NCBI RefSeq assembly: GCF_900104065.1
Contig: NZ_FNLC01000001.1
Location: 248,001 to 312,000 of the forward strand
Length of the DNA: 64,000 nt
Direction: 5' to 3'
Source: Natronobacterium texcoconense
GTDB lineage: Archaea; Halobacteriota; Halobacteria; Halobacteriales; Natrialbaceae
Positions within the stretch are counted from its first letter, which is position 1; every line of letters begins with the position of its first letter. Under the pieces are notes generated by a model. It was not told the origin of the DNA, ran no database searches, and saw only the letters and a program-made list of their open reading frames with translations. Of the stretch, positions 1 through 64,000 are shown piece by piece. Both the position numbers and the translations under genes were made by a program.

Positions 1-95
1 TCGAACCGCTCCCAGGCTGGGGCGAGGTAGTTCGTGACGAACCGATCCTCCTGTTCGTGGTCGTCGAACGCGAACGTCAGAGTGGCACCTGCCAT
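1..95 (-). CDS. N-terminal fragment of a hypothetical protein
   Basis: An ATG at 95 on the minus strand opens a frame that runs off the left edge of the window, giving about 31 residues (MAGATLTFAFDDHEQEDRF and on). I do not recognise the family. It lies 79 bp downstream of herA on the same strand, so it may be co-transcribed with it and could belong to the same DNA-repair neighbourhood; that is inference from position only. Confidence 0.5.
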   Translation of the reverse strand, partial: MAGATLTFAFDDHEQEDRFVTNYLAPAWERF

Positions 96-174
96 ATCCG
101 ACAGGTCCCGGGCGAGAGTATTGATCGTTTGGCGAACGCCAGTTAAGTAAGAGGGCTGGTAATTTCAGCGACGC

Positions 175-1998
175 TTAGTCGCGTCCGTGTCGGGTCAGAC
201 ACTTCGGCAGCCCGATCAGTTCGACGGGTTCGGAGTTGTCCGGCGAGTAGACGACCATCTGGCCTTTCTCCATGTAGGGGACCTTCGACTCGAGATTGCT
301 CGGGATGTTGACGCTCTTGATGGCGTCTTCGTCGCCTAAGTTGAGGACGATGGTGGTGTTGATCTGTTTGAAGACGGCGTCGTCGATGTCCTGTGGGTCC
401 TGGGTGATCAGGAAGAGGCCGAGTCGCTCCTTGCGGCCCTGCTTCGCTGCCTCGGTGAACTTCTTGATGACCTTGCCCGCCTGCACCGAGTCCGCGTCGG
501 TCAGGAAGTTGTGGGCCTCGTCCATCCCCAGTACCAGCGGCGTCTCCTTGATGCGGTCGTAGGTCGGATCGTTCGAGAGTTTCTCGTCGATCAACAGCGA
601 CGAGAGCGCGAGGACGACGGTCTCGGCTGCCCGCGTGTCGCTGACGTGGTAGGTCGGGACGACCGAGAGGCCGCCGGGACGGACGAAGTCGTTGATCATG
701 TCGGTGATCGGTCGTGCGTCCTGGTCGAAGACGTGGTCGAAGCCGAGCACGCGCCGGCGCACGGCGTCGAAGGTGGCCTCGTGGACGCGGCCGGACTCGT
801 CGAGTTCCTCCCGGAGCGCGGGGTCGTCGAGGAACGTGGTGAACTCCTCGTAGGTCGCTTGGGAGCCGTACTCCTTGCGGAACCGCGGCAGAAGCACGCT
901 CGTCAGCGCGCCGTACTGGTTGTCGTTCAGGCCGCTGCCCGCGACCAGCCACGGGTTCTCGTGGACCATCGAGAACGGAATCGTGAACTCGACCTGCTCG
1001 GCGCGATGGTGACCCGCCGAGTACGACGAGGAGCCGACTTTTGGTACGAAGGCCGTCGTATCGTCGACGCCGCCGTAAGCGACACCCTCCCGCTCGAGGC
1101 GACGAGCATACTCGCCGTCCAGGTCGGGGTTGTCGTCGTGCATCTGGGCGTACTCGTCCTGCGGGTCGAACTGGACGACGGCCGCCTGAACGGACCGGCC
1201 GTCCTCCATGGGATACGTCCGTTCCTCGGCGAGGTACTGCCGGAGGATGTTCTTCGCGCCGTGGGTCTTCCCCGACCCCGTCCCGCCGGCGATCAGGCTG
1301 TGTCGGAAGACCAGCGGGTCGCCGGAGTCGTAGTCGTCTTTCAAACGGTAGTCGATCGTCGGCGGGGAAGCCGCAGTCTGTACCTTCTCGCCGCCGACCG
1401 AGAGGTGGCCGAGGAAGACGCCGTCCTCGGGAATCTTCAGTCCCGTCTTGATCGTCTCGGTGTCGGTGGCCCGCCGGACGACGGTCTGGGGTTTCGGCAC
1501 GCGGTCGGTCATCCGCCGTTTGAGGTCCCCATTATCGTCGTAGAGGACGGCCACCGGCTCGAGCCCCGCGACGAACTTGTAATCCGCCTCCTCGACCTCG
1601 TCGGTGCGCATCGCCCGTCGTGCATGGATCTCGGTCGCGTCGTCGGCGTGATACTGCTGGGCGTACTCCAGTCCCGTAATCCGACAGAACAGCGTCTCGC
1701 CGTCGGGGTAGGGAGCGACGAGGTAGCTCCCGATCCGGATCGACGACCGGTTGCCGCGGGTGACGTAGGCCCGCAGCGTCGTGTCGTCCTCGTCTTCGGC
1801 GATGCGAAGCCCCTGGGAGACACAGATCGCACCGACGCCGACGTCCTCGCCGCTGGGTTCGACGTCCGTCGGCTCGAATCCGTCGTCAGTAACCGTCTCC
1901 GTGGAACTGCTCCCGTCGTTCGTCGCGCTCGAGGTCGGCGAATCGGCCCCGTCGTCGGGGTCGGCGTCGAAGTCGCCGAAATCTCCCAGATCACTCAT
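175..1998 (-). CDS. herA: HerA-type DNA translocase/helicase (DUF87 ATPase)
   Basis: This 607-residue protein is an FtsK/HerA-superfamily ATPase. HerA forms a hexameric ring that works with the nuclease NurA in resecting DNA double-strand breaks. Residues 1-50 are a low-complexity acidic Ser/Asp tail, followed by a probable HAS beta-barrel (about 55-190). The Walker A motif GGTGSGKTH is near residue 238, and the Walker B segment LVLGMDEAHNFL is near 487-498. The open frame continues upstream for another 281 codons, but that part is Arg/Pro-rich shadow sequence. The ATG at 1998 (MSDLGDFGDF) is chosen because a TTTTAG promoter element lies about 25-30 nt upstream. nurA lies 1.4 kb away on the same strand. 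The role is strongly supported by family and context. Confidence 0.9.
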   Translation of the reverse strand: MSDLGDFGDFDADPDDGADSPTSSATNDGSSSTETVTDDGFEPTDVEPSGEDVGVGAICVSQGLRIAEDEDDTTLRAYVTRGNRSSIRIGSYLVAPYPDGETLFCRITGLEYAQQYHADDATEIHARRAMRTDEVEEADYKFVAGLEPVAVLYDDNGDLKRRMTDRVPKPQTVVRRATDTETIKTGLKIPEDGVFLGHLSVGGEKVQTAASPPTIDYRLKDDYDSGDPLVFRHSLIAGGTGSGKTHGAKNILRQYLAEERTYPMEDGRSVQAAVVQFDPQDEYAQMHDDNPDLDGEYARRLEREGVAYGGVDDTTAFVPKVGSSSYSAGHHRAEQVEFTIPFSMVHENPWLVAGSGLNDNQYGALTSVLLPRFRKEYGSQATYEEFTTFLDDPALREELDESGRVHEATFDAVRRRVLGFDHVFDQDARPITDMINDFVRPGGLSVVPTYHVSDTRAAETVVLALSSLLIDEKLSNDPTYDRIKETPLVLGMDEAHNFLTDADSVQAGKVIKKFTEAAKQGRKERLGLFLITQDPQDIDDAVFKQINTTIVLNLGDEDAIKSVNIPSNLESKVPYMEKGQMVVYSPDNSEPVELIGLPKCLTRHGRD

Positions 1999-2126
1999 AG
2001 TCACACTATCCGACCGGTTCCTAAAACGCGTTTCCATCCAGCGGATGACACGACTCGGGGAAAGACTGCTGCTCGAGGGCCTTCGAAAAACAGGGAAAGT
2101 TCGTAATCGAGTTCGGATCGCGGCGG

Positions 2127-2753
2127 CTACTGGAGGAGTTCCGGGACGTCTTCGGCGAGCGTGGCCAGACCGCCTTCGCGGTCGTACTCGACGACACCGG
2201 TCTCCTCGAGCACGGGAAGGTGGGAGTGGTGGAGTCCGACCTTCGTCCGATCGGGCCCGGGAGCGTCGTCGGAGGCGGCGAGCGTGGACGCGAGCTGTTC
2301 CAGCGAGAGAGGCTGGTTGCTGTCGGCAAGTTCGTCGACCAGGCGGAGTCGGAGGGGGTCGACGACTCGTTCGAGTACTTCTTGTTCGTCGTCGGTCTCC
2401 TCGAGCAGCGTCGTAAGCGCTGCCGACTGAATCATCGACGGCTCGTGGAGTTCGACGACGCCCTCGGTGCGATCCCACTCGACGATGTCGTGGTCGACGA
2501 GCCGCGGGATGTGGTTGTGGACGAGCGTCGTTCGAATCTCCCGTCGCAGTTCCGTCTCCGGCATTGCCGTGTCCTCGGCCTCCGCTTCGAATACGGCCGA
2601 CGTAATCTCCGCCAGCGATGGTTTCGATAGGTCCTCGAGCGCGGCGAGGAGACGAACCCGTCTGGGGTGCTGGAAGACGTCGTACTGCTCCGTCGGAACG
2701 TTGTCCAGCGGGTGTTGCTCGGTCGTGCCGCCGATGTGAGCGTCCGAACTCAT
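2127..2753 (-). CDS. Duplicated winged-helix protein (DUF7344-like), putative transcription regulator
   Basis: The 208-residue protein contains two similar winged-helix units, about residues 22-100 and 112-200. Each starts with a VFQHPRRVRLL / VVDPLRLRLVDEL helix and ends with a wing that reads IVEWDRTEG / VVEYDREGG. This is the pattern of the haloarchaeal DUF7344 (ArsR-like) domain. No ligand or metal site is evident. It is read in the same direction as herA, 128 bp upstream of it, and lies between herA and nurA, so it may regulate these repair genes or itself. A TATA-like CTTATCC lies about 30 nt upstream of the ATG. The domain call is confident; the target genes are unknown. Confidence 0.8.
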   Translation of the reverse strand: MSSDAHIGGTTEQHPLDNVPTEQYDVFQHPRRVRLLAALEDLSKPSLAEITSAVFEAEAEDTAMPETELRREIRTTLVHNHIPRLVDHDIVEWDRTEGVVELHEPSMIQSAALTTLLEETDDEQEVLERVVDPLRLRLVDELADSNQPLSLEQLASTLAASDDAPGPDRTKVGLHHSHLPVLEETGVVEYDREGGLATLAEDVPELLQ

Positions 2754-3026
2754 TACTACTGTTCACTGCTGCAATCGGGATAAGCCCGTTTCCAAAACGA
2801 TTTGGGTCAGGTACCTGTCCATTACTTTCGTAATCGACCAATACTCGCGTGCGTCTCCCAGAAGAAGCCGAACAACGGTTCGTAACGGACCTTTGACTGT
2901 GGTAAAAACGAGATCGTCTCTACTATCGAACGTATCGGCGGCGGAAACAGCCGCTCTGGATCGGCGGTAGCAGTGAGCTATCGTGGGTCCCACGCCTTTT
3001 TCCTGCCTGAGACCGTAGTTATCGGC

Positions 3027-3368
3027 ATGTTCATGGTACGCGGTCGTGCCGGCGGGACCGAACTCACCGGGACTCTGTACGAACGAGGTGAACGCCCGCC
3101 CACGTTCAGCGGTGCGCCCGACGGCGACGCCGCGTACGTCTGGATCTGTGACGAGTTCTACGAGGTCGACAGCGGCGGGACGGTCCAGCGAATCGACGAC
3201 CGCGAGGTTCACGTCGCGTTCGAGTCGCCGATGCCGCGTGGATTCGACACCAGAGAACAGGCTCTCGAGGGAGCCAAAGAACACGTTACCACGCAGTTTG
3301 CCCGCATCGGCGTTGACCCGGGTGAAGTCGAACTCGAGGTGGAGAAAGCGGAGCCTCGAGTCGAGTAG
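3027..3368 (+). CDS. Small conserved haloarchaeal protein (DUF7113-like)
   Basis: The frame is 113 residues when started at the ATG at 3027 (MFMVRGRAGGTEL); a second ATG at 3033 is equally possible, and the upstream extension to 2973 looks unlike protein. Conserved-looking blocks are GTLYERGERPP, YVWICDEFYEVDSGG and FDTREQALEGAKEHV. From memory it matches the haloarchaeal DUF7113 family, whose function is unknown. It is convergent with nurA, with one base between the two stop codons, and is the only plus-strand gene between nurA and herA. Confidence 0.72.
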   Translation: MFMVRGRAGGTELTGTLYERGERPPTFSGAPDGDAAYVWICDEFYEVDSGGTVQRIDDREVHVAFESPMPRGFDTREQALEGAKEHVTTQFARIGVDPGEVELEVEKAEPRVE

Positions 3369-3369
3369 T

Positions 3370-4647
3370 TCAGTACGTCTCGTCCCAGCGGTGGTCGTCG
3401 TAGTTCCGGTCCTGGCTCGTTTCGAACTCTTCTTCGAAGGATTCGCGCAGCGATCGTTTCTCCGAGCGATCGATCCTGGCCAGTTCGTCTGCCTTCTCGA
3501 CGATCGTTGGCGGGCCGTGTGCGATCGCGACGTCCTGCAGTAACTGCATCGTCAGCCGCTCGCGCCGATCCGGATCGCGAGTGAACGCGTAGGGAGCCTC
3601 GACCCGATAGATCAGGTCGTCTCGCGGGTCGTAGACGACGAAGAAGGTGACCTCGTAGTTCTCGTTCGAGAGTTTCCGCTCGACGCCCAGCGCGTTCCCG
3701 TCGACCGACAGCGGTCGATCCACACCACCCCGCGACCGGAACCAGTTCGTGTAGGAAAGCGCCGACGCGTCGCGCTCCCAGCGACTTCCCTCGACGTCGT
3801 CGACGTACTCTCCCCGCTCGAGCAGGCGCGTGAAAAGCGCCGAATCGTCGTTCCACGGTGTGCTGACGTCGATACTCCGGTTGCGTTTCAGCGTCCGTGT
3901 GATCACGCGCGTCGCCGGATTCTTGACGAACCCCACGAGCGGTCGGTCTCGCTCGACGAACGTCTCGACGAGACGGACGTAGTTCTCGAGTACCGTCGTC
4001 GGGCGCGGGTCCTCGAGCAGGAAGTCCTCGAGGTCGGGGTGGCGGTCGGCCCACCGGAGCAGCCCACGGGGGTAGATGGGGCCGTCGAGCACGAGCAGGT
4101 CCTCGACGTCGTCGGCGTGTCCGAGGGCGTGTTCGCTCTCGGCGAGATAGAGCGCGAGCGCGTGGACGACGCCCTCGGCGAACCGCGGCAGCGGCGGCAC
4201 TTTCACGACCTGGCTGCGGCTGTAGCCCTCGTCGAACTTGTGCCATCCCTCGTCGACCGTCATCGTCTCGTCGTTCGAGTGGACCGTCGCGACGACGGTT
4301 CGCGAGCGGTGTAGGTCGAGGTCGCTCGGCGTCGCGCTCATCGCCGCCTGCGCGATGTCGACGACGAGGCCGTTCTTGAACGTCGTCGGGTTGATCGTCC
4401 CCGCGTCGAGTCCGTGTTCGGTCGGAAACTCCCGTTCCCGGAGCGCGACGTCTTCGCAGTCGACGAACCGGCGGGCCTGCTCGTCGATCGGCTCGAGGAC
4501 TGTCCGTCCCTCGTCGTCCAGCAGCGGGTCGAGAAACTCCTCCCAGACGGTCTCGGCGAACGCACGGCGGTCGCGCTCGTCGGCCCCGTGGTCGATCCGC
4601 CTCGCGAGCCGCGCAATTCCGTCGAAGTGGACCGGATCGAGCGTCAT
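3370..4647 (-). CDS. nurA: NurA-type DNA double-strand break repair nuclease
   Basis: The 425-residue protein fits the NurA family, a Mn2+-dependent RNase H-fold nuclease that partners HerA in end resection. Acidic residues in the expected contexts are Asp97 (NGLVVDIAQ) and Asp188 (LLVLDGPIYPRG), the latter being the conserved DG motif. The C-terminal part reads FFVVYDPRDDLIYRVEAPYAF and ends in a charged tail. The ATG at 4647 (MTLDPVHFDG) is chosen over an upstream in-frame ATG because GATTTTT lies about 26 nt upstream of it and the extension is Arg/Ser-rich shadow sequence. herA lies further along the same strand, separated by the wHTH gene and an opposing small gene. Confidence 0.87.
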   Translation of the reverse strand: MTLDPVHFDGIARLARRIDHGADERDRRAFAETVWEEFLDPLLDDEGRTVLEPIDEQARRFVDCEDVALREREFPTEHGLDAGTINPTTFKNGLVVDIAQAAMSATPSDLDLHRSRTVVATVHSNDETMTVDEGWHKFDEGYSRSQVVKVPPLPRFAEGVVHALALYLAESEHALGHADDVEDLLVLDGPIYPRGLLRWADRHPDLEDFLLEDPRPTTVLENYVRLVETFVERDRPLVGFVKNPATRVITRTLKRNRSIDVSTPWNDDSALFTRLLERGEYVDDVEGSRWERDASALSYTNWFRSRGGVDRPLSVDGNALGVERKLSNENYEVTFFVVYDPRDDLIYRVEAPYAFTRDPDRRERLTMQLLQDVAIAHGPPTIVEKADELARIDRSEKRSLRESFEEEFETSQDRNYDDHRWDETY

Positions 4648-4845
4648 AGCCGTGGACTCCGAGCGCACCCGCAAAAATCCAGTGGTCGCTCGCTCGTCCG
4701 ATCGTGACGGCTGACCGAGTAATGACGGATAAAAAGAACGTCTTCTTCTCGAGGGTAGGGAGCCCCTATCACGCATTTACTCGAGAACGGGTAAAATACT
4801 ATCAGAAAAATTATAATAGGTGGCGTCGTGGACGGTACTACCCCG

Positions 4846-5097
4846 ATGTCAAACGGTACGGAAACCGTCGAAACCCCCGAGCCGGCGATCAACTGGCGAC
4901 AAACTAGCTCCGGACTTACGCTCTACGAGGAAGGGAAACCCGACGCCTGGATCCGAATGACGTTCGAGGCAGGCGTCGATCCGGAACACCGACTCTACAT
5001 GGTCTGTGACGAGTGTGGCTCCGTCTTCGCACAGCGAACCAAACCCGGGAAGGGTACGATCTGTGGCGACTGTGGTGCGACGTTCGACCACGACTAA
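4846..5097 (+). CDS. Small zinc-ribbon protein
   Basis: An 83-residue protein whose C-terminal half holds two Cys pairs, CDECGSVF and CGDCGATF, the spacing of a zinc ribbon. The N-terminal half (INWRQTSSGLTLYEEGKPDAWIRM) is probably a small beta domain. ATG 4846 is preferred over GTG 4828. An AT-rich stretch with AATTATAATAGG about 30 nt upstream is a good promoter candidate. It ends 3 bp from the convergent DCC gene. Function is unknown; nucleic-acid or protein binding is typical for such ribbons. Confidence 0.72.
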   Translation: MSNGTETVETPEPAINWRQTSSGLTLYEEGKPDAWIRMTFEAGVDPEHRLYMVCDECGSVFAQRTKPGKGTICGDCGATFDHD

Positions 5098-5100
5098 CCG

Positions 5101-5526
5101 CTACTCGAGAAACCGTTCGCGAACGTCGCCCGTCGGCATCATGCACTGCTCTTTCTGGCCGAACCAGTCGTACCGGCGGGCAGCGACGAACTCGTAGGCC
5201 CAGTCCCTGAGCCGCCGCGGGACGACGCGACCGACCGTCGCGAGCCCGTAGATTCCACCGAGATACTCCCCGATTCGGATGACGGCGCTCGATTTGACGT
5301 GACAGTCGTCGCCGTCGATCAACACGATCGACTCGAGGTCGTCGGCCGACGGCTCGTGTTCGGCCAGCAACTCCTCGGCGACGTCCGACTGGAGGGAGGC
5401 GAAGTGGATCCGACCCTCGGGATCCCGTGGAACGACGAACTGCACGAAACCACTACAGAGGTTACAGACGCCGTCGAAGAGGACGATCGGTTCGTCGGGA
5501 ACCTCGAGGTCGGAGTCGCTCATCAC
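5101..5526 (-). CDS. DCC family thiol-disulfide oxidoreductase
   Basis: The 141-residue protein carries the DCC-family signature near its N-terminus, LFDGVCNLCSGFVQFV, with Cys21 and Cys24 as the redox pair. The usual following blocks are present: FASLQSDVAEELL, SIVLIDGDDCHVKSSAVIRI, and a C-terminal RRYDWFGQKEQCMMP. Members are thioredoxin-fold proteins that exchange disulfides; the physiological substrate is unknown. Two tandem ATGs (5526 and 5523) make the exact start ambiguous by one codon. It is monocistronic between convergent and divergent neighbours. Confidence 0.88.
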   Translation of the reverse strand: MMSDSDLEVPDEPIVLFDGVCNLCSGFVQFVVPRDPEGRIHFASLQSDVAEELLAEHEPSADDLESIVLIDGDDCHVKSSAVIRIGEYLGGIYGLATVGRVVPRRLRDWAYEFVAARRYDWFGQKEQCMMPTGDVRERFLE

Positions 5527-5619
5527 CTCGAGTTCGGGCCGAGCGATGTTCAGGGTTGTGTTTGTCGAAACGTCGCCGACAACGACAGCTAGTTACGCGA
5601 GGGTCGGTATCCGTCGCAC

Positions 5620-7239
5620 ATGGACGCTGCGTTGATCGTACTCGACGGCTGGGGGCTCGGAACCGGCGACGGTCGCGACGCAGTCGCGGCCGCCGAGACG
5701 CCGACCTTCGACCGACTCGCCGATACCGGCGCGTACGGTCGACTCGAGGTCGCGGGCCGGCGCGTCGGACTCCCCGACGGACAGATGGGCAACAGCGAGG
5801 TCGGCCACCTCAACATCGGCGCTGGACGTGTCGTCTACCAGGAGTACACCCGCATCTCCGACTCGATAGCGGACGGCTCTTTCCGCGAGAACGACGCGAT
5901 CAACGCGGCATTCGAGAACGCTCGCGAGACGGACGGCACGATTCACTTCGTCGGACTCGTCAGCGACGGCGGCGTCCACTCCGATCAAGAACACCTTCAC
6001 GCGCTGATCGAACTGGCGGCCGACCGCGAGGTCGAGGCAGTCACCCACGCGATCACCGACGGCCGCGACACTTCTCCCACCGGCGGCCGGGAGTACCTGG
6101 CCGAACTCGAGGACGTGATCGACGAGCACGGCACCGGTCACGTCGCCACCGTCTCGGGCCGATACTACGCGATGGACCGCGACCAGAACTGGGAGCGAAC
6201 GAACCGGACCTACGACGCCATCGTGAACCGCGACGCCGAGTACGAGGCAGCGTCGGCGCTCGAGGCCGTCGAGCAGTCCTACGACCGAGAGGTGACCGAC
6301 GAGTTCGTCGAGCCGACGCTGGTTAGCGAGGCGCCACGCGCCTCGGATGGCGAACGGCGAAGCCGTGAGCAGGATCGACCCGCGCTCGAGGACGGCGACA
6401 GCGCTGAGCAAAGCTCAGCTGGCAGCCATCTTGCGTTGCAAGATGGCGACTCGGTCGTCTGGTTCAACTTCCGCTCGGACCGCGCCCGTCAGCTCACCCG
6501 AATGCTGGCGGACATCCGCCCAGAGGACTGGCACGACGACCTCGAGACCGATCCGCCGAACGCGGAGGTCGTGATGATGACCCAGTACGACAAGACGTTC
6601 GACCTCCCGGTCGCCTATCCGCCCACACAACCGGAGAACGTCCTGGGCGAGGTACTCGCCGACGCCGGGAAGACCCAACTGCGGATCGCCGAATCCGAGA
6701 AGTACGCCCACGTCACCTACTTCCTGAACGGCGGCCGCGAAATCGAGTTCGACGGCGAGAGCCGCGAAATCGTCGAGAGCCCCGACGTACCGACGTACGA
6801 TCTCCAGCCCGAGATGAGCGCACCGGCAGTGACCGACACTGCCATCGAGACGATCGAGACCGAGGACCCCGATGCGCTCGTCCTCAACTACGCCAACCCC
6901 GACATGGTCGGCCACACCGGTGACTACGAGGCCGCGATCGAGGCAGTCGAGGCCGTCGACGAAGGGCTGGGGCGACTCGTCGAGACGCTCGAGGAGTACG
7001 GCGCACACGTCCTCATCACGGCCGACCACGGCAACGCCGACGACATGGGGACGGAAGACGACCCTCACACCGCGCATACCTACAACGACGTCCCGCTCGT
7101 CTACCTCGCTCCCGACGGATCCGACGGTAGTCGGACGATCAGGGAAGGCGGCACACTCGCCGATATCGCCCCGACGATGCTCGAGGTGATCGGTCTCGAG
7201 CAACCGCCCGAGATGACCGGTGAATCGCTGCTCGAGTGA
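5620..7239 (+). CDS. gpmI: 2,3-bisphosphoglycerate-independent phosphoglycerate mutase
   Basis: This alkaline-phosphatase-fold enzyme interconverts 3- and 2-phosphoglycerate in glycolysis and gluconeogenesis, using two Mn2+ ions and a phosphoserine intermediate. Visible signatures are VLDGWGLG (residues 5-12), the catalytic-serine motif QMGNSEVGHLNIGAGR near residue 62, the HAITDGRDTSPTGG block near 146, and ADHGNADDM near 467. At 539 residues it is about 30 longer than the haloarchaeal norm I recall. The excess lies at residues about 237-278, where a hairpin-rich segment with a duplicated ALEDGDS/ALQDGDS motif is inserted in frame (see the separate repeat entry). The frame stays open through the insertion and all catalytic motifs are intact, so the gene is probably functional. 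Confidence 0.95.
   Translation: MDAALIVLDGWGLGTGDGRDAVAAAETPTFDRLADTGAYGRLEVAGRRVGLPDGQMGNSEVGHLNIGAGRVVYQEYTRISDSIADGSFRENDAINAAFENARETDGTIHFVGLVSDGGVHSDQEHLHALIELAADREVEAVTHAITDGRDTSPTGGREYLAELEDVIDEHGTGHVATVSGRYYAMDRDQNWERTNRTYDAIVNRDAEYEAASALEAVEQSYDREVTDEFVEPTLVSEAPRASDGERRSREQDRPALEDGDSAEQSSAGSHLALQDGDSVVWFNFRSDRARQLTRMLADIRPEDWHDDLETDPPNAEVVMMTQYDKTFDLPVAYPPTQPENVLGEVLADAGKTQLRIAESEKYAHVTYFLNGGREIEFDGESREIVESPDVPTYDLQPEMSAPAVTDTAIETIETEDPDALVLNYANPDMVGHTGDYEAAIEAVEAVDEGLGRLVETLEEYGAHVLITADHGNADDMGTEDDPHTAHTYNDVPLVYLAPDGSDGSRTIREGGTLADIAPTMLEVIGLEQPPEMTGESLLE
6325..6453. repeat. Hairpin-rich in-frame insertion inside gpmI
   Basis: Within gpmI, about 120 bp hold perfect inverted repeats packed end to end: 6327-6333 with 6339-6345 (CGAGGCG stem), ACGGC-GAA-GCCGT around 6353-6365, 6403-6409 with 6413-6419 (GCTGAGC, AAA loop), and 6425-6434 with 6438-6447 (10-bp stem, GTT loop). 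The encoded peptide is low-complexity (Ser/Arg/Glu/Gln-rich). ALEDGDS (6382-6402) and ALQDGDS (6433-6453) look like a duplicated target. The segment GGCGAACGGCGAAGCCGTGA recurs with one change in the intergenic repeat at 10034-10053. Confidence 0.75.
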
Positions 7240-7367
7240 CGTTTACAGCGTCCCTGCGGGAAGAGGCGATTCGTCCCATTCGATCGCCTTTCTCGTCTGT
7301 TCTTGCCGACCCGATACCCGACGCTCGAAGGGTAGAATTATGTCCGTCGCGGCAAAACAACCACTAA

Positions 7368-7514
7368 ATGAGTGCTGAAGATATCCAGAGCGGCGAACGA
7401 GAGGACGAGATCAAGCGAACGATGTACATCCTGATCATCTGGACGATAGGTGTCGTTCTCGCAGGTATCCTGCTCGTCCTGTTTAGCGACGTGTTCGCGT
7501 CGATTTTCACGTGA
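7368..7514 (+). CDS. Small single-pass membrane protein
   Basis: A 48-residue frame (MSAEDIQSGEREDEIKRT and on) has a charged N-terminus followed by one clear transmembrane segment, about residues 19-40 (YILIIWTIGVVLAGILLVLF). The coding statistics (GAC/GAG/CTC) are typical of this genome, and the ORF sits alone in a 410-bp gap between gpmI and the sulfhydrylase gene, preceded by an AT-rich stretch. Function is unknown. Confidence 0.55.
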   Translation: MSAEDIQSGEREDEIKRTMYILIIWTIGVVLAGILLVLFSDVFASIFT

Positions 7515-7616
7515 GAGGTCCGGCCTTCTATCTCCACTTGCGTTCCCGTACGTGGCCGTCTGTCGTCCGTTTCTGACCGTGACGTCGACGGCGGCGTCTT
7601 TTGCGACAACTCGCAG

Positions 7617-7621
7617 TTTTA
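7617..7621 (+). promoter_or_regulatory. TATA box of the sulfhydrylase-type gene
   Basis: TTTTA at 7617-7621 ends 29 nt before the ATG at 7650, the spacing expected of a haloarchaeal leaderless promoter. This supports the start chosen for the downstream gene. Confidence 0.55.
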
Positions 7622-7649
7622 GGTCCCCTGGAGCCGAGCATCGATACGT

Positions 7650-8936
7650 ATGAGCGACGAATCCGACGATCACCGATTCGCCACCGACAGCGTCCACGCC
7701 GGACAGGAGCCGGATCCGACGACCGGCGCTCGAGCACCACCGCTGTACCAGACGACCTCCTACGAGTTCGAGGATACGGACCATGCGGCCGCCCTCTTCG
7801 GACTCGAGGAGTTCGGCAACATCTACTCGCGGATCATGAACCCGACGAACGCGATGCTCGAGGAGCGCATCGCGACGCTCGAGGGGGGCGTCGGGGCGCT
7901 CGCCACGTCCTCGGGGATGGCGGCGTTCGACCTGGCGACGTTCATTCTTGCCGAGGTCGGTGACAACATCGTCTCGTCGTCGTCGCTGTACGGTGGGACC
8001 TACACCTACCTCACCCACACCGTCGAGAAACGGGGGATCGAGACGAAATTCGTCGACACGCTCGACTACGAGGCCTACGAGGAAGCGATCGACGACGACA
8101 CTGCGTTCGTCCACCTCGAGACGATCGGCAACCCTGCACTCGTGACGCCAGACATCGAACGCATCGCGGACATCGCCCACGAGAACGACGTGCCGCTGTT
8201 CGTCGACAACACCTTTGCCACGCCCTATCTCTGCCGGCCGCTCGAGCACGGCGCCGACCTGGTCTGGAACTCGACGACGAAGTGGATCCACGGCGCGGGG
8301 TCGACCGTCGGCGGGGTCCTCGTCGACGGCGGCTCCTTCCCCTGGGACGAGGGCGACTACCCCGAAATTGCGGAGCCAAACCCCGCCTACCACGGCGTCA
8401 ACTTCTACGAAACGTTCGGCGAGCAGGCGTTTGCCATCGCCGCGCGCACTCGCGGCCTGCGCGACCTGGGTAACCAGCAGGCTCCCTTCGACGCCTGGGT
8501 CACCCTGCAGAAACTCGAGAGTCTCCCCCTCCGAATGGAAAAGCACTCCGAAAACGCGATGGCCGTCGCCGAGTTCCTCGAGGACCACGACGACGTCGCC
8601 TGGGTCAACTACCCCGGTCTCGAGAGCCACGAGACCCACGAGAACGCGAAAGAATACCTCGACGGCGGTTACGGCGGCATGATCACCTTCGGTCTCGAGG
8701 GTGGGTACGACGCCGCCGAAACCGTGTGCAACGAGGTCGAACTTGCGAGCTTGCTGGCGAACGTCGGCGACGCGAAGACGCTGATCATCCATCCCGCGAG
8801 CACGACCCACCAGCAGCTCACCGAGGAGGAGAAACTGGCAAGCGGCGTCTCCGACGACCTCGTCCGGATCTCGGTCGGCATCGAGGACGTCGACGACGTG
8901 ATCGCCGATCTCGATCGAGCGATCTCGCAGGCCTGA
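7650..8936 (+). CDS. O-acetylhomoserine sulfhydrylase-type PLP enzyme (Cys/Met metabolism family)
   Basis: The 428-residue protein is a fold-type I PLP enzyme of the cystathionine gamma-synthase family. The PLP lysine is Lys211 in NSTTKWIHGAG. Other hallmarks are SVHAGQEPDPTTGARAPPLYQTTSY at the N-terminus, SSGMAAFDLA, IYSRIMNPTNAMLEERIA, and the C-terminal IIHPASTTHQQLTEEE block. Length and sequence match O-acetylhomoserine aminocarboxypropyltransferase (MetY-like), which makes homocysteine from O-acetylhomoserine and sulfide. No metX acyltransferase is adjacent. The precise substrate is family-level inference. Confidence 0.9.
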   Translation: MSDESDDHRFATDSVHAGQEPDPTTGARAPPLYQTTSYEFEDTDHAAALFGLEEFGNIYSRIMNPTNAMLEERIATLEGGVGALATSSGMAAFDLATFILAEVGDNIVSSSSLYGGTYTYLTHTVEKRGIETKFVDTLDYEAYEEAIDDDTAFVHLETIGNPALVTPDIERIADIAHENDVPLFVDNTFATPYLCRPLEHGADLVWNSTTKWIHGAGSTVGGVLVDGGSFPWDEGDYPEIAEPNPAYHGVNFYETFGEQAFAIAARTRGLRDLGNQQAPFDAWVTLQKLESLPLRMEKHSENAMAVAEFLEDHDDVAWVNYPGLESHETHENAKEYLDGGYGGMITFGLEGGYDAAETVCNEVELASLLANVGDAKTLIIHPASTTHQQLTEEEKLASGVSDDLVRISVGIEDVDDVIADLDRAISQA

Positions 8937-8982
8937 GCGGGCAAAAGGAGCAGAATCCGGTGATCGGCTCGGATTCCGGCCG

Positions 8983-9165
8983 TTAGTTCGCCGTCTCGTT
9001 TTCGCGACCTCGCTTTTCGTTCGAATCGTTCGTATCGTTCGTCCCGTCCGTTACCGAACGTTTACTCGAGCGCGTCCCGATCGGCAATCCGGAACCGACT
9101 CGCTCGTCGGTTCCGAGGAGGCGGGCGAAGCGGCGACGGTCGGCGGCATCTCTGTCGAGAGTCAT
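8983..9165 (-). CDS. Possible 60-residue polar protein (doubtful)
   Basis: A short frame (MTLDRDAADRRRFARLL and on) lies on the minus strand in the 403-bp gap between the sulfhydrylase gene and the DUF5813 gene. It ends in a Thr/Asn/Asp/Glu-rich tail encoded by a degenerate GTTCGNATC repeat. I see no known domain and no strong promoter. It could equally be non-coding; no other gene is visible in this gap. Confidence 0.25.
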   Translation of the reverse strand: MTLDRDAADRRRFARLLGTDERVGSGLPIGTRSSKRSVTDGTNDTNDSNEKRGRENETAN

Positions 9166-9339
9166 GCCGACGAGAAACGTCGATATCGATTGTAGTTATG
9201 CGGGGCGTTTGCACTGGAAACGGGTGGCTTCGTTCGTGAAACGATCCCGTTCCTTGCTTGCGATTTCGCCCTGTAACGGTTCGATCGCCGAGAAGAAACA
9301 GCGTAACACCCTTTTCGGTCACGCCCGTCGATTACACCG

Positions 9340-9864
9340 ATGACCGAACTTCCGGACGCCGCCGAACGCGAACTCGAATCCCACGACGCCTTCGCGCCGA
9401 CCGACGACGGCGAGTACGAACTCGAGACGACGGTCTTCGACGCCACCGTAACCGCCGACGACGCCGAGGGGAAACGCGACGGGGAGTTCACCGTCACCGT
9501 CTCCCTCCCGACGCTCGACGCCGCCGTCGAGGGCGAAACCGTCGCACCAGTCGTCGAAGACGGCTGGTTCGAGACGCTCGAGCGACGACTCGGGGACGTC
9601 TTTTCAGTCGCACACACGAGCACGCACGATGAACCGGTCGTCGAACGCGACTCGAGCGAGGTGACCGTCCGACTCGAGTACGTCGCCTGGGACGCCGCCG
9701 AGGGGGTCGAGGACGCTAAGACGCTCGTCGAGTACGTCGAGGGAACCTACGCCCAAGGGATCATCCCCGGCTACGACTACCGCGGTCCGGCGGCGACGCT
9801 GCTCGCGAACGCCCAGCAGAACGCACAGAACGCGACGGAGGAAGGCGGCGGGATGCCGATGTAA
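9340..9864 (+). CDS. DUF5813 family protein
   Basis: A 174-residue acidic protein with the pattern of the haloarchaeal DUF5813 family: a short N-terminal helix (LPDAAERELESHDAF), alternating beta strands (YELETTVFDATV, EFTVTVSLPTLDA), VTVRLEYVAWDA, and a C-terminal VEYVEGTYAQGIIPGYDYRGPAATLL followed by an Asn/Gln-rich tail. There are no membrane segments or catalytic motifs. CCCTTTTC lies about 28 nt upstream of the ATG. Function is unknown. Confidence 0.82.
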   Translation: MTELPDAAERELESHDAFAPTDDGEYELETTVFDATVTADDAEGKRDGEFTVTVSLPTLDAAVEGETVAPVVEDGWFETLERRLGDVFSVAHTSTHDEPVVERDSSEVTVRLEYVAWDAAEGVEDAKTLVEYVEGTYAQGIIPGYDYRGPAATLLANAQQNAQNATEEGGGMPM

Positions 9865-9886
9865 ACTGCTCTTTACAGAACTTCAT

Positions 9887-10158
9887 TTACCGGCCGGGAG
9901 TGCGACTCAAGCCCTGCGAGAGTCGTACGACTCGGGGGAGGGCAGGCCGCTACACCGGAAGTGCCGCAAGCGACTATCAGGAGCGAGCGGGCCGACGACT
10001 GATGTGAGGTGCGCGGCGCTACGCGCCGCGATTAGGCGAACGGCGGAGCCGTGAGCCGAGCGACGGTAGGAGTGACCGAACGGAAGGAGGAGTGCTTTTC
10101 ATCGAAGTTTTGCCGAGTGCGGTCGCTTCGCGACCGCACGCAGAGCAAAAGTTCGTTT
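9887..10158. repeat. Intergenic hairpin repeat, copy A
   Basis: The gap between two convergent genes is filled by structured sequence: a 14-bp palindrome GAGTCGTACGACTC (9920-9933), an 8-bp stem 10012-10019 with 10023-10030, the GGCGAACGGCGGAGCCGTGA segment (10034-10053) also found inside gpmI, and a 10-bp perfect stem 10117-10126 with 10130-10139. The last hairpin is enclosed by GAAGTTTTGC (10104-10113) and GCAAAAGTTCG (10145-10155), which form an imperfect outer stem. No ORF is present. It looks like a non-autonomous mobile or structural repeat; a related copy lies at 11976-12160. Confidence 0.7.
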
Positions 10159-10389
10159 CTAGTCCATCGCGATGTACGTCTGCGTCCCTTCGACGCCGTC
10201 GATTTCCTGGACTCGAGTCGCCGCGATTTCTTTTACCTCCGCAGGCGCGTCGACGTTCGTCTTCGCGATGATGTCGACGTCACCCGCGACGATGTAGGCC
10301 GACTGGACGCCCTCGATCGCTTTGATCTCGTTTCGAAGCCGGTCCGCCTCTCCCGTGTTCGCTTTGATCATGACGAATGCTGTGACCAT
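10159..10389 (-). CDS. Stand-alone Lrp/AsnC ligand-binding (RAM) domain protein
   Basis: The 76-residue protein is a bare RAM domain (beta-alpha-beta-beta-alpha-beta) without the usual helix-turn-helix: MVTAFVMIKAN, a helix, VQSAYIVAGDVDIIAKT, a helix, and TYIAMD at the end. Such single-domain forms bind amino acids or related effectors and oligomerise, but cannot bind DNA by themselves. Its start codon overlaps the trkA stop by one base (TGATG), so the two are translationally coupled and the protein probably acts with TrkA. A paralogue lies on the other side of trkA. Confidence 0.88.
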   Translation of the reverse strand: MVTAFVMIKANTGEADRLRNEIKAIEGVQSAYIVAGDVDIIAKTNVDAPAEVKEIAATRVQEIDGVEGTQTYIAMD

Positions 10390-11108
10390 CAGTTGACACC
10401 TCCGGAGCCGGAACTCGAGCCCGTTCCCGCGTTCACGGCTGCACGCGCTTCCGATTCACCGACGAGCAGCTGTCGAATCTCACTCAGGACCGCGAAGTCG
10501 GCGAGGACGACCAGTCGATCGCCGACCTCGAGCGATTCGTCTTCGCCGGGCAACTCGAGTTCGCCGTCGCGTTTGCCAAAGGCGAGGACGGTCGAGTCGG
10601 CGGGCAGTTCGAGTTCGGGGATCGTGTAGCCGTTGACGGGTGCGTCGTCGGTGATCGTCAGTTCGACGATCTGTAGCTGCTGTTCGACGTCCGCGATCGC
10701 ACGGATGGTTCCGCCGAGGAGGGCGTTTTTCGCGCCGATCGCGCCGAGCCGTTCGGGGTAGATCAGTTCGTCGACCTCGTCGGCGTACTTCCGGTAGATC
10801 TCCTCGCGGTAGGCTTCGTCGATCCGCAGTATGGTCCGGCAGCCGTAGTGTTTCGCGATCATACACGCTGTGAAGTTGGCGTTTAGATCGGCCGTTAGCG
10901 CACCCAGCGCGTCCGCGTTCGTGATGTCGGCCTCCTCGAGGGTTTTCTCGCGAGAGCCGTCGCCGTCGACGACGGTGAACCCCTCGTTCCGGGCCCGTCG
11001 GACCCGCGGCTCGTCCCGTTCGATGAGTGTTACGTCGTGGCCCTCGTCGCGCAGGACGCGTGCCGTACGCAGTCCGACCCGACCGGCGCCGATAATCACG
11101 AACCGCAT
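10389..11108 (-). CDS. trkA: TrkA-type potassium uptake regulator (RCK N and C domains)
   Basis: The 239-residue cytosolic protein has an N-terminal Rossmann RCK domain beginning with the dinucleotide-binding motif VIIGAGRVGLRTARVL (residues 3-18) and an acidic strand end VTLIERDE, followed by a C-terminal RCK_C domain (about 140-220, TIPELELPADSTVLAFGKRDGEL). TrkA gates the membrane K+ channel TrkH, which is not in the window. The ATG at 11108 is preferred to 11135 because CAATAAGC (GCTTATTG on the coding strand) lies 23-30 nt upstream. K+ uptake matters for salt-in osmoadaptation. It forms an operon with the RAM protein downstream. Confidence 0.9.
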   Translation of the reverse strand: MRFVIIGAGRVGLRTARVLRDEGHDVTLIERDEPRVRRARNEGFTVVDGDGSREKTLEEADITNADALGALTADLNANFTACMIAKHYGCRTILRIDEAYREEIYRKYADEVDELIYPERLGAIGAKNALLGGTIRAIADVEQQLQIVELTITDDAPVNGYTIPELELPADSTVLAFGKRDGELELPGEDESLEVGDRLVVLADFAVLSEIRQLLVGESEARAAVNAGTGSSSGSGGVN

Positions 11109-11130
11109 GCACAGGGGTACGCTCGCCCCC

Positions 11131-11138
11131 GTCAATAA
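11131..11138 (-). promoter_or_regulatory. Probable TATA element of trkA
   Basis: The coding-strand sequence GCTTATTG lies 23-30 nt upstream of the trkA ATG at 11108. The 103-bp divergent spacer also holds CTTTAG near 11181-11186, about 26-31 nt before the plus-strand RAM gene, so the two transcription units have back-to-back leaderless promoters. Confidence 0.45.
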
Positions 11139-11211
11139 GCTTGCCCCGTTTTACCATACACCATGCCAACGGGCAAAGGCTTTAGTCGTGTGATGGAGTA
11201 CCACACTCCCG

Positions 11212-11442
11212 ATGGTCCACGCGTTCATCATGGTGAAGACGGCCGCCGGGAAGTCGGAAGGGCTGCTCGCCGACATCAGAGGCCTCGAGGACGTCGAGGA
11301 AGCCCACATCGTCGCGGGCAACTACGACATCATCGCCGAGGTGGAAGCCGAGGAGGTCTACGACATTCTGAAAGTCGTCTCGACGAATCTCCAGGGGCTC
11401 ACAGGTGTCACCGACACGAAGACGTATATCGCGATGGATTAA
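11212..11442 (+). CDS. Stand-alone Lrp/AsnC ligand-binding (RAM) domain protein, second copy
   Basis: The 76-residue protein is the same length as the RAM protein at 10159-10389 and shares its architecture and ends: MVHAFIMVKT at the start, EEAHIVAGNYDIIAEVE in the middle and TKTYIAMD at the C-terminus. It has no HTH domain. It is transcribed divergently from trkA across a 103-bp spacer. The two paralogues bracket trkA, which suggests a shared effector-sensing role in K+ transport control; that is inference from context. Confidence 0.87.
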   Translation: MVHAFIMVKTAAGKSEGLLADIRGLEDVEEAHIVAGNYDIIAEVEAEEVYDILKVVSTNLQGLTGVTDTKTYIAMD

Positions 11443-11540
11443 GTTTTGACGTTCTTAGTGAACGACCGTTACAGCTCGATGATTTCTGAAGGTAGTTGAA
11501 TCAAAAACCTATATCTGCCACGTACGTAGATGCATTTAGA

Positions 11541-11858
11541 ATGCAATTCTGCGACGAGTGTGGTTCGCTGATGCACACGGAGGGCGATACGTGGGTGTGT
11601 CGCTCCTGTGAGAACGAGGAACCACGGGAATCGCAAGCGGAAGCGGCGATGGCGACCCGGGAGGGGCAGCGGGACGACGGGGCACCTGCCGTAGCCGACG
11701 CGACTCAGGGCTCCACCGAGACGATGCAGGAGCCCTGTCCAGCGGACGACTGCGACAGCGACCGGGCCTACTACGAGATGATGCCGAAGCCGGGCGGTTC
11801 CTACGAGGTTCGGCTGTTAACCTGCGTCGAGTGTGGCCACAAGTGGCGCGAGACCTGA
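11541..11858 (+). CDS. TFS/RpoM-like two-zinc-ribbon protein lacking the catalytic acidic pair
   Basis: The 105-residue protein has an N-terminal zinc ribbon (Cys4, Cys7, Cys20, Cys23), a polar linker, and a C-terminal ribbon of the RPA12/RPB9/TFIIS type ending LLTCVECGHKWRET. Archaeal TFS cleaves backtracked RNA through an Asp-Glu dipeptide in the RSADEP loop. Here that loop reads DRAYYEMMPKPGGSYEVR, with no DE pair, so transcript cleavage is unlikely and a regulatory or inhibitory role is possible. The ATG at 11541 is preferred because CCTATAT lies about 27 nt upstream; an in-frame ATG at 11496 is less likely. Confidence 0.8.
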   Translation: MQFCDECGSLMHTEGDTWVCRSCENEEPRESQAEAAMATREGQRDDGAPAVADATQGSTETMQEPCPADDCDSDRAYYEMMPKPGGSYEVRLLTCVECGHKWRET

Positions 11859-11975
11859 CGGCGCATCTCGCGAATCCCTACCCCTTAAATACGCACAGAC
11901 TCCCCTCCTCATTCCGTTCAGAAATGAACGCCGATAGGCAACTGCTGTCTGCTGGTTCTGCTCTAAACTGAAGAC

Positions 11976-12160
11976 GAATAGAACGAACTTTTTCCGCTCG
12001 AGTTCGCCTTCGGCGAACCACTCTCTGCTCAGGGATGCAAACCCCCCGTCCGCACGACTCGCGGGCACGACGGTCCCGCGCTGGCGCAAAAACGTCGATG
12101 AAAAAGCCGCTCACTCGGGTCGCTCGCTTGCGGTGAGCGAACGGTGCCCCGAATGGACAC
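11976..12160. repeat. Intergenic hairpin repeat, copy B (inverted)
   Basis: The 368-bp gap 11859-12226 holds no convincing gene. Read on the minus strand, it repeats the core of copy A: GGCTTTTTCATCGACGTTTTTGC (12086-12108), a variable structured middle, a 7-bp hairpin GTTCGCC-TTC-GGCGAAC (12002-12018), and a closing AAAAAGTTCGTT (11982-11993). Copy A has CTTTTCATCGAAGTTTTGCC and GCAAAAGTTCGTTT in the same order. The opposite orientation and the different internal hairpins suggest an old, diverging dispersed repeat family. Confidence 0.6.
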
Positions 12161-12226
12161 GACGCCGTGTTGTTCTGTGGATCTAAAGCCCTACTCTTCA
12201 TAAAAGAGCCGTGAGTGAATTCCGCC

Positions 12227-12643
12227 ATGACCTGTCCGTTCTGCGCCATCGTCGCGGAAGAGGAGGAGGCCGAGGTTCTCGACGAGACTGCCAAAACGCT
12301 GGCCTTTGCACCCCTCGAGCCAGTCTCCGAAGGACACCTGCTGGTAATTCCGAAAGCCCACCACGAGAACCTGTTCGACATTCCTGATTCGACGTTTCGG
12401 ACGGTCGTTACGCACGCGAAGACGATCGCCGAACGGCTTCGGGACGACGAGTTCGACGGCGTGAACGTTCTCCACGCCAGCGGGGAGGCGGCCCAGCAGT
12501 CGGTTCCACACTTCCATCTGCACGTCGCGCCACGTCGTTCCACCGACGGGTTGGACCTGTGGCCGGACAGTGGCTACGAAGCGTCGGATTCCGATGGGAG
12601 CTACGAGGCCGTAAAAGCAGCACTCGAGGGAAACTCGCAGTAG
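12227..12643 (+). CDS. HIT family nucleotide hydrolase/transferase
   Basis: A 138-residue histidine-triad protein with the catalytic motif HFHLHVAPR (His95, His97, His99). It begins MTCPFC, giving a CxxC pair (Cys3, Cys6) that in many HIT proteins binds zinc with downstream His residues. HIT enzymes hydrolyse adenosine phosphoramidates or dinucleoside polyphosphates. The ATG at 12227 is preferred over GTG 12215 because TTCATAAAAG lies about 25-30 nt upstream. A second HIT gene lies at 26939-27478 and shares little beyond the motif. Confidence 0.9.
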   Translation: MTCPFCAIVAEEEEAEVLDETAKTLAFAPLEPVSEGHLLVIPKAHHENLFDIPDSTFRTVVTHAKTIAERLRDDEFDGVNVLHASGEAAQQSVPHFHLHVAPRRSTDGLDLWPDSGYEASDSDGSYEAVKAALEGNSQ

Positions 12644-12649
12644 TTTACA

Positions 12650-12917
12650 CAGTAACAGCGCGAAAGCCCACGATTTACTCGTGGGATGAAGCGCGTAAGA
12701 TTTAATCAGGCCTCGTACAATACTACCACGTGCCGAGGTCGAGGTAAGGATACGCACCCATACGGGGTAGATGAAGCCCGCTATCTCGACCGGGGGTCGT
12801 ACTGACCCGACCCAGAACGCAAGTCGTTCGAGGACTCGAACGGACTTGCGAACCTCCCCAACTTGTGGGACCCCCGTCCGTGACGGGAACCCCACGACTT
12901 CAGTCGTGGGAGGAGGT
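12650..12917. mobile_element. tnpB-less IS200/IS605-type remnant (MITE-like)
   Basis: The whole gap between the HIT stop and the tmk stop has the look of an IS200/IS605 element that lost its genes. The left end holds a subterminal hairpin CCCACGA-TTTAC-TCGTGGG (12667-12685) inside an outer GCGC pair. The right end closes with CCCACGACT-TC-AGTCGTGGG (12891-12910) followed by AGGAGGTCA. I recognise this right end from haloarchaeal IS1341-type tnpB elements. Only about 110 bp lie between the left hairpin and the structured right part, so no transposase or TnpB is encoded. The right boundary falls at or in the tmk stop codon. Confidence 0.72.
12794..12916 (+). ncRNA. Candidate omega-RNA (TnpB guide scaffold) relic
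   Basis: This stretch folds into nested perfect helices: GGGTC/GACCC (12794-12798 with 12804-12808), a long helix of 8 bp (12818-12825 with 12843-12850) stacked on 7 bp (12826-12832 with 12835-12841) with one bulged G, then CCCGTC/GACGGG (12873-12878 with 12882-12887) and the terminal 9-bp hairpin (12891-12899 with 12902-12910). In IS200/IS605 elements the right end encodes the TnpB guide RNA, whose guide part is read from the flank; here that flank is the 3' end of tmk. Expression is not shown by sequence alone. Confidence 0.45.
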
Positions 12918-13516
12918 CAGTTTCCGGTTACGCCGGCCAGCACGTCTTCGACTTCCTCGAGCACTGCATCCGGTTCCTGCGTCGCGTCGATCCGAACGAA
13001 CCGATTCTGGTGACGCTCGAGCAGTCGTTCGTAGTTCTCGTGAACCTGCTCGAGGTACTCTACCCGTTCGAATTTGTTCGTCGCGCCCGCGCGTTCCGCG
13101 GCGGTCTCGGGGTCGACGTCAAGATAGATCGTCAGGTCGGGTTCGATCGTGAACGGTTCGTGGACGGCGACGACGTACTCGAGGGGATCGGGGACTTCGA
13201 GTCGGTCGTACGCTGCGAGGGTGGCACCCTGGTAGGCGAATCGGGAGTCGGAGTAGCGATCCGAGATCACGAGGTCGCCGCGCTCGAGGGCGGGTTCGAT
13301 CGTTCGGGTGAGGTGGTCGGCGTGGTCGGCGGTGTACAGGAAGAGTTCGGCCAGCGAGTCGGCGTCGTCGTCCTCGATCGAGCGGTAGACGGCGTCACCG
13401 TACCAGGAGTCGTTCGTCGGTTCGCGGGTAAAGACCGCGTCGGGGTAGCGATCCTGGAGTGCCTCCCAGACCGTCGTCTTGCCGCTGCCGTCCAGTCCCT
13501 CGAGCGTGACGAGCAT
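12917..13516 (-). CDS. tmk: Thymidylate kinase
   Basis: The 199-residue enzyme phosphorylates dTMP to dTDP with ATP. It has the P-loop GLDGSGKTT (residues 7-15), the TREPTND motif (DR-E type), the [14 protein letters not shown] block that contacts the nucleotide, and a lid region with Arg residues near TAAERAG. The length is normal. An AT-rich TATA box (AAATATAAG, 13536-13544 on the plus strand) supports the ATG at 13516. It is transcribed divergently from the NDUFA9-like gene. Its stop codon abuts the IS200/IS605-like remnant, which may have replaced the original last codons. Confidence 0.94.
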
Positions 13517-13535
13517 GGTCGCACGTGGTAGAGAG

Positions 13536-13544
13536 AAATATAAG
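13536..13544 (-). promoter_or_regulatory. TATA box of tmk
   Basis: On the coding strand this reads CTTATATTT, 20-28 nt upstream of the tmk ATG, consistent with a leaderless or very short-leader transcript. Confidence 0.6.
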
Positions 13545-13587
13545 GTCCATTCGTTTCGGCGGCGAACCTACCAGCGTAGCCGATCAG

Positions 13588-13595
13588 TTATTTAT
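13588..13595 (+). promoter_or_regulatory. TATA box of the NDUFA9-like gene
   Basis: TTATTTAT lies 24-31 nt upstream of the ATG at 13619 and supports that start over the in-frame ATG at 13604. Confidence 0.6.
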
Positions 13596-13618
13596 CGGTT
13601 CGCGTGTATATTCCGACT

Positions 13619-14536
13619 ATGAAGGTCCTCGTCGCTGGCGGCACCGGTTTCATCGGCACGAATCTCTGCACCGAACTCGTCGAACGAGGCCACGAGGTGA
13701 CGGCGCTGTCCCGGAACCCTGACCGGGGGTCGCTCCCCGAGGACGTCGACCTCGCGATGGGAGACGCGACCGCCTACGAGTCGATCGAGAGCGCAGTCGC
13801 GGGGCAGGACGCGGTCGTCAATCTGGTCTCGCTGTCGCCGCTGTATCAGCCGAAGGGGAATCTGGACCACGAGACCGTCCACCTCGGCGGCACGGAAAAC
13901 CTGGTTCGGGCGGCCGAAACCCACGACGTCGACCGGTTCCTCCAGATGAGCGGCCTCGACGCCGATCCGAACGGAGATACGGCGTTTCTCCGCGCGAAGG
14001 GTCACGCCGAAGACGTCGTCCGGGACTCGAGTCTCGAGTGGACGATCTTCCGCCCGTCGGTCGTGTTCGGCGACGGCGGCGAGTTCGTCGGGTTCACGAA
14101 GAAGTTGACGACGCCGTACGTCACGGGGCTTCCCGGTGGCGGCGAGACCCGGTTCCAGCCGATCTGGGTTGGCGACCTCGTTCCGCTGCTTGCGGATGCC
14201 GTAGCGGACGACGACCACGCTGGCGAGATCTACGAGGTCGCCGGTCCGCAGGTCCTGACGCTCGCGGACGTGACGGAACTGGCGTACGAGGCCGACGGAA
14301 AGTCGGTGTCCGTGTTGCCCGTTCCGATGGCGCTTGCGAAACTCGGTCTCACCGTGGCAGAGCCGCTCCCGTTCGTCCCGTTCGGCCCCGATCAGGCACG
14401 ATCGCTGAAGATTGACAACACTGTTTCCGACAACGACGTCACCGCGTTCGGCGTCGATCCCGACGAACTGACGACGCTGCAGACGTATCTCGAGTCCGAC
14501 GGTCGTGCGTTCGAGTCGCCACGAGAGCCGACGTGA
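13619..14536 (+). CDS. Complex I NDUFA9-like NAD(P)-binding epimerase-family protein
   Basis: The 305-residue protein is an atypical short-chain dehydrogenase (NAD-dependent epimerase superfamily). The dinucleotide-binding motif VAGGTGFIGTNLCTEL is at residues 5-20, and strand ends such as VTALSRNPDRG suggest NADP preference. The middle part (RFLQMSGLDADP, WTIFRPSVVFGDGGEFVGF) matches the NDUFA9-subunit-like group. Haloarchaeal members are usually annotated as such, but they are not proven respiratory subunits; quinone or lipid-related reduction are alternatives. No nuo genes are nearby. Confidence 0.85.
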   Translation: MKVLVAGGTGFIGTNLCTELVERGHEVTALSRNPDRGSLPEDVDLAMGDATAYESIESAVAGQDAVVNLVSLSPLYQPKGNLDHETVHLGGTENLVRAAETHDVDRFLQMSGLDADPNGDTAFLRAKGHAEDVVRDSSLEWTIFRPSVVFGDGGEFVGFTKKLTTPYVTGLPGGGETRFQPIWVGDLVPLLADAVADDDHAGEIYEVAGPQVLTLADVTELAYEADGKSVSVLPVPMALAKLGLTVAEPLPFVPFGPDQARSLKIDNTVSDNDVTAFGVDPDELTTLQTYLESDGRAFESPREPT

Positions 14537-14616
14537 CTGCCTGTCGCACAGTATCCCGTGACTCGTTCCCGTGCCACAACTGTTAATATAAAGAACATGA
14601 CTGCCGCTAGTCAGAC

Positions 14617-14630
14617 GTTTCTTTTTCCTT
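14617..14630 (+). terminator. T-rich termination signal
   Basis: GTTTCTTTTTCCTT lies about 80 bp after the stop of the NDUFA9-like gene. It is an archaeal-style oligo-T terminator candidate ahead of the cetZ promoter. Confidence 0.4.
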
Positions 14631-14710
14631 GACTATCTCCTTCGAAAAACCGTCCCTTCTATCGATTTTTTATGCTCGTGAATTTTCTCATAAAGGGCAC
14701 CATCAAAAGA

Positions 14711-14717
14711 CTTATGT
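14711..14717 (+). promoter_or_regulatory. Probable TATA box of cetZ
   Basis: CTTATGT lies about 46-52 nt before the cetZ ATG, which would leave a leader of roughly 20 nt, unlike most genes here. GGAG at 14746-14749 may act as a ribosome-binding sequence in that leader. Confidence 0.4.
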
Positions 14718-14762
14718 CCCTGATTACTCTGTTACCTATTCAACGGAGCCCCCTGACAAACA

Positions 14763-15938
14763 ATGAAGTTGGCGATGATCGGATTCGGACAGGCCGGTGG
14801 TAAAATCGTCGATCGGTTTCTCGAGTACGACGAACGAACGAACAGCGCGATCGTCCGTGCGGCGGTCGCGGTTAACTCCGCGAAAGCGGACCTGATGGGA
14901 CTCGATCGGGTTCCCAAGGAAAATCGTGTACTCATCGGCCAGGCCCGCGTGAAGGGCCACGGTGTAGGAGCAGACAACGAACTCGGCGCGGAAATCGCCG
15001 AAGAGGATATCGACGAGATCCAGAACGCGATCGACTCGATCCCGACCCACGAGGTCGACGCGTTCCTGATCGTCGCCGGGATGGGCGGCGGGACTGGGTC
15101 GGGGGGTTCCCCCGTCCTCGCGAAACACCTCAAGCGGATCTACACGATCCCGGTTTACGGGCTCGGAATTCTGCCTGGAACTGACGAGGGTGGTATCTAC
15201 ACGCTCAACGCGGCTCGGTCGTTCCAGACGTTCGTCCGCGAGGTCGACAACCTGATGGTCTTCGACAACGACTCCTGGCGACAGACCGGCGAGTCCGTCG
15301 AAGGCGGTTACGCCAAGATCAACGAGGAGATCGTTCGACGCTTCGGCGTCCTCTTTGGCGCCGGCGAGGTCGGCGACGACGAGGAAGTCGCAGAGAGCGT
15401 CGTCGACTCCTCCGAAATCATCAACACGCTCTCCGGTGGTGGTGTCTCTACTGTCGGCTACGCGAGCGAAGGCGTCGAGCTGAACAACAGCAGCGGTCTC
15501 CTCTCCCGGTTTACCGGCGACGACGCCGACCACGACCTGGACGGCGCGAACACGACGAACCGGATCACGAGTCTCGTCCGCAAGGCTGCACTCGGGCGTC
15601 TCACGCTGCCCTGTGAGATCGAAGGGACCGAGCGCGCACTGCTCGTTCTCTCTGGTCCATCGGAGTATCTCAATCGAAAAGGGATAGAACGCGGACGCAA
15701 GTGGCTCGAAGAGGAAACCGGTAGCATGGAAGTCCGCGGTGGCGACTTCCCACGCGAGGTGCCCGAGGTTTCGGCGTCGGTGCTCCTGTCGGGTGTCACC
15801 GACGTCCCGCGGATCAAGCGCCTCCAGCAGGTCGCGATCGAAGCACAGGACAACATGGACGAAATCGCGGCCGAGAGCAACGAAAACCTCGAGGAACTCG
15901 TCGACGACGACGAGGACGAACTCGAGCCGTTGTTCTAG
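14763..15938 (+). CDS. cetZ: CetZ tubulin-like cytoskeletal protein
   Basis: The 391-residue protein is a CetZ-family GTPase, a haloarchaeal tubulin/FtsZ relative that polymerises at the membrane and controls cell shape and motility. The tubulin signature GMGGGTGSGG is at residues 106-115. The N-terminal GFGQAGGKIVDRF nucleotide-binding loop and the NTTNRI segment are present, and the C-terminus is a short acidic tail ending ELEPLF, reminiscent of tubulin tails. The neighbours cofC and cofG downstream are the same as I recall for cetZ1 of Haloferax, supporting a CetZ1 orthologue; that synteny is from memory. Confidence 0.92.
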   Translation: MKLAMIGFGQAGGKIVDRFLEYDERTNSAIVRAAVAVNSAKADLMGLDRVPKENRVLIGQARVKGHGVGADNELGAEIAEEDIDEIQNAIDSIPTHEVDAFLIVAGMGGGTGSGGSPVLAKHLKRIYTIPVYGLGILPGTDEGGIYTLNAARSFQTFVREVDNLMVFDNDSWRQTGESVEGGYAKINEEIVRRFGVLFGAGEVGDDEEVAESVVDSSEIINTLSGGGVSTVGYASEGVELNNSSGLLSRFTGDDADHDLDGANTTNRITSLVRKAALGRLTLPCEIEGTERALLVLSGPSEYLNRKGIERGRKWLEEETGSMEVRGGDFPREVPEVSASVLLSGVTDVPRIKRLQQVAIEAQDNMDEIAAESNENLEELVDDDEDELEPLF

Positions 15939-16096
15939 ATCGAACGAATCGGGAACGCAACGGCGGTGGTCGACGGTCGCTTGCGTGTCGGGGGGCACGT
16001 AGAACGCGACCCGGTGTGGTCGACGCGTCGTCCATCGGCGTTTCCCGACTTCGAACTCCGACGTACTTTTGAGCGCGTACGGGCTACGACCGGCAG

Positions 16097-16801
16097 ATGC
16101 AGGTCGTCGTGCCGTTCGCCGCAGAGTCGCCCAAGACCCGTCTCGAGAGCGTGCTCTCTCCCGAGGAGCGAGCGACGTTCGCGCGAGCGATGCTCGTGGA
16201 CGTCCTCGAAGCGATCATCGAGACAGGGTACGAGCCGACCGTCGCCTCGACAGCACCGCTCTCGCTCGAGTCGGGGTTCGACCTCGCCGACGACACGGTC
16301 GATCTCGATTCCTCCGCGGCGACGCTTTCCGACGCCGGCGTCGCGGTCGAGGTCGACGACAGGCCACTGACCGACGCGGTCAACGCGCGATTCGAGGCGA
16401 CCGAGGAACCCGTCGCCGTCGTCATGGCCGACCTCGCGCTCGCGACGCCCGAGGCGCTCGAGGATCTCTTTGCTCGAACTGCCGACGTCGCCGTCGCGCC
16501 CGGACTGGGCGGCGGGACGAACGCGCTCGTCGTCTCCCACCCCGAGTTCCGCGTCGACTACCACGGCGCGTCCTATCTCGATCACTGCCGGATCGCTCGC
16601 GAGGTCGGTGCCTCGCTCGAAACGGTCGACTCGTTCCGGCTGGCGACCGACATCGACGAACCCGCGGACCTCGTGGAACCGCTCGTCCACGGCTCCGAGC
16701 ACAAGCACGCGCCGTCGTACCTGCGGGACCTGGGCTTCGAACTCGAGACGACGGACGGGCGCGTCGACGTGGCACGAACCGCTCGCGACCGCTCGAAGTG
16801 A
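16097..16801 (+). CDS. cofC: 2-phospho-L-lactate guanylyltransferase (F420 biosynthesis)
   Basis: The 234-residue enzyme activates 2-phospho-L-lactate (or a related C3 acid) with GTP to make the dinucleotide donor used by CofD in coenzyme F420 assembly. It has the CofC glycosyltransferase-A-like fold: VVVPFAAESPKTRLESVLSPEERATFARAML at the N-terminus, the PVAVVMADLALATPE block and APGLGGGTNALV. GTACTTTTGAG lies about 27-34 nt upstream. cofG starts 36 bp downstream on the same strand, so the two are probably co-transcribed. Confidence 0.92.
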   Translation: MQVVVPFAAESPKTRLESVLSPEERATFARAMLVDVLEAIIETGYEPTVASTAPLSLESGFDLADDTVDLDSSAATLSDAGVAVEVDDRPLTDAVNARFEATEEPVAVVMADLALATPEALEDLFARTADVAVAPGLGGGTNALVVSHPEFRVDYHGASYLDHCRIAREVGASLETVDSFRLATDIDEPADLVEPLVHGSEHKHAPSYLRDLGFELETTDGRVDVARTARDRSK

Positions 16802-16836
16802 AGTCCTTATGTATCACGCGCCGACACTCCGATGTA

Positions 16837-17997
16837 ATGATCCCCGGGGCCAGCGAGTACGGCGTCGACGTGACGATCGACGACGCGGCGGTCGAAGACC
16901 TGCTCGAGGTCACGCCCGACGACGTCGACGGACCCTCAGAGTTGACGTTCGCGCGTAACGTCTTCGTCCCGTTGACGACGGCCTGTCGGTACACCTGTAC
17001 CTACTGTACCTACTTCGATCCGCCGGGACAGGCGTCGCTGCTCTCGCTCGAGGAGGTCCGGGAAATCTGTCGACAGGGTGCCGACGCGGGATGTACGGAG
17101 GCGCTTTTTACGTTCGGTGACGATCCAGACGACCGCTACACTCAAATCTACGAGCAACTCGAGGAGTGGGGCCACGACTCGATCCACACCTACCTGCGGG
17201 AGGCCTGCGAGGTCGCTCTCGAGGAAGGATTGCTCCCCCACGCGAACCCGGGCGACCAGACCCGCGAGCAGATGGCGGAAGTGGCGGACGTCAACGCCAG
17301 CATGGGTGTGATGCTCGAGACGACTGCGGAGATCGACGCCCACGCTGGCCCACGTCGGAAGGAGCCGGGCCAGCGCCTGCAGACGATCCGGACGGCGGGC
17401 GAACTCGACGTCGCCTTCACGACCGGCATCTTGGTCGGCGTCGGCGAGGACTGGCGCGATCGCGCGGAGAGCCTGCTTGCCATCCGCGAACTCCACGACC
17501 GGTACGACCACGTCCAGGAGGTGATCGTCCAGCCGGTCCGGGAGAACGAACGCTGGTCCGGCGGGACGCCCGACCTCGGGACGATGCGCCGGGTGACGGC
17601 GATGGCCCGCGCCGCCCTCCCGGAGGAGGTGTCGGTGCAGGTACCGCCGAATCTCACGCCCGCACGCGAACTGATCGACTGCGGCGTCGACGACCTCGGC
17701 GGCGTCTCGCCGGTCACCGACGACCACGTCAACCCCGACTACGCCTGGCCCGCCCTGCGAGAACTCGAGTCGATCGCAGACGATTCGGGACTACCCCTGG
17801 AGGAACGGCTGCCCGTGTACGAACGATTCCTGCCGGCCGACCTGCGGCCTGCGGGGTTCGACGGCGTTCCGGCCGAGGGGACGAACGGTGGGAACGACTC
17901 GAGTCGCGAGTGGATCTCGTCGACGATCCGTGACGCATTGACAGCTGACGACGAGGCCGGCCGCCGGTACCGGTCGGTGATCGGCTCGTCCGCGTAA
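16837..17997 (+). CDS. cofG: FO synthase subunit 1 (7,8-didemethyl-8-hydroxy-5-deazariboflavin synthase, CofG)
   Basis: The 386-residue radical SAM enzyme forms, with CofH, the deazaflavin chromophore FO of coenzyme F420. The iron-sulfur motif CRYTCTYC places ligands at Cys50, Cys54 and Cys57. Typical CofG blocks follow: TEALFTFGDDPDDRY, HANPGDQT, MLETTAEIDAHAGPRRKEPGQRLQT, TGILVGVGEDWRDRAESL and VQVPPNLTPA. The longer reading frame starting at 16069 is out-of-gene shadow sequence; the true start is the ATG at 16837. The partner cofH lies 28 kb away at 45581. Confidence 0.94.
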   Translation: MIPGASEYGVDVTIDDAAVEDLLEVTPDDVDGPSELTFARNVFVPLTTACRYTCTYCTYFDPPGQASLLSLEEVREICRQGADAGCTEALFTFGDDPDDRYTQIYEQLEEWGHDSIHTYLREACEVALEEGLLPHANPGDQTREQMAEVADVNASMGVMLETTAEIDAHAGPRRKEPGQRLQTIRTAGELDVAFTTGILVGVGEDWRDRAESLLAIRELHDRYDHVQEVIVQPVRENERWSGGTPDLGTMRRVTAMARAALPEEVSVQVPPNLTPARELIDCGVDDLGGVSPVTDDHVNPDYAWPALRELESIADDSGLPLEERLPVYERFLPADLRPAGFDGVPAEGTNGGNDSSREWISSTIRDALTADDEAGRRYRSVIGSSA

Positions 17998-18006
17998 ATC
18001 GTCGGG

Positions 18007-18015
18007 AAATATAAG
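18007..18015 (+). promoter_or_regulatory. TATA box of moxR
   Basis: AAATATAAG lies 24-32 nt upstream of the moxR ATG, a near-ideal haloarchaeal promoter. It gives moxR its own promoter despite the 41-bp gap after cofG. Confidence 0.6.
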
Positions 18016-18038
18016 TTCGCGTAGCTACCGTACCCGAT

Positions 18039-19007
18039 ATGTCAGTCCCCGACGCCGCGGCGACAGCGGAGACCGTTGTCGACGAGATCCTCTCTGCCGT
18101 CGTCGCCGACGAGACCGTCCTGGAAGAGATCATCGCCGGCGTGCTCGCACGCGGACACGTGCTCCTCGAGGACGTACCCGGAACGGGAAAGACCCTCACT
18201 GCACGGTCGTTCGCGACGGCGCTCGGCCTCGAGTTCTCCCGGATTCAGTTCACGCCGGACCTGATGCCCTCCGACGTTACCGGCTCGTACGTTTTCGAGG
18301 AGGAGACCGGCGAGTTCCACTTCACGCCCGGTCCGGTGTTCGCGAACGTCGTGCTTGCCGACGAGATCAACCGTGCGCCGCCGAAGACCCAGTCCGCGCT
18401 GCTCGAGGCGATGGAGGAGGGACAGGTGACAGTCGACGGCGAGACACACGACCTGCCGAATCCGTTCGTCGTCATCGCGACCCAGAACCCCGTCGAGCAG
18501 GAGGGTACCTTCGAACTCCCCGAAGCCCAGCGTGACCGGTTCATGATCAAGACCTCGCTCGGCTATCCCGACGCCGACGGAACGCGTGAACTGATCGACC
18601 GGCGGGCCGACCGCGACCGCCCGGATCCGACCGTCGACCCGATCGTCGACCGCGAGACCGTCCGCGAGTTACAGCGGGTTCCCGAAACCGTCACCGTCGA
18701 AGGGCCGCTGCGTGACTACGTCGGCGCGGTCTGTCGAGCGACGCGGACGGACGGCCGAGTCGACGTCGGTGTCTCCCCGCGTGGCGTCCAGCGACTGTTC
18801 GAGGTGAGTCGCGCGTGGGCCGTCCTCGAGGGCCGGGACTACGTCGCTCCGGACGACGTCAAGTCCGTCGCGCCAGCCGCGCTCGCCCATCGGCTCGTGT
18901 TGACGCCCGAGGCGAGCGTCGAGGGCGTCTCTAGGCGGGCTGTCGTCGACTCCGTGCTCGACGACGTCGAGGTGCCGGCGATGAACCCCGAGTCAGCGAA
19001 ACAGTAG
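18039..19007 (+). CDS. MoxR-family AAA+ ATPase
   Basis: The 322-residue protein is an AAA+ chaperone-like ATPase. Walker A is EDVPGTGKTLTARS (near residues 43-56), Walker B is VVLADEINRAPPKTQSALLEAMEEG (near 106), and sensor/arginine-finger regions are VVIATQNPVEQEGTFELPEAQRDRF. MoxR ATPases typically act with DUF58/VWA proteins to mature or insert metalloproteins or membrane complexes. The DUF58, DUF4129 and M48 genes lie immediately beyond, but on the opposite strand: moxR and the DUF7519 gene overlap tail to tail by 15 bp. Confidence 0.92.
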   Translation: MSVPDAAATAETVVDEILSAVVADETVLEEIIAGVLARGHVLLEDVPGTGKTLTARSFATALGLEFSRIQFTPDLMPSDVTGSYVFEEETGEFHFTPGPVFANVVLADEINRAPPKTQSALLEAMEEGQVTVDGETHDLPNPFVVIATQNPVEQEGTFELPEAQRDRFMIKTSLGYPDADGTRELIDRRADRDRPDPTVDPIVDRETVRELQRVPETVTVEGPLRDYVGAVCRATRTDGRVDVGVSPRGVQRLFEVSRAWAVLEGRDYVAPDDVKSVAPAALAHRLVLTPEASVEGVSRRAVVDSVLDDVEVPAMNPESAKQ

Positions 19008-20372
19008 CTGGGTACCGAAGACGACCGCAGCGAGCGCGACGACGACGGCTCCTGCTGCCGGAGCCGAGAGCGTCGGTGCGAACACCGTCGCAGCGACCAG
19101 TCCGATCACGGCGATGGGAACGCCGACGGCCGCGATCAGCGCGCTCCAGCCGGCACGGACGTACTGCGGCCGCCGGGACGCGCCAGCACCGACGTCGCGG
19201 GCCAGCGTCCGTCCGTACCGGCCGACGTCGTAGACGAACAGTCCGGCCGCGATCGCAACGAGCGAAATCACGGCGACCCGAATATCCGCGAGCCCAGCGA
19301 CCGCGTCGACGGTCGCGCCGACACCGACGCCGCCAGCTATGAGTGTGCAGGCGATCACGGTCGCGCTCCCGTGACCGAGTTCCCGGTGCAGCCATCGATG
19401 AGCGATCCTCACCGGTAGTCCGGCGACGAGAACGACGGCGGCAACCCCCAGTAGCGAGCCGACGGCCGCTGGCGAGTCGGCCCCGACCACGAGCACGACC
19501 GGGAGCGAACCACCCAGGCCGACCGTCGAGCCGACGAGAACCGGAACGACGGCGTTCGACCCCGCGTTCGTGCCGAACCACGAGAATCGAACGATCAGTC
19601 CGAACGCGATCGCAGTACTCCCGACGGCGGTTACGACTGCGATCGCGCCACGGACGACCGTCGATCCGGCAATTCCGGCGGCGACTCCCTCGAGAAGCGG
19701 GACGTACCAGGAGAGCACCGCGAGCGTCCCGAGGAGGAAGCCTGCGACGATGACGCCGACGGCGAGCAACGAGAGGAGTCCGTTTCGAGCGCGGATATAC
19801 GAATCACGGGTCGACGGCCTGGCGAACGCGCCGGCGGGAAGCGAGACGAGACCACCTCCGATGGCGATCGCTGCACCGGCCACTGCCAGGAAGAGGCCAC
19901 CCGTCCCGTGACCCGTAGCCCACAGTATCGTCTCGAGCACCGCTTCTCGCCCGCCCGCTTGAGAGGCGGAGAGCACGGCCAACGCGACCGTTCCGGCGAC
20001 GAGTCCCGAAAACAGCGCGCCAGTACTGACGCGATCGACTGTCGCGGTCGTCAACCGATCGGAGAGAGTGCCGCCAGTAGTGATCCCGATCACCGCCCCG
20101 ACCGCCGTCATTGCGGCGCCGGCGACTCCCGTTGCGGTTCCAGCGGCGGCGGCGATGGCGCCGATACCGACGACCGGCAACAGTGCCGAAGCAGCCGCCG
20201 TGTGCCAGTACGATCCGCTGAATCCCGCCGCCACTGCCGCGAGGACGAGCCCGAACGCCGCTCCGACGGCGACAGACGGATCGAACGCGGCCAGCGCGAT
20301 CGTTCCGACGAGAGCCGCGACCGCGACCGTCCACGCCGTCGTCGACGGCAGTCCAACGTCTCCGTCGGTCAT
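18993..20372 (-). CDS. Polytopic membrane protein (DUF7519-like)
   Basis: The 459-residue protein is almost entirely hydrophobic, Ala/Gly/Val-rich, with about 12 or more membrane segments and short loops. I recognise the DUF7519 family that accompanies moxR/DUF58/DUF4129 clusters in haloarchaea; no catalytic motif is visible. It is the last gene of the five-gene minus-strand operon. Its ATG overlaps the DUF58 stop in an ATGA arrangement (20369-20372), and its own 3' end overlaps moxR by 15 bp. Confidence 0.8.
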   Translation of the reverse strand: MTDGDVGLPSTTAWTVAVAALVGTIALAAFDPSVAVGAAFGLVLAAVAAGFSGSYWHTAAASALLPVVGIGAIAAAAGTATGVAGAAMTAVGAVIGITTGGTLSDRLTTATVDRVSTGALFSGLVAGTVALAVLSASQAGGREAVLETILWATGHGTGGLFLAVAGAAIAIGGGLVSLPAGAFARPSTRDSYIRARNGLLSLLAVGVIVAGFLLGTLAVLSWYVPLLEGVAAGIAGSTVVRGAIAVVTAVGSTAIAFGLIVRFSWFGTNAGSNAVVPVLVGSTVGLGGSLPVVLVVGADSPAAVGSLLGVAAVVLVAGLPVRIAHRWLHRELGHGSATVIACTLIAGGVGVGATVDAVAGLADIRVAVISLVAIAAGLFVYDVGRYGRTLARDVGAGASRRPQYVRAGWSALIAAVGVPIAVIGLVAATVFAPTLSAPAAGAVVVALAAVVFGTQLLFR

Positions 20373-21688
20373 CGTCGGCTCACCTCCCCGATAGCCTCGT
20401 GGAGAACGAGTCCGAGCGACCGCTCCGGCTCCCAGTCGACGACGCGGGCTCCGGTGGCACGAGCGTGAGCCAGTCGGTTCTCCCGGTCGAGCGCCTCGAG
20501 CCGGGTCGCGAGGTCGTCACCGCCCGTCACGTCCGGCGAAACGATTCGTACGGCGAACCCTCGAGTCCGGAGCTGTTCGACGAGTTCGAGCGGCGCGTCG
20601 TCGACGAACGAGGAGAACAGGTACACCTGTGCCTCGCCGGGCAGCTCCGTGGCCACCCTCTCACCCAGACCACCGGAAGAGAGGGTGTAGAACCACGAGT
20701 CGTAATTCTGCTTGCGAGCCGTCTCTAGCAGTCGCGTCGCTCGTTCTCGCGTCACCGCTCCGGTACCCGGTTCGACTGTCTCGGTCCACCGCTCGGAGAT
20801 ACCGATGACGCCCGTGGGATGGCCTGCGTCTATAAGCGTCTCGAGCGTCCGTTCGGCGGCGTCGGCCGAGTGGTCGACTGCGGGGACGGCTTCCACCGTC
20901 GCTGCACGGAACTGGCTGGGTCTGGCGTCGACGATACAGACGACTCGCGTCGATCGTTCGGCGCGGTACTCGACGGTCGCCAGTTCCCGGCTGGCGGCGT
21001 ACCGTCGCCAGTCGATCGAGTTGACCGGATCGCTCGGTTCGTAGTCGCGTACGGAGTAAAACTCGACGCCGCTGCCGCCCTCGTCGGTCGGTACGTCGCC
21101 AGCGTAGTCGTTCGTCGCATCGCCCAGCGGAACCGTCTCGACCGTCGGCGTACAGCGAACGGTGTCCTGGCCGTCTACGTCCGGCGTCCACGTCTCCGTC
21201 ACCGAACCGCTCGGACCGCGCGTCCGAACCGTCGCGTCGTCGAACGTGTACTCGCCACGCTCGAGTTGCATCTCGTACTCGACGGTCGTCGTCTCGAGTG
21301 GCTCGAGGGAGACACAGGCCCGCGGCGTACCGGAGACGACCGACAACGACGCGGGAACGCCGTCGACGATTCGAAGGTCGACGATCGGCTCCGAGTCGGC
21401 GTTCTGGACCGTGGTCCGGACGGTCGCGGTCTCGCCGGGATCGACGGAAACGACGGACTCCTGCTTGTCACTTCGTTGCTCGCCGTCGACGTTGATCTCG
21501 CGGCTGACTCGGACCACTGCGGACCGTCGAGTGCCGAAGACGGCTGCAGCGACGTACCACAGCGGCAACGTTGCAGCGACGACGAGCACCTGGCTGCCGA
21601 CCGCGAGACCCGCGCCTGCTACCAGCAACGCTGCGGCGACGGCCCACTCGCCGCGGTCGACCCGGCCGACGGTTCGATCACCGGTCAT
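20369..21688 (-). CDS. DUF58 domain-containing membrane protein
   Basis: The 439-residue protein starts MTGDRTVGRVDRGE, then has one or two membrane helices (about 17-50) and a beta-rich extracellular part (about 60-170). The DUF58 domain is near residues 200-290, with the signature VRDYEPSDPVNSIDWRRYAASRELATVEYRAE, followed by a VWA-like region (TRVVCIVDARPSQF). DUF58 proteins are partners of MoxR ATPases. The larger frame starting at 22096 is an artefact; ATG 21688 overlaps the DUF7269 gene by 4 bp (ATGA), showing translational coupling. Confidence 0.87.
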   Translation of the reverse strand: MTGDRTVGRVDRGEWAVAAALLVAGAGLAVGSQVLVVAATLPLWYVAAAVFGTRRSAVVRVSREINVDGEQRSDKQESVVSVDPGETATVRTTVQNADSEPIVDLRIVDGVPASLSVVSGTPRACVSLEPLETTTVEYEMQLERGEYTFDDATVRTRGPSGSVTETWTPDVDGQDTVRCTPTVETVPLGDATNDYAGDVPTDEGGSGVEFYSVRDYEPSDPVNSIDWRRYAASRELATVEYRAERSTRVVCIVDARPSQFRAATVEAVPAVDHSADAAERTLETLIDAGHPTGVIGISERWTETVEPGTGAVTRERATRLLETARKQNYDSWFYTLSSGGLGERVATELPGEAQVYLFSSFVDDAPLELVEQLRTRGFAVRIVSPDVTGGDDLATRLEALDRENRLAHARATGARVVDWEPERSLGLVLHEAIGEVSRR

Positions 21689-22428
21689 CGGGACACCTCC
21701 GGTTCCGTTCGATCGGACCGTCCGGGGGACAACTCGAGAGTCGACGTCTCCCGTCCTCCTTCGGCGGGTTGCTCGAGCGAGCGCGAATCGGCTCCGATCT
21801 CGTCGATCGCCGACAGCGTCCGCCGGACTCGCCGCTCGAAGGCTTTCCCGGGATCGATCGCGCCCCGGAGCCGTTCCTCGAGCGGTTGACCCACGTCGGT
21901 CGAGAGGAACGCGGCGGCGACCCGATCGTCGGTCCACGTTCCCGACCGAACCGCTTCGCGGGCGCTGTGGCGATCGAGACCGCGTCTCGCACGGAGGGTG
22001 CGAATCGCTCCCTCGTCGAGTCGCTCCACGACCTCGGCGGTCGCTCGCTCGGCTCGACAGCGATACCAGTCGTTTGCGGCCTCGTCGAGTTGCCACTTCG
22101 TCTCGCGGGCGACCGGATCTTTCGTTCGCGTGTCTCCCTTCTCGGGTGGCTCGCCGTCATACAGCGGTCGCTCGCTCGAGTCGGCCGCGACGAGTGCCCA
22201 CCAGAGCGCGCTGATCGCGAGAATCGCGCCGAGGATCGGGAGCAGTACCGCGAGCGCGTAGAGCAGGCCGGCGAGAACCTGGCCGTATCGGACGAATCCT
22301 CCGAGAGCCACCGCACCGAGGGAGAGGACGGCACCCCCTGCGATCACCGCGACGGCGAGACGGCTGGGATCGGACGTGAACCATCGTGTGACAGATCCAC
22401 GACCGGTGGACCCCGAGCGACGGCTCAT
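21685..22428 (-). CDS. DUF7269 family membrane protein
   Basis: The 247-residue protein has two N-terminal membrane helices (about 24-45 and 50-80) followed by a soluble charged domain, WQLDEAANDWYRCRAERATAEVVERLDEGAIRTL, and a Ser/Glu-rich tail. This fits DUF7269, found in the same haloarchaeal moxR/DUF58 clusters. The soluble part may be a scaffold; nothing catalytic is seen. It overlaps both neighbours by 4 bp in ATGA arrangements (21685-21688 and 22425-22428). Confidence 0.78.
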   Translation of the reverse strand: MSRRSGSTGRGSVTRWFTSDPSRLAVAVIAGGAVLSLGAVALGGFVRYGQVLAGLLYALAVLLPILGAILAISALWWALVAADSSERPLYDGEPPEKGDTRTKDPVARETKWQLDEAANDWYRCRAERATAEVVERLDEGAIRTLRARRGLDRHSAREAVRSGTWTDDRVAAAFLSTDVGQPLEERLRGAIDPGKAFERRVRRTLSAIDEIGADSRSLEQPAEGGRETSTLELSPGRSDRTEPEVSR

Positions 22429-24149
22429 TCGGATCCCTCCGTACTATCGTCCTCGCGGTCGTCGTGTTCGATCAGGTCGGTCGCCGTTTCACGCGCCTCG
22501 AGCACTCGCTCGGGCGAGGGGTCACGATTCCCGTATTCGACGTCGCGAACGATCGAGACGAGTCGGGCCACCTGCTCGCTCGGGAACCCGGCCGCGAGCG
22601 CGTGCCGGGCGGCCTGGCCCGGCGTCAGCGTCTCCCGGTTCGCGGGAACGATCCGGTCGAGAAACGCGTGCCAGGCCGTTCGAATCTCGGCGCGCGGGCC
22701 TCGAGGAGCGAGCGATTCGTCGGCCAGCGTCGCCGGCTCCGTCCCCTCGGGTTCGTCCTCGTCGTCCTCGTCGTCCTCGTCGTCCGACTCGTCGCCGGCG
22801 AACAGATCCTCGAGGAATCCGCTTTCCGTCCGCGAGTCGCCGGAACGAATCGATTGCTCGAACAGCGAGCCCAGCAGCGACACCGAACCGAACGCGCTGC
22901 CGAACGAGGAGAGGGCTGGACCGATCGACGGCAGCCCCCGGCCGCTGCGTTCCGGAATCACGAGGTCGAACCGAGGCAGCGACACCGACGGGACGTGGAT
23001 ATCTCGCAGTCCCGCAAACGCCCCCTCGAACGCGTCGACTGCCCTCGAGAACGCCCCGCCGCTCCGGGCGAGGACGTCGGAGACTCCCGAAAGGACGTTC
23101 GCGAGCGCGACGAACGTTCCGTTGAGACCGATCCCCCGTCCGTCGGTGCGGGCGGCGAGTCGGACGTAGGTTACGACCCCGCCGACGACGAAGCCGGGGA
23201 CGAGCACGACGAGCGCCGCAAGCCGGAGATAGAGGTTCTCGACGGTCGTCATCGTGGATTCCTCGCCCACGGTTGCGGTAACCGTCGCCGAATCGTCGAT
23301 CGGCAGCCAGACGATCGCCCGGCCGTCGTCACCGGTCGTTTCGCTCTCGCCGTCCTCGAGTTCGATCGTCGCGTCCGGGACCGGCGTGCCGTCCGCCGAG
23401 ACCTGCACGGGAGCGGGCGATCCCGGGAACAGGAACTGGGAGACGAACCCGACCGTCGGCTCGGCGACCTCGACGGTTCGTTCGCCCGCAACCGGACCGC
23501 GTTCGACGCTGATATCCGCTGGTCCGGCGCGTTCGGGAAGCGTCACGGTAGCGAACCCGTCCTCGTCCGTCGTTGCTGCTTCCTCGCCGTCGACGTAGAC
23601 GGTCCCGGCCTCGAGCGGCATCGAGCCGACTTCGGCCGACAGTTCGAAGTCGGCAGTCGGCGCGGCACCGTCGTGGAACTCGATCGTCGCGTTCGTCTCG
23701 ACGTCGACCGTTCGCGACGTGTTGTCCTCGGGGACCGACACGGTCATCTCGTCGGTGTACGGGACGGTGGCATCGATACGCCCCCAGTCGGTGTATCCGA
23801 TGGATTCCTCCTCGACTTCGACCTCCCGTTCGCTGAAGGGACTCGCGGAGTCCACTTCGATCCTGACCTCGTTGCCCGGCTCGAGTGCGCCGTCGATCTC
23901 GATGGCGGGATCCCGTACGGAGCCGGAATCGGACGTCTCGTCGTCCGAATCGCGGGAATCAGTCATTTCGTCGTCGACTGGATCCGGGGTAACCGAAGGC
24001 GTTCCGTCGATCGATTCCCAGTCCCCGGCCGCCGACTCGTCGCCACCCGGCGGGGCGAGTCGCGGATCCGCCGCCGGTAACGCGCTGGCGACGGCCAGCA
24101 GACACACGACACAGCCGAGCACGAACAGGAGCTGATGCTTCCCGTTCAT
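22425..24149 (-). CDS. DUF4129 domain-containing membrane protein
   Basis: The 574-residue protein starts MNGKHQLLFVLGCVVCLLA, a signal peptide or anchor. The extracellular part (about 30-300) is made of Ig/carboxypeptidase-regulatory-like beta repeats (IEFHDGAAPTADFELSAEVG, VYVDGEEAATTDEDGFATVTLPE). One membrane helix follows near 310-335 (LRLAALVVLVPGFVVGGVVTYV). The C-terminal DUF4129 helical domain (AWHAFLDRIVPANRETLTPGQAARHALAAG) is cytoplasmic. In bacteria DUF4129 is linked to transglutaminase-like and DUF58/MoxR systems. The longer upstream frame is rejected because ATG 24149 overlaps the M48 gene stop by 4 bp. Confidence 0.85.
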   Translation of the reverse strand: MNGKHQLLFVLGCVVCLLAVASALPAADPRLAPPGGDESAAGDWESIDGTPSVTPDPVDDEMTDSRDSDDETSDSGSVRDPAIEIDGALEPGNEVRIEVDSASPFSEREVEVEEESIGYTDWGRIDATVPYTDEMTVSVPEDNTSRTVDVETNATIEFHDGAAPTADFELSAEVGSMPLEAGTVYVDGEEAATTDEDGFATVTLPERAGPADISVERGPVAGERTVEVAEPTVGFVSQFLFPGSPAPVQVSADGTPVPDATIELEDGESETTGDDGRAIVWLPIDDSATVTATVGEESTMTTVENLYLRLAALVVLVPGFVVGGVVTYVRLAARTDGRGIGLNGTFVALANVLSGVSDVLARSGGAFSRAVDAFEGAFAGLRDIHVPSVSLPRFDLVIPERSGRGLPSIGPALSSFGSAFGSVSLLGSLFEQSIRSGDSRTESGFLEDLFAGDESDDEDDEDDEDEPEGTEPATLADESLAPRGPRAEIRTAWHAFLDRIVPANRETLTPGQAARHALAAGFPSEQVARLVSIVRDVEYGNRDPSPERVLEARETATDLIEHDDREDDSTEGSE

Positions 24150-25234
24150 TTCGACCCCCTCGTTCGTTCCAGGTCGACGGCAATCTCCTGAAGCCGCCGC
24201 ACCCGTTTCTCGACCGGTGGATGCGTATCGGTCCCCGCGCCGATAGTCGGCGTCTCCCCCTCGAGCCACGTCCGAACCTGGTCGCGGCGAGTATCGACGG
24301 CGGCCGACTCCGCTGTGGCTGGGATCGAGTTCGTGTCGGCGTCGGCACCGGTAACGGGGTTGGTCGGGACGATACACAGCGCACGCGTCCTGGCAATTCG
24401 CAGGTCCGTTGCCGGCGTGTCCGTCGTCTCGGCGAGCGTCGTCAGCGCAGTCGCGAGAGCGAGGGGATTACCCGTCGTCCGGGCGGCCGCGGCGTCGGCG
24501 GCGAACTCCCGTGCGTGAGAGAGGGTCCGCGTCGACCAGTCGGCGATCGTTGGGAACACCCACAACAGCGGTGCAACGAAGAAATACGTCAGTGCGACGA
24601 GCGGGAGAAACCACTGCAACGCAAGTTTTCCCCGGATCGTCAGCTCGTCGGGATCGAACAGTGCCCGACGTGCCAGCCGCGCCGCGTGATAGACTCGATC
24701 GGCGATCTCGACGAACAGCGTCGTGATCGTCATCAGCGTCACGTCGCGGTTGGCGACGTGAGCGAGTTCGTGGGCGAGGACGGCCTCGAGTTCGTCGCTG
24801 TCGAGTCGCTCTATGAGGCCCGTCGAGACGACGATCGTCGCGTCGGTGAACCGGCCGATCGTGTAACAGCTCGGTTCCTCACCGTCGACGACGCGAACGT
24901 TCGGCTCGGGAACGTCGGCGGTCATCGAGAGGCGGCGGACGATGCGGCCGACTTCGTGGTCGGCGTCGCCGCTGCTCGCTCTCGAGAGCACGCGGTTGTA
25001 GCCGTAGTACACCTGTGCGCCGAGAAACGCCGCGACCAGCACCGCTGCGGTGAGCCAGGAAACCGGCAACCGAAAGACGTCGACGGCGACCGTTCCGTGC
25101 TGGAGGAAGACGATGCTCCCAGCGACGAGCCACGGCAGGAACACGCCGTAGGCCCACAGGACGACGAGGACGAACAGCGCGTTCACCGCGACGAAAACGG
25201 CGAGAACGCTACAGATTCGGAGACGAAGGTTCAT
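24146..25234 (-). CDS. M48-family membrane zinc metalloprotease (HtpX-like)
   Basis: The 362-residue protein has two N-terminal membrane helices (about 8-45), a third near 58-78, and the zinc-binding HEXXH motif as His155-Glu-Leu-Ala-His159 in VLAHELAHVANRD. The third ligand region is REFAADAAAA, followed by two more hydrophobic segments. HtpX proteases degrade misfolded membrane proteins. It is the first gene of the operon M48-DUF4129-DUF7269-DUF58-DUF7519; every junction overlaps by 4 bp, so one regulated transcript is likely. A protease plus a DUF58/MoxR-type assembly set suggests membrane-protein maturation or quality control. Confidence 0.9.
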   Translation of the reverse strand: MNLRLRICSVLAVFVAVNALFVLVVLWAYGVFLPWLVAGSIVFLQHGTVAVDVFRLPVSWLTAAVLVAAFLGAQVYYGYNRVLSRASSGDADHEVGRIVRRLSMTADVPEPNVRVVDGEEPSCYTIGRFTDATIVVSTGLIERLDSDELEAVLAHELAHVANRDVTLMTITTLFVEIADRVYHAARLARRALFDPDELTIRGKLALQWFLPLVALTYFFVAPLLWVFPTIADWSTRTLSHAREFAADAAAARTTGNPLALATALTTLAETTDTPATDLRIARTRALCIVPTNPVTGADADTNSIPATAESAAVDTRRDQVRTWLEGETPTIGAGTDTHPPVEKRVRRLQEIAVDLERTRGSK

Positions 25235-25416
25235 GGAGGGCGTTACTTCGGATTTCCGTTACAATGTCAAAAATTTTCCCCGACCGTTTCGGTCCGGGAA
25301 ACGTTCGTCGCGACCGCGAGTAAGCATGGGGTGGAGCCTGTGACCTCGTCACACGACGAATGGAGCCCGATCCGTCGGGCTTTTGGCGTCCCAACCCCGA
25401 ATATCGGTCGAGACGA

Positions 25417-26670
25417 ATGGCCCGGTACCACATCGAAACGTACGGCTGTACGTCGAACCGCGGAGAGAGCCGCGAGATCGAGCGGCGGCTCCGGGACGCG
25501 GGACATTACCGGGTCGACGGCCCCGGGGAGGCCGACGTCGCCATCCTCAACACCTGTACCGTCGTCGAGAAGACCGAACGGAACATGCTCCGTCGGGCCG
25601 AGGAACTGGCCGACGAGACGGCCGACCTCTACATCACGGGCTGTATGGCCCTCGCTCAGGGCGAGGAGTTCGCCGCGGCCGACGTCGACGGCGAGGTCCT
25701 CCACTGGGACGAGGTCCCCCAGGCCGTCACCAACGGCGAGTGTCCGACGACCACGCCCGACGCCGACCCCATCCTCGACGGCGTCGTCGGCATCCTCCCC
25801 ATCGCACGGGGCTGTATGTCCGACTGTTCGTACTGCATCACGAAGAAGGCGACTGGGAAGATCGACTCGCCGTCGATCGAGGAGAACGTCCGCAAGGCCC
25901 GCGCGCTCGTCCACGCGGGCGCGAAAGAAATACGTATCACCGGACAGGACACCGGCGTCTACGGCTGGGACACGGGCGAACGAAAACTCCACGAGTTGCT
26001 CGAGCGCATCTGTGCTATCGACGGCGACTTCCGCGTCCGCGTGGGGATGGCCAACCCGAAGGGCGTCCACGGTATCCGCGAGGAACTCGCCGAGGTCTTC
26101 GCCGAAAACGAGAAGCTGTACGACTTCCTGCACGCGCCCGTCCAGTCCGGCAGCGACGACGTGCTCGGCGACATGCGCCGCCAACACCAGGTCGAAGAGT
26201 ACCTCGAGGTCGTCGACGTCTTCGACGACGCACTCGACTACTGGACGCTGTCGACGGACTTCATCGTCGGTTTCCCCACCGAAACCGACCACGACCACGA
26301 ACAGTCGATGGCGTTGCTCCGGGAAACCCGCCCGGAGAAGATCAACGTCACCCGCTTCTCGAAGCGCCCGGGCACCGACGCCGCCGAGATGAAGGGACTT
26401 GGCGGCACCGTCAAGAAGGAACGCTCGAAGGAGATGAGCGAACTCAAACGCGACATCGTCGCCGACGCCTACGAGTCGATGGTCGGCGAACGCCGCGAGG
26501 ACTGTCTCGTCGTCGAGGAGGGAACCGCCGACTCCGTGAAGTGCCGCGATTCGGCCTATCGGCAGGTCATCGTCCAGAACGCGACCGACCACGGCTTAGC
26601 GCCCGGCGACTTCGTCGACCTCGAGATCACGGCCCACGAGACGATGTACGCGTTCGGGAAGCCGGTCTAG
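25417..26670 (+). CDS. tRNA t6A37 methylthiotransferase (e-MtaB/CDKAL1-like)
   Basis: The 417-residue radical SAM enzyme converts t6A37 to ms2t6A in ANN-decoding tRNAs. The N-terminal UPF0004 domain holds three cluster ligands, Cys11 (ETYGCTSNRGESRE), Cys47 (LNTCTVVEKTE) and Cys76 (YITGCMA). The radical SAM motif is Cys133-x3-Cys137-x2-Cys140 (CMSDCSYC). A C-terminal TRAM domain (EDCLVVEEG, TAHETMYAFGKPV) binds tRNA. ATG 25417 is chosen because MARYHIETYGC matches family starts; an in-frame ATG at 25360 adds only a basic stretch. Confidence 0.93.
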   Translation: MARYHIETYGCTSNRGESREIERRLRDAGHYRVDGPGEADVAILNTCTVVEKTERNMLRRAEELADETADLYITGCMALAQGEEFAAADVDGEVLHWDEVPQAVTNGECPTTTPDADPILDGVVGILPIARGCMSDCSYCITKKATGKIDSPSIEENVRKARALVHAGAKEIRITGQDTGVYGWDTGERKLHELLERICAIDGDFRVRVGMANPKGVHGIREELAEVFAENEKLYDFLHAPVQSGSDDVLGDMRRQHQVEEYLEVVDVFDDALDYWTLSTDFIVGFPTETDHDHEQSMALLRETRPEKINVTRFSKRPGTDAAEMKGLGGTVKKERSKEMSELKRDIVADAYESMVGERREDCLVVEEGTADSVKCRDSAYRQVIVQNATDHGLAPGDFVDLEITAHETMYAFGKPV

Positions 26671-26672
26671 GG

Positions 26673-26679
26673 TTTTTAC
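26673..26679 (+). promoter_or_regulatory. TATA box of the glutaredoxin-like gene
   Basis: TTTTTAC lies 23-29 nt upstream of ATG 26702 and immediately after the stop of the methylthiotransferase gene, supporting a separate leaderless transcript. Confidence 0.55.
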
Positions 26680-26701
26680 CTGATTGGGACGAACGGAGCG
26701 T

Positions 26702-26938
26702 ATGGTCACGCTGTACGAACTCGACGGCTGTCCGTACTGCGAACGCGTCGCCGATCGACTCGAGGAACTGGACGTCGACTACGAGAGCGTGTGGGTCGAC
26801 GCACTCCACTCCGACCGTGACGAAGTCAAGCGAGTCTCCGGTCAGCGCGGCGTTCCGGTAGTTGTCGACGAGGAGTACGGCGTGACGATGGCCGAGTCGG
26901 ACCGAATTCTCGAGTTCCTCGACGAGATGTACGCGTAG
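26702..26938 (+). CDS. Glutaredoxin-like / GST N-terminal domain protein
   Basis: The 78-residue thioredoxin-fold protein begins MVTLYELDGCPYCERVADRLEEL with a CPYC redox pair (Cys10, Cys13) and ends with GVPVVVDEEYGVTMAESDRILEFLDEMYA. The cis-Pro (GVPVV) and the SDRI segment match glutathione S-transferase N-terminal/glutaredoxin domains. Haloarchaea use gamma-glutamylcysteine, so the natural thiol may be that rather than glutathione. It abuts the convergent HIT gene with no gap. Substrate unknown. Confidence 0.86.
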   Translation: MVTLYELDGCPYCERVADRLEELDVDYESVWVDALHSDRDEVKRVSGQRGVPVVVDEEYGVTMAESDRILEFLDEMYA

Positions 26939-27478
26939 TTACTCGAAGACGACCGCACTGTTCTCGTCCGGAACCGTAGCACCCTCTTGCTCGGCGAACG
27001 CCTCGTGGAGGTGATCGTACGTTTCCTCGAGAGCCTCGACGATCACCGTCGTATCGCTGAGCACGGGCATGAAGTTCGTATCGCCCTGCCAGCGCGGAAC
27101 GATGTGGGTATGCAGGTGGTCGTCGATGGAGCCACCGGCACCGTCTCCCAGGTTCAGGCCGGCGTTGAATCCGTCGGGTTCGATCGAATCCTCGAGGGCG
27201 TCGAATGTCCGCTGTTTCAGCTGGGCGTGACCGAGCAATTGCTCGTCGGTGAGCTCGCCGTACTCCCCGGTATGGGCGTACGGAATGACCATGACGTGAC
27301 CTGGATTGTACGGATAGTTGTTCAGGAGGACGAACGCGTGGTCGTTGCGTGCGACGAGCCGGTTCTCCCGCTCGTCGTCGAGCTCCGGAAGTTCACAGAA
27401 GACACAGTCGTCGATATCCGGGTTTTTCTCGTCGCGTCTGATCCACTCGATCCGCCAGGGTGCAAACACCTGCTCCAT
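26939..27478 (-). CDS. HIT family protein (Ap4A hydrolase/phosphorylase-like)
   Basis: The 179-residue protein has the histidine triad HLHTHIVPRW (His121, His123, His125) and the N-terminal signature MEQVFAPWRIEWIRRDEKN, typical of archaeal HIT proteins. DDCVFCEL supplies a CxxC pair. These enzymes cleave dinucleoside polyphosphates or AMP-phosphoramidates. Starts at 27490 (MSSGMEQVF) and 27565 are possible, but the TATATA at 27503-27508 is 25-30 nt from 27478 and only 13-18 nt from 27490, so 27478 is preferred. Confidence 0.88.
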   Translation of the reverse strand: MEQVFAPWRIEWIRRDEKNPDIDDCVFCELPELDDERENRLVARNDHAFVLLNNYPYNPGHVMVIPYAHTGEYGELTDEQLLGHAQLKQRTFDALEDSIEPDGFNAGLNLGDGAGGSIDDHLHTHIVPRWQGDTNFMPVLSDTTVIVEALEETYDHLHEAFAEQEGATVPDENSAVVFE

Positions 27479-27502
27479 ACCGGAGGACATGGGAGAGACT
27501 CC

Positions 27503-27508
27503 TATATA
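27503..27508 (-). promoter_or_regulatory. TATA box deciding the start of the HIT gene
   Basis: TATATA (27503-27508) is 25-30 nt upstream of ATG 27478 but too close to ATG 27490. A second TATA-like run at 27560-27568 is too far for either and may be unrelated. Confidence 0.5.
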
Positions 27509-27622
27509 CTGTCGGTGAGACCCGATCCGCTCGAGTGTGGGGTTGTCTATGTCAAAGGATACCATATACTATCCGCGCGCGACGGTAAATCACTCGATCA
27601 CTGAACGAAATAATTTGTTTCC

Positions 27623-27820
27623 ATGACGAATCGTGATGTCACTGTAAGTGAATTTAGGGGCGCAAAGACATTCACAATAAGAACACTATATAGGCTGCTA
27701 AACGATATTGAACGATCTAAAGAAGTTGTGTCGATTCACAACCTCTGGTTAAGGAATTCCGACTCAGAACTCGAAATCGTGCGGAGGTTTAAGATGGTCC
27801 TGTCGATAGCAGTCGAGTAA
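27623..27820 (+). CDS. Hypothetical 65-residue protein in an AT-rich patch
   Basis: The frame (MTNRDVTVSEFRGAKTFT and on) contains probable helix TIRTLYRLLNDIERSKEVV and strand FKMVLSIAVE. Base composition is clearly lower in GC than the surroundings, and codons such as AAA, ATA, AGA and TTA, rare elsewhere in the window, are used. This suggests recent acquisition. Its stop and the next ATG share a base (TAATG), so it is translationally coupled to the zinc-ribbon gene. No family recognised. Confidence 0.6.
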   Translation: MTNRDVTVSEFRGAKTFTIRTLYRLLNDIERSKEVVSIHNLWLRNSDSELEIVRRFKMVLSIAVE

Positions 27821-28020
27821 TGGCAACGACTGATAACTCATTCAACGGGATAACCGAACACTGTGACGAATGCGGACTCGAAACGATACACGAAGTGTCC
27901 GTGCAGATTCGAACGGAAAGCGTCAAACAGGAGAACGCGCAGTTCTCCCGTGAACCCTACCGCGTGAGCGAGTGCCAGCGATGTGGAACGCGCACGAGCC
28001 AGCGGATGAACAACGCGTAA
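27820..28020 (+). CDS. Small zinc beta-ribbon protein (DUF7835-like)
   Basis: A 66-residue protein with two Cys pairs, HCDECGLE (Cys15, Cys18) and CQRCGTR (Cys52, Cys55), separated by a strand (TIHEVSVQIRTE) and a polar stretch. This matches the haloarchaeal DUF7835 zinc ribbon family. It is the second gene of a two-gene unit with the AT-rich ORF upstream (TAATG overlap). Function unknown; nucleic-acid binding is plausible. Confidence 0.75.
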   Translation: MATTDNSFNGITEHCDECGLETIHEVSVQIRTESVKQENAQFSREPYRVSECQRCGTRTSQRMNNA

Positions 28021-28116
28021 ATAACCCGTTAACGACCCCCCATTACTCACCGGACCCCAAACGACCGAACAGCGATTGCCACTCGTCTACAGCGTCTCGT
28101 CAACCGGTTGTTGACC

Positions 28117-29016
28117 TCACTCGGCAGTCGTCACTTCGCACCCGTCCTCGGTGACGATGACGGTGTGTTCTTTCTGGCTGACGAGACAGCCGTCGTCTTC
28201 CTGTAGTACCGGATAGCCGTGGACGATGTCGTTGCGCTTGAGCCGTCGCAGCGCCATCTCAGCACGGTCGGTCTCGAGCCACCGGGTCGCGAACGGCAGT
28301 GTCCGGAACTCGTCGGTAATCTGTTCGAGCGCCTCGCGTGCGTCCCGGTTTCGGATCTTCCCTTCCCGTTCGAGCGCGTAGATCTCCTCGCTTGCGCCTT
28401 CGGTGACCTTGCCGCCGCCGTCGGTCGCGAACGGTTCGATGGCCACGACGTCGCCGACCTCGAGAGTGGCTCCCTGCGAGACGGCGCGGTTGGGAATGTT
28501 CGGGTCGGTGTGCTGTTCCCAGTGGCCAAGCCCGTGACCGGTGAGGTTGACGACGGGATTGAAGCCGTAGCCGTCGATGACGTCTTCGATCTCAGCACCG
28601 ATCTCGCCGGTGCCGACGCCGGGTTCGATCACGTCGATGGCGGCCTCGAGCGCCTGTTCCGACGCCTCGGCGAGTTCGGGGTTCCCGGAGAGGTCGACGG
28701 TGATCGCGGTGTCGGCCAGCCAGCCGTCGACGTGGACGCCGATGTCCAGGTTGATCATCTCCTCGCCGAAGGTCGTCTCGTCGTCGATCGACGGCGTCGC
28801 GTGGGCCGCCTCGTGGTCGACGGAGATGTTGACGGGGAAGGCGGGTTCGCCACCCAGTTCGCGGATCCGGTCTTCCGCGTACTCGGCTATCTCGAGGTGG
28901 CTCGCTCCGACCTCGACGCGGTCGGCGGTTTCCTCGCGTACCTGTGCGAGGATTTCGCCAGCTTCGCGGTGCTTCTCGTACTTCTCGGACTGAAGGTCCA
29001 CCTCGGATTCGGACAT
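28117..29016 (-). CDS. map: Type II methionine aminopeptidase
   Basis: The 299-residue dinuclear metalloenzyme removes the initiator Met from nascent proteins. Pita-bread-fold landmarks are present: INLDIGVHVDGWLADTAITVDL (metal Asp residues), TGHGLGHWEQHTDPNIPN (catalytic His region), EPFATDGGGKVTEG (metal Glu), and the C-terminal QKEHTVIVTEDGCEVTT with the last metal Glu. The helical insertion marking type II (archaeal/eukaryotic) enzymes is in the region LPFATRWLETDRAEMALRRL. TCTTTTTGCC lies about 27 nt upstream of the start. Standard length and single copy. Confidence 0.95.
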   Translation of the reverse strand: MSESEVDLQSEKYEKHREAGEILAQVREETADRVEVGASHLEIAEYAEDRIRELGGEPAFPVNISVDHEAAHATPSIDDETTFGEEMINLDIGVHVDGWLADTAITVDLSGNPELAEASEQALEAAIDVIEPGVGTGEIGAEIEDVIDGYGFNPVVNLTGHGLGHWEQHTDPNIPNRAVSQGATLEVGDVVAIEPFATDGGGKVTEGASEEIYALEREGKIRNRDAREALEQITDEFRTLPFATRWLETDRAEMALRRLKRNDIVHGYPVLQEDDGCLVSQKEHTVIVTEDGCEVTTAE

Positions 29017-29082
29017 GTACCGGGATTGTGCCGGTCGGCAAAAAGAGGTTCCGCCTCGGGGCTATCCCGCCACTCGAACCTG

Positions 29083-29205
29083 TCAGCGGTCCGTTCGACC
29101 GTCGATCCAGCGACACTCCGGACAGGTGTCGACGCCCTGGACGTTCGAGAGCGTCGTCTCACAGCGCGGGCAGTGTCGCGTGCCGTGATGTGGGGATTGG
29201 AGCAT
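29083..29205 (-). CDS. Tiny zinc-ribbon protein (40 residues)
   Basis: This frame, too short for routine ORF calling, reads [19 protein letters not shown] and on, with two Cys pairs CPRC and CPEC 16 residues apart, ending [17 protein letters not shown] box (AATAAAA at 29231-29237 on the plus strand) lies 26-32 nt upstream, which supports real transcription. It sits 66 bp upstream of map on the same strand. Similar 40-60-residue zinc proteins are common in haloarchaea; function unknown. Confidence 0.6.
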
Positions 29206-29230
29206 TGGTCGTGGCAAGGAACACGACAAT

Positions 29231-29237
29231 AATAAAA
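29231..29237 (-). promoter_or_regulatory. TATA box of the 40-residue zinc protein gene
   Basis: Coding-strand TTTTATT at 26-32 nt before ATG 29205, in an otherwise GC-rich region. It is the main evidence that the small ORF is expressed. Confidence 0.5.
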
Positions 29238-29288
29238 CTATCCTACGTCAATCGTCGTAACCGGGCGGAGGATCGGGGACAGAACCGA

Positions 29289-30185
29289 TCAGTCCCGATG
29301 GTGTGCCGTCTGCATCTGGGAACTGTTGTAGGCCGAGCCGAGATTTCCGCGTGCGTCGACGACGATGAGTCCCGCAGTCGAACCGGTGAGCTCCCCGAAC
29401 TCGGAAATCGCGAGGTTGGCTGCCTCGCTTGCCTCGAGGCCGCGTTCGACGTGGCGTGCGGCGCGTCTCGAGAGCGTCACGCGCGCGATGTCTTCACCGG
29501 CACCCGTTGCGCTCACCGCCGCCGACGGCGAACAGTAGAAGCCGGAGCCGACCTGCGGAACGTCACCGACGCGGCCGGCGAGCGCGAGCCATCGTCCGCC
29601 GGTCGAGGTCGCCGCCGCGAGCGACTCGCCGTCGAAGGCGACTACGCCGACTGTGTCGTGGTCGTGTTCGTCTTTTGGCTCGTCCCGACCGTCGGGATCC
29701 GACTGGCCGTACCGGTCGTGAATCGACTCGAGTTGGGCACGGACGTCGTCGGTCGACTCGAGGTCTTCTTCAGTCCACTTCTCGCGCGTGCGCTCGGACC
29801 AGAGGTCGACGTCCGTCTCGATTCCGTAAGCGTCGGCCAGCGAGACGGCGTGATCGCCGGAGACGAATCCGTGGGGGGTTTCCTCCATGACGACTCGTGC
29901 GGCGCTGACAGCGTGTTCGACGCCTTCCATCGAACAGGCCGCGCCAACCGCTCGGTCGTCGGTCATGATCCCCGCGTCCGTCCGAATCTCCCCGTCGCTC
30001 TGGACGGCGCTGCCGACGCCGGCGTTGAACCGCGGCGAGGACTCGAGGACGTGTATTGCGGCCTCGACCGCGTCGACTGGTTCCGATTCCGCTGTCCCGG
30101 CTTCGGCCGCCTCCTCGAGGACTGCCTGTCTGGGTTCTGGTTCGTCGGGTTCGCTGCCGGCACCACCGTGAACGAGTACCTGCAT
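29289..30185 (-). CDS. Isoaspartyl peptidase/L-asparaginase (Ntn hydrolase)
   Basis: The 298-residue precursor belongs to the plant/bacterial-type asparaginase family (T2). It starts VLVHGGAGS, contains NAGVGSAVQSDGEIRTDAGIM, and should self-cleave before Thr178 in HDTVGVVAFDGESLAAATSTGG to expose the catalytic threonine; GAGEDIAR and ASEAANLAISEF follow. It hydrolyses asparagine and beta-aspartyl dipeptides from damaged proteins. The linker just before the cleavage site is highly acidic and His-rich (DGRDEPKDEHDHD), as is usual for the disordered alpha-subunit tail. It is monocistronic. Confidence 0.92.
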   Translation of the reverse strand: MQVLVHGGAGSEPDEPEPRQAVLEEAAEAGTAESEPVDAVEAAIHVLESSPRFNAGVGSAVQSDGEIRTDAGIMTDDRAVGAACSMEGVEHAVSAARVVMEETPHGFVSGDHAVSLADAYGIETDVDLWSERTREKWTEEDLESTDDVRAQLESIHDRYGQSDPDGRDEPKDEHDHDTVGVVAFDGESLAAATSTGGRWLALAGRVGDVPQVGSGFYCSPSAAVSATGAGEDIARVTLSRRAARHVERGLEASEAANLAISEFGELTGSTAGLIVVDARGNLGSAYNSSQMQTAHHRD

Positions 30186-30258
30186 ACGAGCATCTGGTGG
30201 CTCCTGGTGGTAACGAGTACCGATTCCGTGCGACCGTCGCGAAACCCCTACACTTACG

Positions 30259-30609
30259 ATGGCGGCCGCTGAACCGAATCCGACGATGACGACGCTGTCG
30301 CCGCCCGTCCTGTTGATGGGGTTCTGTGCCGTGATGTCAGCCGTCGCGGTCTGGCGACTCGCAGTCGACGACGATCGCGATTCGGTCGACGTCGGGACGG
30401 TGCTGGTCGTTCTCGGGATTACGCTGGGGACTGTCCTCTGGTCGGCAGTCAGGGAATCGTGGCTGACCTGGACCGAACGCGCGGTGATCGCGACTGCCGG
30501 TGTCGTGCTTTCGGGTATCGGACTGACGCTGATCGTTCGCTACTGGAGGGGCCCGACGAGCGGCCGTCCTGGGAGCAACGATCTCGAGACCAGCGACGAT
30601 CGGCTGTAG
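30259..30609 (+). CDS. Small membrane protein, three predicted helices
   Basis: The 116-residue protein has three hydrophobic segments, about residues 15-35 (PPVLLMGFCAVMSAVAVWRLA), 45-63 (VGTVLVVLGITLGTVLW) and 74-95 (VIATAGVVLSGIGLTLIVRYW), then a polar tail. An internal ATG at 30286 (MTTLSPPVLLMGF) is an alternative start. No family recognised. A CGACT-GGC-AGTCG hairpin directly after the stop (30611-30623) may mark the transcript end. Confidence 0.65.
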   Translation: MAAAEPNPTMTTLSPPVLLMGFCAVMSAVAVWRLAVDDDRDSVDVGTVLVVLGITLGTVLWSAVRESWLTWTERAVIATAGVVLSGIGLTLIVRYWRGPTSGRPGSNDLETSDDRL

Positions 30610-30799
30610 CGACTGGCAGTCGAAATTGTACGTTTGTCACTGTCGAACCACTCTTTCGACGAATGTTTATACTATCCGCGGAGCAACATTTCGGTTGCGA
30701 GTCCTTGCTCTATCGACGGTATGACGCCACTACTCCGGAATATCTCGTTTGGTGACCGGTAGACGGTGTATCGGACCGCTTCGATAGAAATGGTAGGTC

Positions 30800-30805
30800 T
30801 TTTAC
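30800..30805 (+). promoter_or_regulatory. TATA box of icd
   Basis: TTTTAC lies 28-33 nt upstream of the icd ATG. The rest of the 223-bp gap 30610-30832 shows no gene. Confidence 0.55.
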
Positions 30806-30832
30806 CCCCTATGAGAGAACCGTACAGACGAG

Positions 30833-32095
30833 ATGAGCTACGACAAGATCGAGGTCCCCGAAGAGGGGGAGAAGATCACGCTGAAAGAAGGTACCGAGGA
30901 CGAACTCGAAGTACCTGACAACCCGATTATTCCGATTATCTACGGTGACGGCGTCGGGAGCGACGTTGGTCCAGCCGCACAGAAAGTGCTCGAGGCCGCC
31001 GCGGAGGAGACCGGCCGCGAGATCAACTGGATGCGCGTCTACGCTGGCGAGTCCGCTCGCGAGAAGTACGACGAGAACCTTCCCGACGAGACCGTCGAGG
31101 CGATCAAGGAACACCGCGTCGCGATCAAGGGGCCGCTGACGACGCCCGTCGGCGCCGGCTTCCGCTCGCTGAACGTCGGACTGCGCAAGCTACTCGATCT
31201 CTATGCAAACGTTCGACCGACCTACCACCTCGACGGCGTCCCATCGCCGGTCTCCGAGCCGAGCCAGATGGACATGGTCACCTTCCGCGAGAATACGGAA
31301 GACGTCTACGCCGGCATCGAGTGGGAAGAGGGCTCCGACGAGGTCGAAGAGGTCAAGGAGTTCGTCGAGGAGGACATGGGCTTCGACGACGTCATCCACG
31401 ACGGTCCCGTCGGCATCGGCGTCAAGCCGATCACGGAGTTTGGGACGAAGCGTCTCGTCCGCCGTGCCATCGACTACGCCCTCGAGCACGACCGTGACTC
31501 CGTTACCCTCGTCCACAAGGGTAACATCATGAAGTTCACCGAGGGTCAGTTCCGCGACTGGGGCTACGAGGTCGCCGAAGAGGAGTACGGTGACGAGGTC
31601 ATCACCGAGGACACTCTCTGGGAAGAACGCGACGGCGAAGCACCCGAAGACGCCGTGGTCGTCAACGACCGCATCGCGGACAACATGCTCCAGCAGGTGC
31701 TGACCCGGACCGACGAGTACGACATCCTCGCGACGATGAACCTCAACGGGGACTACATCTCCGACGCCTGTGGCGCCCAGATCGGTGGTCTCGGTATCGC
31801 GCCTGGCGCGAACTTTGGCGACGGCCGCCTGCTCGCCGAACCCGTCCACGGCTCCGCACCCAAATACGAGGGCCAGGACAAGGTCAACCCGACCGCCATG
31901 ATCCTCTCGGGCCGCATGATGCTCGAGTACCTCGGCTGGGACGACGCCGCCGACCTCGTGCGTGACGCCGTCGAGGAAACCATCTCCTCGGGCAAGGTCA
32001 CCTACGACCTCGAGCGCCAGCTCGAGGACGCCGAGAAGCTCGCCACCAGCGAGTTCGCCGAGGAAGTCGTCGAGAACATCGAGAACCTCGCGTAA
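30833..32095 (+). CDS. icd: NADP-dependent isocitrate dehydrogenase
   Basis: The 420-residue TCA-cycle enzyme decarboxylates isocitrate to 2-oxoglutarate. Substrate-binding residues lie in RSLNVGLRKLLDLYANVRP. Metal and cofactor motifs are MNLNGDYISDACGAQIGGLGIAPGANFGDG and HGSAPKYEGQDKVNPTAMILSG, with the C-terminal KVTYDLERQ motif typical of NADP-type enzymes. The N-terminus is acidic (DKIEVPEEGEKITLKEG). Length matches bacterial-type homodimeric IDH. It has its own promoter and no operon partners. Confidence 0.96.
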   Translation: MSYDKIEVPEEGEKITLKEGTEDELEVPDNPIIPIIYGDGVGSDVGPAAQKVLEAAAEETGREINWMRVYAGESAREKYDENLPDETVEAIKEHRVAIKGPLTTPVGAGFRSLNVGLRKLLDLYANVRPTYHLDGVPSPVSEPSQMDMVTFRENTEDVYAGIEWEEGSDEVEEVKEFVEEDMGFDDVIHDGPVGIGVKPITEFGTKRLVRRAIDYALEHDRDSVTLVHKGNIMKFTEGQFRDWGYEVAEEEYGDEVITEDTLWEERDGEAPEDAVVVNDRIADNMLQQVLTRTDEYDILATMNLNGDYISDACGAQIGGLGIAPGANFGDGRLLAEPVHGSAPKYEGQDKVNPTAMILSGRMMLEYLGWDDAADLVRDAVEETISSGKVTYDLERQLEDAEKLATSEFAEEVVENIENLA

Positions 32096-32220
32096 AGGGG
32101 TTCTCCCGCCGTCTGTTTCCCGAATACGCGTTATTTCTTGCATCGCTTCGTTCCGATCTCGAATCGCCGTCGAATCCTCGTGTCGTAACGCACTCGTCGG
32201 GCGAGTCCGTACGGACTGCC

Positions 32221-32676
32221 ATGTCAACGAACGCGGACGCGGACCTCGAGGTGCGCGCCGTCGCCGACGAGACCGAACGCGAGGACGCGCTTACGGTCCG
32301 ACACGAGGTGTTCGTCGAGGAGCAGGGCGTCGACGAGGATCTCGAGTACGACGAGCACGACGCCGATGCGGTCCACTTCGTCGCCTACGACGGCGACGAG
32401 ACGATCGGTGCTGCCCGGCTGCGTGAACTCGGGGACGGCGATGTCGGCAAGGTCGAACGCGTCGCCGTCCTCGAGTCGCGACGTGGTGAGGGGATTGGGC
32501 GGAAAGTGATGGCAGCAATCGAGGAGTGTGCGACCGAACTCGGGCTGGCGAAACTCAAACTCCACTCGCAGACCCACGCCGCGGAGTTCTACGACCGACT
32601 CGGGTACGAGCGACACGGTGAGGAGTTCGAGGAGGCAGGGATTCCGCACGTCGAGATGCGGAAGTCGCTACAGTAG
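32221..32676 (+). CDS. GNAT family N-acetyltransferase (ElaA/YjcF-like)
   Basis: The 151-residue protein has the GNAT fold: EEQGVDEDLEYDEHD near residue 37, GAARLRELGDGDVGKVERVAVLESRRGEGIGRKVM (acetyl-CoA pyrophosphate loop RRGEGIG), and the C-terminal AAEFYDRLGYERHGEEFEEAGIPHVEM. The last blocks are typical of the ElaA/YjcF group. The acceptor substrate is unknown. No clear TATA box is seen in the 125 bp after icd, so read-through from icd is possible. Confidence 0.9.
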   Translation: MSTNADADLEVRAVADETEREDALTVRHEVFVEEQGVDEDLEYDEHDADAVHFVAYDGDETIGAARLRELGDGDVGKVERVAVLESRRGEGIGRKVMAAIEECATELGLAKLKLHSQTHAAEFYDRLGYERHGEEFEEAGIPHVEMRKSLQ

Positions 32677-32814
32677 AGTGCAACCGTCGTTATCACGAGT
32701 GGTGGGCGGCCCGTTATTATGAGTGTGAGGGCCGAATTCGTCCATCGCTTCCTACTTCGGTACCGATCGCTACGGCCACAAGCATTACGACATAAGGTTT
32801 GAATTTTTATCTGG

Positions 32815-33384
32815 ATGTCATTAGCCGGACTCGTATTCAACCTGGTGACGTTTCCAGGTATCGTACTCAACGGGATCGTACAGGACTATTACGTACGGAA
32901 GTACAGCGTTCCGGTCGCGCGACTCGACGGCGACGCGCTCGAGGAACTGGACGACGAGGAACTCGACGGTCGGGACGCAGAACCCGCGAGCGACGAGTCG
33001 GGCGAGGTCGTCGTCGACTTCTACGGCATCGACGACTATCGGAGCACGTTCGCCGTCACGCTGATGCCGTTTTTCGCCTGTTCGGCGGTCGCGTTCGCGG
33101 TCTTCGCACTGAGTGTGCCGCTGATCGAGGGAGACGTTCCGTTCTGGTGGCTTCTGGCCTGGCTCGGCGGTGCGGTCGGTTCGCACACGTTTCCGAACAC
33201 CGTGGCGACCGACGCGCTCTGGGAACAGTCCCGTGCGACGTCGAGTCCCCTGAAGTTCGTCGGCTACCCGCTCGTCGCGGTGTCGAAAGTCGTGAACCTC
33301 CTTCGATTCCTCTGGATCGACCTCGTTTACGCCGTCGGCCTCTACCTCGCTGCGAGGTCCCTGCTCGGCGTCGTCGTCTTCTAG
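32815..33384 (+). CDS. Conserved membrane protein of unknown function
   Basis: The 189-residue protein has a short N-terminal amphipathic or membrane segment (LAGLVFNLVTFPGIVLNGIVQDYYV), an acidic cytoplasmic loop (about 35-72), then three or four membrane helices (AVTLMPFFACSAVAFAVFAL, WWLLAWLGGAVGS, LLRFLWIDLVYAVGLYLA). The segment GSHTFPNTVATDALWEQS between helices looks conserved. It may belong to the M50/DUF3267-type membrane proteins but lacks an obvious HEXXH motif. AT-rich sequence GACATAAGG is about 22-28 nt upstream. Confidence 0.68.
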   Translation: MSLAGLVFNLVTFPGIVLNGIVQDYYVRKYSVPVARLDGDALEELDDEELDGRDAEPASDESGEVVVDFYGIDDYRSTFAVTLMPFFACSAVAFAVFALSVPLIEGDVPFWWLLAWLGGAVGSHTFPNTVATDALWEQSRATSSPLKFVGYPLVAVSKVVNLLRFLWIDLVYAVGLYLAARSLLGVVVF

Positions 33385-33400
33385 TACCGTTCAAGTGTCG

Positions 33401-33445
33401 ACTGCTGGGTCGAACCGGCCACACGACCGGCTTCGACCCTGCAGT
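33401..33445. terminator. Long hairpin between convergent genes (bidirectional terminator candidate)
   Basis: GGGTCGAA-CCGG (33407-33418) pairs with CCGG-C-TTCGACCC (33427-33439) with a single bulged base, and ACTGC/GCAGT (33401-33405 with 33441-33445) extends the stem. It occupies most of the 78-bp gap between two converging genes, so termination in both directions is a reasonable inference, although no oligo-T tract follows. Confidence 0.45.
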
Positions 33446-33462
33446 TCGGGCTTGGACCGCCA

Positions 33463-34083
33463 CTAGTCGAGCCGCGGTAACTCGCCCGTTCGCTCCTTCC
33501 GAATCAGGTCGCGCACGTACAGCCGTAGCTGGCGCGTCAGGTCTTCACGGTCCTCGTAGGAGTAGATTCGTGCCTCCCAGCGATCGCGGACGGCGGCGAT
33601 CATCGCGCTGCGGACGCCCGATTCGTGGACGAACATCACTCGTTCCCGGTGGTGGTCGGGAACGTCGTCGTCGAACAGTGCCTCGAGGACGGCCCCGACC
33701 TCGATGCCGACGCCGAGGTTGTCCCCGACCGCGGGGACGACGTAGACGACGGCGTTGCTCGCTCGAGCGAAGGCGATGCTCTGGGAGGCGGCGTCCAGTT
33801 CCGAAAGCGGGACGTCGACGTCGATCGCGAGGAAGGCGTTGACGCCGGCCTCCGTCCGCAGTCGGTCGCGAACGTCGAGTAGCAGATCCAGCGCCGCCTC
33901 GTCGTGCTCCAGGTCGTGGTCGGAGCCGACGAGCGTCCCGAAGTCGACTGACTCGGGGATCGCTTCGGGATCGGCGTCCTCGAGTGTGTGCTCGAGGTCG
34001 AACGCCTCGTAGGGTCCCATCAGGTAGACCAGGAACCGCGACCGTGGCAGCGAACCGAGCTCGTTGACGATCCGATCGCGCAT
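33463..34083 (-). CDS. DUF7509 family protein
   Basis: The 206-residue protein starts MRDRIVNELGSLPRSRFLVYLMGPYEAF. The LVYLMGPY strand, FLAIDVDVPLSELDAASQSIAFARASNAVVYVVPAVGDNLGVGIEVG and ERVMFVHESGVRSAMI resemble a nucleoside-deoxyribosyltransferase/TIR-like alpha-beta fold with a glycine-rich turn. From memory this is the haloarchaeal DUF7509 family. Function unknown. ATG 34083 is chosen over 34098 because a strong TATA box (34102-34116) lies 19-33 nt upstream. It is divergent from the wHTH regulator. Confidence 0.78.
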   Translation of the reverse strand: MRDRIVNELGSLPRSRFLVYLMGPYEAFDLEHTLEDADPEAIPESVDFGTLVGSDHDLEHDEAALDLLLDVRDRLRTEAGVNAFLAIDVDVPLSELDAASQSIAFARASNAVVYVVPAVGDNLGVGIEVGAVLEALFDDDVPDHHRERVMFVHESGVRSAMIAAVRDRWEARIYSYEDREDLTRQLRLYVRDLIRKERTGELPRLD

Positions 34084-34101
34084 ACCTCGCCTGCTCACGG
34101 A

Positions 34102-34116
34102 TAGTATATAAATATA
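34102..34116 (-). promoter_or_regulatory. AT-rich core promoter of the DUF7509 gene
   Basis: TAGTATATAAATATA on the plus strand, 19-33 nt upstream of ATG 34083, is the most AT-rich promoter core in the window. The 95-bp divergent spacer also contains GCTTATAG (34148-34155), 24-31 nt upstream of the wHTH gene, so both genes could be co-regulated. Confidence 0.6.
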
Positions 34117-34178
34117 CGCCGTTTCAGTGGTTACTGACTCAGGGAACGCTTATAGATGCGGGGATTCAAATTCCAGTC

Positions 34179-34559
34179 ATGGCCGAGTCCGAACGTGCGG
34201 CACGGCGAGCCAGGGACGATCTGCTTCCCGAGCACAGCATCCTGAGCCTCGAGGAGTACCTCGAGATGCAACGCTCGATCGGCAACGAGACCCGGTTTCG
34301 CGTCCTCAACGCCCTGCTCGAGGGTGGCTCCCAGAGCGCGACCGAGCTACGGGATCGGCTCGATATCGAGTCGAACGTGCTCCACTACCATCTCGACGAA
34401 CTCGTCGACGTGGGACTCGTCGAGAATCGCAAACGCAAAGAGCCCGACACAGACGGGCTCTACTCGTACTACCGGGCGACCGCACTCGGAGAGGGCATCC
34501 TCGAGCACGGCGTTCGCGAACTGATGGCCCGCGAGTGGGACGCGCTCGAGGAGTACTAG
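34179..34559 (+). CDS. ArsR-like winged-helix transcription regulator
   Basis: The 126-residue protein has a wHTH domain over about residues 25-100: LEMQRSIGNETRFRVLNALLEGG, the recognition region SQSATELRDRLDIESNVLHYHLDELVDVGLVENRKRKE, and a wing DGLYSYYRATALGEGIL. It lacks Cys metal sites, so metal sensing is unlikely. It is divergent from the DUF7509 gene, and its 3' end overlaps that of the NRAMP-like carrier gene by 4 bp (34556-34559). Its targets could be either neighbour; unproven. Confidence 0.87.
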   Translation: MAESERAARRARDDLLPEHSILSLEEYLEMQRSIGNETRFRVLNALLEGGSQSATELRDRLDIESNVLHYHLDELVDVGLVENRKRKEPDTDGLYSYYRATALGEGILEHGVRELMAREWDALEEY

Positions 34560-35920
34560 TTCTCTCTGACGTACTTGCCGAGGAGTCCACCGATTGCGAG
34601 CACCATAGCGACCGCGAAGACGATGACGAACGCCGATATCGGATCGCCAGCAGTTGCGCCCTCGAGTTCCTCGAGGACGAACTCGCCGGCCAGTACGGTC
34701 GCGATTGCGAAGAGGACGCCGCCACCGACGTTCGCAAGCCACGAGTTCGTTTCGGGGACTACGTCGGGATCGTTCAGCAGGTAGAGGATCACGGCCAGTG
34801 CGAACGGCGTCCCCACGAGTCCGAACGCGAGGACGAGTACGAGAATCTGAAGGAAGTCGCCGCCGAGGAACGCGCCGGCTGCGGAGGCGAGCGCAACGAC
34901 GACCAACGCGGCGCGATAGCGCGAGTCCTCTACGGACTGCTCCCAGCCAAGCTTGTCCGCGAGCAGATAGGGTGGCACGATCGTGTTCCCGCCGAGCGTC
35001 GAGACCGCCGCGCCCCACAGTCCGAACAGGAACAGCCACATTGCGTGGTCGCCGGCGATCGGACCGAGTGCTTCGGCGGCCTGGATCTCGTCGATTGCAC
35101 TGGGGTCAGCGACCACTCCTGGGAGGACGCTCGCCGCGACGAGGAAGACGGCGAGGCTGAAGACGCCGAAGGCGACGAGCATCGAACTGACGACGTCGAA
35201 GGTCGCGATGTCGCTGTCGTCGTCGGTCCAGCCGCGAGCGCGCATGGTGTAGCTCTGCATCGTCAACAGCGTGATGTGGACCGCGCCGCCGAGGACGCCG
35301 GCAGCGACGACCGCGCCGCCGACGCCAGGTATCTCGGGCACGAGTCCGCCTGCCGCAGCTGCCGGTTCGATCGGGACGACGAAGGCAGACGCGACGAACG
35401 CGAGGACGACCAGCGAGACGAGTAGCTTGGCACCGATTTCGGCGACCCGGTAGCCACCGCCGGCCAGCCCGAGTGCGAGGATCACTGCCCACGTCACACC
35501 CCAGAACCGGGGATCGGAAAGCGCAGCGACCCCCAGGCCTGCCGTCCCGACGATCGTCGCGCTGACGTCCGCGAGCGTCAGCATGATCGCGAGCTGGGCC
35601 AGTCCCGCCGCGAGCACGACATCGATTACGAGCACCCACGCCCAGAACGAGCCGAGGTGTTCCTCGACGACCGCGACGATACCTGCCTCGGTGAGCAAGC
35701 CGAGCCGCATGGCGAGATACTGGCCGACGGTTCCGAGCACCGCCGAGAGGACGACCACCCACAGCAACGTGTAACCGAAGCTCGCCCCTGCGACCAGCAG
35801 ACTGGCCATCGTCGCCGGCCCTGCCGCGATCGCTCCGGCGAGCCAGGTCGGTCCTAATCGTCGTACGAATCCACCGATTCGCCCAACTGTCCGCTCTTCC
35901 TGACACGTCTCGGTTGCCAT
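34556..35920 (-). CDS. NRAMP-superfamily membrane carrier lacking canonical metal-site motifs
   Basis: The 454-residue protein has about 11-12 membrane helices in the NRAMP (LeuT-fold) pattern. In classical Nramp, TM1 contains DPGN and TM6 contains MPH, which bind Mn2+/Fe2+. Here the TM1 region reads LAGAIAAGPATMASLLVAGASFGYTLLW and the TM6 region GGAVHITLLTMQSYTMRARGW, so the Asp, Asn and Met ligands are absent. It resembles NRAMP-related transporters with a different or unknown substrate (Mg2+, Al3+ or an organic solute are possibilities). GATATATAA (35942-35950) is an excellent TATA box. Confidence 0.85.
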   Translation of the reverse strand: MATETCQEERTVGRIGGFVRRLGPTWLAGAIAAGPATMASLLVAGASFGYTLLWVVVLSAVLGTVGQYLAMRLGLLTEAGIVAVVEEHLGSFWAWVLVIDVVLAAGLAQLAIMLTLADVSATIVGTAGLGVAALSDPRFWGVTWAVILALGLAGGGYRVAEIGAKLLVSLVVLAFVASAFVVPIEPAAAAGGLVPEIPGVGGAVVAAGVLGGAVHITLLTMQSYTMRARGWTDDDSDIATFDVVSSMLVAFGVFSLAVFLVAASVLPGVVADPSAIDEIQAAEALGPIAGDHAMWLFLFGLWGAAVSTLGGNTIVPPYLLADKLGWEQSVEDSRYRAALVVVALASAAGAFLGGDFLQILVLVLAFGLVGTPFALAVILYLLNDPDVVPETNSWLANVGGGVLFAIATVLAGEFVLEELEGATAGDPISAFVIVFAVAMVLAIGGLLGKYVREN

Positions 35921-35941
35921 CGGGCTCTCTTTCTACGTGAG

Positions 35942-35950
35942 ATATATAAT
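35942..35950 (-). promoter_or_regulatory. TATA box of the NRAMP-like gene
   Basis: Coding strand TTATATATC, 22-30 nt upstream of ATG 35920, consistent with a leaderless transcript. Confidence 0.6.
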
Positions 35951-36034
35951 CCTGTGGTATCTATCAGTGGTTGGGGGTGGTGGGTGGTCGTCCAGAGACG
36001 TCTATTCGGTCGTCGATGGGGCAAACGGGACCGA

Positions 36035-36373
36035 CTACTCCTGCCAGTTCGGATTCTCCCGTGGCGGACTGAAGATGTCGACGCCACGGACCGTCTTGCC
36101 GCTGCGGTTCTCGGCCGCGTGTGGCTGCCCGCCCGGAATCGCGTAGGAGTCGCCGGGTCCGCAGGTGATTTCTTCACCCTCTGTCAGGAAGGTCAACTCG
36201 CCTTCGTAGATGAATCCCGTCTGTTCGTTTGGATGGCTGTGCTCCTCGACGACTGCACCGGGTTCGATCTCGAAGTGCTGGACGTTCATCGACTCGCTGC
36301 CAGCCATCAGTGTCAGGTGGACGCCGTCGGCGGCCTCGGTCGGTTCGAGGTCGGAGAGTGAACTGCGTTCCAT
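36035..36373 (-). CDS. Single-domain cupin protein
   Basis: The 112-residue protein is a small beta-barrel cupin. Motif 1 is VVEEHSHPNEQTGFIYEGELTF and motif 2 is PGDSYAIPGGQPHAAEN, giving two His and a Glu/Gln as likely metal ligands plus the distal His. Such proteins include isomerases, dioxygenases and small-molecule sensors; the function here is unknown. ATG 36373 is preferred; a longer frame from 36481 has no support and would overlap the divergent DUF5817 promoter. CTATTAGG lies about 28-34 nt upstream. Confidence 0.87.
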   Translation of the reverse strand: MERSSLSDLEPTEAADGVHLTLMAGSESMNVQHFEIEPGAVVEEHSHPNEQTGFIYEGELTFLTEGEEITCGPGDSYAIPGGQPHAAENRSGKTVRGVDIFSPPRENPNWQE

Positions 36374-36479
36374 ACGGTTCGGGTACAACGGTTCCGCTCC
36401 TAATAGTCCCGTCCGTCGAACGATCACTTTCACCGCGGTTACCGAACGTTGAACTACCGGGACGCCCCACATCCAACGC

Positions 36480-37004
36480 ATGTACGCCGTCGTCGGCTGT
36501 AGCGAGTGTTCGCACCTCTGGATCCTCGAGGGGCGCTCGGAGACGACCCAGTGTCCCCGCTGTGGCTCGCGTCGCGCCTACGAGAAACGCAAGAAGTTCG
36601 TCGAGACCGAAGATGTCGACCACGCACGCGACGTTCGCGCTTCGATGCTCGCGAACCGGCAGGGGGAGGGCGAGCGGTTTGCGGAACTGGAGTCCTTCGG
36701 AACTCTCGAGGACGACGTCGCCGACGGCGTCATCGACGACGAGGAGTACCTCGAGGGGTCGGGGCTGGACGTCGACGAACTCGAGGCAGCGGGCGACCGC
36801 GACCCTCGCGGGCCGACCCGGAGCGGGAGCAAGAAAGAGATCGTCGAACGGGCGCTCGAGGAACTGGAGCGGCCGACAGAGGACGAAATCGTCGACTACG
36901 CCGACGAACGCGGCGTTTCGGCGGAGTATACGAGGAACGCCCTCGAGAAACTGACTCGGCGGGGCGTCGTCAGCGAGAGCCGTGGTCGCTATCGGAAGCT
37001 ATAG
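36480..37004 (+). CDS. DUF5817 protein: zinc ribbon plus C-terminal winged helix
   Basis: The 174-residue protein starts with a zinc ribbon, VVGCSECSHLWILEGRSETTQCPRCGSRR (Cys7, Cys10, Cys26, Cys29), followed by an acidic helical linker and a C-terminal wHTH-like unit (KKEIVERALEELERPTEDEIVDYADERGVSAEYTRNALEKLTRRGVVSESRGRYRKL). That matches the haloarchaeal DUF5817 family. The combination suggests DNA or RNA binding. It is followed 37 bp later by a small membrane protein gene on the same strand. Confidence 0.85.
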   Translation: MYAVVGCSECSHLWILEGRSETTQCPRCGSRRAYEKRKKFVETEDVDHARDVRASMLANRQGEGERFAELESFGTLEDDVADGVIDDEEYLEGSGLDVDELEAAGDRDPRGPTRSGSKKEIVERALEELERPTEDEIVDYADERGVSAEYTRNALEKLTRRGVVSESRGRYRKL

Positions 37005-37041
37005 CGTCAGTGCTTTGCGATTCCAGTCTAAACGGCGGGCA

Positions 37042-37380
37042 ATGGCAGAGCAAGTCGACGTTCAGGAGTTGACGATCGGCGTCGGAACGGTGATCGCGAT
37101 CCTCCTGCTCATCTACGGGACGTTCCTGGGCGAAACCCTGTTCGGTATCGATACGATGGCACTCGCGATTGGCGCGTTCGCGGCGACGTTCGTCGCCGTC
37201 GGCATCCTTCACGGCGCGTACGGACGCGGGGATTTTGCACTCGCACACGTCGTCGCCGGAGTCGGTCTCGCCCTCGTCGGACTCGCCTCGAGCGTCCCAC
37301 AACTGCTCGGCGGCTACGGCCTGTTGCTCGCCGGTGGGGGATACGTGGCGCTCGAGACGATTCGTGCTCGTGAGGAGTAA
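37042..37380 (+). CDS. Small membrane protein, four predicted helices
   Basis: The 112-residue protein has hydrophobic stretches at about residues 9-30, 33-52, 62-80 and 85-105 (LTIGVGTVIAILLLIYGTFL, ALAIGAFAATFVAVGIL, LAHVVAGVGLALVGLAS, LLGGYGLLLAGGGYVALE). ATG 37042 gives a sensible N-terminus (MAEQVDVQE). No family recognised. It may be co-transcribed with the DUF5817 gene. Confidence 0.65.
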   Translation: MAEQVDVQELTIGVGTVIAILLLIYGTFLGETLFGIDTMALAIGAFAATFVAVGILHGAYGRGDFALAHVVAGVGLALVGLASSVPQLLGGYGLLLAGGGYVALETIRAREE

Positions 37381-37448
37381 CCGATTCAGATCGGGCCGAG
37401 GTTGCGATCTTCACAAAAGGATAAGAGTCAGCCGGCCAACGTATCGGC

Positions 37449-37862
37449 ATGTCCAGTGCTTTCCCCCCGACTCCGCGACGACCGACGATCGACGACCTCG
37501 AGCGGACGTTGCCGTGGTTCCGCGTAGTCTTCGGCGCGATCGGTCTGTTCTTCCCGCGTCTGCTCGGACGATGGTACGGCCTCCTGGCAGACGAGAGCGA
37601 GTCGGCCGAGGTCGCGGTTCGGTACGCCTGCATCAGGGCAATAGGGCTCGGCTTCGGGCAGCTCATCGCCCCGAAAGGTCAGCGACGAGCGTGGAATCGC
37701 GTCGCACTCGCCGTAGATGCGCTGGATACGGCAATGGTGCTCCACGCTGGATTGCGCGGAAAAGTACCGAGGCGAAAGGCTGCGACGATGTTGTGCGGGA
37801 CTGTCTTCGGCGTCGTAGTCGGGCTGCTGGCGAGGGCACGCGACGAGAGCGAGGAGGTGTGA
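37449..37862 (+). CDS. Conserved small membrane-associated protein
   Basis: The 137-residue protein has a hydrophobic segment near residues 24-42 (WFRVVFGAIGLFFPRLLGRWYGLL), a conserved-looking AVRYACIRAIGLGFGQLIAP, and further weak membrane segments (ALDTAMVLHAGLRG, MLCGTVFGVVVGLLARA). It has a faint resemblance to DUF4267-type membrane proteins, not certain. GGATAAG lies about 23-28 nt upstream. Function unknown. Confidence 0.65.
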   Translation: MSSAFPPTPRRPTIDDLERTLPWFRVVFGAIGLFFPRLLGRWYGLLADESESAEVAVRYACIRAIGLGFGQLIAPKGQRRAWNRVALAVDALDTAMVLHAGLRGKVPRRKAATMLCGTVFGVVVGLLARARDESEEV

Positions 37863-38079
37863 TCGATGCGTACCGTGGAACGAACGTCGGTCGTCACGGT
37901 GCCGCTACATTACTGTTCGAGGTCCTCGTAGCGCTTCCAATGTGTATTGCGGTCGGGACCTCGCGGTCGCATACGGCGTCGCCGCAGTCGGACTTTTCTT
38001 GCTGGCTCCGACCTCGAGCAGCCGGGATGATCGACCGCGATCGACCGATTTATTCTGACTGTCTATAAATGCGGTACGT

Positions 38080-38274
38080 ATGGAGGATTCGACCGCGATC
38101 AACGCTGGACTCGCTGCACTGGTCATCGGAGTCGTCACGATCCTCGCCGGCATTTTCATGGGCGAGGTGATCGAGATCATCGCCGTGGGCGGCGTGCTCA
38201 TGGTGCTCAGCGTCGGTGGCTTCGTCTTTGCCGCCCTCGATGAGGGACACGGCGACGCGACCAGCGCGGACTGA
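38080..38274 (+). CDS. Small membrane protein, two helices
   Basis: The 64-residue protein comprises two membrane segments (about residues 8-28, NAGLAALVIGVVTILAGIFMG, and 31-54, IIAVGGVLMVLSVGGFVFAAL) and a short acidic tail. GATTTATTC lies about 27-34 nt upstream of the ATG; the 217-bp gap before it (37863-38079) contains nothing else I can support. Function unknown. Confidence 0.65.
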   Translation: MEDSTAINAGLAALVIGVVTILAGIFMGEVIEIIAVGGVLMVLSVGGFVFAALDEGHGDATSAD

Positions 38275-38368
38275 CCGACTCGGCGTCTCGTTCTCGACCG
38301 GCACACGGTAACAGCCGGACGGAGAATCGATTCAAGAGCAGACGACGAGACCGTCGAACGGACCTGTT

Positions 38369-39604
38369 TTATCGACCCAGATCTTCGTGGGCGCTCGCGA
38401 GGTGCCGCGAGGAGAGCGCCGCGAGCAAGGAGAGTTCGCCGGCGAGCGCGCCGACGGCGATTATCTCCGCGAGCGCGTCGGCGTTCGACCCCGCCGGATC
38501 GCCGCCACCGCGCAGGCCGAGAATGTCGAGTGCTTCCGCCTGCGTCGGGAGTTTCGTTCCGCCGCCGACGGTGCCGACCTCGAGCGAGGCGAGCGAGACG
38601 GAGGCGTAGAGGTCGGTCGTTCCGTCCTCGTTCTCTCGAGCGTCCATGGTCGTGATCGCGTTCGCGCCCTCGACGACCTGGGCTTCGTCCTGGCCGGTCG
38701 CGAGGAAGGCTGCGGCGACGACGTTCGCGGCGTGGGCGTTGAAGCCGAGACTGCCCGCTTTGGCGCTGCCGGTCAGGTTCTTGCGGGTGTTGGCCTCGGC
38801 GATGGCCTCGGGCGTGGTGTGGAGTCGGTCCTCGACGACGTCGCCGGGGATGAGGACGTCCGCCGTGACCGAGCGGCCGCGCCCCTCGACGGCGTTGATC
38901 GCGGCGGGTTTCTTGTCCGAACAGAGGTTGCCCGAGAGCGCGACGAGGTCGGCGGGCGTCTCCGCCTCGACGAGTTCGCAGGCCTCACCGGTCGCGATGG
39001 TGGCCATGTTCATCCCCATCGCGTCCTTGGTGTCGTAGGCGAAACGCAGGTAGACGGAGTCGCCGACGACGTACGGTTCGACGTCTAGCAGTTCGCCGTG
39101 GCTCGTCGTCGACTCGGCGGCCTCGCGAAGCCGGTCGACGTTGTCGGCGACCCACTCGACGACCTCGGAGGCTTCGGCGACGCCGTCGACACGGAACACC
39201 GGCGCACGAGTCATTCCGTTTTTCGTGACGCGAGCCGTTGCACCACCGACCGACCGGATGGTCGACAGGCCGCGGTTGATCGACGCCACCAGCGCGCCCT
39301 CGGTCGTCGCCAGCGGGAGGTAGTAGTCACCTTCGGCCGCGCTTCCGTCGACGGGAACGGGGCCGGCGACGCCCATCGGCACCTGCGCCGCACCGACCAT
39401 GTTCTCGATGGCCGTGTTGTTCGCCTGCTCCGCGTCGAACGTGTAATCGGCGACGGCCTCGAGGTCCGCCCCAGTTTCGCGCTCGACGAGTAGCCGGCGG
39501 GCCTCGGCCGCCGTGTCGTAGTCGGCGTGGTCCTCGAGTTCGTGAATACGAAGCTCACCGTCCGCGACGCGGTCGGCGAGGTCTGCGGGATCGGTCGTGG
39601 TCAT
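38369..39604 (-). CDS. hmgA: Hydroxymethylglutaryl-CoA reductase (NADPH), class I
   Basis: The 411-residue enzyme makes mevalonate from HMG-CoA, the committed step to archaeal isoprenoid lipids, and is the statin target in haloarchaea. Motifs: IENMVGAAQVPMGVAGPVPV (substrate-binding Glu), RFAYDTKDAMGMNMATIATGEACELV (cofactor motif), GNLCSDKKPAAIN (catalytic Lys), GTVGGGTKLPTQAEALDILG, and the catalytic His in LSSRHLASAHEDLG. CCTTAGG lies about 29-35 nt upstream. Length and motifs are typical; monocistronic. Confidence 0.96.
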   Translation of the reverse strand: MTTTDPADLADRVADGELRIHELEDHADYDTAAEARRLLVERETGADLEAVADYTFDAEQANNTAIENMVGAAQVPMGVAGPVPVDGSAAEGDYYLPLATTEGALVASINRGLSTIRSVGGATARVTKNGMTRAPVFRVDGVAEASEVVEWVADNVDRLREAAESTTSHGELLDVEPYVVGDSVYLRFAYDTKDAMGMNMATIATGEACELVEAETPADLVALSGNLCSDKKPAAINAVEGRGRSVTADVLIPGDVVEDRLHTTPEAIAEANTRKNLTGSAKAGSLGFNAHAANVVAAAFLATGQDEAQVVEGANAITTMDARENEDGTTDLYASVSLASLEVGTVGGGTKLPTQAEALDILGLRGGGDPAGSNADALAEIIAVGALAGELSLLAALSSRHLASAHEDLGR

Positions 39605-39658
39605 GTGTCGGTGGAGACAGTCGGCTGTCCTAAGGATTGCTGATTCGGTCGGGTTTCG

Positions 39659-40087
39659 TTACCGCGTCTCGCCGCTCCCGCTCGAGCGGTAGCCGGAGAC
39701 GAGTTCGTAGCCGAGAAGCACCAGCAGCGAGACGGCACCGATCGCGAGGATCAGGAGGTTCTGCAAGGCTTCGACGTCCTCGAGCGGGTTCGCTTCGAAC
39801 CCGGTCAGGAGCACGTCGCTCGCAAACAGGAGGGCGAAGGCGGTGATCGCGACGGTCGCGAACCGGACTCGAGCCTGCGGTGAGATGTCGTCGCTTTCCC
39901 CACCGTTGGTCGCGGCGAGATAGAGCTGTGGAACGACGACCGCGAACCCGACGAGGAGCAGAAAGGCGGGAAGCGGGTGTTCCCCCATCGAGACGCCCGT
40001 GTAGCTGTCGATCGCGGTCAGGACGGCGATGGCGGTTACGAGGAGGACGAACGAACCGGCGATGACTCGGTTTTCGCGGGAGACCAT
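39659..40087 (-). CDS. Membrane protein with four predicted helices
   Basis: The 142-residue protein has four hydrophobic segments, about residues 8-27 (VIAGSFVLLVTAIAVLTAI), 37-58, 73-93 and 106-127 (LLILAIGAVSLLVLLGYELV), and short charged ends. No family recognised. It follows hmgA upstream on the same strand with a 54-bp gap; a functional link to isoprenoid synthesis is only positional. Confidence 0.65.
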   Translation of the reverse strand: MVSRENRVIAGSFVLLVTAIAVLTAIDSYTGVSMGEHPLPAFLLLVGFAVVVPQLYLAATNGGESDDISPQARVRFATVAITAFALLFASDVLLTGFEANPLEDVEALQNLLILAIGAVSLLVLLGYELVSGYRSSGSGETR

Positions 40088-40537
40088 GTGTGCGTGAATT
40101 CGAACGGGGATGACTTATCGATTGTTGATAGTTCCTCTTTGGCTCCGGTAACTGTACGGGACGTAACCGGAACGAACTGTTCTGCTATCGTGGCGACGCT
40201 GAGTGGCCACGTCCTCCCCAGCCGATTTCTGCTCACGGGCGCGAAACGCCCTCTTCTCGTGGGCCGATGGCCCACTCGCATGGTCTGCGAGACGTTCGTC
40301 TCGCACTGTTCGCATGGTTCGCGGAACCTTCGGTTCCGCGCTAACACTCGCTTCGCTCGTGAATCCTTCGCACAGTTTGTATCGCGGTTCGCTTTTCGCT
40401 CATCGCGACATAGCGCGCGCTACCGCACGCTGGATGATCAACACGTAACGCTCCCCGTCTCGTGCCACGGTTCGTCGCAACCGGCCGGTTCGCCCGCGAC
40501 CACTATCGTTTTGCCCCTCGCACGAGGGCCATCGTAC
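40088..40537. repeat. Gene-free region with an array of perfect hairpins
   Basis: This 450-bp gap between divergent genes has no credible ORF. It contains a run of inverted repeats: GGGCG-CGAAA-CGCCC (40237-40251), GTGGGCC-GAT-GGCCCAC (40259-40275), TGCGAGAC-GTTC-GTCTCGCA (40286-40305), CGCGGAACC-TTC-GGTTCCGCG (40320-40340) and the palindrome TAGCGCGCGCTA (40411-40422). Stems differ in sequence but share short TTC/GAT-type loops and regular spacing. It lacks the TTTTCATCGA core of copies A and B, so it is a separate type of structured repeat. Confidence 0.65.
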
Positions 40538-42082
40538 ATGACCGACGCTGCGGACCTCCTGGTGACGAACGCGGAGGTACACACGCTGACGCAACCCGAC
40601 GAGACCCACGAGGCCCTCGCGATTCGTGACGGAGAGATCGTCCGGATCGGTGACGAGTACGAGATCGAGTTCCTCGAGGGCGTCGAGACCGACGTGATCG
40701 ACTGTGAGGGGCAGGTCGTCCTGCCGGGATTCATCGACGCACACACGCACATCGAGAACCTCGGCCGGTACCTGGTCCACGCGGATCTCTCGGGGGCCGA
40801 GAGCGCGGAGGAGTGTCTCGATCGCCTCGCTGCCCGCGCCGACGAGATAGATCCCGACGAGTGGGTACAGGGATTCGGCTACGACGAGAGCGAGTGGGAC
40901 GACGCAGCGTACCTCACACGCGAGGACCTCGACCGGGTCAGCGAGGAGCGACCCGTCGTCGCGCTTCGAGTGGACATGCACGCTGCGTCGCTCAACTCGA
41001 TCGCCCTCGAGCGGTTCGCAGGTGACCTCCCCGAAGATGACGTGCGACGCGGTCCGGACGGCGACCCGACGGGCGTCGTCGTCGAGGACGCCGCCGAGAT
41101 CGTCCGCAAGGGGATCGCACCGGGCTACGAGGAGACCCACGACCTCGTCACTGCAGGCCTCGAGTACGCGGTCGAACGAGGCGTCACCGGCGTCCACGAC
41201 ATGGTTCGCAACTCGAAGGCTCCCCGGGTTTACCGGGACCTCGAGGCCGAAGGCGAACTGCCGACGCGCGTGCGAATCAACTACTGGGCGGACCACCTCG
41301 AAGCCGTCGCCGAGGTAGGCCTCGCGACGAACGCCGGCAGCGATCGTGTACAGACGGGTGCGATAAAGAGCTACACCGACGGCAGTATCGGCGCGCTGAC
41401 GGCGAAACTGTTCGACCCCTACGAGGGCCACGACGAGAACACCGGCGAGTGGGTCGTCGACCCCGACGAACTCGGCGAGATCGTCGACCAGGCCGACGAC
41501 GAAGACTTCCAGGTGACTGCCCACGCTATCGGCGACGAGGCGATCGAGGAGACGATCTCGGCGCTCGAGGACACCGACGATCCTGCAGGATCGCGCCACC
41601 GGATCGAACACGTCGAACTCGCGACCGACGAGCACTTAGAGCGCATGGCCGACGCCGGCATCGTCGCCTCGATGCAGCCGAACTTCCACCGCTGGGCCGG
41701 CGAGGGCGGTCTCTACGACCAGCGACTCGGCGAGCAGCGGCGTCGGCGGACGAATCGGCTCCGGCGCGTCCTCGACGCGGGCGTCCCGCTCGCGTTCGGT
41801 TCGGACTGTATGCCACTCGATCCGCTGCTTGGCGTCCACCACGCGGTTAACGCGTCCGCCGAAGCGCAACGACTCTCGGTAACCGAGGCCCTGCGAGCCT
41901 ACACGTACGGCGGCGCCTACGCCGGCTTCGACGAGGATCGCCTCGGAACCCTCGAGGTCGGCAAACGCGGAGATCTGGTCGTCCTCGAGCAGTCGCCGTG
42001 GGAGGGCGACCGGATCGACGAGATCGACGTGGCACTGACGGTCGTCGACGGCGAGGTCGTCTTCGACGGGCGCGACGCGTAG
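40538..42082 (+). CDS. Amidohydrolase family 3 (YtcJ-like) metal-dependent hydrolase
   Basis: The 514-residue protein is an amidohydrolase-superfamily TIM barrel. The first metal pair is DAHTHIEN, then EWVQGFGYDESEW, the IKSYTDGSIGALTAKLFDPYEG block typical of YtcJ-like proteins, HAIGDEAIEE and HRIEHVELAT (metal His residues) and the catalytic Asp in AFGSDCMPLDPLLGVHHAVN. The C-terminal beta sandwich closes with GDLVVLEQSPWEG. Substrates of this group are poorly known (formamides, N-substituted amides). The real start is ATG 40538; a much longer frame upstream is the hairpin region. Confidence 0.9.
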   Translation: MTDAADLLVTNAEVHTLTQPDETHEALAIRDGEIVRIGDEYEIEFLEGVETDVIDCEGQVVLPGFIDAHTHIENLGRYLVHADLSGAESAEECLDRLAARADEIDPDEWVQGFGYDESEWDDAAYLTREDLDRVSEERPVVALRVDMHAASLNSIALERFAGDLPEDDVRRGPDGDPTGVVVEDAAEIVRKGIAPGYEETHDLVTAGLEYAVERGVTGVHDMVRNSKAPRVYRDLEAEGELPTRVRINYWADHLEAVAEVGLATNAGSDRVQTGAIKSYTDGSIGALTAKLFDPYEGHDENTGEWVVDPDELGEIVDQADDEDFQVTAHAIGDEAIEETISALEDTDDPAGSRHRIEHVELATDEHLERMADAGIVASMQPNFHRWAGEGGLYDQRLGEQRRRRTNRLRRVLDAGVPLAFGSDCMPLDPLLGVHHAVNASAEAQRLSVTEALRAYTYGGAYAGFDEDRLGTLEVGKRGDLVVLEQSPWEGDRIDEIDVALTVVDGEVVFDGRDA

Positions 42083-42152
42083 CGTTTTCTCGATACTCAC
42101 GCGCTGTGACCGATTGTAACCGTTATCGGCCCGGTCGTGGTAGGCGAGTGAG

Positions 42153-42929
42153 ATGTCTGGGGAGAGACTCGAGGCGGCACCTGCCGTCGCCGTCGAGGAC
42201 GCCCGTCGAACCTACCACCTCGCGGAGCCGGTTCACGCGATCGACGGCGTGTCGCTGACGCTCGGGGAAGGGTCGTTCACCGCGGTGATGGGGCCGAGCG
42301 GGTCGGGGAAGAGCACGCTGATGAACCTGATCGGCTGTCTCGACACGCCCGACGAAGGAGAGATCGAGGTCGGAGGTCGCTCAGTGAGGGTGCTCTCGGA
42401 CGCCGAGCGAGCGCACTTGCGGGGGACCGAGATCGGCTTCGTTTTCCAGACGTTCAACCTGATGCCGCGGCTGACCGCCGCCGAGAACGTCACGCTCCCG
42501 ATGGTGTTTCACGACGCGGTCGACGTGGATCGCGAGCAGCGCGCGCGGACGTTGCTCGAGCGGGTCGGACTCGGGGATCGGCTCGAGCACGTCCCGAGCG
42601 AACTGTCGGGCGGCCAGCGCCAGCGGGTCGCCGTCGCGCGGGCGCTCGCGAACGATCCGACGCTCGTGTTGGCCGACGAGCCGACGGGGAACCTCGACAC
42701 CGACACCGAAGCGGAGATCATGGAACTGTTTACGGAGCTGAACGACGAGGGGACGACGATCCTGCTGGTAACTCACGAACGTCAGGTCGCCGAGTACGCC
42801 GATCACGTCGTCCACCTGCTGGATGGGCGGCTCGAGGACGTCGAACATCTGGGGGAGCGCCGTGACGTCGCCGTGCCCGTCGCCGATGCCGATACTACCC
42901 GCTCGAGTACCACTGGGGGAGAGCCATGA
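42153..42929 (+). CDS. ABC transporter ATP-binding protein (MacB/LolD type)
   Basis: The 258-residue ATPase has Walker A GPSGSGKST (residues 47-55), the Q-loop in GFVFQTFNLMPRLTAAENV, the signature LSGGQRQRVAVARAL, Walker B LVLADEPTGNLD and the H-loop VTHERQ. The motif EPTGNLD and the NLMPRLTAAENVTLP stretch are typical of the LolD/MacB lipoprotein/macrolide export class. It overlaps the permease start by 4 bp (ATGA, 42926-42929), so both are made together. Substrate unknown. Confidence 0.92.
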   Translation: MSGERLEAAPAVAVEDARRTYHLAEPVHAIDGVSLTLGEGSFTAVMGPSGSGKSTLMNLIGCLDTPDEGEIEVGGRSVRVLSDAERAHLRGTEIGFVFQTFNLMPRLTAAENVTLPMVFHDAVDVDREQRARTLLERVGLGDRLEHVPSELSGGQRQRVAVARALANDPTLVLADEPTGNLDTDTEAEIMELFTELNDEGTTILLVTHERQVAEYADHVVHLLDGRLEDVEHLGERRDVAVPVADADTTRSSTTGGEP

Positions 42930-44149
42930 ACGTCCTCGAGAGCCTCCGTATTAGCTGGCGTTCGATCACGTCCCACAAGCTCCGGTCGACGTTGACGACG
43001 ATCGGCGTCGTGATCGGCATCGCCGCCGTGATTACCTTCATGGTGCTCGGGTCGGGCTTCTCCCAGAGCATCGTCGGTGACATCGAGGCCGATCAAGAAC
43101 CGGTCATGACGGTTCACACCCAGACGGAACCCGCGGAAGGAGTCGGAATCGTTCCCGTCGAGACGCCGCTGTACACCGAAACCGACGTCGAAGAACTCGA
43201 GTCGATCGACGGCGTCGACTACGTCGCACCCGACGGCTCGCTCGACGTCGTCCAGATGGCGAGCGACGACGAACAGGTGACGGGTATCGTCGACGCACAG
43301 GCGACGACTGCCGACCGGTTCGAGCACGAGGCGTTCCTCGAGGGCGAGCCGTTCGACGACGAAGACGAGGCCGTCGTCAACGACCGGGCCAGCCAACTGT
43401 TCGAGGAGAACGTCTCTGCCGGCGACGAACTCACGCTGACCTTCGAAGATGGCGAGACGGAAACAGTAACCGTCTCCGGGATCATCGAGGCCGAGATGGG
43501 AGAGCAGACGCCACCACAGCTGTTCGTTCCCGTCGAACCCCACTACACGACGACGATAGAGACGCCCGACGGCGACGAGGAACGTGCGTATCCGGCACTG
43601 CAGGTGGGTGCCGAGAATCTCGACGCCGTCGATCCGGCTCAGGAAGCAGTCACCGACTACCTCGAGGACGAATCGCACGCAACCGAACTGAAAGGGGACG
43701 ACGACGAGATCCTGGTCCAGACGCTCGAGGACGCGATCGAGCAGTTCACGGACATCGTCGATCAGTTGACGCTGTTTATCGGTGCCGTCGCTGCGATCGC
43801 GCTCATCGTGGGGTCGATCGGCATCGCGAACATCATGATCGTCAGCGTCACCGAACGCACCCGCCAGATCGGTATCATGAAAGCCGTTGGCGCGACGAAA
43901 CGCGACGTCATGCAACTGTTTCTCGTCGAGTCGGCCATCCTCGGGATCATCGGTGCCGTCGTCGGCGTCGCGGTCGGACTCGGTGCCGGCTATCTCGGCG
44001 TGTCGCTGCTCGAGTGGCCGATGGCTTACCCCGTCGACTGGATCGTGATCGCCATCGTCGTCGGGATCGGCGTGGGAGTCGTCTCCGGCCTCTATCCGGC
44101 GTGGCGAGCGGCCCGCGTCGACCCGATCGAGGCGTTGCGCCACGAGTAG
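42926..44149 (+). CDS. MacB-like ABC transporter permease
   Basis: The 407-residue permease has an N-terminal SHKLRSTLTTIGVVIGIAAVITFMVLG membrane segment, a large extracellular MacB_PCD domain (about 45-270) and three C-terminal FtsX helices (LFIGAVAAIALIVGSIGIANIMIVSV, LGIIGAVVGVAVGLGAGYLG, IVIAIVVGIGVGVVSGLYPAWRAA). The motif TERTRQIGIMKAVGATKRDVMQLFLVES is the coupling helix region. Such type VII ABC systems work as mechanotransmitters rather than classic channels. No accessory MacA-like gene is adjacent. Confidence 0.92.
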   Translation: MNVLESLRISWRSITSHKLRSTLTTIGVVIGIAAVITFMVLGSGFSQSIVGDIEADQEPVMTVHTQTEPAEGVGIVPVETPLYTETDVEELESIDGVDYVAPDGSLDVVQMASDDEQVTGIVDAQATTADRFEHEAFLEGEPFDDEDEAVVNDRASQLFEENVSAGDELTLTFEDGETETVTVSGIIEAEMGEQTPPQLFVPVEPHYTTTIETPDGDEERAYPALQVGAENLDAVDPAQEAVTDYLEDESHATELKGDDDEILVQTLEDAIEQFTDIVDQLTLFIGAVAAIALIVGSIGIANIMIVSVTERTRQIGIMKAVGATKRDVMQLFLVESAILGIIGAVVGVAVGLGAGYLGVSLLEWPMAYPVDWIVIAIVVGIGVGVVSGLYPAWRAARVDPIEALRHE

Positions 44150-44221
44150 TCGGTTCCCGTTCCGTGCGGCGTGGTGTCAGGAACCGACACTATTATCGGC
44201 TCGAGATGAGACGTTCGACCG

Positions 44222-44965
44222 ATGCCTGGTGCGATATTCGTCCTGGTCGGCGTTGCCCTCGTCGCGGTCGGTTGCTGGAAGCTCCAGCCGGCCTATCACG
44301 TATATCGCGGTGACATCGACGACGTCGTGTCGGTCGAGCGAGCCAACGGCCCCGTCGAACTCGAGGGGACGGCGACCGCCGTCGATGGGACGATCTCGTC
44401 ACCGCTGACCGAGACGGAGTGTCTCGTCTACGAGTACGAGGTCGAGGAGTACCAGTCCAGTGGGAACAATTCCTCGTGGACCACCGTCGACGAAGGGACC
44501 GACGTCGTCCCGTTCCGACTCGAGGACGACACTGCGAGCGTCCGCGTCGAACCGGAGGGAGCCGACCTCGCCCTCTCGACGGAGATCACGATCGGTGTCG
44601 ACGGTGGCGAACCTGAACCGAAGCAGGTCAGGGAGTTTCTCGAGACCCAGTCGGACCTCGAGTCCGAGAACAGTTCGATCGATCTCGGCGTCGTCGAGAT
44701 TTCGACGGGGAACAACAGGCGCTACCACGAACGCCGGCTCGATCCGGGCGAGGAGGTGTACGTTTTCGGCCAGTCTCACTACGACATCGACGCCAGAGAG
44801 ACGATGCGCGACGTCGGTGCGGTGATCGAGGACGGTCCCGAGACGCCCGCGTTCGTCGTCGCGGACTCCTGTCAGTACGTCGCCGCCAGGCGACTGGCGA
44901 AGCCAGGGGCGATCTGGATCGGCGGCGGCCTGCTCGCGGCGATAATCGGTTTACTCCTGCTATAG
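44222..44965 (+). CDS. GIDE-domain membrane protein without a RING finger
   Basis: The 247-residue protein has an N-terminal membrane helix (about 3-22), a GIDE-type beta domain (SVERANGPVELEGTATAV, TETECLVYEYEVEEYQ) and a C-terminal helix (WIGGGLLAAIIGLLLL). Eukaryotic GIDE/MULAN proteins carry a C-terminal RING E3 domain; none is present here, so the E3 label often given to this family should not be taken as function. The last codon and stop (CTA TAG) are part of the terminal repeat of a MITE. CTATTATCGG lies about 27-34 nt upstream. Confidence 0.82.
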   Translation: MPGAIFVLVGVALVAVGCWKLQPAYHVYRGDIDDVVSVERANGPVELEGTATAVDGTISSPLTETECLVYEYEVEEYQSSGNNSSWTTVDEGTDVVPFRLEDDTASVRVEPEGADLALSTEITIGVDGGEPEPKQVREFLETQSDLESENSSIDLGVVEISTGNNRRYHERRLDPGEEVYVFGQSHYDIDARETMRDVGAVIEDGPETPAFVVADSCQYVAARRLAKPGAIWIGGGLLAAIIGLLLL

Positions 44966-45046
44966 TAGCCACTGCAAGTCAGTGCACCCCTGATCACACG
45001 ATAGCTGTGCGATCAGTGTGTAAATAGTTGCAGTTGTTACTATAGT
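44960..45046. mobile_element. 87-bp palindromic MITE supplying a stop codon
   Basis: CTATAGTAGCCACTGCA (44960-44976) and TGCAGTTGTTACTATAG (45030-45046) are inverted repeats with 15 of 17 bases matching. Between them, CTGATCACAC (44990-44999) pairs with GTGCGATCAG (45007-45016) with one mismatch, so the entire element can fold as one long hairpin. The first six bases are the final Leu codon and TAG stop of the GIDE gene. The size and ends fit a non-autonomous element mobilised by a transposase in trans. Confidence 0.7.
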
Positions 45047-45117
45047 GTAGCCTCTCACGTACGGTTGCAATCTCCGGCTGGTTGCTTTTGAGCCACACCG
45101 TTTCACTCCCGATTGCG

Positions 45118-45579
45118 ATGGCTACGAGCTACAGCGACTTCGTCGGCGAGGTACAGCACCGAATCGAGGCTGGCCGACAGGCCGAAGGCGTCCGAACGAC
45201 GCGTGCAGTCCTCGCGACGCTCGGCGAACGCGTCGGCGAAGGCGGTGCGACCGACATCGCGAGTCCGCTCCCGATGGAGATCGACCGCCACCTCCTCGAG
45301 GTCGAACACGGCCACACGTACGACTTCGACGAGTTCGTCGATCGAGTCCAGATGCGGATGAACTACGACGACCTCGACCTCGATGCTTCCTACGGGAAGC
45401 CCTCCGAAGTCGATCGGTCGGAGGCAGTCTACCAGAGCAAGGCCGTCGTCGCGCTCCTGAGCGAACTGGTCCCCGGTGGCGAACTCGCGAACGTCGAGAA
45501 CCAGCTTCCCGCGGAGTTCGACGAACTGTTCGAGTTCGCCCACGCGGAGACGAAACCCTGGGACGAAGAGTCGGGATGA
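45118..45579 (+). CDS. DUF2267 domain-containing protein
   Basis: The 153-residue all-alpha acidic protein matches DUF2267: YSDFVGEVQHRIEAGRQAEGVRTTRAVLATLGERVGEGGATDIASPLPMEI, then a second similar half (FDEFVDRVQMRMN, EAVYQSKAVVALLSELVPGGELANVENQLPAEFDELF). The two halves look like an internal duplication. ATG 45118 is supported by GCTTTTGAG 27-33 nt upstream. Function unknown; in other organisms the domain is linked to stress responses. Confidence 0.85.
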   Translation: MATSYSDFVGEVQHRIEAGRQAEGVRTTRAVLATLGERVGEGGATDIASPLPMEIDRHLLEVEHGHTYDFDEFVDRVQMRMNYDDLDLDASYGKPSEVDRSEAVYQSKAVVALLSELVPGGELANVENQLPAEFDELFEFAHAETKPWDEESG

Positions 45580-45580
45580 G

Positions 45581-46954
45581 TCAGTCGTCCGCAAGAGCGC
45601 GTCGTTCGTCGCCCTCGAGCAGTGGCGTTCCGTCTGCTTTCGGCCCTAGCTGTGGACCGAATGGTGGGTCCTCGGGATCGACGACGCGTCGCTTCTCGTA
45701 GTCTGTCGATCGTTCGACGGGGATCCGGCCGATCGAACTGATCATCTCGACGTAGTCGGCGAACGAGCGGAACTCGCCGTAGCCGCCGCCTGCCCGCTTG
45801 GTGATTTCCTCCGAGAGGATCGTCCCCATGAAGTCGTCCGCGCCGCAGTTCAGCATTTTCAGCCCCTGTTCGTCGCCGTACTTGACCCACGAGGACTGGA
45901 CGTGGTCGACGTTGTCGAGGAAGAGCCGCGAGACGGCGATCATCAGTTCGTCCTCGTCGGTGCTTGCGCCCCCGGAGACGACGTCGTGCTCGAAGAGGGG
46001 CGTGTTCTGGTGGACGAAGGAGAGGGGAACGAACTCCGTGATCGCGCCGTCGACCCGCTTTTGCAGGTCCCGGATCCGTTTCAGGTGCAACGCGCGGTGG
46101 GCCTCGTTTTCCACGTGGCCGTACATGATCGTCGCCGTCAGTCCGAGGCCGACGTTCGCCGCGGCCTCCATCGCCTCGAGCCAGTCGTCGGTGCCGATCT
46201 TGCCCGGACAGATTACGTCCCGGACCTCGTCGACGAGGATTTCGGCGGCAGTACCGGGCACTGTATCGAGGCCGGCCTCCTTCAGCCGCCGGTAGACCTC
46301 CTCGTAGGACCAGTCGGTCCCCCGGCGGGCGTGGTACCCCTCCTCGGGCGTCATCGAGTGAACATGGACGCCGTCGACGCTCATCGCCGACATCTGGTCG
46401 ACGTAGGTGCCGGGGCTGGTCTCGTAGACCTCCGGCGGTTTGTAGTTGACCTCCTTCGGATTCGGGTGGGCCTCGAGAATCTCGCGATGTTCGTCGTCGA
46501 GCGCGAACGCCGGGTGGAGGCCAGACACTGAGCAGACCTCGTAGACGCCGCGTTCGACCGCATCGCGGACGACCTCGCGCGACTCGGCGGGTGTCTTCGT
46601 GAACCCGACCGTCTCGACCTCGGCGTCACGTTCGAAGGTGTGTGCGGCGTCCTTGAAGTTACAGAACAGACAGCCCACGTTGCAGGCCGTCGTGACGTTG
46701 TTGTTGATATTCGCGGTGAAGGTGACCTCCTCGCCGACCACCTCGGCCCGCCGACGGTCGGCAGCCTCGAGGACCGCCTCCTTCCGCCGGCGGTCGATCC
46801 CCTCGACGTCCGTCCCCGTCGTGAGCAACTCGATGGCGTCCTCGACCGTGAGTCGATCGCCAGCACGGGCTTTCTCGAGTGCGTTCTCGAACGACTGCTC
46901 GGTCTCGGGGACGTGCTCGAACGTGAGGTCGGCCTCGGTCACCGGTCGCTCCAT
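45581..46954 (-). CDS. cofH: FO synthase subunit 2 (CofH)
   Basis: The 457-residue radical SAM enzyme condenses the tyrosine-derived radical with the pyrimidine substrate in the first step of FO (F420 chromophore) synthesis; CofG completes it. The cluster motif is CNVGCLFCNF with Cys91, Cys95 and Cys98. Other blocks: VCSVSGLHPAFALDDEH, DGVHVHSMTPEEGYHARRGTDWSYEEVYRRLKEAGLDTVPGTAAEIL, and ATIMYGHVENEAHRALHL. ATG 46954 is chosen because GCTTTTCTC lies 26-33 nt upstream. It is about 28 kb from cofG. Confidence 0.94.
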   Translation of the reverse strand: MERPVTEADLTFEHVPETEQSFENALEKARAGDRLTVEDAIELLTTGTDVEGIDRRRKEAVLEAADRRRAEVVGEEVTFTANINNNVTTACNVGCLFCNFKDAAHTFERDAEVETVGFTKTPAESREVVRDAVERGVYEVCSVSGLHPAFALDDEHREILEAHPNPKEVNYKPPEVYETSPGTYVDQMSAMSVDGVHVHSMTPEEGYHARRGTDWSYEEVYRRLKEAGLDTVPGTAAEILVDEVRDVICPGKIGTDDWLEAMEAAANVGLGLTATIMYGHVENEAHRALHLKRIRDLQKRVDGAITEFVPLSFVHQNTPLFEHDVVSGGASTDEDELMIAVSRLFLDNVDHVQSSWVKYGDEQGLKMLNCGADDFMGTILSEEITKRAGGGYGEFRSFADYVEMISSIGRIPVERSTDYEKRRVVDPEDPPFGPQLGPKADGTPLLEGDERRALADD

Positions 46955-47016
46955 CGGCGTAACGATGCCCACACAGCGAGAAAAGCGTGATGGATTCCCG
47001 AACCTGCTATCGACCG

Positions 47017-49995
47017 TTACTCGTCGTCGCTCGTTTCGGTAGTCGTCTGGTCCTCGGCTGTTTCTCGGTCGATCGCTTCGTCAGCCGTCTCGAGGGCTGT
47101 TTCGTCGCCGTCAGCCGTCTCATCGGCTGTCGTCCCGCTATCATCGCTGTCGTCTTCGGGTGTCTCGTCGGCAGTTTCGTCACCGTCGGATGCCTCACCA
47201 TCGACCGTCTCGGAATCGCCCCCGTCATCGTCGACTGTCTTGGTGTCGTTCTCGTCGTCGCGGGTCTCGAGGCCGGCATCACCGCCGGCCGCCTCAGCGC
47301 CAGCGTCCTCGAGGTCCTCTTCCTCGCCCCCCTCGGAATCGATTTCGACGTCGGTGTGTTCGTCGTCTCCGCCTTCGTTCGACGGCTCGAGGCCGGTTTC
47401 GTCGGTCGCCGTCTCTGGGATATCCTCCTCGGTCGACGTCTCGATGTAGGCCTCGTCGTCGAGTGTCTCGACGTCGGCTTCTTCGTCGGTCGTCTCGCCA
47501 TCGTTGCCGTCGATATCGGTCTCGTCGTGTCTGAGCACGATCCCGGCCTCCTCCGGATCGGAGTCGGTGTCTACGTCCTCGGCGTCGACCTCGAACTCGT
47601 CGAGCGAGTCCCGGAGGTCGTCGGCCCGCTCGGTCAGCGAGTTCGCGCCGGAGGCGACTTCTGAGATGGTGGCGGTCTGTTCCTCGACGGCGGCCGCGAC
47701 GGTTTCGGTCTCGTCTTTGGTGTCTTCGCTGATGGTGGTCGCTTCGTCGACCATGTTGACGACGCGTTCGCTCGCCCGAGCCTGGTCGTCAGTCGCGTCG
47801 TTGATCGACTGGATGCTCTCGTTTGCCGTCTCGACCTGTGCTGCGATCTCGTCGATGGCCTCGATCCCTTCGCCGATCACTTCGCTTCCCTCGTCGACGC
47901 GCTCGCGCATCTGCTCGATCTCGTCGACCGTCTCGTCGACCGACGACTGGACTTCCGTGATCAGTTCGTCGACCTCCTGGGTCGCGTCGGCCGTCTCCTC
48001 GGCGAGTGACTTCACCTCGTCGGCGACGACGGCGAACCCGCTTCCGTCTCCACCGGCCGCAGCCGCCTCGATCGAGGCGTTCAGTGCCAGCAGGTTCGTC
48101 TGACCGGCGATGTCGTCGATGAGGTCGACGACGTCGCTGATCTCGCCCATCTCGTCGTCTAACCGCTGGATCTGGTCCGTGATCTCGTCGGCCTGGCGCT
48201 CGAGGGCGTTCATCTGGGTGCGGATCGCACTGGCCGCATCCCCTGCAACGTCCGCGCGGTCCGCGGCTTCGCCCGAAACCGCCGCGACGTCGTCGGCGGT
48301 CGAGGCGATCTCCTCGACGGTCGCCGAGAGGTCGTTCATCTCGCTGTAGACCTCCTGGAACCGGTCGCTCTGGTTGGCCGTCGCCGTCGCGATCTCCTCG
48401 GTCGAGTGGCTCACTTCGTCGCCCGCGCGTTCGATCTCTTGGACGCGGTGGGTGACGTCCGCACTGATCCCGTCGACGTCCTCCGCCAGTTGCTGGATGT
48501 CGACGATCGTCCGTTCGAGGTCCTCGAGCATTGCGTTGAACGCCGCTGCAATCTCCGAGAGTGCCTCGTTGTCGACGTCTTCGTCCAGCCGCTGGGTGAA
48601 GTCACCCTCGGCAGCCTGGGACATGACGCCGGCAAACTCCGCTGCCTTTCGCTCGAGTCGGTCGGCGAGTTGTTCGGCTTCACGGCGTGCCTCGGCCGCC
48701 TCCTCCTGAGCGGTTTCGGCATCTGCCTTGGACTGCTCTAAGTCCTCGATGGACCGCTCGAGGTCGCGGTGCATCGTCTCGAGCGAATCGCCGAGTTTTC
48801 CGGGAACGTCCTCCTCGAGGACGGACGAGTCGAACTCCTGTTCCGCGATCGCATCGGCCTGATCTGCCGCCGTCTCGAGGTACGCCTGGATGTCGGCGAA
48901 CGAGTCTCGAACCTGTCCGACCTCGTCGATTCGATCGTCGTCGGGAATCTCGACGTTCGTCGAGCCGTTCGAGAGGGTGGCCGCGTTGTCGGCGAGGTCG
49001 TCGAGCGCGTTGGCCGTCGAGCGCCCAATCGTCGCGCCGACGAACAGCAGACTACCGACCGCGATACCGCCAAGCAAGATCAACGCGACCGCGACGTCGT
49101 CGGCGAGTTCGTATACGTCGTCCTGGGGTGCATGCGAGACGAGTATCCAGTTCGTGTGCGGGACGTTGGCCCAGGCGACGACTTCGTCCGTGTCGCTGTA
49201 ATCGAGTGCGCCGGCGTCGTCCGAGGCGTCTTCTCTGGCCTCGAGCACTTCGCTGTCGACGCCGTCACGGTACTCCGTCAGTACCTGCGTCTCGTCGTGG
49301 GTCGCCATGATCTCGCCGGTTTCGATGTGGACGATTTCGGTCTCTGCCCCTTCGATTGGTTCGTCGAACGTATCCGCGAGGTCGGTCGCGGTGACCGTGA
49401 TCATCACGCCACCGGAGACGTCCTCGTCGTCGACGGTACTTATGAGTGCGACGACCTCTTCGGCGTCGTCGCCGCTGCCGAACTCGAACGTATTCGTAAA
49501 CGTCGAATCGACGCTCATGTGTCCGTCGTACGTGTACGAGATCCGGTTGCCACCGATCTCGCTATCACTGTGGTACTCCATATCGAACGCCGAGATATCT
49601 TTTCCGACGGCGTCGTCGGTCGTACTGTACATAATCTGGTTGGAGTCCATATCGAAGTAGTGGACCCCGTGATACGCGTTGAACTCCCCGTCCTCTTCGT
49701 CCAGTCTCGACTGAATCTCTTCGTCGTCGCCCTCGATCAGTTCGTTACTGGCCGAAACCGTCGCCGCTACCTGTTCGTTCGTCTGAATCCAGTCACTGAG
49801 TTCGTCCGCCCGGTCGTCCGTCGCGAACGCCATCTCGTTCTGGGCGTTCGCACTGACTTCGCCCGTGATTCCGACGTAGAAAAACAGGGCGGTTGCGACG
49901 GTGATGACCAGCGTAATCCCGATAACTAGCCCGAACTTGGCGACGTAGCTCCGCCGAATGCGAGTAGGTAACACCTTCCCCGACCGGAATGTCAT
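47017..49995 (-). CDS. Haloarchaeal transducer (methyl-accepting chemotaxis protein) with long acidic tail
   Basis: The 992-residue Htr protein has TM1 (about 20-42), an extracellular Cache-type sensor (about 45-300), TM2 (about 302-326), HAMP (about 327-385), a linker and a signalling coiled coil (about 470-795) with the hairpin core [22 protein letters not shown]. After [14 protein letters not shown] comes a roughly 190-residue Asp/Glu/Thr tail that the paralogue at 51599 lacks. Ligand unknown. ATG 49995 is chosen since [21 protein letters not shown] matches family starts; an 11-bp motif shared with the paralogue lies 32 nt upstream. Confidence 0.92.
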
Positions 49996-50026
49996 TTCTA
50001 TAAACAGATACCTAGTGCGTGAAAGT

Positions 50027-50037
50027 GCTTGTGGCCC
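50027..50037 (-). promoter_or_regulatory. Shared upstream motif of the transducer gene at 47017
   Basis: On the coding strand, GGGCCACAAGC ends 31 nt before the start codon and is followed by an ACTTTCAC TATA-like run. The same 11 bases occur at the identical position upstream of the paralogue (54300-54310). The position covers the BRE and the activator-binding zone of a leaderless promoter. Confidence 0.5.
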
Positions 50038-50221
50038 AACTGGTCGACAACTAGTGTGAACGGTCGTCGTATTTATCGCATTATTTGCCACTTAATCGGC
50101 ACCGAATCCGATCGAGGGCATCGATCTGTGAACTCGAGTGTCGGCGTCGGCCGAGGCATTCGCCGGCTTGCCGAAAGGATCAATTCCCGACGGAACCGAA
50201 TAGGGAGTGCTACACACACTC

Positions 50222-51487
50222 ATGGATGGCTTGACTCGTAGCTCGATCCGTCTCAGTCGTGGCGATACGGCTTACGTCGTCGGCATCGTCTCCGGCGCAC
50301 ACTTCCTGTCTCACGTCTATTTACTCGCGTATCCGCCGCTTTTCCCGCTGATCGGTGCCGAGTTCGATCTCACGACGACCCAGCTCGGGTTGCTCGTGAC
50401 CGCAATCTACCTGCCGACGCTCGTCTTGCAGCTCCCGCTCGGGGAACTCGTCGATCGGATCGGGGCGAAACGCATCCTCGCCGCCGGACTCGTCGTCACC
50501 TCGCTCGGAGTCTCACTGTCCGGGCTGGCGACCTCCTACTGGACGTTGCTCGCGCTCGCGTTCGTCTCCGGGATCGGCCAGTCGGTCTTTCACCCCGCCG
50601 ACTACGCGCTGCTCGAGAGCGTGACGGATTCGACCAATCAGGGATCGGCGTTCGGCCTGCACACGTTCGGCGGCTTCGCCGGTTTCGCCGCCGCACCGAT
50701 CGTAACGGGAACGATCGGCGTTCGAGTCGGCTGGCAGGCCGCCCTACTCGTGGTCGGTTCGCTCGGCTTCGTCTACGCGGCTATCGTCCTCCTAACGACC
50801 GAGTCGGTCTATCGACGACAGATTCGCGACTCGAGCCCGGACGCTGGCGTCGCCGTCTCCGGGGCGGCCGCCGACGTCAAGAAGACGGTCACCGATCTCC
50901 TGGGGCTGTTCCGGTCGGAACTGCTCGTCGTCTTCTCGTTTTACCTCGTCTCGATGATGGCCATCGTCGCCTTCCAGTCGTTCACGACCGTGTTCGCGGT
51001 CGAATCGCTCGAGTTCGCCGAGTCGACGGCCAACAACGTATTGACCGCCTACCTCGTCGGGACGGCGGTCGGCGTCGTCGCTGGCGGCCCGCTCGCGGAC
51101 CGCGTCCCGTTCCAGCCCGTCATCGTCGCTTCCTTCACCGTCGCGGCCGTCGGCGTCTGGTTTGCCGTCGGTATGGCATCCGACGCTGGATTCGTCCTCG
51201 CAGCGTCGATCTTCGGCGTGGTCGGACTGGCGACCGGTCTGGCGCTTCCCGCTCGGGACAAACTCGCGAACTCGTTTGCCGCTGCGGGATCGACCGGAAA
51301 GAGCTTCGGTTTCTTCTTCACCGGGCTCTCGCTCGGTGCGGTGATCAGTCCGGTCCTGATCGGTGCGATCATCGACGCACGCTCCGTTGTCGCCGCCTTG
51401 CTCGTCGCCGGCGGTTTCCTCGTCGTCGCGGCATCGATCGTCGTCGCCGTTCGCCTGCTCGAGTTGCCACGGACGAACGCTGGATAG
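50222..51487 (+). CDS. MFS transporter
   Basis: The 421-residue protein has 12 predicted membrane helices in two halves, with the MFS A-motif as GELVDRIGAKRIL between TM2 and TM3 and a related GGPLADRVPFQP in the second half. The N-terminus VVGIVSGAHFLSHVYLLAYPPLFPLIGAEF and GIGQSVFHPADYALL resemble the fosmidomycin-resistance/nitrate-type MFS branch. Substrate unknown. It lies between the two transducer genes but on the opposite strand, so the sensed compound might be its substrate; that is speculation. Confidence 0.88.
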   Translation: MDGLTRSSIRLSRGDTAYVVGIVSGAHFLSHVYLLAYPPLFPLIGAEFDLTTTQLGLLVTAIYLPTLVLQLPLGELVDRIGAKRILAAGLVVTSLGVSLSGLATSYWTLLALAFVSGIGQSVFHPADYALLESVTDSTNQGSAFGLHTFGGFAGFAAAPIVTGTIGVRVGWQAALLVVGSLGFVYAAIVLLTTESVYRRQIRDSSPDAGVAVSGAAADVKKTVTDLLGLFRSELLVVFSFYLVSMMAIVAFQSFTTVFAVESLEFAESTANNVLTAYLVGTAVGVVAGGPLADRVPFQPVIVASFTVAAVGVWFAVGMASDAGFVLAASIFGVVGLATGLALPARDKLANSFAAAGSTGKSFGFFFTGLSLGAVISPVLIGAIIDARSVVAALLVAGGFLVVAASIVVAVRLLELPRTNAG

Positions 51488-51598
51488 CTCTCGCATACGA
51501 TCGTCCGAAACTGTAGCGTACGATACACAGCTACGTCACGGAACGCCCCGAGAAGAGAAGTCGTGGCTCCGATTTGATTCGCTCGAACCGTTTTTTCG

Positions 51599-54268
51599 TT
51601 ACTCGTCGTTCGCGGTTTCGATATCGGTTTCGTCGTGTCTGAGGACGATGTCGGATTCGTCCGAGGCGGAGTCGTCGTCTACGGTCTCGGCGTCGACCTC
51701 GAACTCGTCGAGCGAGTCCCGGAGGTCGTCGGCTCGCTCGGTCAGCGAGTTCGCACCGGAGGCGACTTCGGAGATGGTGGCGGTCTGTTCCTCGACGGCG
51801 GCCGCGACGGTCTCGGTCTCGTCTTTGGTGTCTTCGCTGATGGTGGTCGCCTCGTCGACCATGTTGACGACGCGTTCGCTCGCCCGAGCCTGGTCGTCAG
51901 TCGCGTCGTTGATCGACTGGATGCTCTCGTTTGCCGTCTCGACCTGTGCTGCGATCTCGTCGATGGCCTCGATCCCTTCGCCGATCACTTCGCTTCCCTC
52001 GTCGACGCGCTCGCGCATCTGCTCGATCTCGTCGACCGTCTCGTCGACCGACGCCTGCACTTCCGTGATCAGTTCGTCGACCTCCTGAGTCGCATCACCG
52101 GTCTCCTCGGCGAGGGACTTGACCTCGTCCGCGACGACGGCGAAGCCATCACCCTCCTCGCCGGCCGCAGCCGCCTCGATCGAAGCGTTCAGCGCCAGCA
52201 GGTTCGTCTGACCGGCGATGTCGTCGATCAGATCGACGATCTCGCTAATTTCGTCCATCTCGTCGTCCAGCCGTTCGACCTGGTCAGTGATCGCGTCGGC
52301 CTGGTTCTCGAGGGCGTTCATCTGGGTACGAATCGCGCTGGCCGCATCGCCCGCGATGTCGGCTCTCCCGGCAGCCTCTTCCGAAACGTTTGCGACGTCG
52401 TCGGCGGTCGAAGCGATCTCCTCGATGGTCGCCGAGAGGTCGTTCATCTCGCCGTAGACCTCCTGGAACCGGTCGCTCTGGTCGGCGGTCGCCGTCGCGA
52501 TCTCCTCGGTCGAGTGGCTCACCTCGTCGCTTGCGCGTTCGATCTCCTGAACGCGGTGGGTAACGTCCGAACTGATGTCGTCGACGTCACTTGCCAGTTC
52601 CTGGATGTCGACGACCGTCCGTTCGAGATCCTCGAGCATTGCGTTGAACGCCGCTGCAATCTCCGAGAGCGCCTCGTTGTCGACGTCCTCGTCGAGTCGC
52701 TGGGTGAAATCTCCCTCGGAAGCATCGGCCATGACGTCGGCGAACTCGGCTGCCTTCCGCTCGAGTCGATCGGCGAGTTGTTCGGCTTCCTGCCGTGCTT
52801 CGGCGGCCTCTTCCTGTGCAACCTCGGCTTCGGCTTTGGATTCCTCGAGGTTCTCGATAGACTGCTCGAGGTCGTGGTGCATCGTCTCGAGCGAGTCGCC
52901 GAGCTTTCCGGGGACCTCCTCCTCGAGAATTGCCGAGTCGAACTCCTGGCCAGCGATCGCGTCGGCCTGATCTGCCGCCGTCTCGAGGTATTCGCGGATG
53001 CCCTCGAAGGAGCGTCTGACCTGGCCGACCTCGTCGATACGGTCGTCGTCAGAGATTTCGATGTCGGTATCGCCGGCCGAGAGGGAGCGAGCGTCCTCGG
53101 CGAGGTCGTCTATGGCGTTTGCGGTCGAGCGCCCGATCGTTGCGCCGATGGCGACGAAGCCGGCGAGAGCGATGGTGATCAGGACGATCAGCGAGGTAGC
53201 GACGTCGTCGGCGAGTTCGTACGCGGTGTCCTGTGGCGCGTGGGTGACGAGTACCCAGTCGGTGCCCGGAACGTACGCATAGCCGACGACCTCGTCGGTG
53301 TCGTCGTACTCCGTCGCGTCGACTGCGTCGGTTCCCATGACGCGTGCGGCGTGGACGACTTCGCCGTCCGCCCCGGTCTGGTAGGTAGACAGGACTTCGT
53401 CTGGCTCATCGGCAATCATCACTTCGCCGTCGTCGGCGTCGACGACCTGCGTGTAACTTCCTTCGATCGTATCTTCGAACTGATCGGCCAGATCGGTCGC
53501 GGAGACGACAACCATCACCGCGTTCTCCCGATCGGTTCCCTCGACCGGACTCATGAAGGCGATAAGCTGGTCACCGCCGTGTTCGAAGGTATCGGTGTAG
53601 GTCGAATCGACGTTCAGGTCGCCTGTGTAGTCGTATTCTCGAATGTCGTCGTCGGAGAGGCGGGCGTGAAGTTCGAGATCCAGTTCACCGATATCGTCAC
53701 CGGCGACCGATTGATCCGTCGTGTGGATTATCCGGTCGGTCGTGAGATCGACGTGGTGGATTGCGTGAACGGCGTCGTCCATCTCCTCCTGTTCGTCACG
53801 TAACGTCCGTTCTATCTCTACTTCCGATCCGTCCGTAAGGACCTCGTTCGCTGCAACCAGTGTCGTCATCTGCTCGTAGTCTTCGACCCAGTCCGAGAGG
53901 CCGTCGGCTTCCGCGTCGGCGTTCATCGACATCTCGTTTTGGACGTTCGCCGTGATCTGGCCCGTAATATCGACGTAGAAAAACACTGCCGCAGCCGAAG
54001 TAATGAGGAGAACGACGAGCATCACGGCTGCAAACTTTCGCATGTAGCTCTTGCGGACGTACTCCATCGATAACGAGTCGGATTCCCGGACGTACTCCGT
54101 CGGCGAGACGCCGATCGGGTTTCGAACGTGTTCTGTCGGTAGCCGGCTACCCACTTTACGAACGTATTTCGTCGGTAGCAACCCCTTCAACTTACGAATG
54201 CGTTCCGTCGGGACCGAATCAGTCACCTTACGGACATACTTTGTGGGGAGGAGATCACGTATCGACAT
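51599..54268 (-). CDS. Haloarchaeal transducer (methyl-accepting chemotaxis protein) with N-terminal tandem repeats
   Basis: The 889-residue Htr protein is a paralogue of the one at 47017. Residues 8-67 hold five 12-residue repeats of type PTKYVRKVxxxL plus a sixth degenerate copy, all before TM1 (about 78-98, VMLVVLLITSAAAVFFYVDI). A Cache-type sensor, TM2 (about 360-380), HAMP and a signalling coiled coil with [22 protein letters not shown] follow. The C-terminus ends soon after [11 protein letters not shown] with a short acidic tail ([16 protein letters not shown]). The signalling part is nearly identical in DNA to the paralogue. Start ATG 54268 is supported by the shared upstream motif. 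Confidence 0.91.
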   Translation of the reverse strand: MSIRDLLPTKYVRKVTDSVPTERIRKLKGLLPTKYVRKVGSRLPTEHVRNPIGVSPTEYVRESDSLSMEYVRKSYMRKFAAVMLVVLLITSAAAVFFYVDITGQITANVQNEMSMNADAEADGLSDWVEDYEQMTTLVAANEVLTDGSEVEIERTLRDEQEEMDDAVHAIHHVDLTTDRIIHTTDQSVAGDDIGELDLELHARLSDDDIREYDYTGDLNVDSTYTDTFEHGGDQLIAFMSPVEGTDRENAVMVVVSATDLADQFEDTIEGSYTQVVDADDGEVMIADEPDEVLSTYQTGADGEVVHAARVMGTDAVDATEYDDTDEVVGYAYVPGTDWVLVTHAPQDTAYELADDVATSLIVLITIALAGFVAIGATIGRSTANAIDDLAEDARSLSAGDTDIEISDDDRIDEVGQVRRSFEGIREYLETAADQADAIAGQEFDSAILEEEVPGKLGDSLETMHHDLEQSIENLEESKAEAEVAQEEAAEARQEAEQLADRLERKAAEFADVMADASEGDFTQRLDEDVDNEALSEIAAAFNAMLEDLERTVVDIQELASDVDDISSDVTHRVQEIERASDEVSHSTEEIATATADQSDRFQEVYGEMNDLSATIEEIASTADDVANVSEEAAGRADIAGDAASAIRTQMNALENQADAITDQVERLDDEMDEISEIVDLIDDIAGQTNLLALNASIEAAAAGEEGDGFAVVADEVKSLAEETGDATQEVDELITEVQASVDETVDEIEQMRERVDEGSEVIGEGIEAIDEIAAQVETANESIQSINDATDDQARASERVVNMVDEATTISEDTKDETETVAAAVEEQTATISEVASGANSLTERADDLRDSLDEFEVDAETVDDDSASDESDIVLRHDETDIETANDE
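54068..54247 (-). repeat. Coding tandem repeat, 36-bp unit, in the second transducer
   Basis: Five consecutive 12-codon units encode PTKYVRKVTDSV, PTERIRKLKGLL, PTKYVRKVGSRL, PTEHVRNPIGVS and PTEYVRESDSLS; a partial sixth (MEYVRKSYMRKF) leads into TM1. Units keep PT-x-x-V/I-R and vary elsewhere, so the array is not freshly amplified. The paralogue has only one equivalent unit ([13 protein letters not shown]). Confidence 0.8.
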
Positions 54269-54299
54269 TTATGAAATACTGATCTCATGTTGTAAAATC

Positions 54300-54310
54300 G
54301 CTTGTGGCCC
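54300..54310 (-). promoter_or_regulatory. Shared upstream motif of the transducer gene at 51599
   Basis: Coding-strand GGGCCACAAGC, 32 nt upstream of ATG 54268 and followed by GATTTTAC (TATA-like). It is identical in sequence and distance to the motif at 50027-50037, whereas the flanking bases differ. Confidence 0.5.
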
Positions 54311-54500
54311 TTTCGACGCCGATACGTGTTTTCCGAGCTATCACGACAGCTGACCATCATATGGCCATTTCAGTCGGGCGGGTCCAGCCGTTGCCTCGAG
54401 AGTCGTCTCTCTGTGCGATCGATACTGAAACCTTCTTGGGGAATCGCACCGGGTGTTCGGATATGTACGACAGCGAGTGGCCCCTGTCGAGGTGGCAGCC

Positions 54501-55526
54501 GTGACGAGTGTCAAGGAGTTCCGAATCGAGGCGGCTGCGACCACCGACGAACTCGGCCGCGGTTCGTTCGTCTTTACCGACGACTACTCCGTTTTCGACT
54601 GGGGGAAGATGCCCGACCCGATCCCCGACAAAGGCAGAAGTCTCTGTACGATGGGCGCGTTCAACTTCGAGACCCTCGAGTCGGCGGGCATCCCGACTCA
54701 CTACCGTGGCGTCGTTCCCGACGACGGCGACGAGCCAGTCTCTCTCGAGGACGTCTCGGAACCTCCCCGAGAGATGGCGATCGAACTCACGCAGGTCCCC
54801 GACCTCCCCAACGACGGCCGAGAGTACGACTACGACAGCTACCACGCCGACGCCGGCGACAACTACCTGATCCCACTCGAGATCGTGTTCCGGAACCGGG
54901 TCCCGATCGGCTCGAGTCTCCGCCGGCGCACCGACCCCGACGACCACGGGCTCGACGTCGATAGCTGGCCGGACGAAGTCGTCGACCTCGACGAACCGAT
55001 CGTCGAGTTCTCGACGAAGTACGAGGAGAGCGACCGCTATCTGGACCGCGAGGAGGCCGACGCGATCGCCGGCAAAGCCGACGTCGCCGACCTCGAGTCG
55101 CTGGCTCGCGAGGTCAACCGACTCGTCACCGACCGCGCCGAGGAAGCGGGACTCGACCATCAGGACGGCAAGATCGAGTGTTGCTACTACGACGGCGAGA
55201 TCCGCGTCGCCGACGTCGTCGGCACGTTCGACGAGAACCGCTTCAGCTACGAGGGAACCCAGCTCTCGAAGGAAGTCCTCCGGCAGTACCACAAGCGAAC
55301 CCAGCCGGAGTGGGTCCAGGCCGTCGAACAGGCCAAAGCCGAGGCCAAACGCAAGGACGTCGCCGACTGGAAGTCCCGCTGTGAGGTGGAGCCGGAGCCA
55401 CTCGAGGACGAGGTGCTCGAGACTGCACGGGACATGTACTGTGCGGGAGCCAACGCCTACGTCGGCCGAGAGCTGTTCGACGCACCGCCGCTCTCGAGTG
55501 CGATCGGTGCGGTTCGTCGACTGTAA
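54501..55526 (+). CDS. purC: Phosphoribosylaminoimidazole-succinocarboxamide synthase
   Basis: The 341-residue enzyme ligates aspartate to CAIR with ATP in purine synthesis. It starts at GTG 54501 ([46 protein letters not shown]), which aligns with the usual N-terminus; the extra 16 codons upstream do not look like protein. SAICAR-synthetase blocks are [34 protein letters not shown] and [14 protein letters not shown]. It is longer than bacterial PurC (about 240), like haloarchaeal versions I recall. GATATG lies about 28 nt upstream. Confidence 0.93.
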
Positions 55527-55638
55527 CGAGTCACTTCCCTTTTCCTGTGTCTAGTCATCGCATACCGCACTTACAGCGTCGCTCGTCGCCGTATTCAGTA
55601 ACCCTCATATGCAGCGAGTCCACATGCAGTAGCAAGCA

Positions 55639-55851
55639 ATGACTGTTCCCGTCACCCTGGTTCCGGCGAGTATCGTCCCGTTCGATCCGACGGTCGGCGT
55701 CACGGTCGTCGCCAGCATCATGCTGACCGTCTTCGTCGCTGCTATGACGTTCCTGGCTCTCGCACCGGTCGTCTCCGAGAAGTGGAGCCAACAGCTAGGC
55801 GGTGCCGCGAGCGGTCCGTCGCTCGAGACCGAAGCCAACGAAGCCGACTAA
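55639..55851 (+). CDS. Small single-pass membrane protein
   Basis: A 70-residue frame with one strong hydrophobic segment (about residues 18-46, TVGVTVVASIMLTVFVAAMTFLALAPVV) and a short acidic C-terminus. CTCATATGC lies about 29-36 nt upstream of the ATG. It ends 7 bp from the convergent acetamidase gene. Family not recognised; coding status fairly likely from composition. Confidence 0.5.
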   Translation: MTVPVTLVPASIVPFDPTVGVTVVASIMLTVFVAAMTFLALAPVVSEKWSQQLGGAASGPSLETEANEAD

Positions 55852-55858
55852 TCCTTCT

Positions 55859-57166
55859 TTAGAGCCCGTACTGGTCACGTACCAGATGGGCCATTCCGCG
55901 CTCCTCGAGGACGTCCATCGGTGCGAGCATATCGAGTTGAACGACGCCCGGGAGCCGTCCGATCTGGACGCCGCCGGTGAACGTACACCGCGAGCGGACC
56001 TCACCCTCGCTCATTCCCAGCAGGTCGCTCGCCCGGTCGAAGGCGTTCTGTGTCGCGTCGTTGATCGTCGCGCCGGAGCCGATTACCTGGATCGGTCCCA
56101 TGTCGTCCTCGAGGTCGACTCCGTGGTGGGACGCGAGCTCTCGGCCCGCTTCGCGTTCCCCCTCACTGTACGGCTTCGAGATGAACGGCAGATCCTCCTC
56201 GTTGGGCAGCAGGATCGGCCCGTCGATCTCGAGGTCTTTGATAACTTCGACGCCCATTCGCACCGTGCCGCTGACGTCGGTCGTGTGCAGGGAGAGTTCG
56301 CCGTCGCCCTGGTTGGCGTGGAGGTCGCCGACGTAGACTCCGCCGCCGTCGACCTTGACGGGACAGATTAGGGTCGCACCGGCGCGGACCTCGGGGACGT
56401 CCATGTGGCCGTCCGTTCGTTCTTCGAGTTCGTCCTCGCTCTCGAGACCCCAGTCGTGGTCGGCACCGATCAGGAACTGTCCGAAGTCGCCGGCGTTGTG
56501 CGAGTCGGGGAGTTCGACCGGCGGCGTCGTGCCGACGTTGCCGATGAAGGGGCGCAGTCGGCCGAGCGTGCCGGGCATCTCCGAGGGTTCGTACAGCAAG
56601 ATTGGGTGCTGGCGGGAGTTCTCGGGGATGTCCATCACCTCCACGGCGTCTTTCGCGAGTTCGTGTGCACCCGACTCGTCCATCGTGAGTCCGACGGTCC
56701 GATCCTCGTCGAACGCGACGGTGTAGCCGTACTCGAAACCGAAGGAGGAGGCGTTGGCACCACACTCTGCACAGCGGATCGCGTCCTCGCCGGTGCCCTC
56801 GACGACGGAGTCGGGCCACTCCGTCCCACACTCGGGACACCGGTGGTCGACGAACGGGTCGTCGTCGAACGCCTCCTCGCGTTCGCGCATCGTCCCGGTG
56901 CTCGTCGCCATGCTCGTGACCTCGATCTCCCGGATCTTCAGGGCGACCGCGTCGCCGACCTCGGCGTTCTCGACCCGGATCGGCCGCGTTACCTCGTGGC
57001 CGCCGCGAAACTCCGGCGTGATCATCGGCCCCCAGCAGGCCGGCGGTGTGTAGGTCTCGATCGTCCCGCCGTCGGCGACCGTCCCGGCCCACTCCTGATC
57101 CGGGCCGACGAGTCCGAGCGTGTACTGGTCGACCGATAGCTCTTGCTGGATTTCACGTTGTGCCAT
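55859..57166 (-). CDS. Acetamidase/formamidase family protein with internal zinc ribbon
   Basis: The 435-residue enzyme belongs to the FmdA/AmdA family, which hydrolyses short amides to ammonia and acid. Recognisable blocks are GTIETYTPPACWGPMITPEFRGGHEVTRPI, PVKVDGGGVYVGDLHANQGDGELSLHTTDVSGTVRM and ASHHGVDLEDDMGPIQVIGSGATINDATQNAFDRASDLLGMSEGE. At residues 110-135 two Cys pairs (CPECGTEW, CAECGA) form an inserted zinc ribbon, which is unusual for a metabolic amidase. AAAATAAAC (57192-57200) is a good TATA box. Substrate unproven. Confidence 0.88.
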   Translation of the reverse strand: MAQREIQQELSVDQYTLGLVGPDQEWAGTVADGGTIETYTPPACWGPMITPEFRGGHEVTRPIRVENAEVGDAVALKIREIEVTSMATSTGTMREREEAFDDDPFVDHRCPECGTEWPDSVVEGTGEDAIRCAECGANASSFGFEYGYTVAFDEDRTVGLTMDESGAHELAKDAVEVMDIPENSRQHPILLYEPSEMPGTLGRLRPFIGNVGTTPPVELPDSHNAGDFGQFLIGADHDWGLESEDELEERTDGHMDVPEVRAGATLICPVKVDGGGVYVGDLHANQGDGELSLHTTDVSGTVRMGVEVIKDLEIDGPILLPNEEDLPFISKPYSEGEREAGRELASHHGVDLEDDMGPIQVIGSGATINDATQNAFDRASDLLGMSEGEVRSRCTFTGGVQIGRLPGVVQLDMLAPMDVLEERGMAHLVRDQYGL

Positions 57167-57191
57167 AGCATACCAATCTACGACGGCGGCG

Positions 57192-57200
57192 AAAATAAAC
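57192..57200 (-). promoter_or_regulatory. TATA box of the acetamidase gene
   Basis: Coding strand GTTTATTTT, 26-34 nt before ATG 57166, consistent with a leaderless transcript. Confidence 0.5.
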
Positions 57201-57333
57201 GTACAGTAGCACGCTACCTGCAGGCCCCTGTGTTCGAGGGCGTAACGGTCGATCCAGAAAACGTGTGAACCGAGTCGGTCCGACTACAGCGGTATCGAAC
57301 GTCGGCTAGCGAACACTCGAGCGACGTCTCCGG

Positions 57334-57507
57334 CTACTCCCACTCGGGGAGCGACGCAGCTTCCGCCTCGGATACCGAGATCCAGGCGTCGTCTCGGGCG
57401 ATGTCGGCGATAACGAGGTGTGGCTGCCCATCGATCTCGTCGATCGCCGCCACGACGTCGCCGCTCTCCACTGGCAGCGTTCCGATAGTGCCTGGATTGA
57501 GCGTCAT
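57334..57507 (-). CDS. Small haloarchaeal protein (DUF7556-like)
   Basis: A 57-residue frame reads MTLNPGTIGTLPVESGDVV, then AAIDEIDGQPHLVIADIARDDAWISVSEAEAASLPEWE. The segment HLVIADIARDDAWISV followed by an acidic SLPEWE end resembles the haloarchaeal DUF7556 family as I recall it. Coding bias fits the genome. It lies in a 455-bp stretch between the acetamidase and purU genes that otherwise contains no gene. Function unknown. Confidence 0.6.
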   Translation of the reverse strand: MTLNPGTIGTLPVESGDVVAAIDEIDGQPHLVIADIARDDAWISVSEAEAASLPEWE

Positions 57508-57621
57508 GTTCAATTATACTTTCCTTATCGCTATGAACGTTTCGGGTTAAACCCAGCTAGTGAGTGGAATTCCATCAAAATTGCCTACCTTCGACTGTCT
57601 CGAAATGTAATGGTCGTACAC

Positions 57622-58569
57622 TCAGTCGTCGGCGATCGCGTCGCCGATCCCGTCGACCGGTCGGTCGGGAGTGATCTCGTCGATCTCGTCGGGGAGACCG
57701 AGCTGATAGTCGCTCTCGTTCTCCCGGACTGTCGTCCGGCCGCGGTGGACCGAGACGTCGCCGTTCAGGTGGAGACGGACAGCTTCGAGCAAGGCGTCGG
57801 CCTCGAGGGGCTGTCCGCGGCGTTTCACCGCCTCGGCGTCGGCGTCGTCGGGGACGTCGAACGCTCGCTGGGTGATGATCGGTCCCTGGTCGAGGTCCGT
57901 CGTCACGTAGTGAGCGGTGACGCCGGCGACGCGGACGCCTTCCTCGATGGCCTGACGGTACGCTTCCGCGCCGGGGAAGGCGGGTAGCAGGGAGGGATGG
58001 ACGTTGATGATTCGGTCCTCGTACCGAAAGACGACGTTGGGGCTGAGGATCCGCATGTAGCGAGCCAGCACGACGAGGTCGACGTCGTATCGTTCGAGCA
58101 ACTCGAGCAGTCGCTCCTCGTCTTGCTGCCCGTTCTCGTCGCCGACGTCGTGGAACGGAACGTCGTAGTGGTCGGCCAGCGGCTCCAGGTCGTCGTGGTT
58201 TCCGATCACGACGCCGACGTCGGCCCCGAGTTCGTCGTTGGCCCAGGCCTCGAACAGTGCCTCGAGGCAGTGGCTCTCTTTCGTGACGAGGACGGCGATC
58301 TGCTGGTTCTCGCGGTCGGACGGGAACCGGACCTTGACGTCGAGTCCGAGGTCGTCGCCCAACTCGTGGAGGTCCTCCCGGAGTTTCGCCTCCGTACAGA
58401 CCATCTCGCTGGTATCGACGGCCAGGTACATCCGGAAGACGTCGTCCCGGACCGCCTGATCTAAGTCCTCGATGTTGACCCCGCGCTCGAACAGGAGGCT
58501 CGTCACACGCGCGATCAGTCCGGTGTCGTCCTCTCCGATCACCGTGATTTCGGTTACGTCGGTCGTCAT
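57622..58569 (-). CDS. purU: Formyltetrahydrofolate deformylase-like protein
   Basis: The 315-residue protein has an N-terminal ACT domain (about 1-80, EITVIGEDDTGLIARVTSLLFERGVNIEDL) and a C-terminal formyltransferase domain: VLVTKESHCLEALFEAW, VVIGNHDDLEPLADHYDVPFHDV, and the catalytic block VVLARYMRILSPNVVFRYEDRIINVHPSLLPAFPGAEAYRQA with Asn/His, then TAHYVTTDLDQGPIITQ with the catalytic Asp. PurU releases formate from 10-formyl-THF; a phosphoribosylglycinamide formyltransferase-like role is the alternative. The C-terminal about 40 residues are an extra acidic tail. Confidence 0.9.
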   Translation of the reverse strand: MTTDVTEITVIGEDDTGLIARVTSLLFERGVNIEDLDQAVRDDVFRMYLAVDTSEMVCTEAKLREDLHELGDDLGLDVKVRFPSDRENQQIAVLVTKESHCLEALFEAWANDELGADVGVVIGNHDDLEPLADHYDVPFHDVGDENGQQDEERLLELLERYDVDLVVLARYMRILSPNVVFRYEDRIINVHPSLLPAFPGAEAYRQAIEEGVRVAGVTAHYVTTDLDQGPIITQRAFDVPDDADAEAVKRRGQPLEADALLEAVRLHLNGDVSVHRGRTTVRENESDYQLGLPDEIDEITPDRPVDGIGDAIADD

Positions 58570-58797
58570 CGGGGCCACCTCCGCTCGAGCGTCGGTCGGA
58601 ACATTACGAGGTGTTGCAATCCCTGGGTAGGCAAAAACCCTGCTTTTTGCGGTCGCAGAGCCGAAATTCGGATGATCTTTGCTGTGGGTTGAGAAGAACG
58701 GTTCGTAGTCCGGTGCCTGCGCTGAATCCGATGGGTCGTCGACGGCGAAAAGGGAAGTTCGGCCCGTGCTCGGATCGGGCAGCGGACTGTCGCTGGT

Positions 58798-58950
58798 TCA
58801 GTGGTTCTCGTGGATGTGGCTCTGTAACGATCCGACGTCATTGAATCCTTCGTCGCAGACGGCGCAGGTGTTGTGGTGTAACGCGACGTGCTGGGTCACG
58901 CCTGCGGCTGACTGGAAGCTCTCGTCACAGGTGGAGCAGTTGTAGCCCAT
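58798..58950 (-). CDS. Small two-finger C2H2 zinc protein
   Basis: A 50-residue protein consists of two C2H2 fingers and nothing else: Cys5, Cys8, His21, His25/26, and Cys29, Cys32, His45, His50 (CSTCDESFQSAAGVTQHVALHH; CAVCDEGFNDVGSLQSHIHENH). Small C2H2 proteins in haloarchaea include regulators of bacterioruberin synthesis, biofilm and motility, so a regulatory role is possible. CCTTTTTGAG about 28-36 nt upstream supports ATG 58950. Confidence 0.8.
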   Translation of the reverse strand: MGYNCSTCDESFQSAAGVTQHVALHHNTCAVCDEGFNDVGSLQSHIHENH

Positions 58951-59099
58951 AACGATGCTAGTTGAAGACACGCCGCTCAAAAAGGGTTGCTAGGAACCGC
59001 CCGCCCTTCACACCTATACTTTGGCAAAACGCTCGTCTCCGGTCATTCATCCAGCGATGACGGTCGGGCGGTCCGCGATAATCGATCGTCCGCCCGAGG

Positions 59100-59357
59100 T
59101 CACCGCAACTCGTCGGCCCGCCGCCGCAACGACGGATCGACGGTCGTATCGTCTGCGAGTTCCGCGAGTTCGTCGCTCGCGTTGCACTTCGCAAGCCCCT
59201 CGAGCGCCCGTCGCCGGAACTCGCCGCGAAGCCCGCCCATCTGGACGAGCAGTGCAAGGTTCGTTCGTTCGCCGCGCTCGACCATGCGGTCGATCGCGTC
59301 GCGTCGATGCGTGTGCGAGACGGCCGATTTGACTGCGGTCTGGAAGTGTGTCGACAT
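59100..59357 (-). CDS. Small helical protein, third gene of the COG0523 unit
   Basis: The 85-residue protein (MSTHFQTAVKSAVSHTHRRDAIDRMVERG and on) is alpha-helical with Arg/Glu/Ala, reminiscent of HEAT-type helices (RREFRRRALEGLAKCNASDELAELADD pattern). Its ATG is 17 bp after the stop of the DUF7511-like gene on the same strand, so the COG0523, DUF7511-like and this gene likely form one operon. No family recognised. Confidence 0.65.
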   Translation of the reverse strand: MSTHFQTAVKSAVSHTHRRDAIDRMVERGERTNLALLVQMGGLRGEFRRRALEGLAKCNASDELAELADDTTVDPSLRRRADELR

Positions 59358-59374
59358 GGTCGTACTGATCGCTG

Positions 59375-59665
59375 TCACCTGGTATCTTCTCGAGAGACGA
59401 ACGCGTCGCCCCACGCCCTGATCCACTGCTTCTCTGGAGTTTCGGCGGTTACCGCCGAGTAGATCGTACAGGAGTCGGGCCTGTCGTCGTGTCGCTCGAG
59501 GTAGGCCTGATAACACGGCGAGACGTCCGGTTCGTCCGGTCCATCCACGTCTGGTTCGGACGCGGCTGGTCGTGTACCAGGATCCGATTCACCGTCGGTG
59601 TCGTGGTCGGTCACGTCGTCGGTCACCTCAATCCGCGAGTCCGATCTCTTCCTGGGCGTCGGCAT
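59375..59665 (-). CDS. DUF7511-like small protein overlapping the COG0523 gene
   Basis: The 96-residue protein has a disordered acidic N-terminal half (DDVTDHDTDGESDPGTRPAAS) and a C-terminal domain SPCYQAYLERHDDRPDSCTIYSAVTAETPEKQWIRAWGDAFVSREDTR, which fits the haloarchaeal DUF7511 pattern (a CTIY motif, then W, then G-x-FV). ATG 59665 lies 38 bp inside the 3' end of the COG0523 gene in a different frame, so translation is coupled. An earlier ATG at 59692 is possible. Confidence 0.68.
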   Translation of the reverse strand: MPTPRKRSDSRIEVTDDVTDHDTDGESDPGTRPAASEPDVDGPDEPDVSPCYQAYLERHDDRPDSCTIYSAVTAETPEKQWIRAWGDAFVSREDTR

Positions 59666-61013
59666 CCGTTTCCGCGGCCGATTCGTCGTCACCCTCTGCT
59701 GGCGGTTCGAACGTCGGGAACCGATCTTCGTACGTCGTCCAATCTTCCTCGAGTTCCTCGTCGGTGAGCAGACAGTCCGCGAGGTCGCTCCGGAGCGCGT
59801 CGTGGTCGATCTCGACGCCGATCAGCACGAGTCGAACGTTCCGGTCGCCCCAGCGGTCGTGCCACAGCTCCTCGAGTTCGGGGTTTTCCTCGAGTTGCTG
59901 CTCTCGTTCGTCGGCGGGAAGCGCGTCGAACCACGTTCCGGCGGGTGCGACCCGCACCGACTGGCCGGCGACGTTGAGGGTGATCGCCTCGTCTTTGCGG
60001 CTCACGTATCGCTTCTCGCCCGCGGTTTCACCGCTCGCATCGGAATCCTCGCTTCGCTCGGATACCGCCGCTCCCGTTCGCCCTTCCGAGGCCTCACACT
60101 GTTCGTCCTCGCTCGCAATCCAGAAGTGCCCCTTCGAACGAACGACGTCGTCCGGGAACTCGTCGAGGAAGTCCGCGAAGCGTTCGGGGTGGAACGGCCG
60201 CCGCGCCTCGAAGACGAACGAGGTGACGCCGTGTTCCTCCTCGGCGGACTCGTGGGGCTGTTGCAGTTCCTGCATCCAGCCTGCGGACTGGCGGGCCTCC
60301 TCGAAGTCGAACCGCCCGGTCTCGAGGATCTCGTCGGGGTCGATCCGGCCGTGTTCCGTCCTGACGATTTCGGCTCGCGGCTGGAGCGTCGACACCGTCG
60401 ATTCGATCTCTTCGAGGGTCTCCTCGTCGACCAGATCGCACTTGTTCAACAGGAGGACGTCACAGAACTCGACCTGCTCGACGAGCAGGTCGCCGAGGTG
60501 TTTCTTCGTTCCGTCGTCGTCGAGAATCTCTTCCGACGTCATCGCCTCGTCGAACTGGTGGGCGTCGACGACGGTGACCGTCGTATCGAGGTGACAGCCC
60601 TCGAGCGGTTCGATGCCGGTCTCTTCGTAGAACTCGGTGGGGTCGAGATCCGACTGGTCGAACCCGAGCGTAAGCGTCTGGGCGACCGGTAGCGGTTCGG
60701 CGACGCCGGTCGATTCGACGACGACGCCGTCGAACTCCCGTTCGGAGGCTGTGAGTTCGCCGATGGCGTCGAGCAGGTCGCCACGCAGTTCACAGCAGAT
60801 ACAGCCGTTCGAGAGTTCGACTAGCTCTTCGTCCTCGTCGGCGATGTCCGAGGATTCGGCGACGCGGTCGGCGTCGACGTTGACCTCGCCCATGTCGTTG
60901 ACGAGGACCGCCAGTTCGCGGTCGGTTTCCCGCAAGACGTGGTTCAGCGTGGTCGTCTTCCCGGCACCGAGCGTTCCTGATAGCACTGTCACGGGGATCG
61001 AGTCGTCGCTCAT
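59628..61013 (-). CDS. COG0523 (CobW-type) GTPase, putative metal chaperone
   Basis: The 461-residue G3E-family GTPase has the P-loop GTLGAGKT (residues 13-20), the metal-binding CxCC motif as Cys71, Cys73 and Cys74 (NGCICCELRGDLL), ESTGVAEP, the NKCD base-specificity motif (LLLNKCDLVDEE), and the C-terminal CobW_C domain. Members deliver Zn2+ or Co2+ to target enzymes. Residues about 305-340 (EASEGRTGAAVSERSEDSD and on) are a low-complexity insertion at the linker to CobW_C and look like a hairpin-repeat insertion. Tandem TAGTTATTA boxes lie 31-60 nt upstream. Confidence 0.9.
   Translation of the reverse strand: MSDDSIPVTVLSGTLGAGKTTTLNHVLRETDRELAVLVNDMGEVNVDADRVAESSDIADEDEELVELSNGCICCELRGDLLDAIGELTASEREFDGVVVESTGVAEPLPVAQTLTLGFDQSDLDPTEFYEETGIEPLEGCHLDTTVTVVDAHQFDEAMTSEEILDDDGTKKHLGDLLVEQVEFCDVLLLNKCDLVDEETLEEIESTVSTLQPRAEIVRTEHGRIDPDEILETGRFDFEEARQSAGWMQELQQPHESAEEEHGVTSFVFEARRPFHPERFADFLDEFPDDVVRSKGHFWIASEDEQCEASEGRTGAAVSERSEDSDASGETAGEKRYVSRKDEAITLNVAGQSVRVAPAGTWFDALPADEREQQLEENPELEELWHDRWGDRNVRLVLIGVEIDHDALRSDLADCLLTDEELEEDWTTYEDRFPTFEPPAEGDDESAAETDADAQEEIGLAD
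60004..60105. repeat. Probable in-frame repeat insertion in the COG0523 gene
   Basis: On the coding strand this segment contains GCCTCGGAAGGGCGAACGG (60074-60092), close to GCCTCGGATGGCGAACGG in the gpmI insertion, followed by GAGCGAAGCGAGG-type runs. It encodes an Arg/Ser/Glu/Ala-rich peptide with no role in the G3E fold. Compared with gpmI the hairpins are weaker. The frame is preserved. Confidence 0.5.
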
Positions 61014-61043
61014 CGATTAACAATACACACCAGGATCTAATAG

Positions 61044-61073
61044 TAGTTATTATCTTAGACGCCATAGTTATTA
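61044..61073 (-). promoter_or_regulatory. Direct repeat TAGTTATTA x2, operator candidate
   Basis: TAGTTATTA occurs at 61044-61052 and again at 61065-61073, start-to-start distance 21 bp, or two helical turns. The first copy overlaps the expected TATA/BRE region of the COG0523 gene. This is the layout of an operator read by a dimeric repressor and would fit metal-dependent control, though no regulator is adjacent. Confidence 0.4.
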
Positions 61074-61274
61074 AACTCTGCACGCTTCCTCTCGCGACGC
61101 TCCAGTCCGCTCGAGAGCAGGTGAGAACGTCCGATATTCCGGCTTCGGAGTGTGGCAAAACGAAAATACAGCCGAAAGTCGAGTGCTGGCTGTCATACGG
61201 TTTACTGTAAGTCATTTCCGGTGAACTGCGCCCAGGACAGCGGTTGCACCGGTAAATCGGTACAGCAATCCGTC

Positions 61275-61697
61275 TCAGTAGCCGATCGGTCCGCCGACGC
61301 GTCTACGAACGGTGTCGACGAGGTATCCGCCGATGTAGCCGAACGGGGCGATGATGACGACCAACATCGTTAGCCATCCCAGCGCGAGTATGATCGTGAT
61401 GAAGATTCTGTCACCGACGCTTTCGATCCCGAACATGCCCGTTGTCCGCGTTATCGCCAGTATCGGTATCAGTGCAAGCGTGCCAACGGTCGCTGCGAGG
61501 GCCCCGTTGTTCGCCGACGGGTCGTAGAAGCCGCTTCTGGCGGCCGCGACGCCACCGCCGACCAGCGCTGCTGGCATCAGCCAGCCCGGCCGATTCAGTC
61601 CGAAGTTCACGACGAGACCGAGTACGACGACGGTCGCTGCTCCCCACAGGACTGGCCCGCGGCCGTACTCGAAGGTCGGTTCGATTGTCTGTCTCAT
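61275..61697 (-). CDS. Membrane protein, four helices (DUF5518-like)
   Basis: The 140-residue protein has hydrophobic segments at about residues 17-34 (VLWGAATVVVLGLVVNFG), 38-52 (WLMPAALVGGGVAAARSG), 65-82 (GALAATVGTLALIPILA) and 98-128 (FITIILALGWLTMLVVIIAPFGYIGGYLV). The GW-x-MP-x-LVGGGVA...SGF pattern resembles DUF5518 membrane proteins; not certain. A perfect palindrome overlaps its promoter. ATG 61697 is preferred to 61715, which lies in the palindrome region. Confidence 0.68.
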   Translation of the reverse strand: MRQTIEPTFEYGRGPVLWGAATVVVLGLVVNFGLNRPGWLMPAALVGGGVAAARSGFYDPSANNGALAATVGTLALIPILAITRTTGMFGIESVGDRIFITIILALGWLTMLVVIIAPFGYIGGYLVDTVRRRVGGPIGY

Positions 61698-61709
61698 TAC
61701 GATACTGTA

Positions 61710-61723
61710 TTTCAACTGAAATT
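61710..61723. promoter_or_regulatory. Perfect palindrome in the promoter of the DUF5518-like gene
   Basis: ATTTCA-AC-TGAAAT (61710-61723) sits 13-26 nt upstream of the ATG and just downstream of the TATA element GTTATATAG (61731-61739, coding strand). A repressor bound here would block transcription initiation. No regulator gene is adjacent. Confidence 0.4.
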
Positions 61724-61771
61724 TGTGGCGCTATATAACTAGGGGCCAGACGCCGTTTCACTGTCGGACAG

Positions 61772-62212
61772 TTACTCGAGGTCGGTATCGAACGTCCGTT
61801 CGCGTTCTCGCGAGCGACCGTCGGCCGCCGTTGCCTCCCGGTCGCCGCCGGCAGTGTCCGCGGACGACGCCAGGAACTGCTCGACGTCGTCGACCGTCTC
61901 CGTCTCGAGCAACACCTCGAGGCGTCGTTCGAACTCCGCGTCCGAGAGTTCGCCGTCGGCGTACCGGGTACGAAGCCGCTCGAGGGCGTCTTGGTGGTCT
62001 TCGACCGTACTGGCTTCCTCCTCGTCGACTTCCGTCTCGAGTAGCGGAGTCAACTGCTCGAGTATCTCGCCGCCGAAGATGAGTGCGAATATCGCCACGA
62101 TGATCGCGATCGACGTCTCGATAGCCGCAAGTGCGACGAACGTCGCGAGAACGGCGACGATGACGATAGCTGCCGGCACCGAAATCCGGGCGTTCGGCCG
62201 AGCGGTAGTCAT
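61772..62212 (-). CDS. SHOCT-domain membrane protein
   Basis: The 146-residue protein has two adjacent N-terminal membrane helices (about residues 11-45, SVPAAIVIVAVLATFVALAAI and SIAIIVAIFALIFGGEIL), an acidic linker, then a SHOCT domain ALERLRTRYADGELSDAEFERRLEVLLETE (about 78-108) and a disordered charged tail. SHOCT domains are short oligomerisation modules common in haloarchaeal membrane proteins. ATG 62212 is preferred over 62299 since GTTTTTGTG lies about 25-30 nt upstream. Confidence 0.82.
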   Translation of the reverse strand: MTTARPNARISVPAAIVIVAVLATFVALAAIETSIAIIVAIFALIFGGEILEQLTPLLETEVDEEEASTVEDHQDALERLRTRYADGELSDAEFERRLEVLLETETVDDVEQFLASSADTAGGDREATAADGRSRERERTFDTDLE

Positions 62213-62378
62213 ACACTGATGTTCGCGGACCAACACAAAAACGCTGTCATCGGTTTCGTTCCGTACTGGTTGGTCACCGTGACCGTCGTCGACCGACATA
62301 TTATGAATTCTACTGGGCCAAATATTGGCTATTAATAGAACAAAGGACTAAAATAATAAAGTGGTGTATCGTGGCTCG

Positions 62379-63596
62379 ATGTACGAGTGCGTTATCGTCG
62401 GTGGCGGCATCCACGGAACCTACCTGATCCAGCGGCTGCTCGAGGATACCGACCTCGAGCGCGAGGAGGTTCTGATCGTCGACCCACACAATCGGCTCCT
62501 GGCCTCGTTCCGGCGGAAAGCTGCTGCCTGCGAGATGGACGAACTCCGGTCGACGTTCGTCCACCACGTCGGGACGGAGCCGTTCGGACTCGAGGACTTC
62601 GCCGAGGCCCGCGGCCGCGAGGACGACCTCCTGCCGACGCCGGGCTATCCGCGCCGGCCGTCGCTGTCGCTGTTTCTCGACTACGCCGACTACGTGATCG
62701 ACCGGGGCGAACTCGAGTCGCTTCGCCGGCAGGCGACCGTCGAGTCGATCCGTCGAGTAGCCGACTCGGGGGACAGCGTCGTTCTCGAAACCGCCGAAGC
62801 GGGGACGATCCGGACGCGAACCTGCGTCCTCGCGATCGGTCACGGCGACCGCTATCATCGCCCGGCGTGGGCCGAAGACGTCGACGGAATCGCACACGTC
62901 TGGGACTCCGAGTTCGACCCCGACGCGCCGGCCACCGAGACGGTCGTCGTCGGTGGCGGGATCACCGCCGCACAGCTTTCGACCTGTCTGGCCGAGCGAG
63001 AGTCGGTCACGTTGCTGTCGCGCCACGACCTCGAGGAGGCGGTCGTCGAGGCCGAGCCGCCCTGGATCAACTGGAATCACATCGAGAGACACCTCCACCG
63101 GCATCCACCCGGCTCGCAGGCTCGATACGAGGTGCTTCGAGAGGCGCGAAACGACGCCACGATCCCGCCGACGTTGCTCGAGCGCCTCGAGTCGGCTGCC
63201 GACGACGACGACCTCTCGATTCGTCACGGAGCGGTCCGTTCGGCTCGCACGGTCGACGGCGACGTCCGACTCCTCCTCGAGAACGGCGGCTGTCTCTCCG
63301 CGGCGCGAGTCGCCCTCGCGACCGGGTTCGACCCCGTTTTCGATCACCCGTTCGTCGACCGCGTCGCCGAGACACTCGACCTCGAGCGTGGCTATCGTGG
63401 GATGCCCGTCCTGGACGATCGGACGCTCGCCTGGTGCCATCCCGACGGCGAACGGAGTTCGATCCACGTCTCCGGTGCGCTGGCTGCCGGAACAGTCGGT
63501 CCGCTCGCTGGCAACGTCGCCGGTGCGCGGCGGGCGGCAGACCGGCTCACCGAGTCGATTACGGGCGATCCCCCGGAGGTCGTTTCCGCCGACTGA
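62379..63596 (+). CDS. FAD/NAD(P)-binding oxidoreductase of uncertain substrate
   Basis: The 405-residue flavoprotein starts MYECVIVGGGIHGTYLIQRLL, the FAD Rossmann motif, and has a second dinucleotide fold ETVVVGGGITAAQLSTCLAE near residue 190. TCVLAIGHGDRYHRPAW and ARVALATGFDPVFDHPF are the ATG-type strands. The layout resembles lysine/ornithine N-monooxygenases and FAD-NAD(P)-binding (Pfam NAD_binding_9) proteins, but no hydroxamate biosynthesis genes are present. AAATAATAAAG about 20-30 nt upstream supports ATG 62379. Confidence 0.82.
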   Translation: MYECVIVGGGIHGTYLIQRLLEDTDLEREEVLIVDPHNRLLASFRRKAAACEMDELRSTFVHHVGTEPFGLEDFAEARGREDDLLPTPGYPRRPSLSLFLDYADYVIDRGELESLRRQATVESIRRVADSGDSVVLETAEAGTIRTRTCVLAIGHGDRYHRPAWAEDVDGIAHVWDSEFDPDAPATETVVVGGGITAAQLSTCLAERESVTLLSRHDLEEAVVEAEPPWINWNHIERHLHRHPPGSQARYEVLREARNDATIPPTLLERLESAADDDDLSIRHGAVRSARTVDGDVRLLLENGGCLSAARVALATGFDPVFDHPFVDRVAETLDLERGYRGMPVLDDRTLAWCHPDGERSSIHVSGALAAGTVGPLAGNVAGARRAADRLTESITGDPPEVVSAD

Positions 63597-63651
63597 CTTC
63601 CGATCGACGCGAAACCGGACCGTTTTGTACTCGTGTGCAGTATTGGATTCA

Positions 63652-64000
63652 ATGAGCAAGATACGTCCACCGGAACTCGAGGACCGACTCGAGGAGCAGA
63701 ACTCGCCATACGTCCTCGACATCCGGCCACGCGAATCGTACCAGCGCGACCGCATCGACGGGAGCCGGAACGTTCCCGTCTATCACGACCTCCGAAGTGG
63801 GGACGAGACCGAACTTCGCGAGGAGATCTCGAGGGCTCCCGACGACAAGACCGTCGTCACGGTCTGTAAGGCCGGTATCGTTGCCCGGAAAGCGACGGCT
63901 GTCCTCGAGGACGAGGGATACGACGCGGTCACGCTCGCGGGCGGGATGCGTCGGTGGAACGGGTACCAGAACGGGTCGATTGGGTACCGACTTCGTTCGG
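63652..64000 (+). CDS. Rhodanese-like domain protein (truncated by window end)
   Basis: About 116 residues are visible and the frame runs off the right edge. The rhodanese features are the N-terminal YVLDIRPRESYQRDRIDGSRNVPV, the active-site cysteine in VVTVCKAGIVARKA, and the GGMRRWNGY end of the domain. Such proteins transfer sulfane sulfur; the visible part nearly completes a single domain, so the protein is probably a short one-domain rhodanese. GTTTTGTA lies 25-32 nt upstream of the ATG. Confidence 0.88.
   Translation, partial: MSKIRPPELEDRLEEQNSPYVLDIRPRESYQRDRIDGSRNVPVYHDLRSGDETELREEISRAPDDKTVVTVCKAGIVARKATAVLEDEGYDAVTLAGGMRRWNGYQNGSIGYRLRS

What the first reader, a model, noticed from the sequence alone, without database searches (positions are those of the whole stretch)
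54068..54247. Cytoplasmic tandem repeat (12-residue unit) ahead of TM1 in a chemotaxis transducer
Five units of PTxxVRKxxxxL precede the first membrane helix, where Htr proteins normally have one short basic segment; the paralogue here has exactly one. The expansion lengthens a positively charged cytoplasmic N-terminus by about 60 residues. It could tune membrane insertion, clustering or binding to another signalling protein. I know of no described counterpart.
Basis: partly seen in the sequence, partly recalled or inferred. Interest (0 to 1): 0.65.

Follow-up and report, generated by a model that had tools for sequence, protein, structure and literature searches.

The report
Repeated membrane-edge motif in archaeal chemoreceptor
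A salt-loving archaeon's chemical sensor carries extra, partly conserved copies of the short charged motif that normally sits once just inside the membrane; the copy number differs between sister species and similar arrays arose separately in other sensors, but what they do has not been tested.

Summary
The 889-aa transducer (window 51599-54268, minus strand) has five 12-residue PTxx[V/I]R units at residues 8-67 (54068-54247), followed in near-register by the ordinary juxtamembrane segment SMEYVRKSYMRKF and TM1. The array is far beyond chance. The same-genus syntenic orthologue shares both ends of the tail but lacks exactly three units (105 nt, in frame), so unit number varies. Three other transducers (two genomes, probably Natrarchaeobius) carry arrays of 10-13-residue period at separate places in the tree. 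The single unit is common to haloarchaeal transducers, including the solved NpHtrII. Among the five copies the PTxxVR core is kept at protein level, while the rest of each unit and core third positions have drifted to near chance. Best reading: recurrent in-frame multiplication of the juxtamembrane anchor, giving a long, flexible, modestly basic tail that probably makes extra contacts with the inner membrane surface. Function is inferred. It is a new variant of a known kind, of modest interest.

The parts
51599..54268 (-). Transducer (Htr/MCP) CDS, 889 aa, ATG directly after an in-frame TAA
   Evidence: HAMP and MCPsignal domains by Pfam; in-frame TAA immediately upstream of the ATG
54212..54247 (-). 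Repeat unit 1, PTKYVRKVTDSV (aa 8-19)
54176..54211 (-). Repeat unit 2, PTERIRKLKGLL (aa 20-31)
54140..54175 (-). Repeat unit 3, PTKYVRKVGSRL (aa 32-43); absent from the same-genus orthologue
54104..54139 (-). Repeat unit 4, PTEHVRNPIGVS (aa 44-55); absent from the same-genus orthologue
54068..54103 (-). Repeat unit 5, PTEYVRESDSLS (aa 56-67), absent from the same-genus orthologue; its first 18 nt are 15/18 identical to the juxtamembrane unit, with a 12-nt exact shared word GGAGTACGTCCG
54032..54070 (-). Juxtamembrane unit SMEYVRKSYMRKF (aa 67-79), the conserved single copy of the family (S, Y, K and F invariant in a 19-sequence alignment)
53966..54031 (-). TM1 (about aa 80-101), part of a continuous predicted helix aa 64-139
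53222..53965 (-). Extracytoplasmic sensor, double-Cache fold (about aa 102-349)
   Evidence: Foldseek hits to CtaA, PctA, Mlp24/37 and other dCache domains
52982..53137 (-). HAMP domain (aa 378-429)
51839..52324 (-). MCP signalling domain (aa 649-810)
54302..54310 (-). Promoter-type box GGGCCACAA, starting 42 nt before the ATG; the same spacing occurs in 17 other transducers
47017..49995 (-). Paralogous transducer with a single juxtamembrane unit ([21 protein letters not shown]); its GGGCCACAA box at 50029-50037 is also 42 nt before its ATG

Best explanation
This is an in-frame tandem multiplication of the transducer's own juxtamembrane cytoplasmic motif. SHOWN: haloarchaeal transducers normally start about 20 residues before TM1 and carry one L-P-x-x-[IV]-R-x-S-Y-x-x-K-F type segment; here an upstream tail carries five more copies of its P-T-x-x-[VI]-R half, the copy number differs between sister species by whole units, and comparable arrays sit at separate places in the tree. 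INFERRED: each unit is a short Pro-started amphipathic/basic element which, like the parent segment next to TM1, lies at the cytoplasmic membrane surface with its Val/Ile-Arg(-Lys) facing the anionic archaeal lipid headgroups. The array would then act as a flexible multivalent tail that reinforces N-in topology and tethers the N-terminus along the membrane in the receptor dimer. Signalling itself would be unaffected or only mildly tuned.
For: The array is far beyond chance. Unit 5 and the juxtamembrane unit share 15/18 nt and a 12-nt exact word. The orthologue lacks exactly 105 nt = 12+12+11 codons between conserved ends. Among units 1-5 the core codons are conserved mostly at positions 1/2 (0.73, 0.93) and much less at position 3 (0.45, chance 0.36), while the second half of the unit is near chance (0.33, 0.42, 0.28); p=0.003 for the planned core/tail split, 0.035 for the best of all circular splits, 0.013 for the codon-position contrast. 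So the core looks kept by protein-level selection, and recent slippage would not explain it. Units have a higher helical hydrophobic moment than permuted units (0.48 vs 0.31, p=0.005). Three other transducers have arrays of period 10, 11 and 13; with the window gene they occupy four separate places on the tree, forced by well-supported branches. The single unit occurs in NpHtrII (RLLLPSRVRHSYTGKM).
Against: Invariant Pro and Thr are more specific than lipid binding needs. Units 4-5 carry no net positive charge. AlphaFold2 gives no confident structure for aa 1-60 (pLDDT about 41-47; 31 sequences, few of which cover the tail). Only one orthologue with the same tail is available, and the selection test rests on five short copies. 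Insertion in one lineage cannot be told from loss in the other with two sequences.
Confidence: 0.5

Rival explanations
1. Neutral length variation: slippage or unequal crossing-over multiplied a juxtamembrane segment in a tolerant N-terminal tail, and the array has no function.
For: Array size differs between close relatives; arrays are sporadic and lineage-specific; AlphaFold predicts no structure; many relatives have non-repetitive tails of 40-75 residues.
Against: The PTxxVR core is conserved at codon positions 1/2 while the rest of the unit and core third positions are near saturation, which neutral copies would not show; moments exceed permuted units. Statistics are modest because only five units exist.
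Confidence: 0.27
2. Multivalent docking array: PTxx[VI]R is a short linear motif that binds a cytoplasmic partner (array component, localisation factor or modifying enzyme).
For: Exact invariance of P, T and R in five diverged copies suits a specific ligand motif; several copies would give avidity.
Against: The same P-x-x-[IV]-R segment is present once in the juxtamembrane position of nearly every related transducer, where membrane-edge packing explains it; no other gene in the genome carries the array or a relative of it; arrays in other species use a different core (VPDxVRK).
Confidence: 0.17
3. The array is not translated: initiation is at Met68 (MEYVRKSYMRKF).
For: An in-frame ATG is present there and gives a 12-residue tail.
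Against: The GGGCCACAA-42 nt-ATG geometry points to 54268, as in 17 other transducers including short-tailed ones; the orthologue's promoter and first codons align; core conservation is at protein level; the usual tail is about 20 residues, not 12.
Confidence: 0.04
4. The 36-nt period is a DNA-level element (repeated regulator-binding sites) that happens to lie in the coding region.
For: Direct repeats lie just downstream of the promoter.
Against: DNA copies are only 42-64% identical, third codon positions are near chance, and conservation follows codon positions.
Confidence: 0.02

Closest known systems
Haloarchaeal dCache-type Htr transducers (MCP family, PF00672 + PF00015)
   Same: TM1, double-Cache sensor, TM2, HAMP and MCP signalling domain; juxtamembrane [IV]R-x-S-Y-x-x-K-F
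   Different: Five extra upstream copies of half of the juxtamembrane unit; 79 residues before TM1 instead of about 20
NpHtrII, sensory rhodopsin II transducer (PDB 2F93, 2F95, 5JJE)
   Same: One copy of the juxtamembrane motif, RLLLPSRVRHSYTGKM, before TM1
   Different: No array; no dCache sensor
Three related transducers with N-terminal arrays: L122 (46-residue tail) and L048 (the gene with the 55-residue tail), both genome G040, and L019 (42-residue tail, genome G039)
   Same: Tandem multiplication of the P-x-x-[IV]-R segment ahead of TM1
   Different: Periods 10, 13 and 11; core VPDxVRK / VPDRIR rather than PTxxVRK; fewer copies; not clustered with the window gene in the tree
Same-genus syntenic orthologue (G080, L039 4278-7016)
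   Same: 72% identity from the juxtamembrane segment through the sensor, same upstream neighbour genes, same promoter block, same tail ends
   Different: 44-residue tail: three units (35 aa) fewer; its two remaining upstream units are degenerate

Membership tests
Haloarchaeal methyl-accepting transducer (Htr) | MCP signalling domain above the Pfam cut-off | tested here: met
   PF00015 145 bits against a 34.6 cut-off
Haloarchaeal methyl-accepting transducer (Htr) | HAMP domain following TM2 | tested here: met
   PF00672 27.6 bits, cut-off 25, aa 378-429; helix 351-397
Haloarchaeal methyl-accepting transducer (Htr) | Extracytoplasmic sensor of dCache type (subtype feature) | tested here: met
   Foldseek hits to dCache chemoreceptor domains, E about 1e-8
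Haloarchaeal methyl-accepting transducer (Htr) | Taxis signalling through CheA | not testable with these tools
   needs genetics
Juxtamembrane tandem-repeat transducers (grouping proposed here) | Several copies of the P-x-x(-x)-[IV]-R segment ahead of TM1 at a 10-13 residue period, beyond shuffles | tested here: met
   window gene p<=5e-5; L122 p<=5e-5, L019 6.5e-4, L048 8.5e-4; the G080 orthologue on its own p=0.79
Juxtamembrane tandem-repeat transducers (grouping proposed here) | Single evolutionary origin | tested here: not met
   four changes needed and forced by supported branches; so a recurrent feature, not a family

The most novel reading that the evidence does not exclude
The PTxxVR array is a multivalent cytoplasmic docking or membrane-wetting tail that has evolved repeatedly in haloarchaeal chemoreceptors to control receptor clustering or localisation, with strength set by unit number, as a form of receptor tuning from the non-signalling end of the protein.
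Probability: 0.15. Interest if true: 0.6.

Novelty: new variant of a known kind. Interest (0 to 1): 0.36.

Why it matters
The short cytoplasmic segment before TM1 of chemoreceptors is normally treated as a passive topology signal. Here it has been multiplied several times independently, with a conserved core, and sister species offer a natural pair differing by exactly three units. That makes it directly testable whether this end of the receptor influences insertion, array formation or sensitivity. The 42-nt promoter spacing also gives a practical way to fix true starts of these genes.

Tried and rejected
(1) The DNA pattern for the PTxx[VI]R pair at 36-nt spacing across 392 genomes of the order found this transducer array only in the window gene. 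(2) A VPD-type pattern tied to SYxxKF was too strict and missed both the window gene and L122; it is not used. (3) A 46-aa search with the L122 tail found only itself plus weak chance-level hits. (4) The genome-contig scan with the single protein found nothing; with the alignment it named relatives. (5) No PDB relative of the array. (6) Literature searches for repeats in the N-terminus of transducers found no description; the library holds open-licence papers only. (7) Considered and rejected: an untranslated repeat, and DNA-level binding sites.

Full report
OBSERVATION. The minus-strand ORF 51599-54268 encodes an 889-aa transducer with HAMP and MCP signalling domains. Residues 8-67 are five 12-residue units beginning P-T, exactly at 54068-54247. 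Self-similarity at lags 12 and 24 (72 and 75) exceeds the maximum of 20,000 shuffles over all lags (34). P, T and R are invariant and position 5 is V or I; the terminal L is loose. The following juxtamembrane segment S67-F79 (SMEYVRKSYMRKF) is a sixth, degenerate copy at 11-residue spacing; over the first 18 nt it matches unit 5 at 15 positions and shares a 12-nt exact word.

IS IT TRANSLATED? The ORF's first codon follows an in-frame TAA. A box [GT]GGCCACAA lies exactly 42 nt before an in-frame ATG in 18 of 59 related transducers, including the window gene (ATG at 54268) and its paralogue; four more have the box at 44-49 nt. Some of the 18 are close species pairs, so the number of independent cases is lower. 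In the window's genome this box-plus-spacing occurs only upstream of these two genes (2 hits; the reversed control pattern also gives 2, so the count alone is not significant; it is the positions that matter). The downstream Met68 has no such geometry. Conservation among units follows codon positions.

ORTHOLOGUE. Genome G080 (same genus) has a syntenic orthologue: 72% identity over the aligned juxtamembrane-to-sensor region, with the same two neighbours on the upstream side. DNA alignment shows a shared promoter block, a shared start (ATGTCGA), shared unit 1 and the beginning of unit 2, then a clean in-frame gap of 105 nt, then the shared juxtamembrane segment. 35 codons = 12+12+11, i.e. three whole units. 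Two sequences cannot say whether the window lineage gained or G080 lost them.

SURVEY. In 125 distinct transducer N-termini found in fetched loci (mostly from the window's family), the nearest in-frame ATG is 20 or 21 residues before TM1 in 77. Of the 44 with an ATG at 24 or more residues upstream, four have tandem self-similarity at p<=0.002: the window gene (period 12), L019 (11), L048 (13) and L122 (10); refined p values 5e-5, 6.5e-4, 8.5e-4 and 5e-5. L122 is plain to the eye: KLDSIRKAIS-VPDPVKKAVS-VPDAVRNVVS-VPDAIRKSYLRQF. On a tree of 55 sensors the four lie apart: four changes, all forced by supported branches (quick method, and L122 sits on a long branch). Searches over about 390 genomes of the order found the PT-type transducer array nowhere else and no further relative of the L122 array; these searches are narrow, so further arrays of other sequence may exist.

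SELECTION. Among units 1-5, the six core codons agree at 0.73/0.93/0.45 (positions 1/2/3) and the other six at 0.33/0.42/0.28, with chance about 0.37/0.29/0.36. The copies are therefore old enough to have lost similarity outside the core and nearly so at core third positions, yet the PTxx[VI]R core is kept. Five copies make this suggestive, not conclusive (p 0.003 planned split, 0.035 best of all circular splits, 0.013 codon position).

STRUCTURE. AlphaFold2 (31 sequences) gives a confident continuous helix 64-139 (juxtamembrane, TM1, first sensor helix), a double-Cache sensor and TM2; aa 1-60 are low confidence. Foldseek matches dCache domains of CtaA, PctA and Mlp24/37. A hand-made family consensus of the single unit plus TM1 finds, weakly (E 0.05-0.2) but in register, NpHtrII RLLLPSRVRHSYTGKM, so the unit is general to haloarchaeal transducers.

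MECHANISM. I infer that the units are extra copies of a membrane-edge anchor: Pro start, amphipathic, Val/Ile-Arg. Support is the origin from the juxtamembrane segment, the helical moments and core conservation. Against it are the neutral or acidic units 4-5 and the exactness of P and T, which leaves room for a protein-docking motif. Neutral length variation remains a serious rival.

ORGANISM. The species (possibly N. texcoconense) is my guess and not shown. G040 is tied in the same way to Natrarchaeobius chitinivorans AArcht7; G039 is in the same genus group (g13), so probably Natrarchaeobius.

Noticed in passing
54302-54310 and 50029-50037 (minus strand); also L012, L013, L107, L108, L048, L021, L022, L023, L111, L025, L114, L029 and others: A [GT]GGCCACAA box exactly 42 nt upstream of the ATG is shared by 18 of 59 related transducers across several genera; it looks like a common promoter or regulator site for a subset of transducers.
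   Followed up: partly
L122 1041-1178 (G040:C3:218040-218177): An independent, very regular 10-residue tandem array (VPDxVRKxVS) ahead of TM1 in another transducer.
   Followed up: yes
L019, L021, L023, L048, L111, L113 (genus group g13): Most transducers of this clade have 39-75 residue N-terminal tails, some with faint 11-13 residue periodicity; tail lengthening seems old there.
   Followed up: partly
47017-54268: Two paralogous transducers in the same orientation flank an MFS-type transporter ORF on the opposite strand (50207-51487; identity judged from sequence only), which may be linked to what they sense.
   Followed up: no
47017-47550: The paralogue ends in a long acidic D/E/T-rich C-terminal tail with tandem repeats (TRF 47424-47497), which the repeat-bearing transducer lacks.
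   Followed up: no
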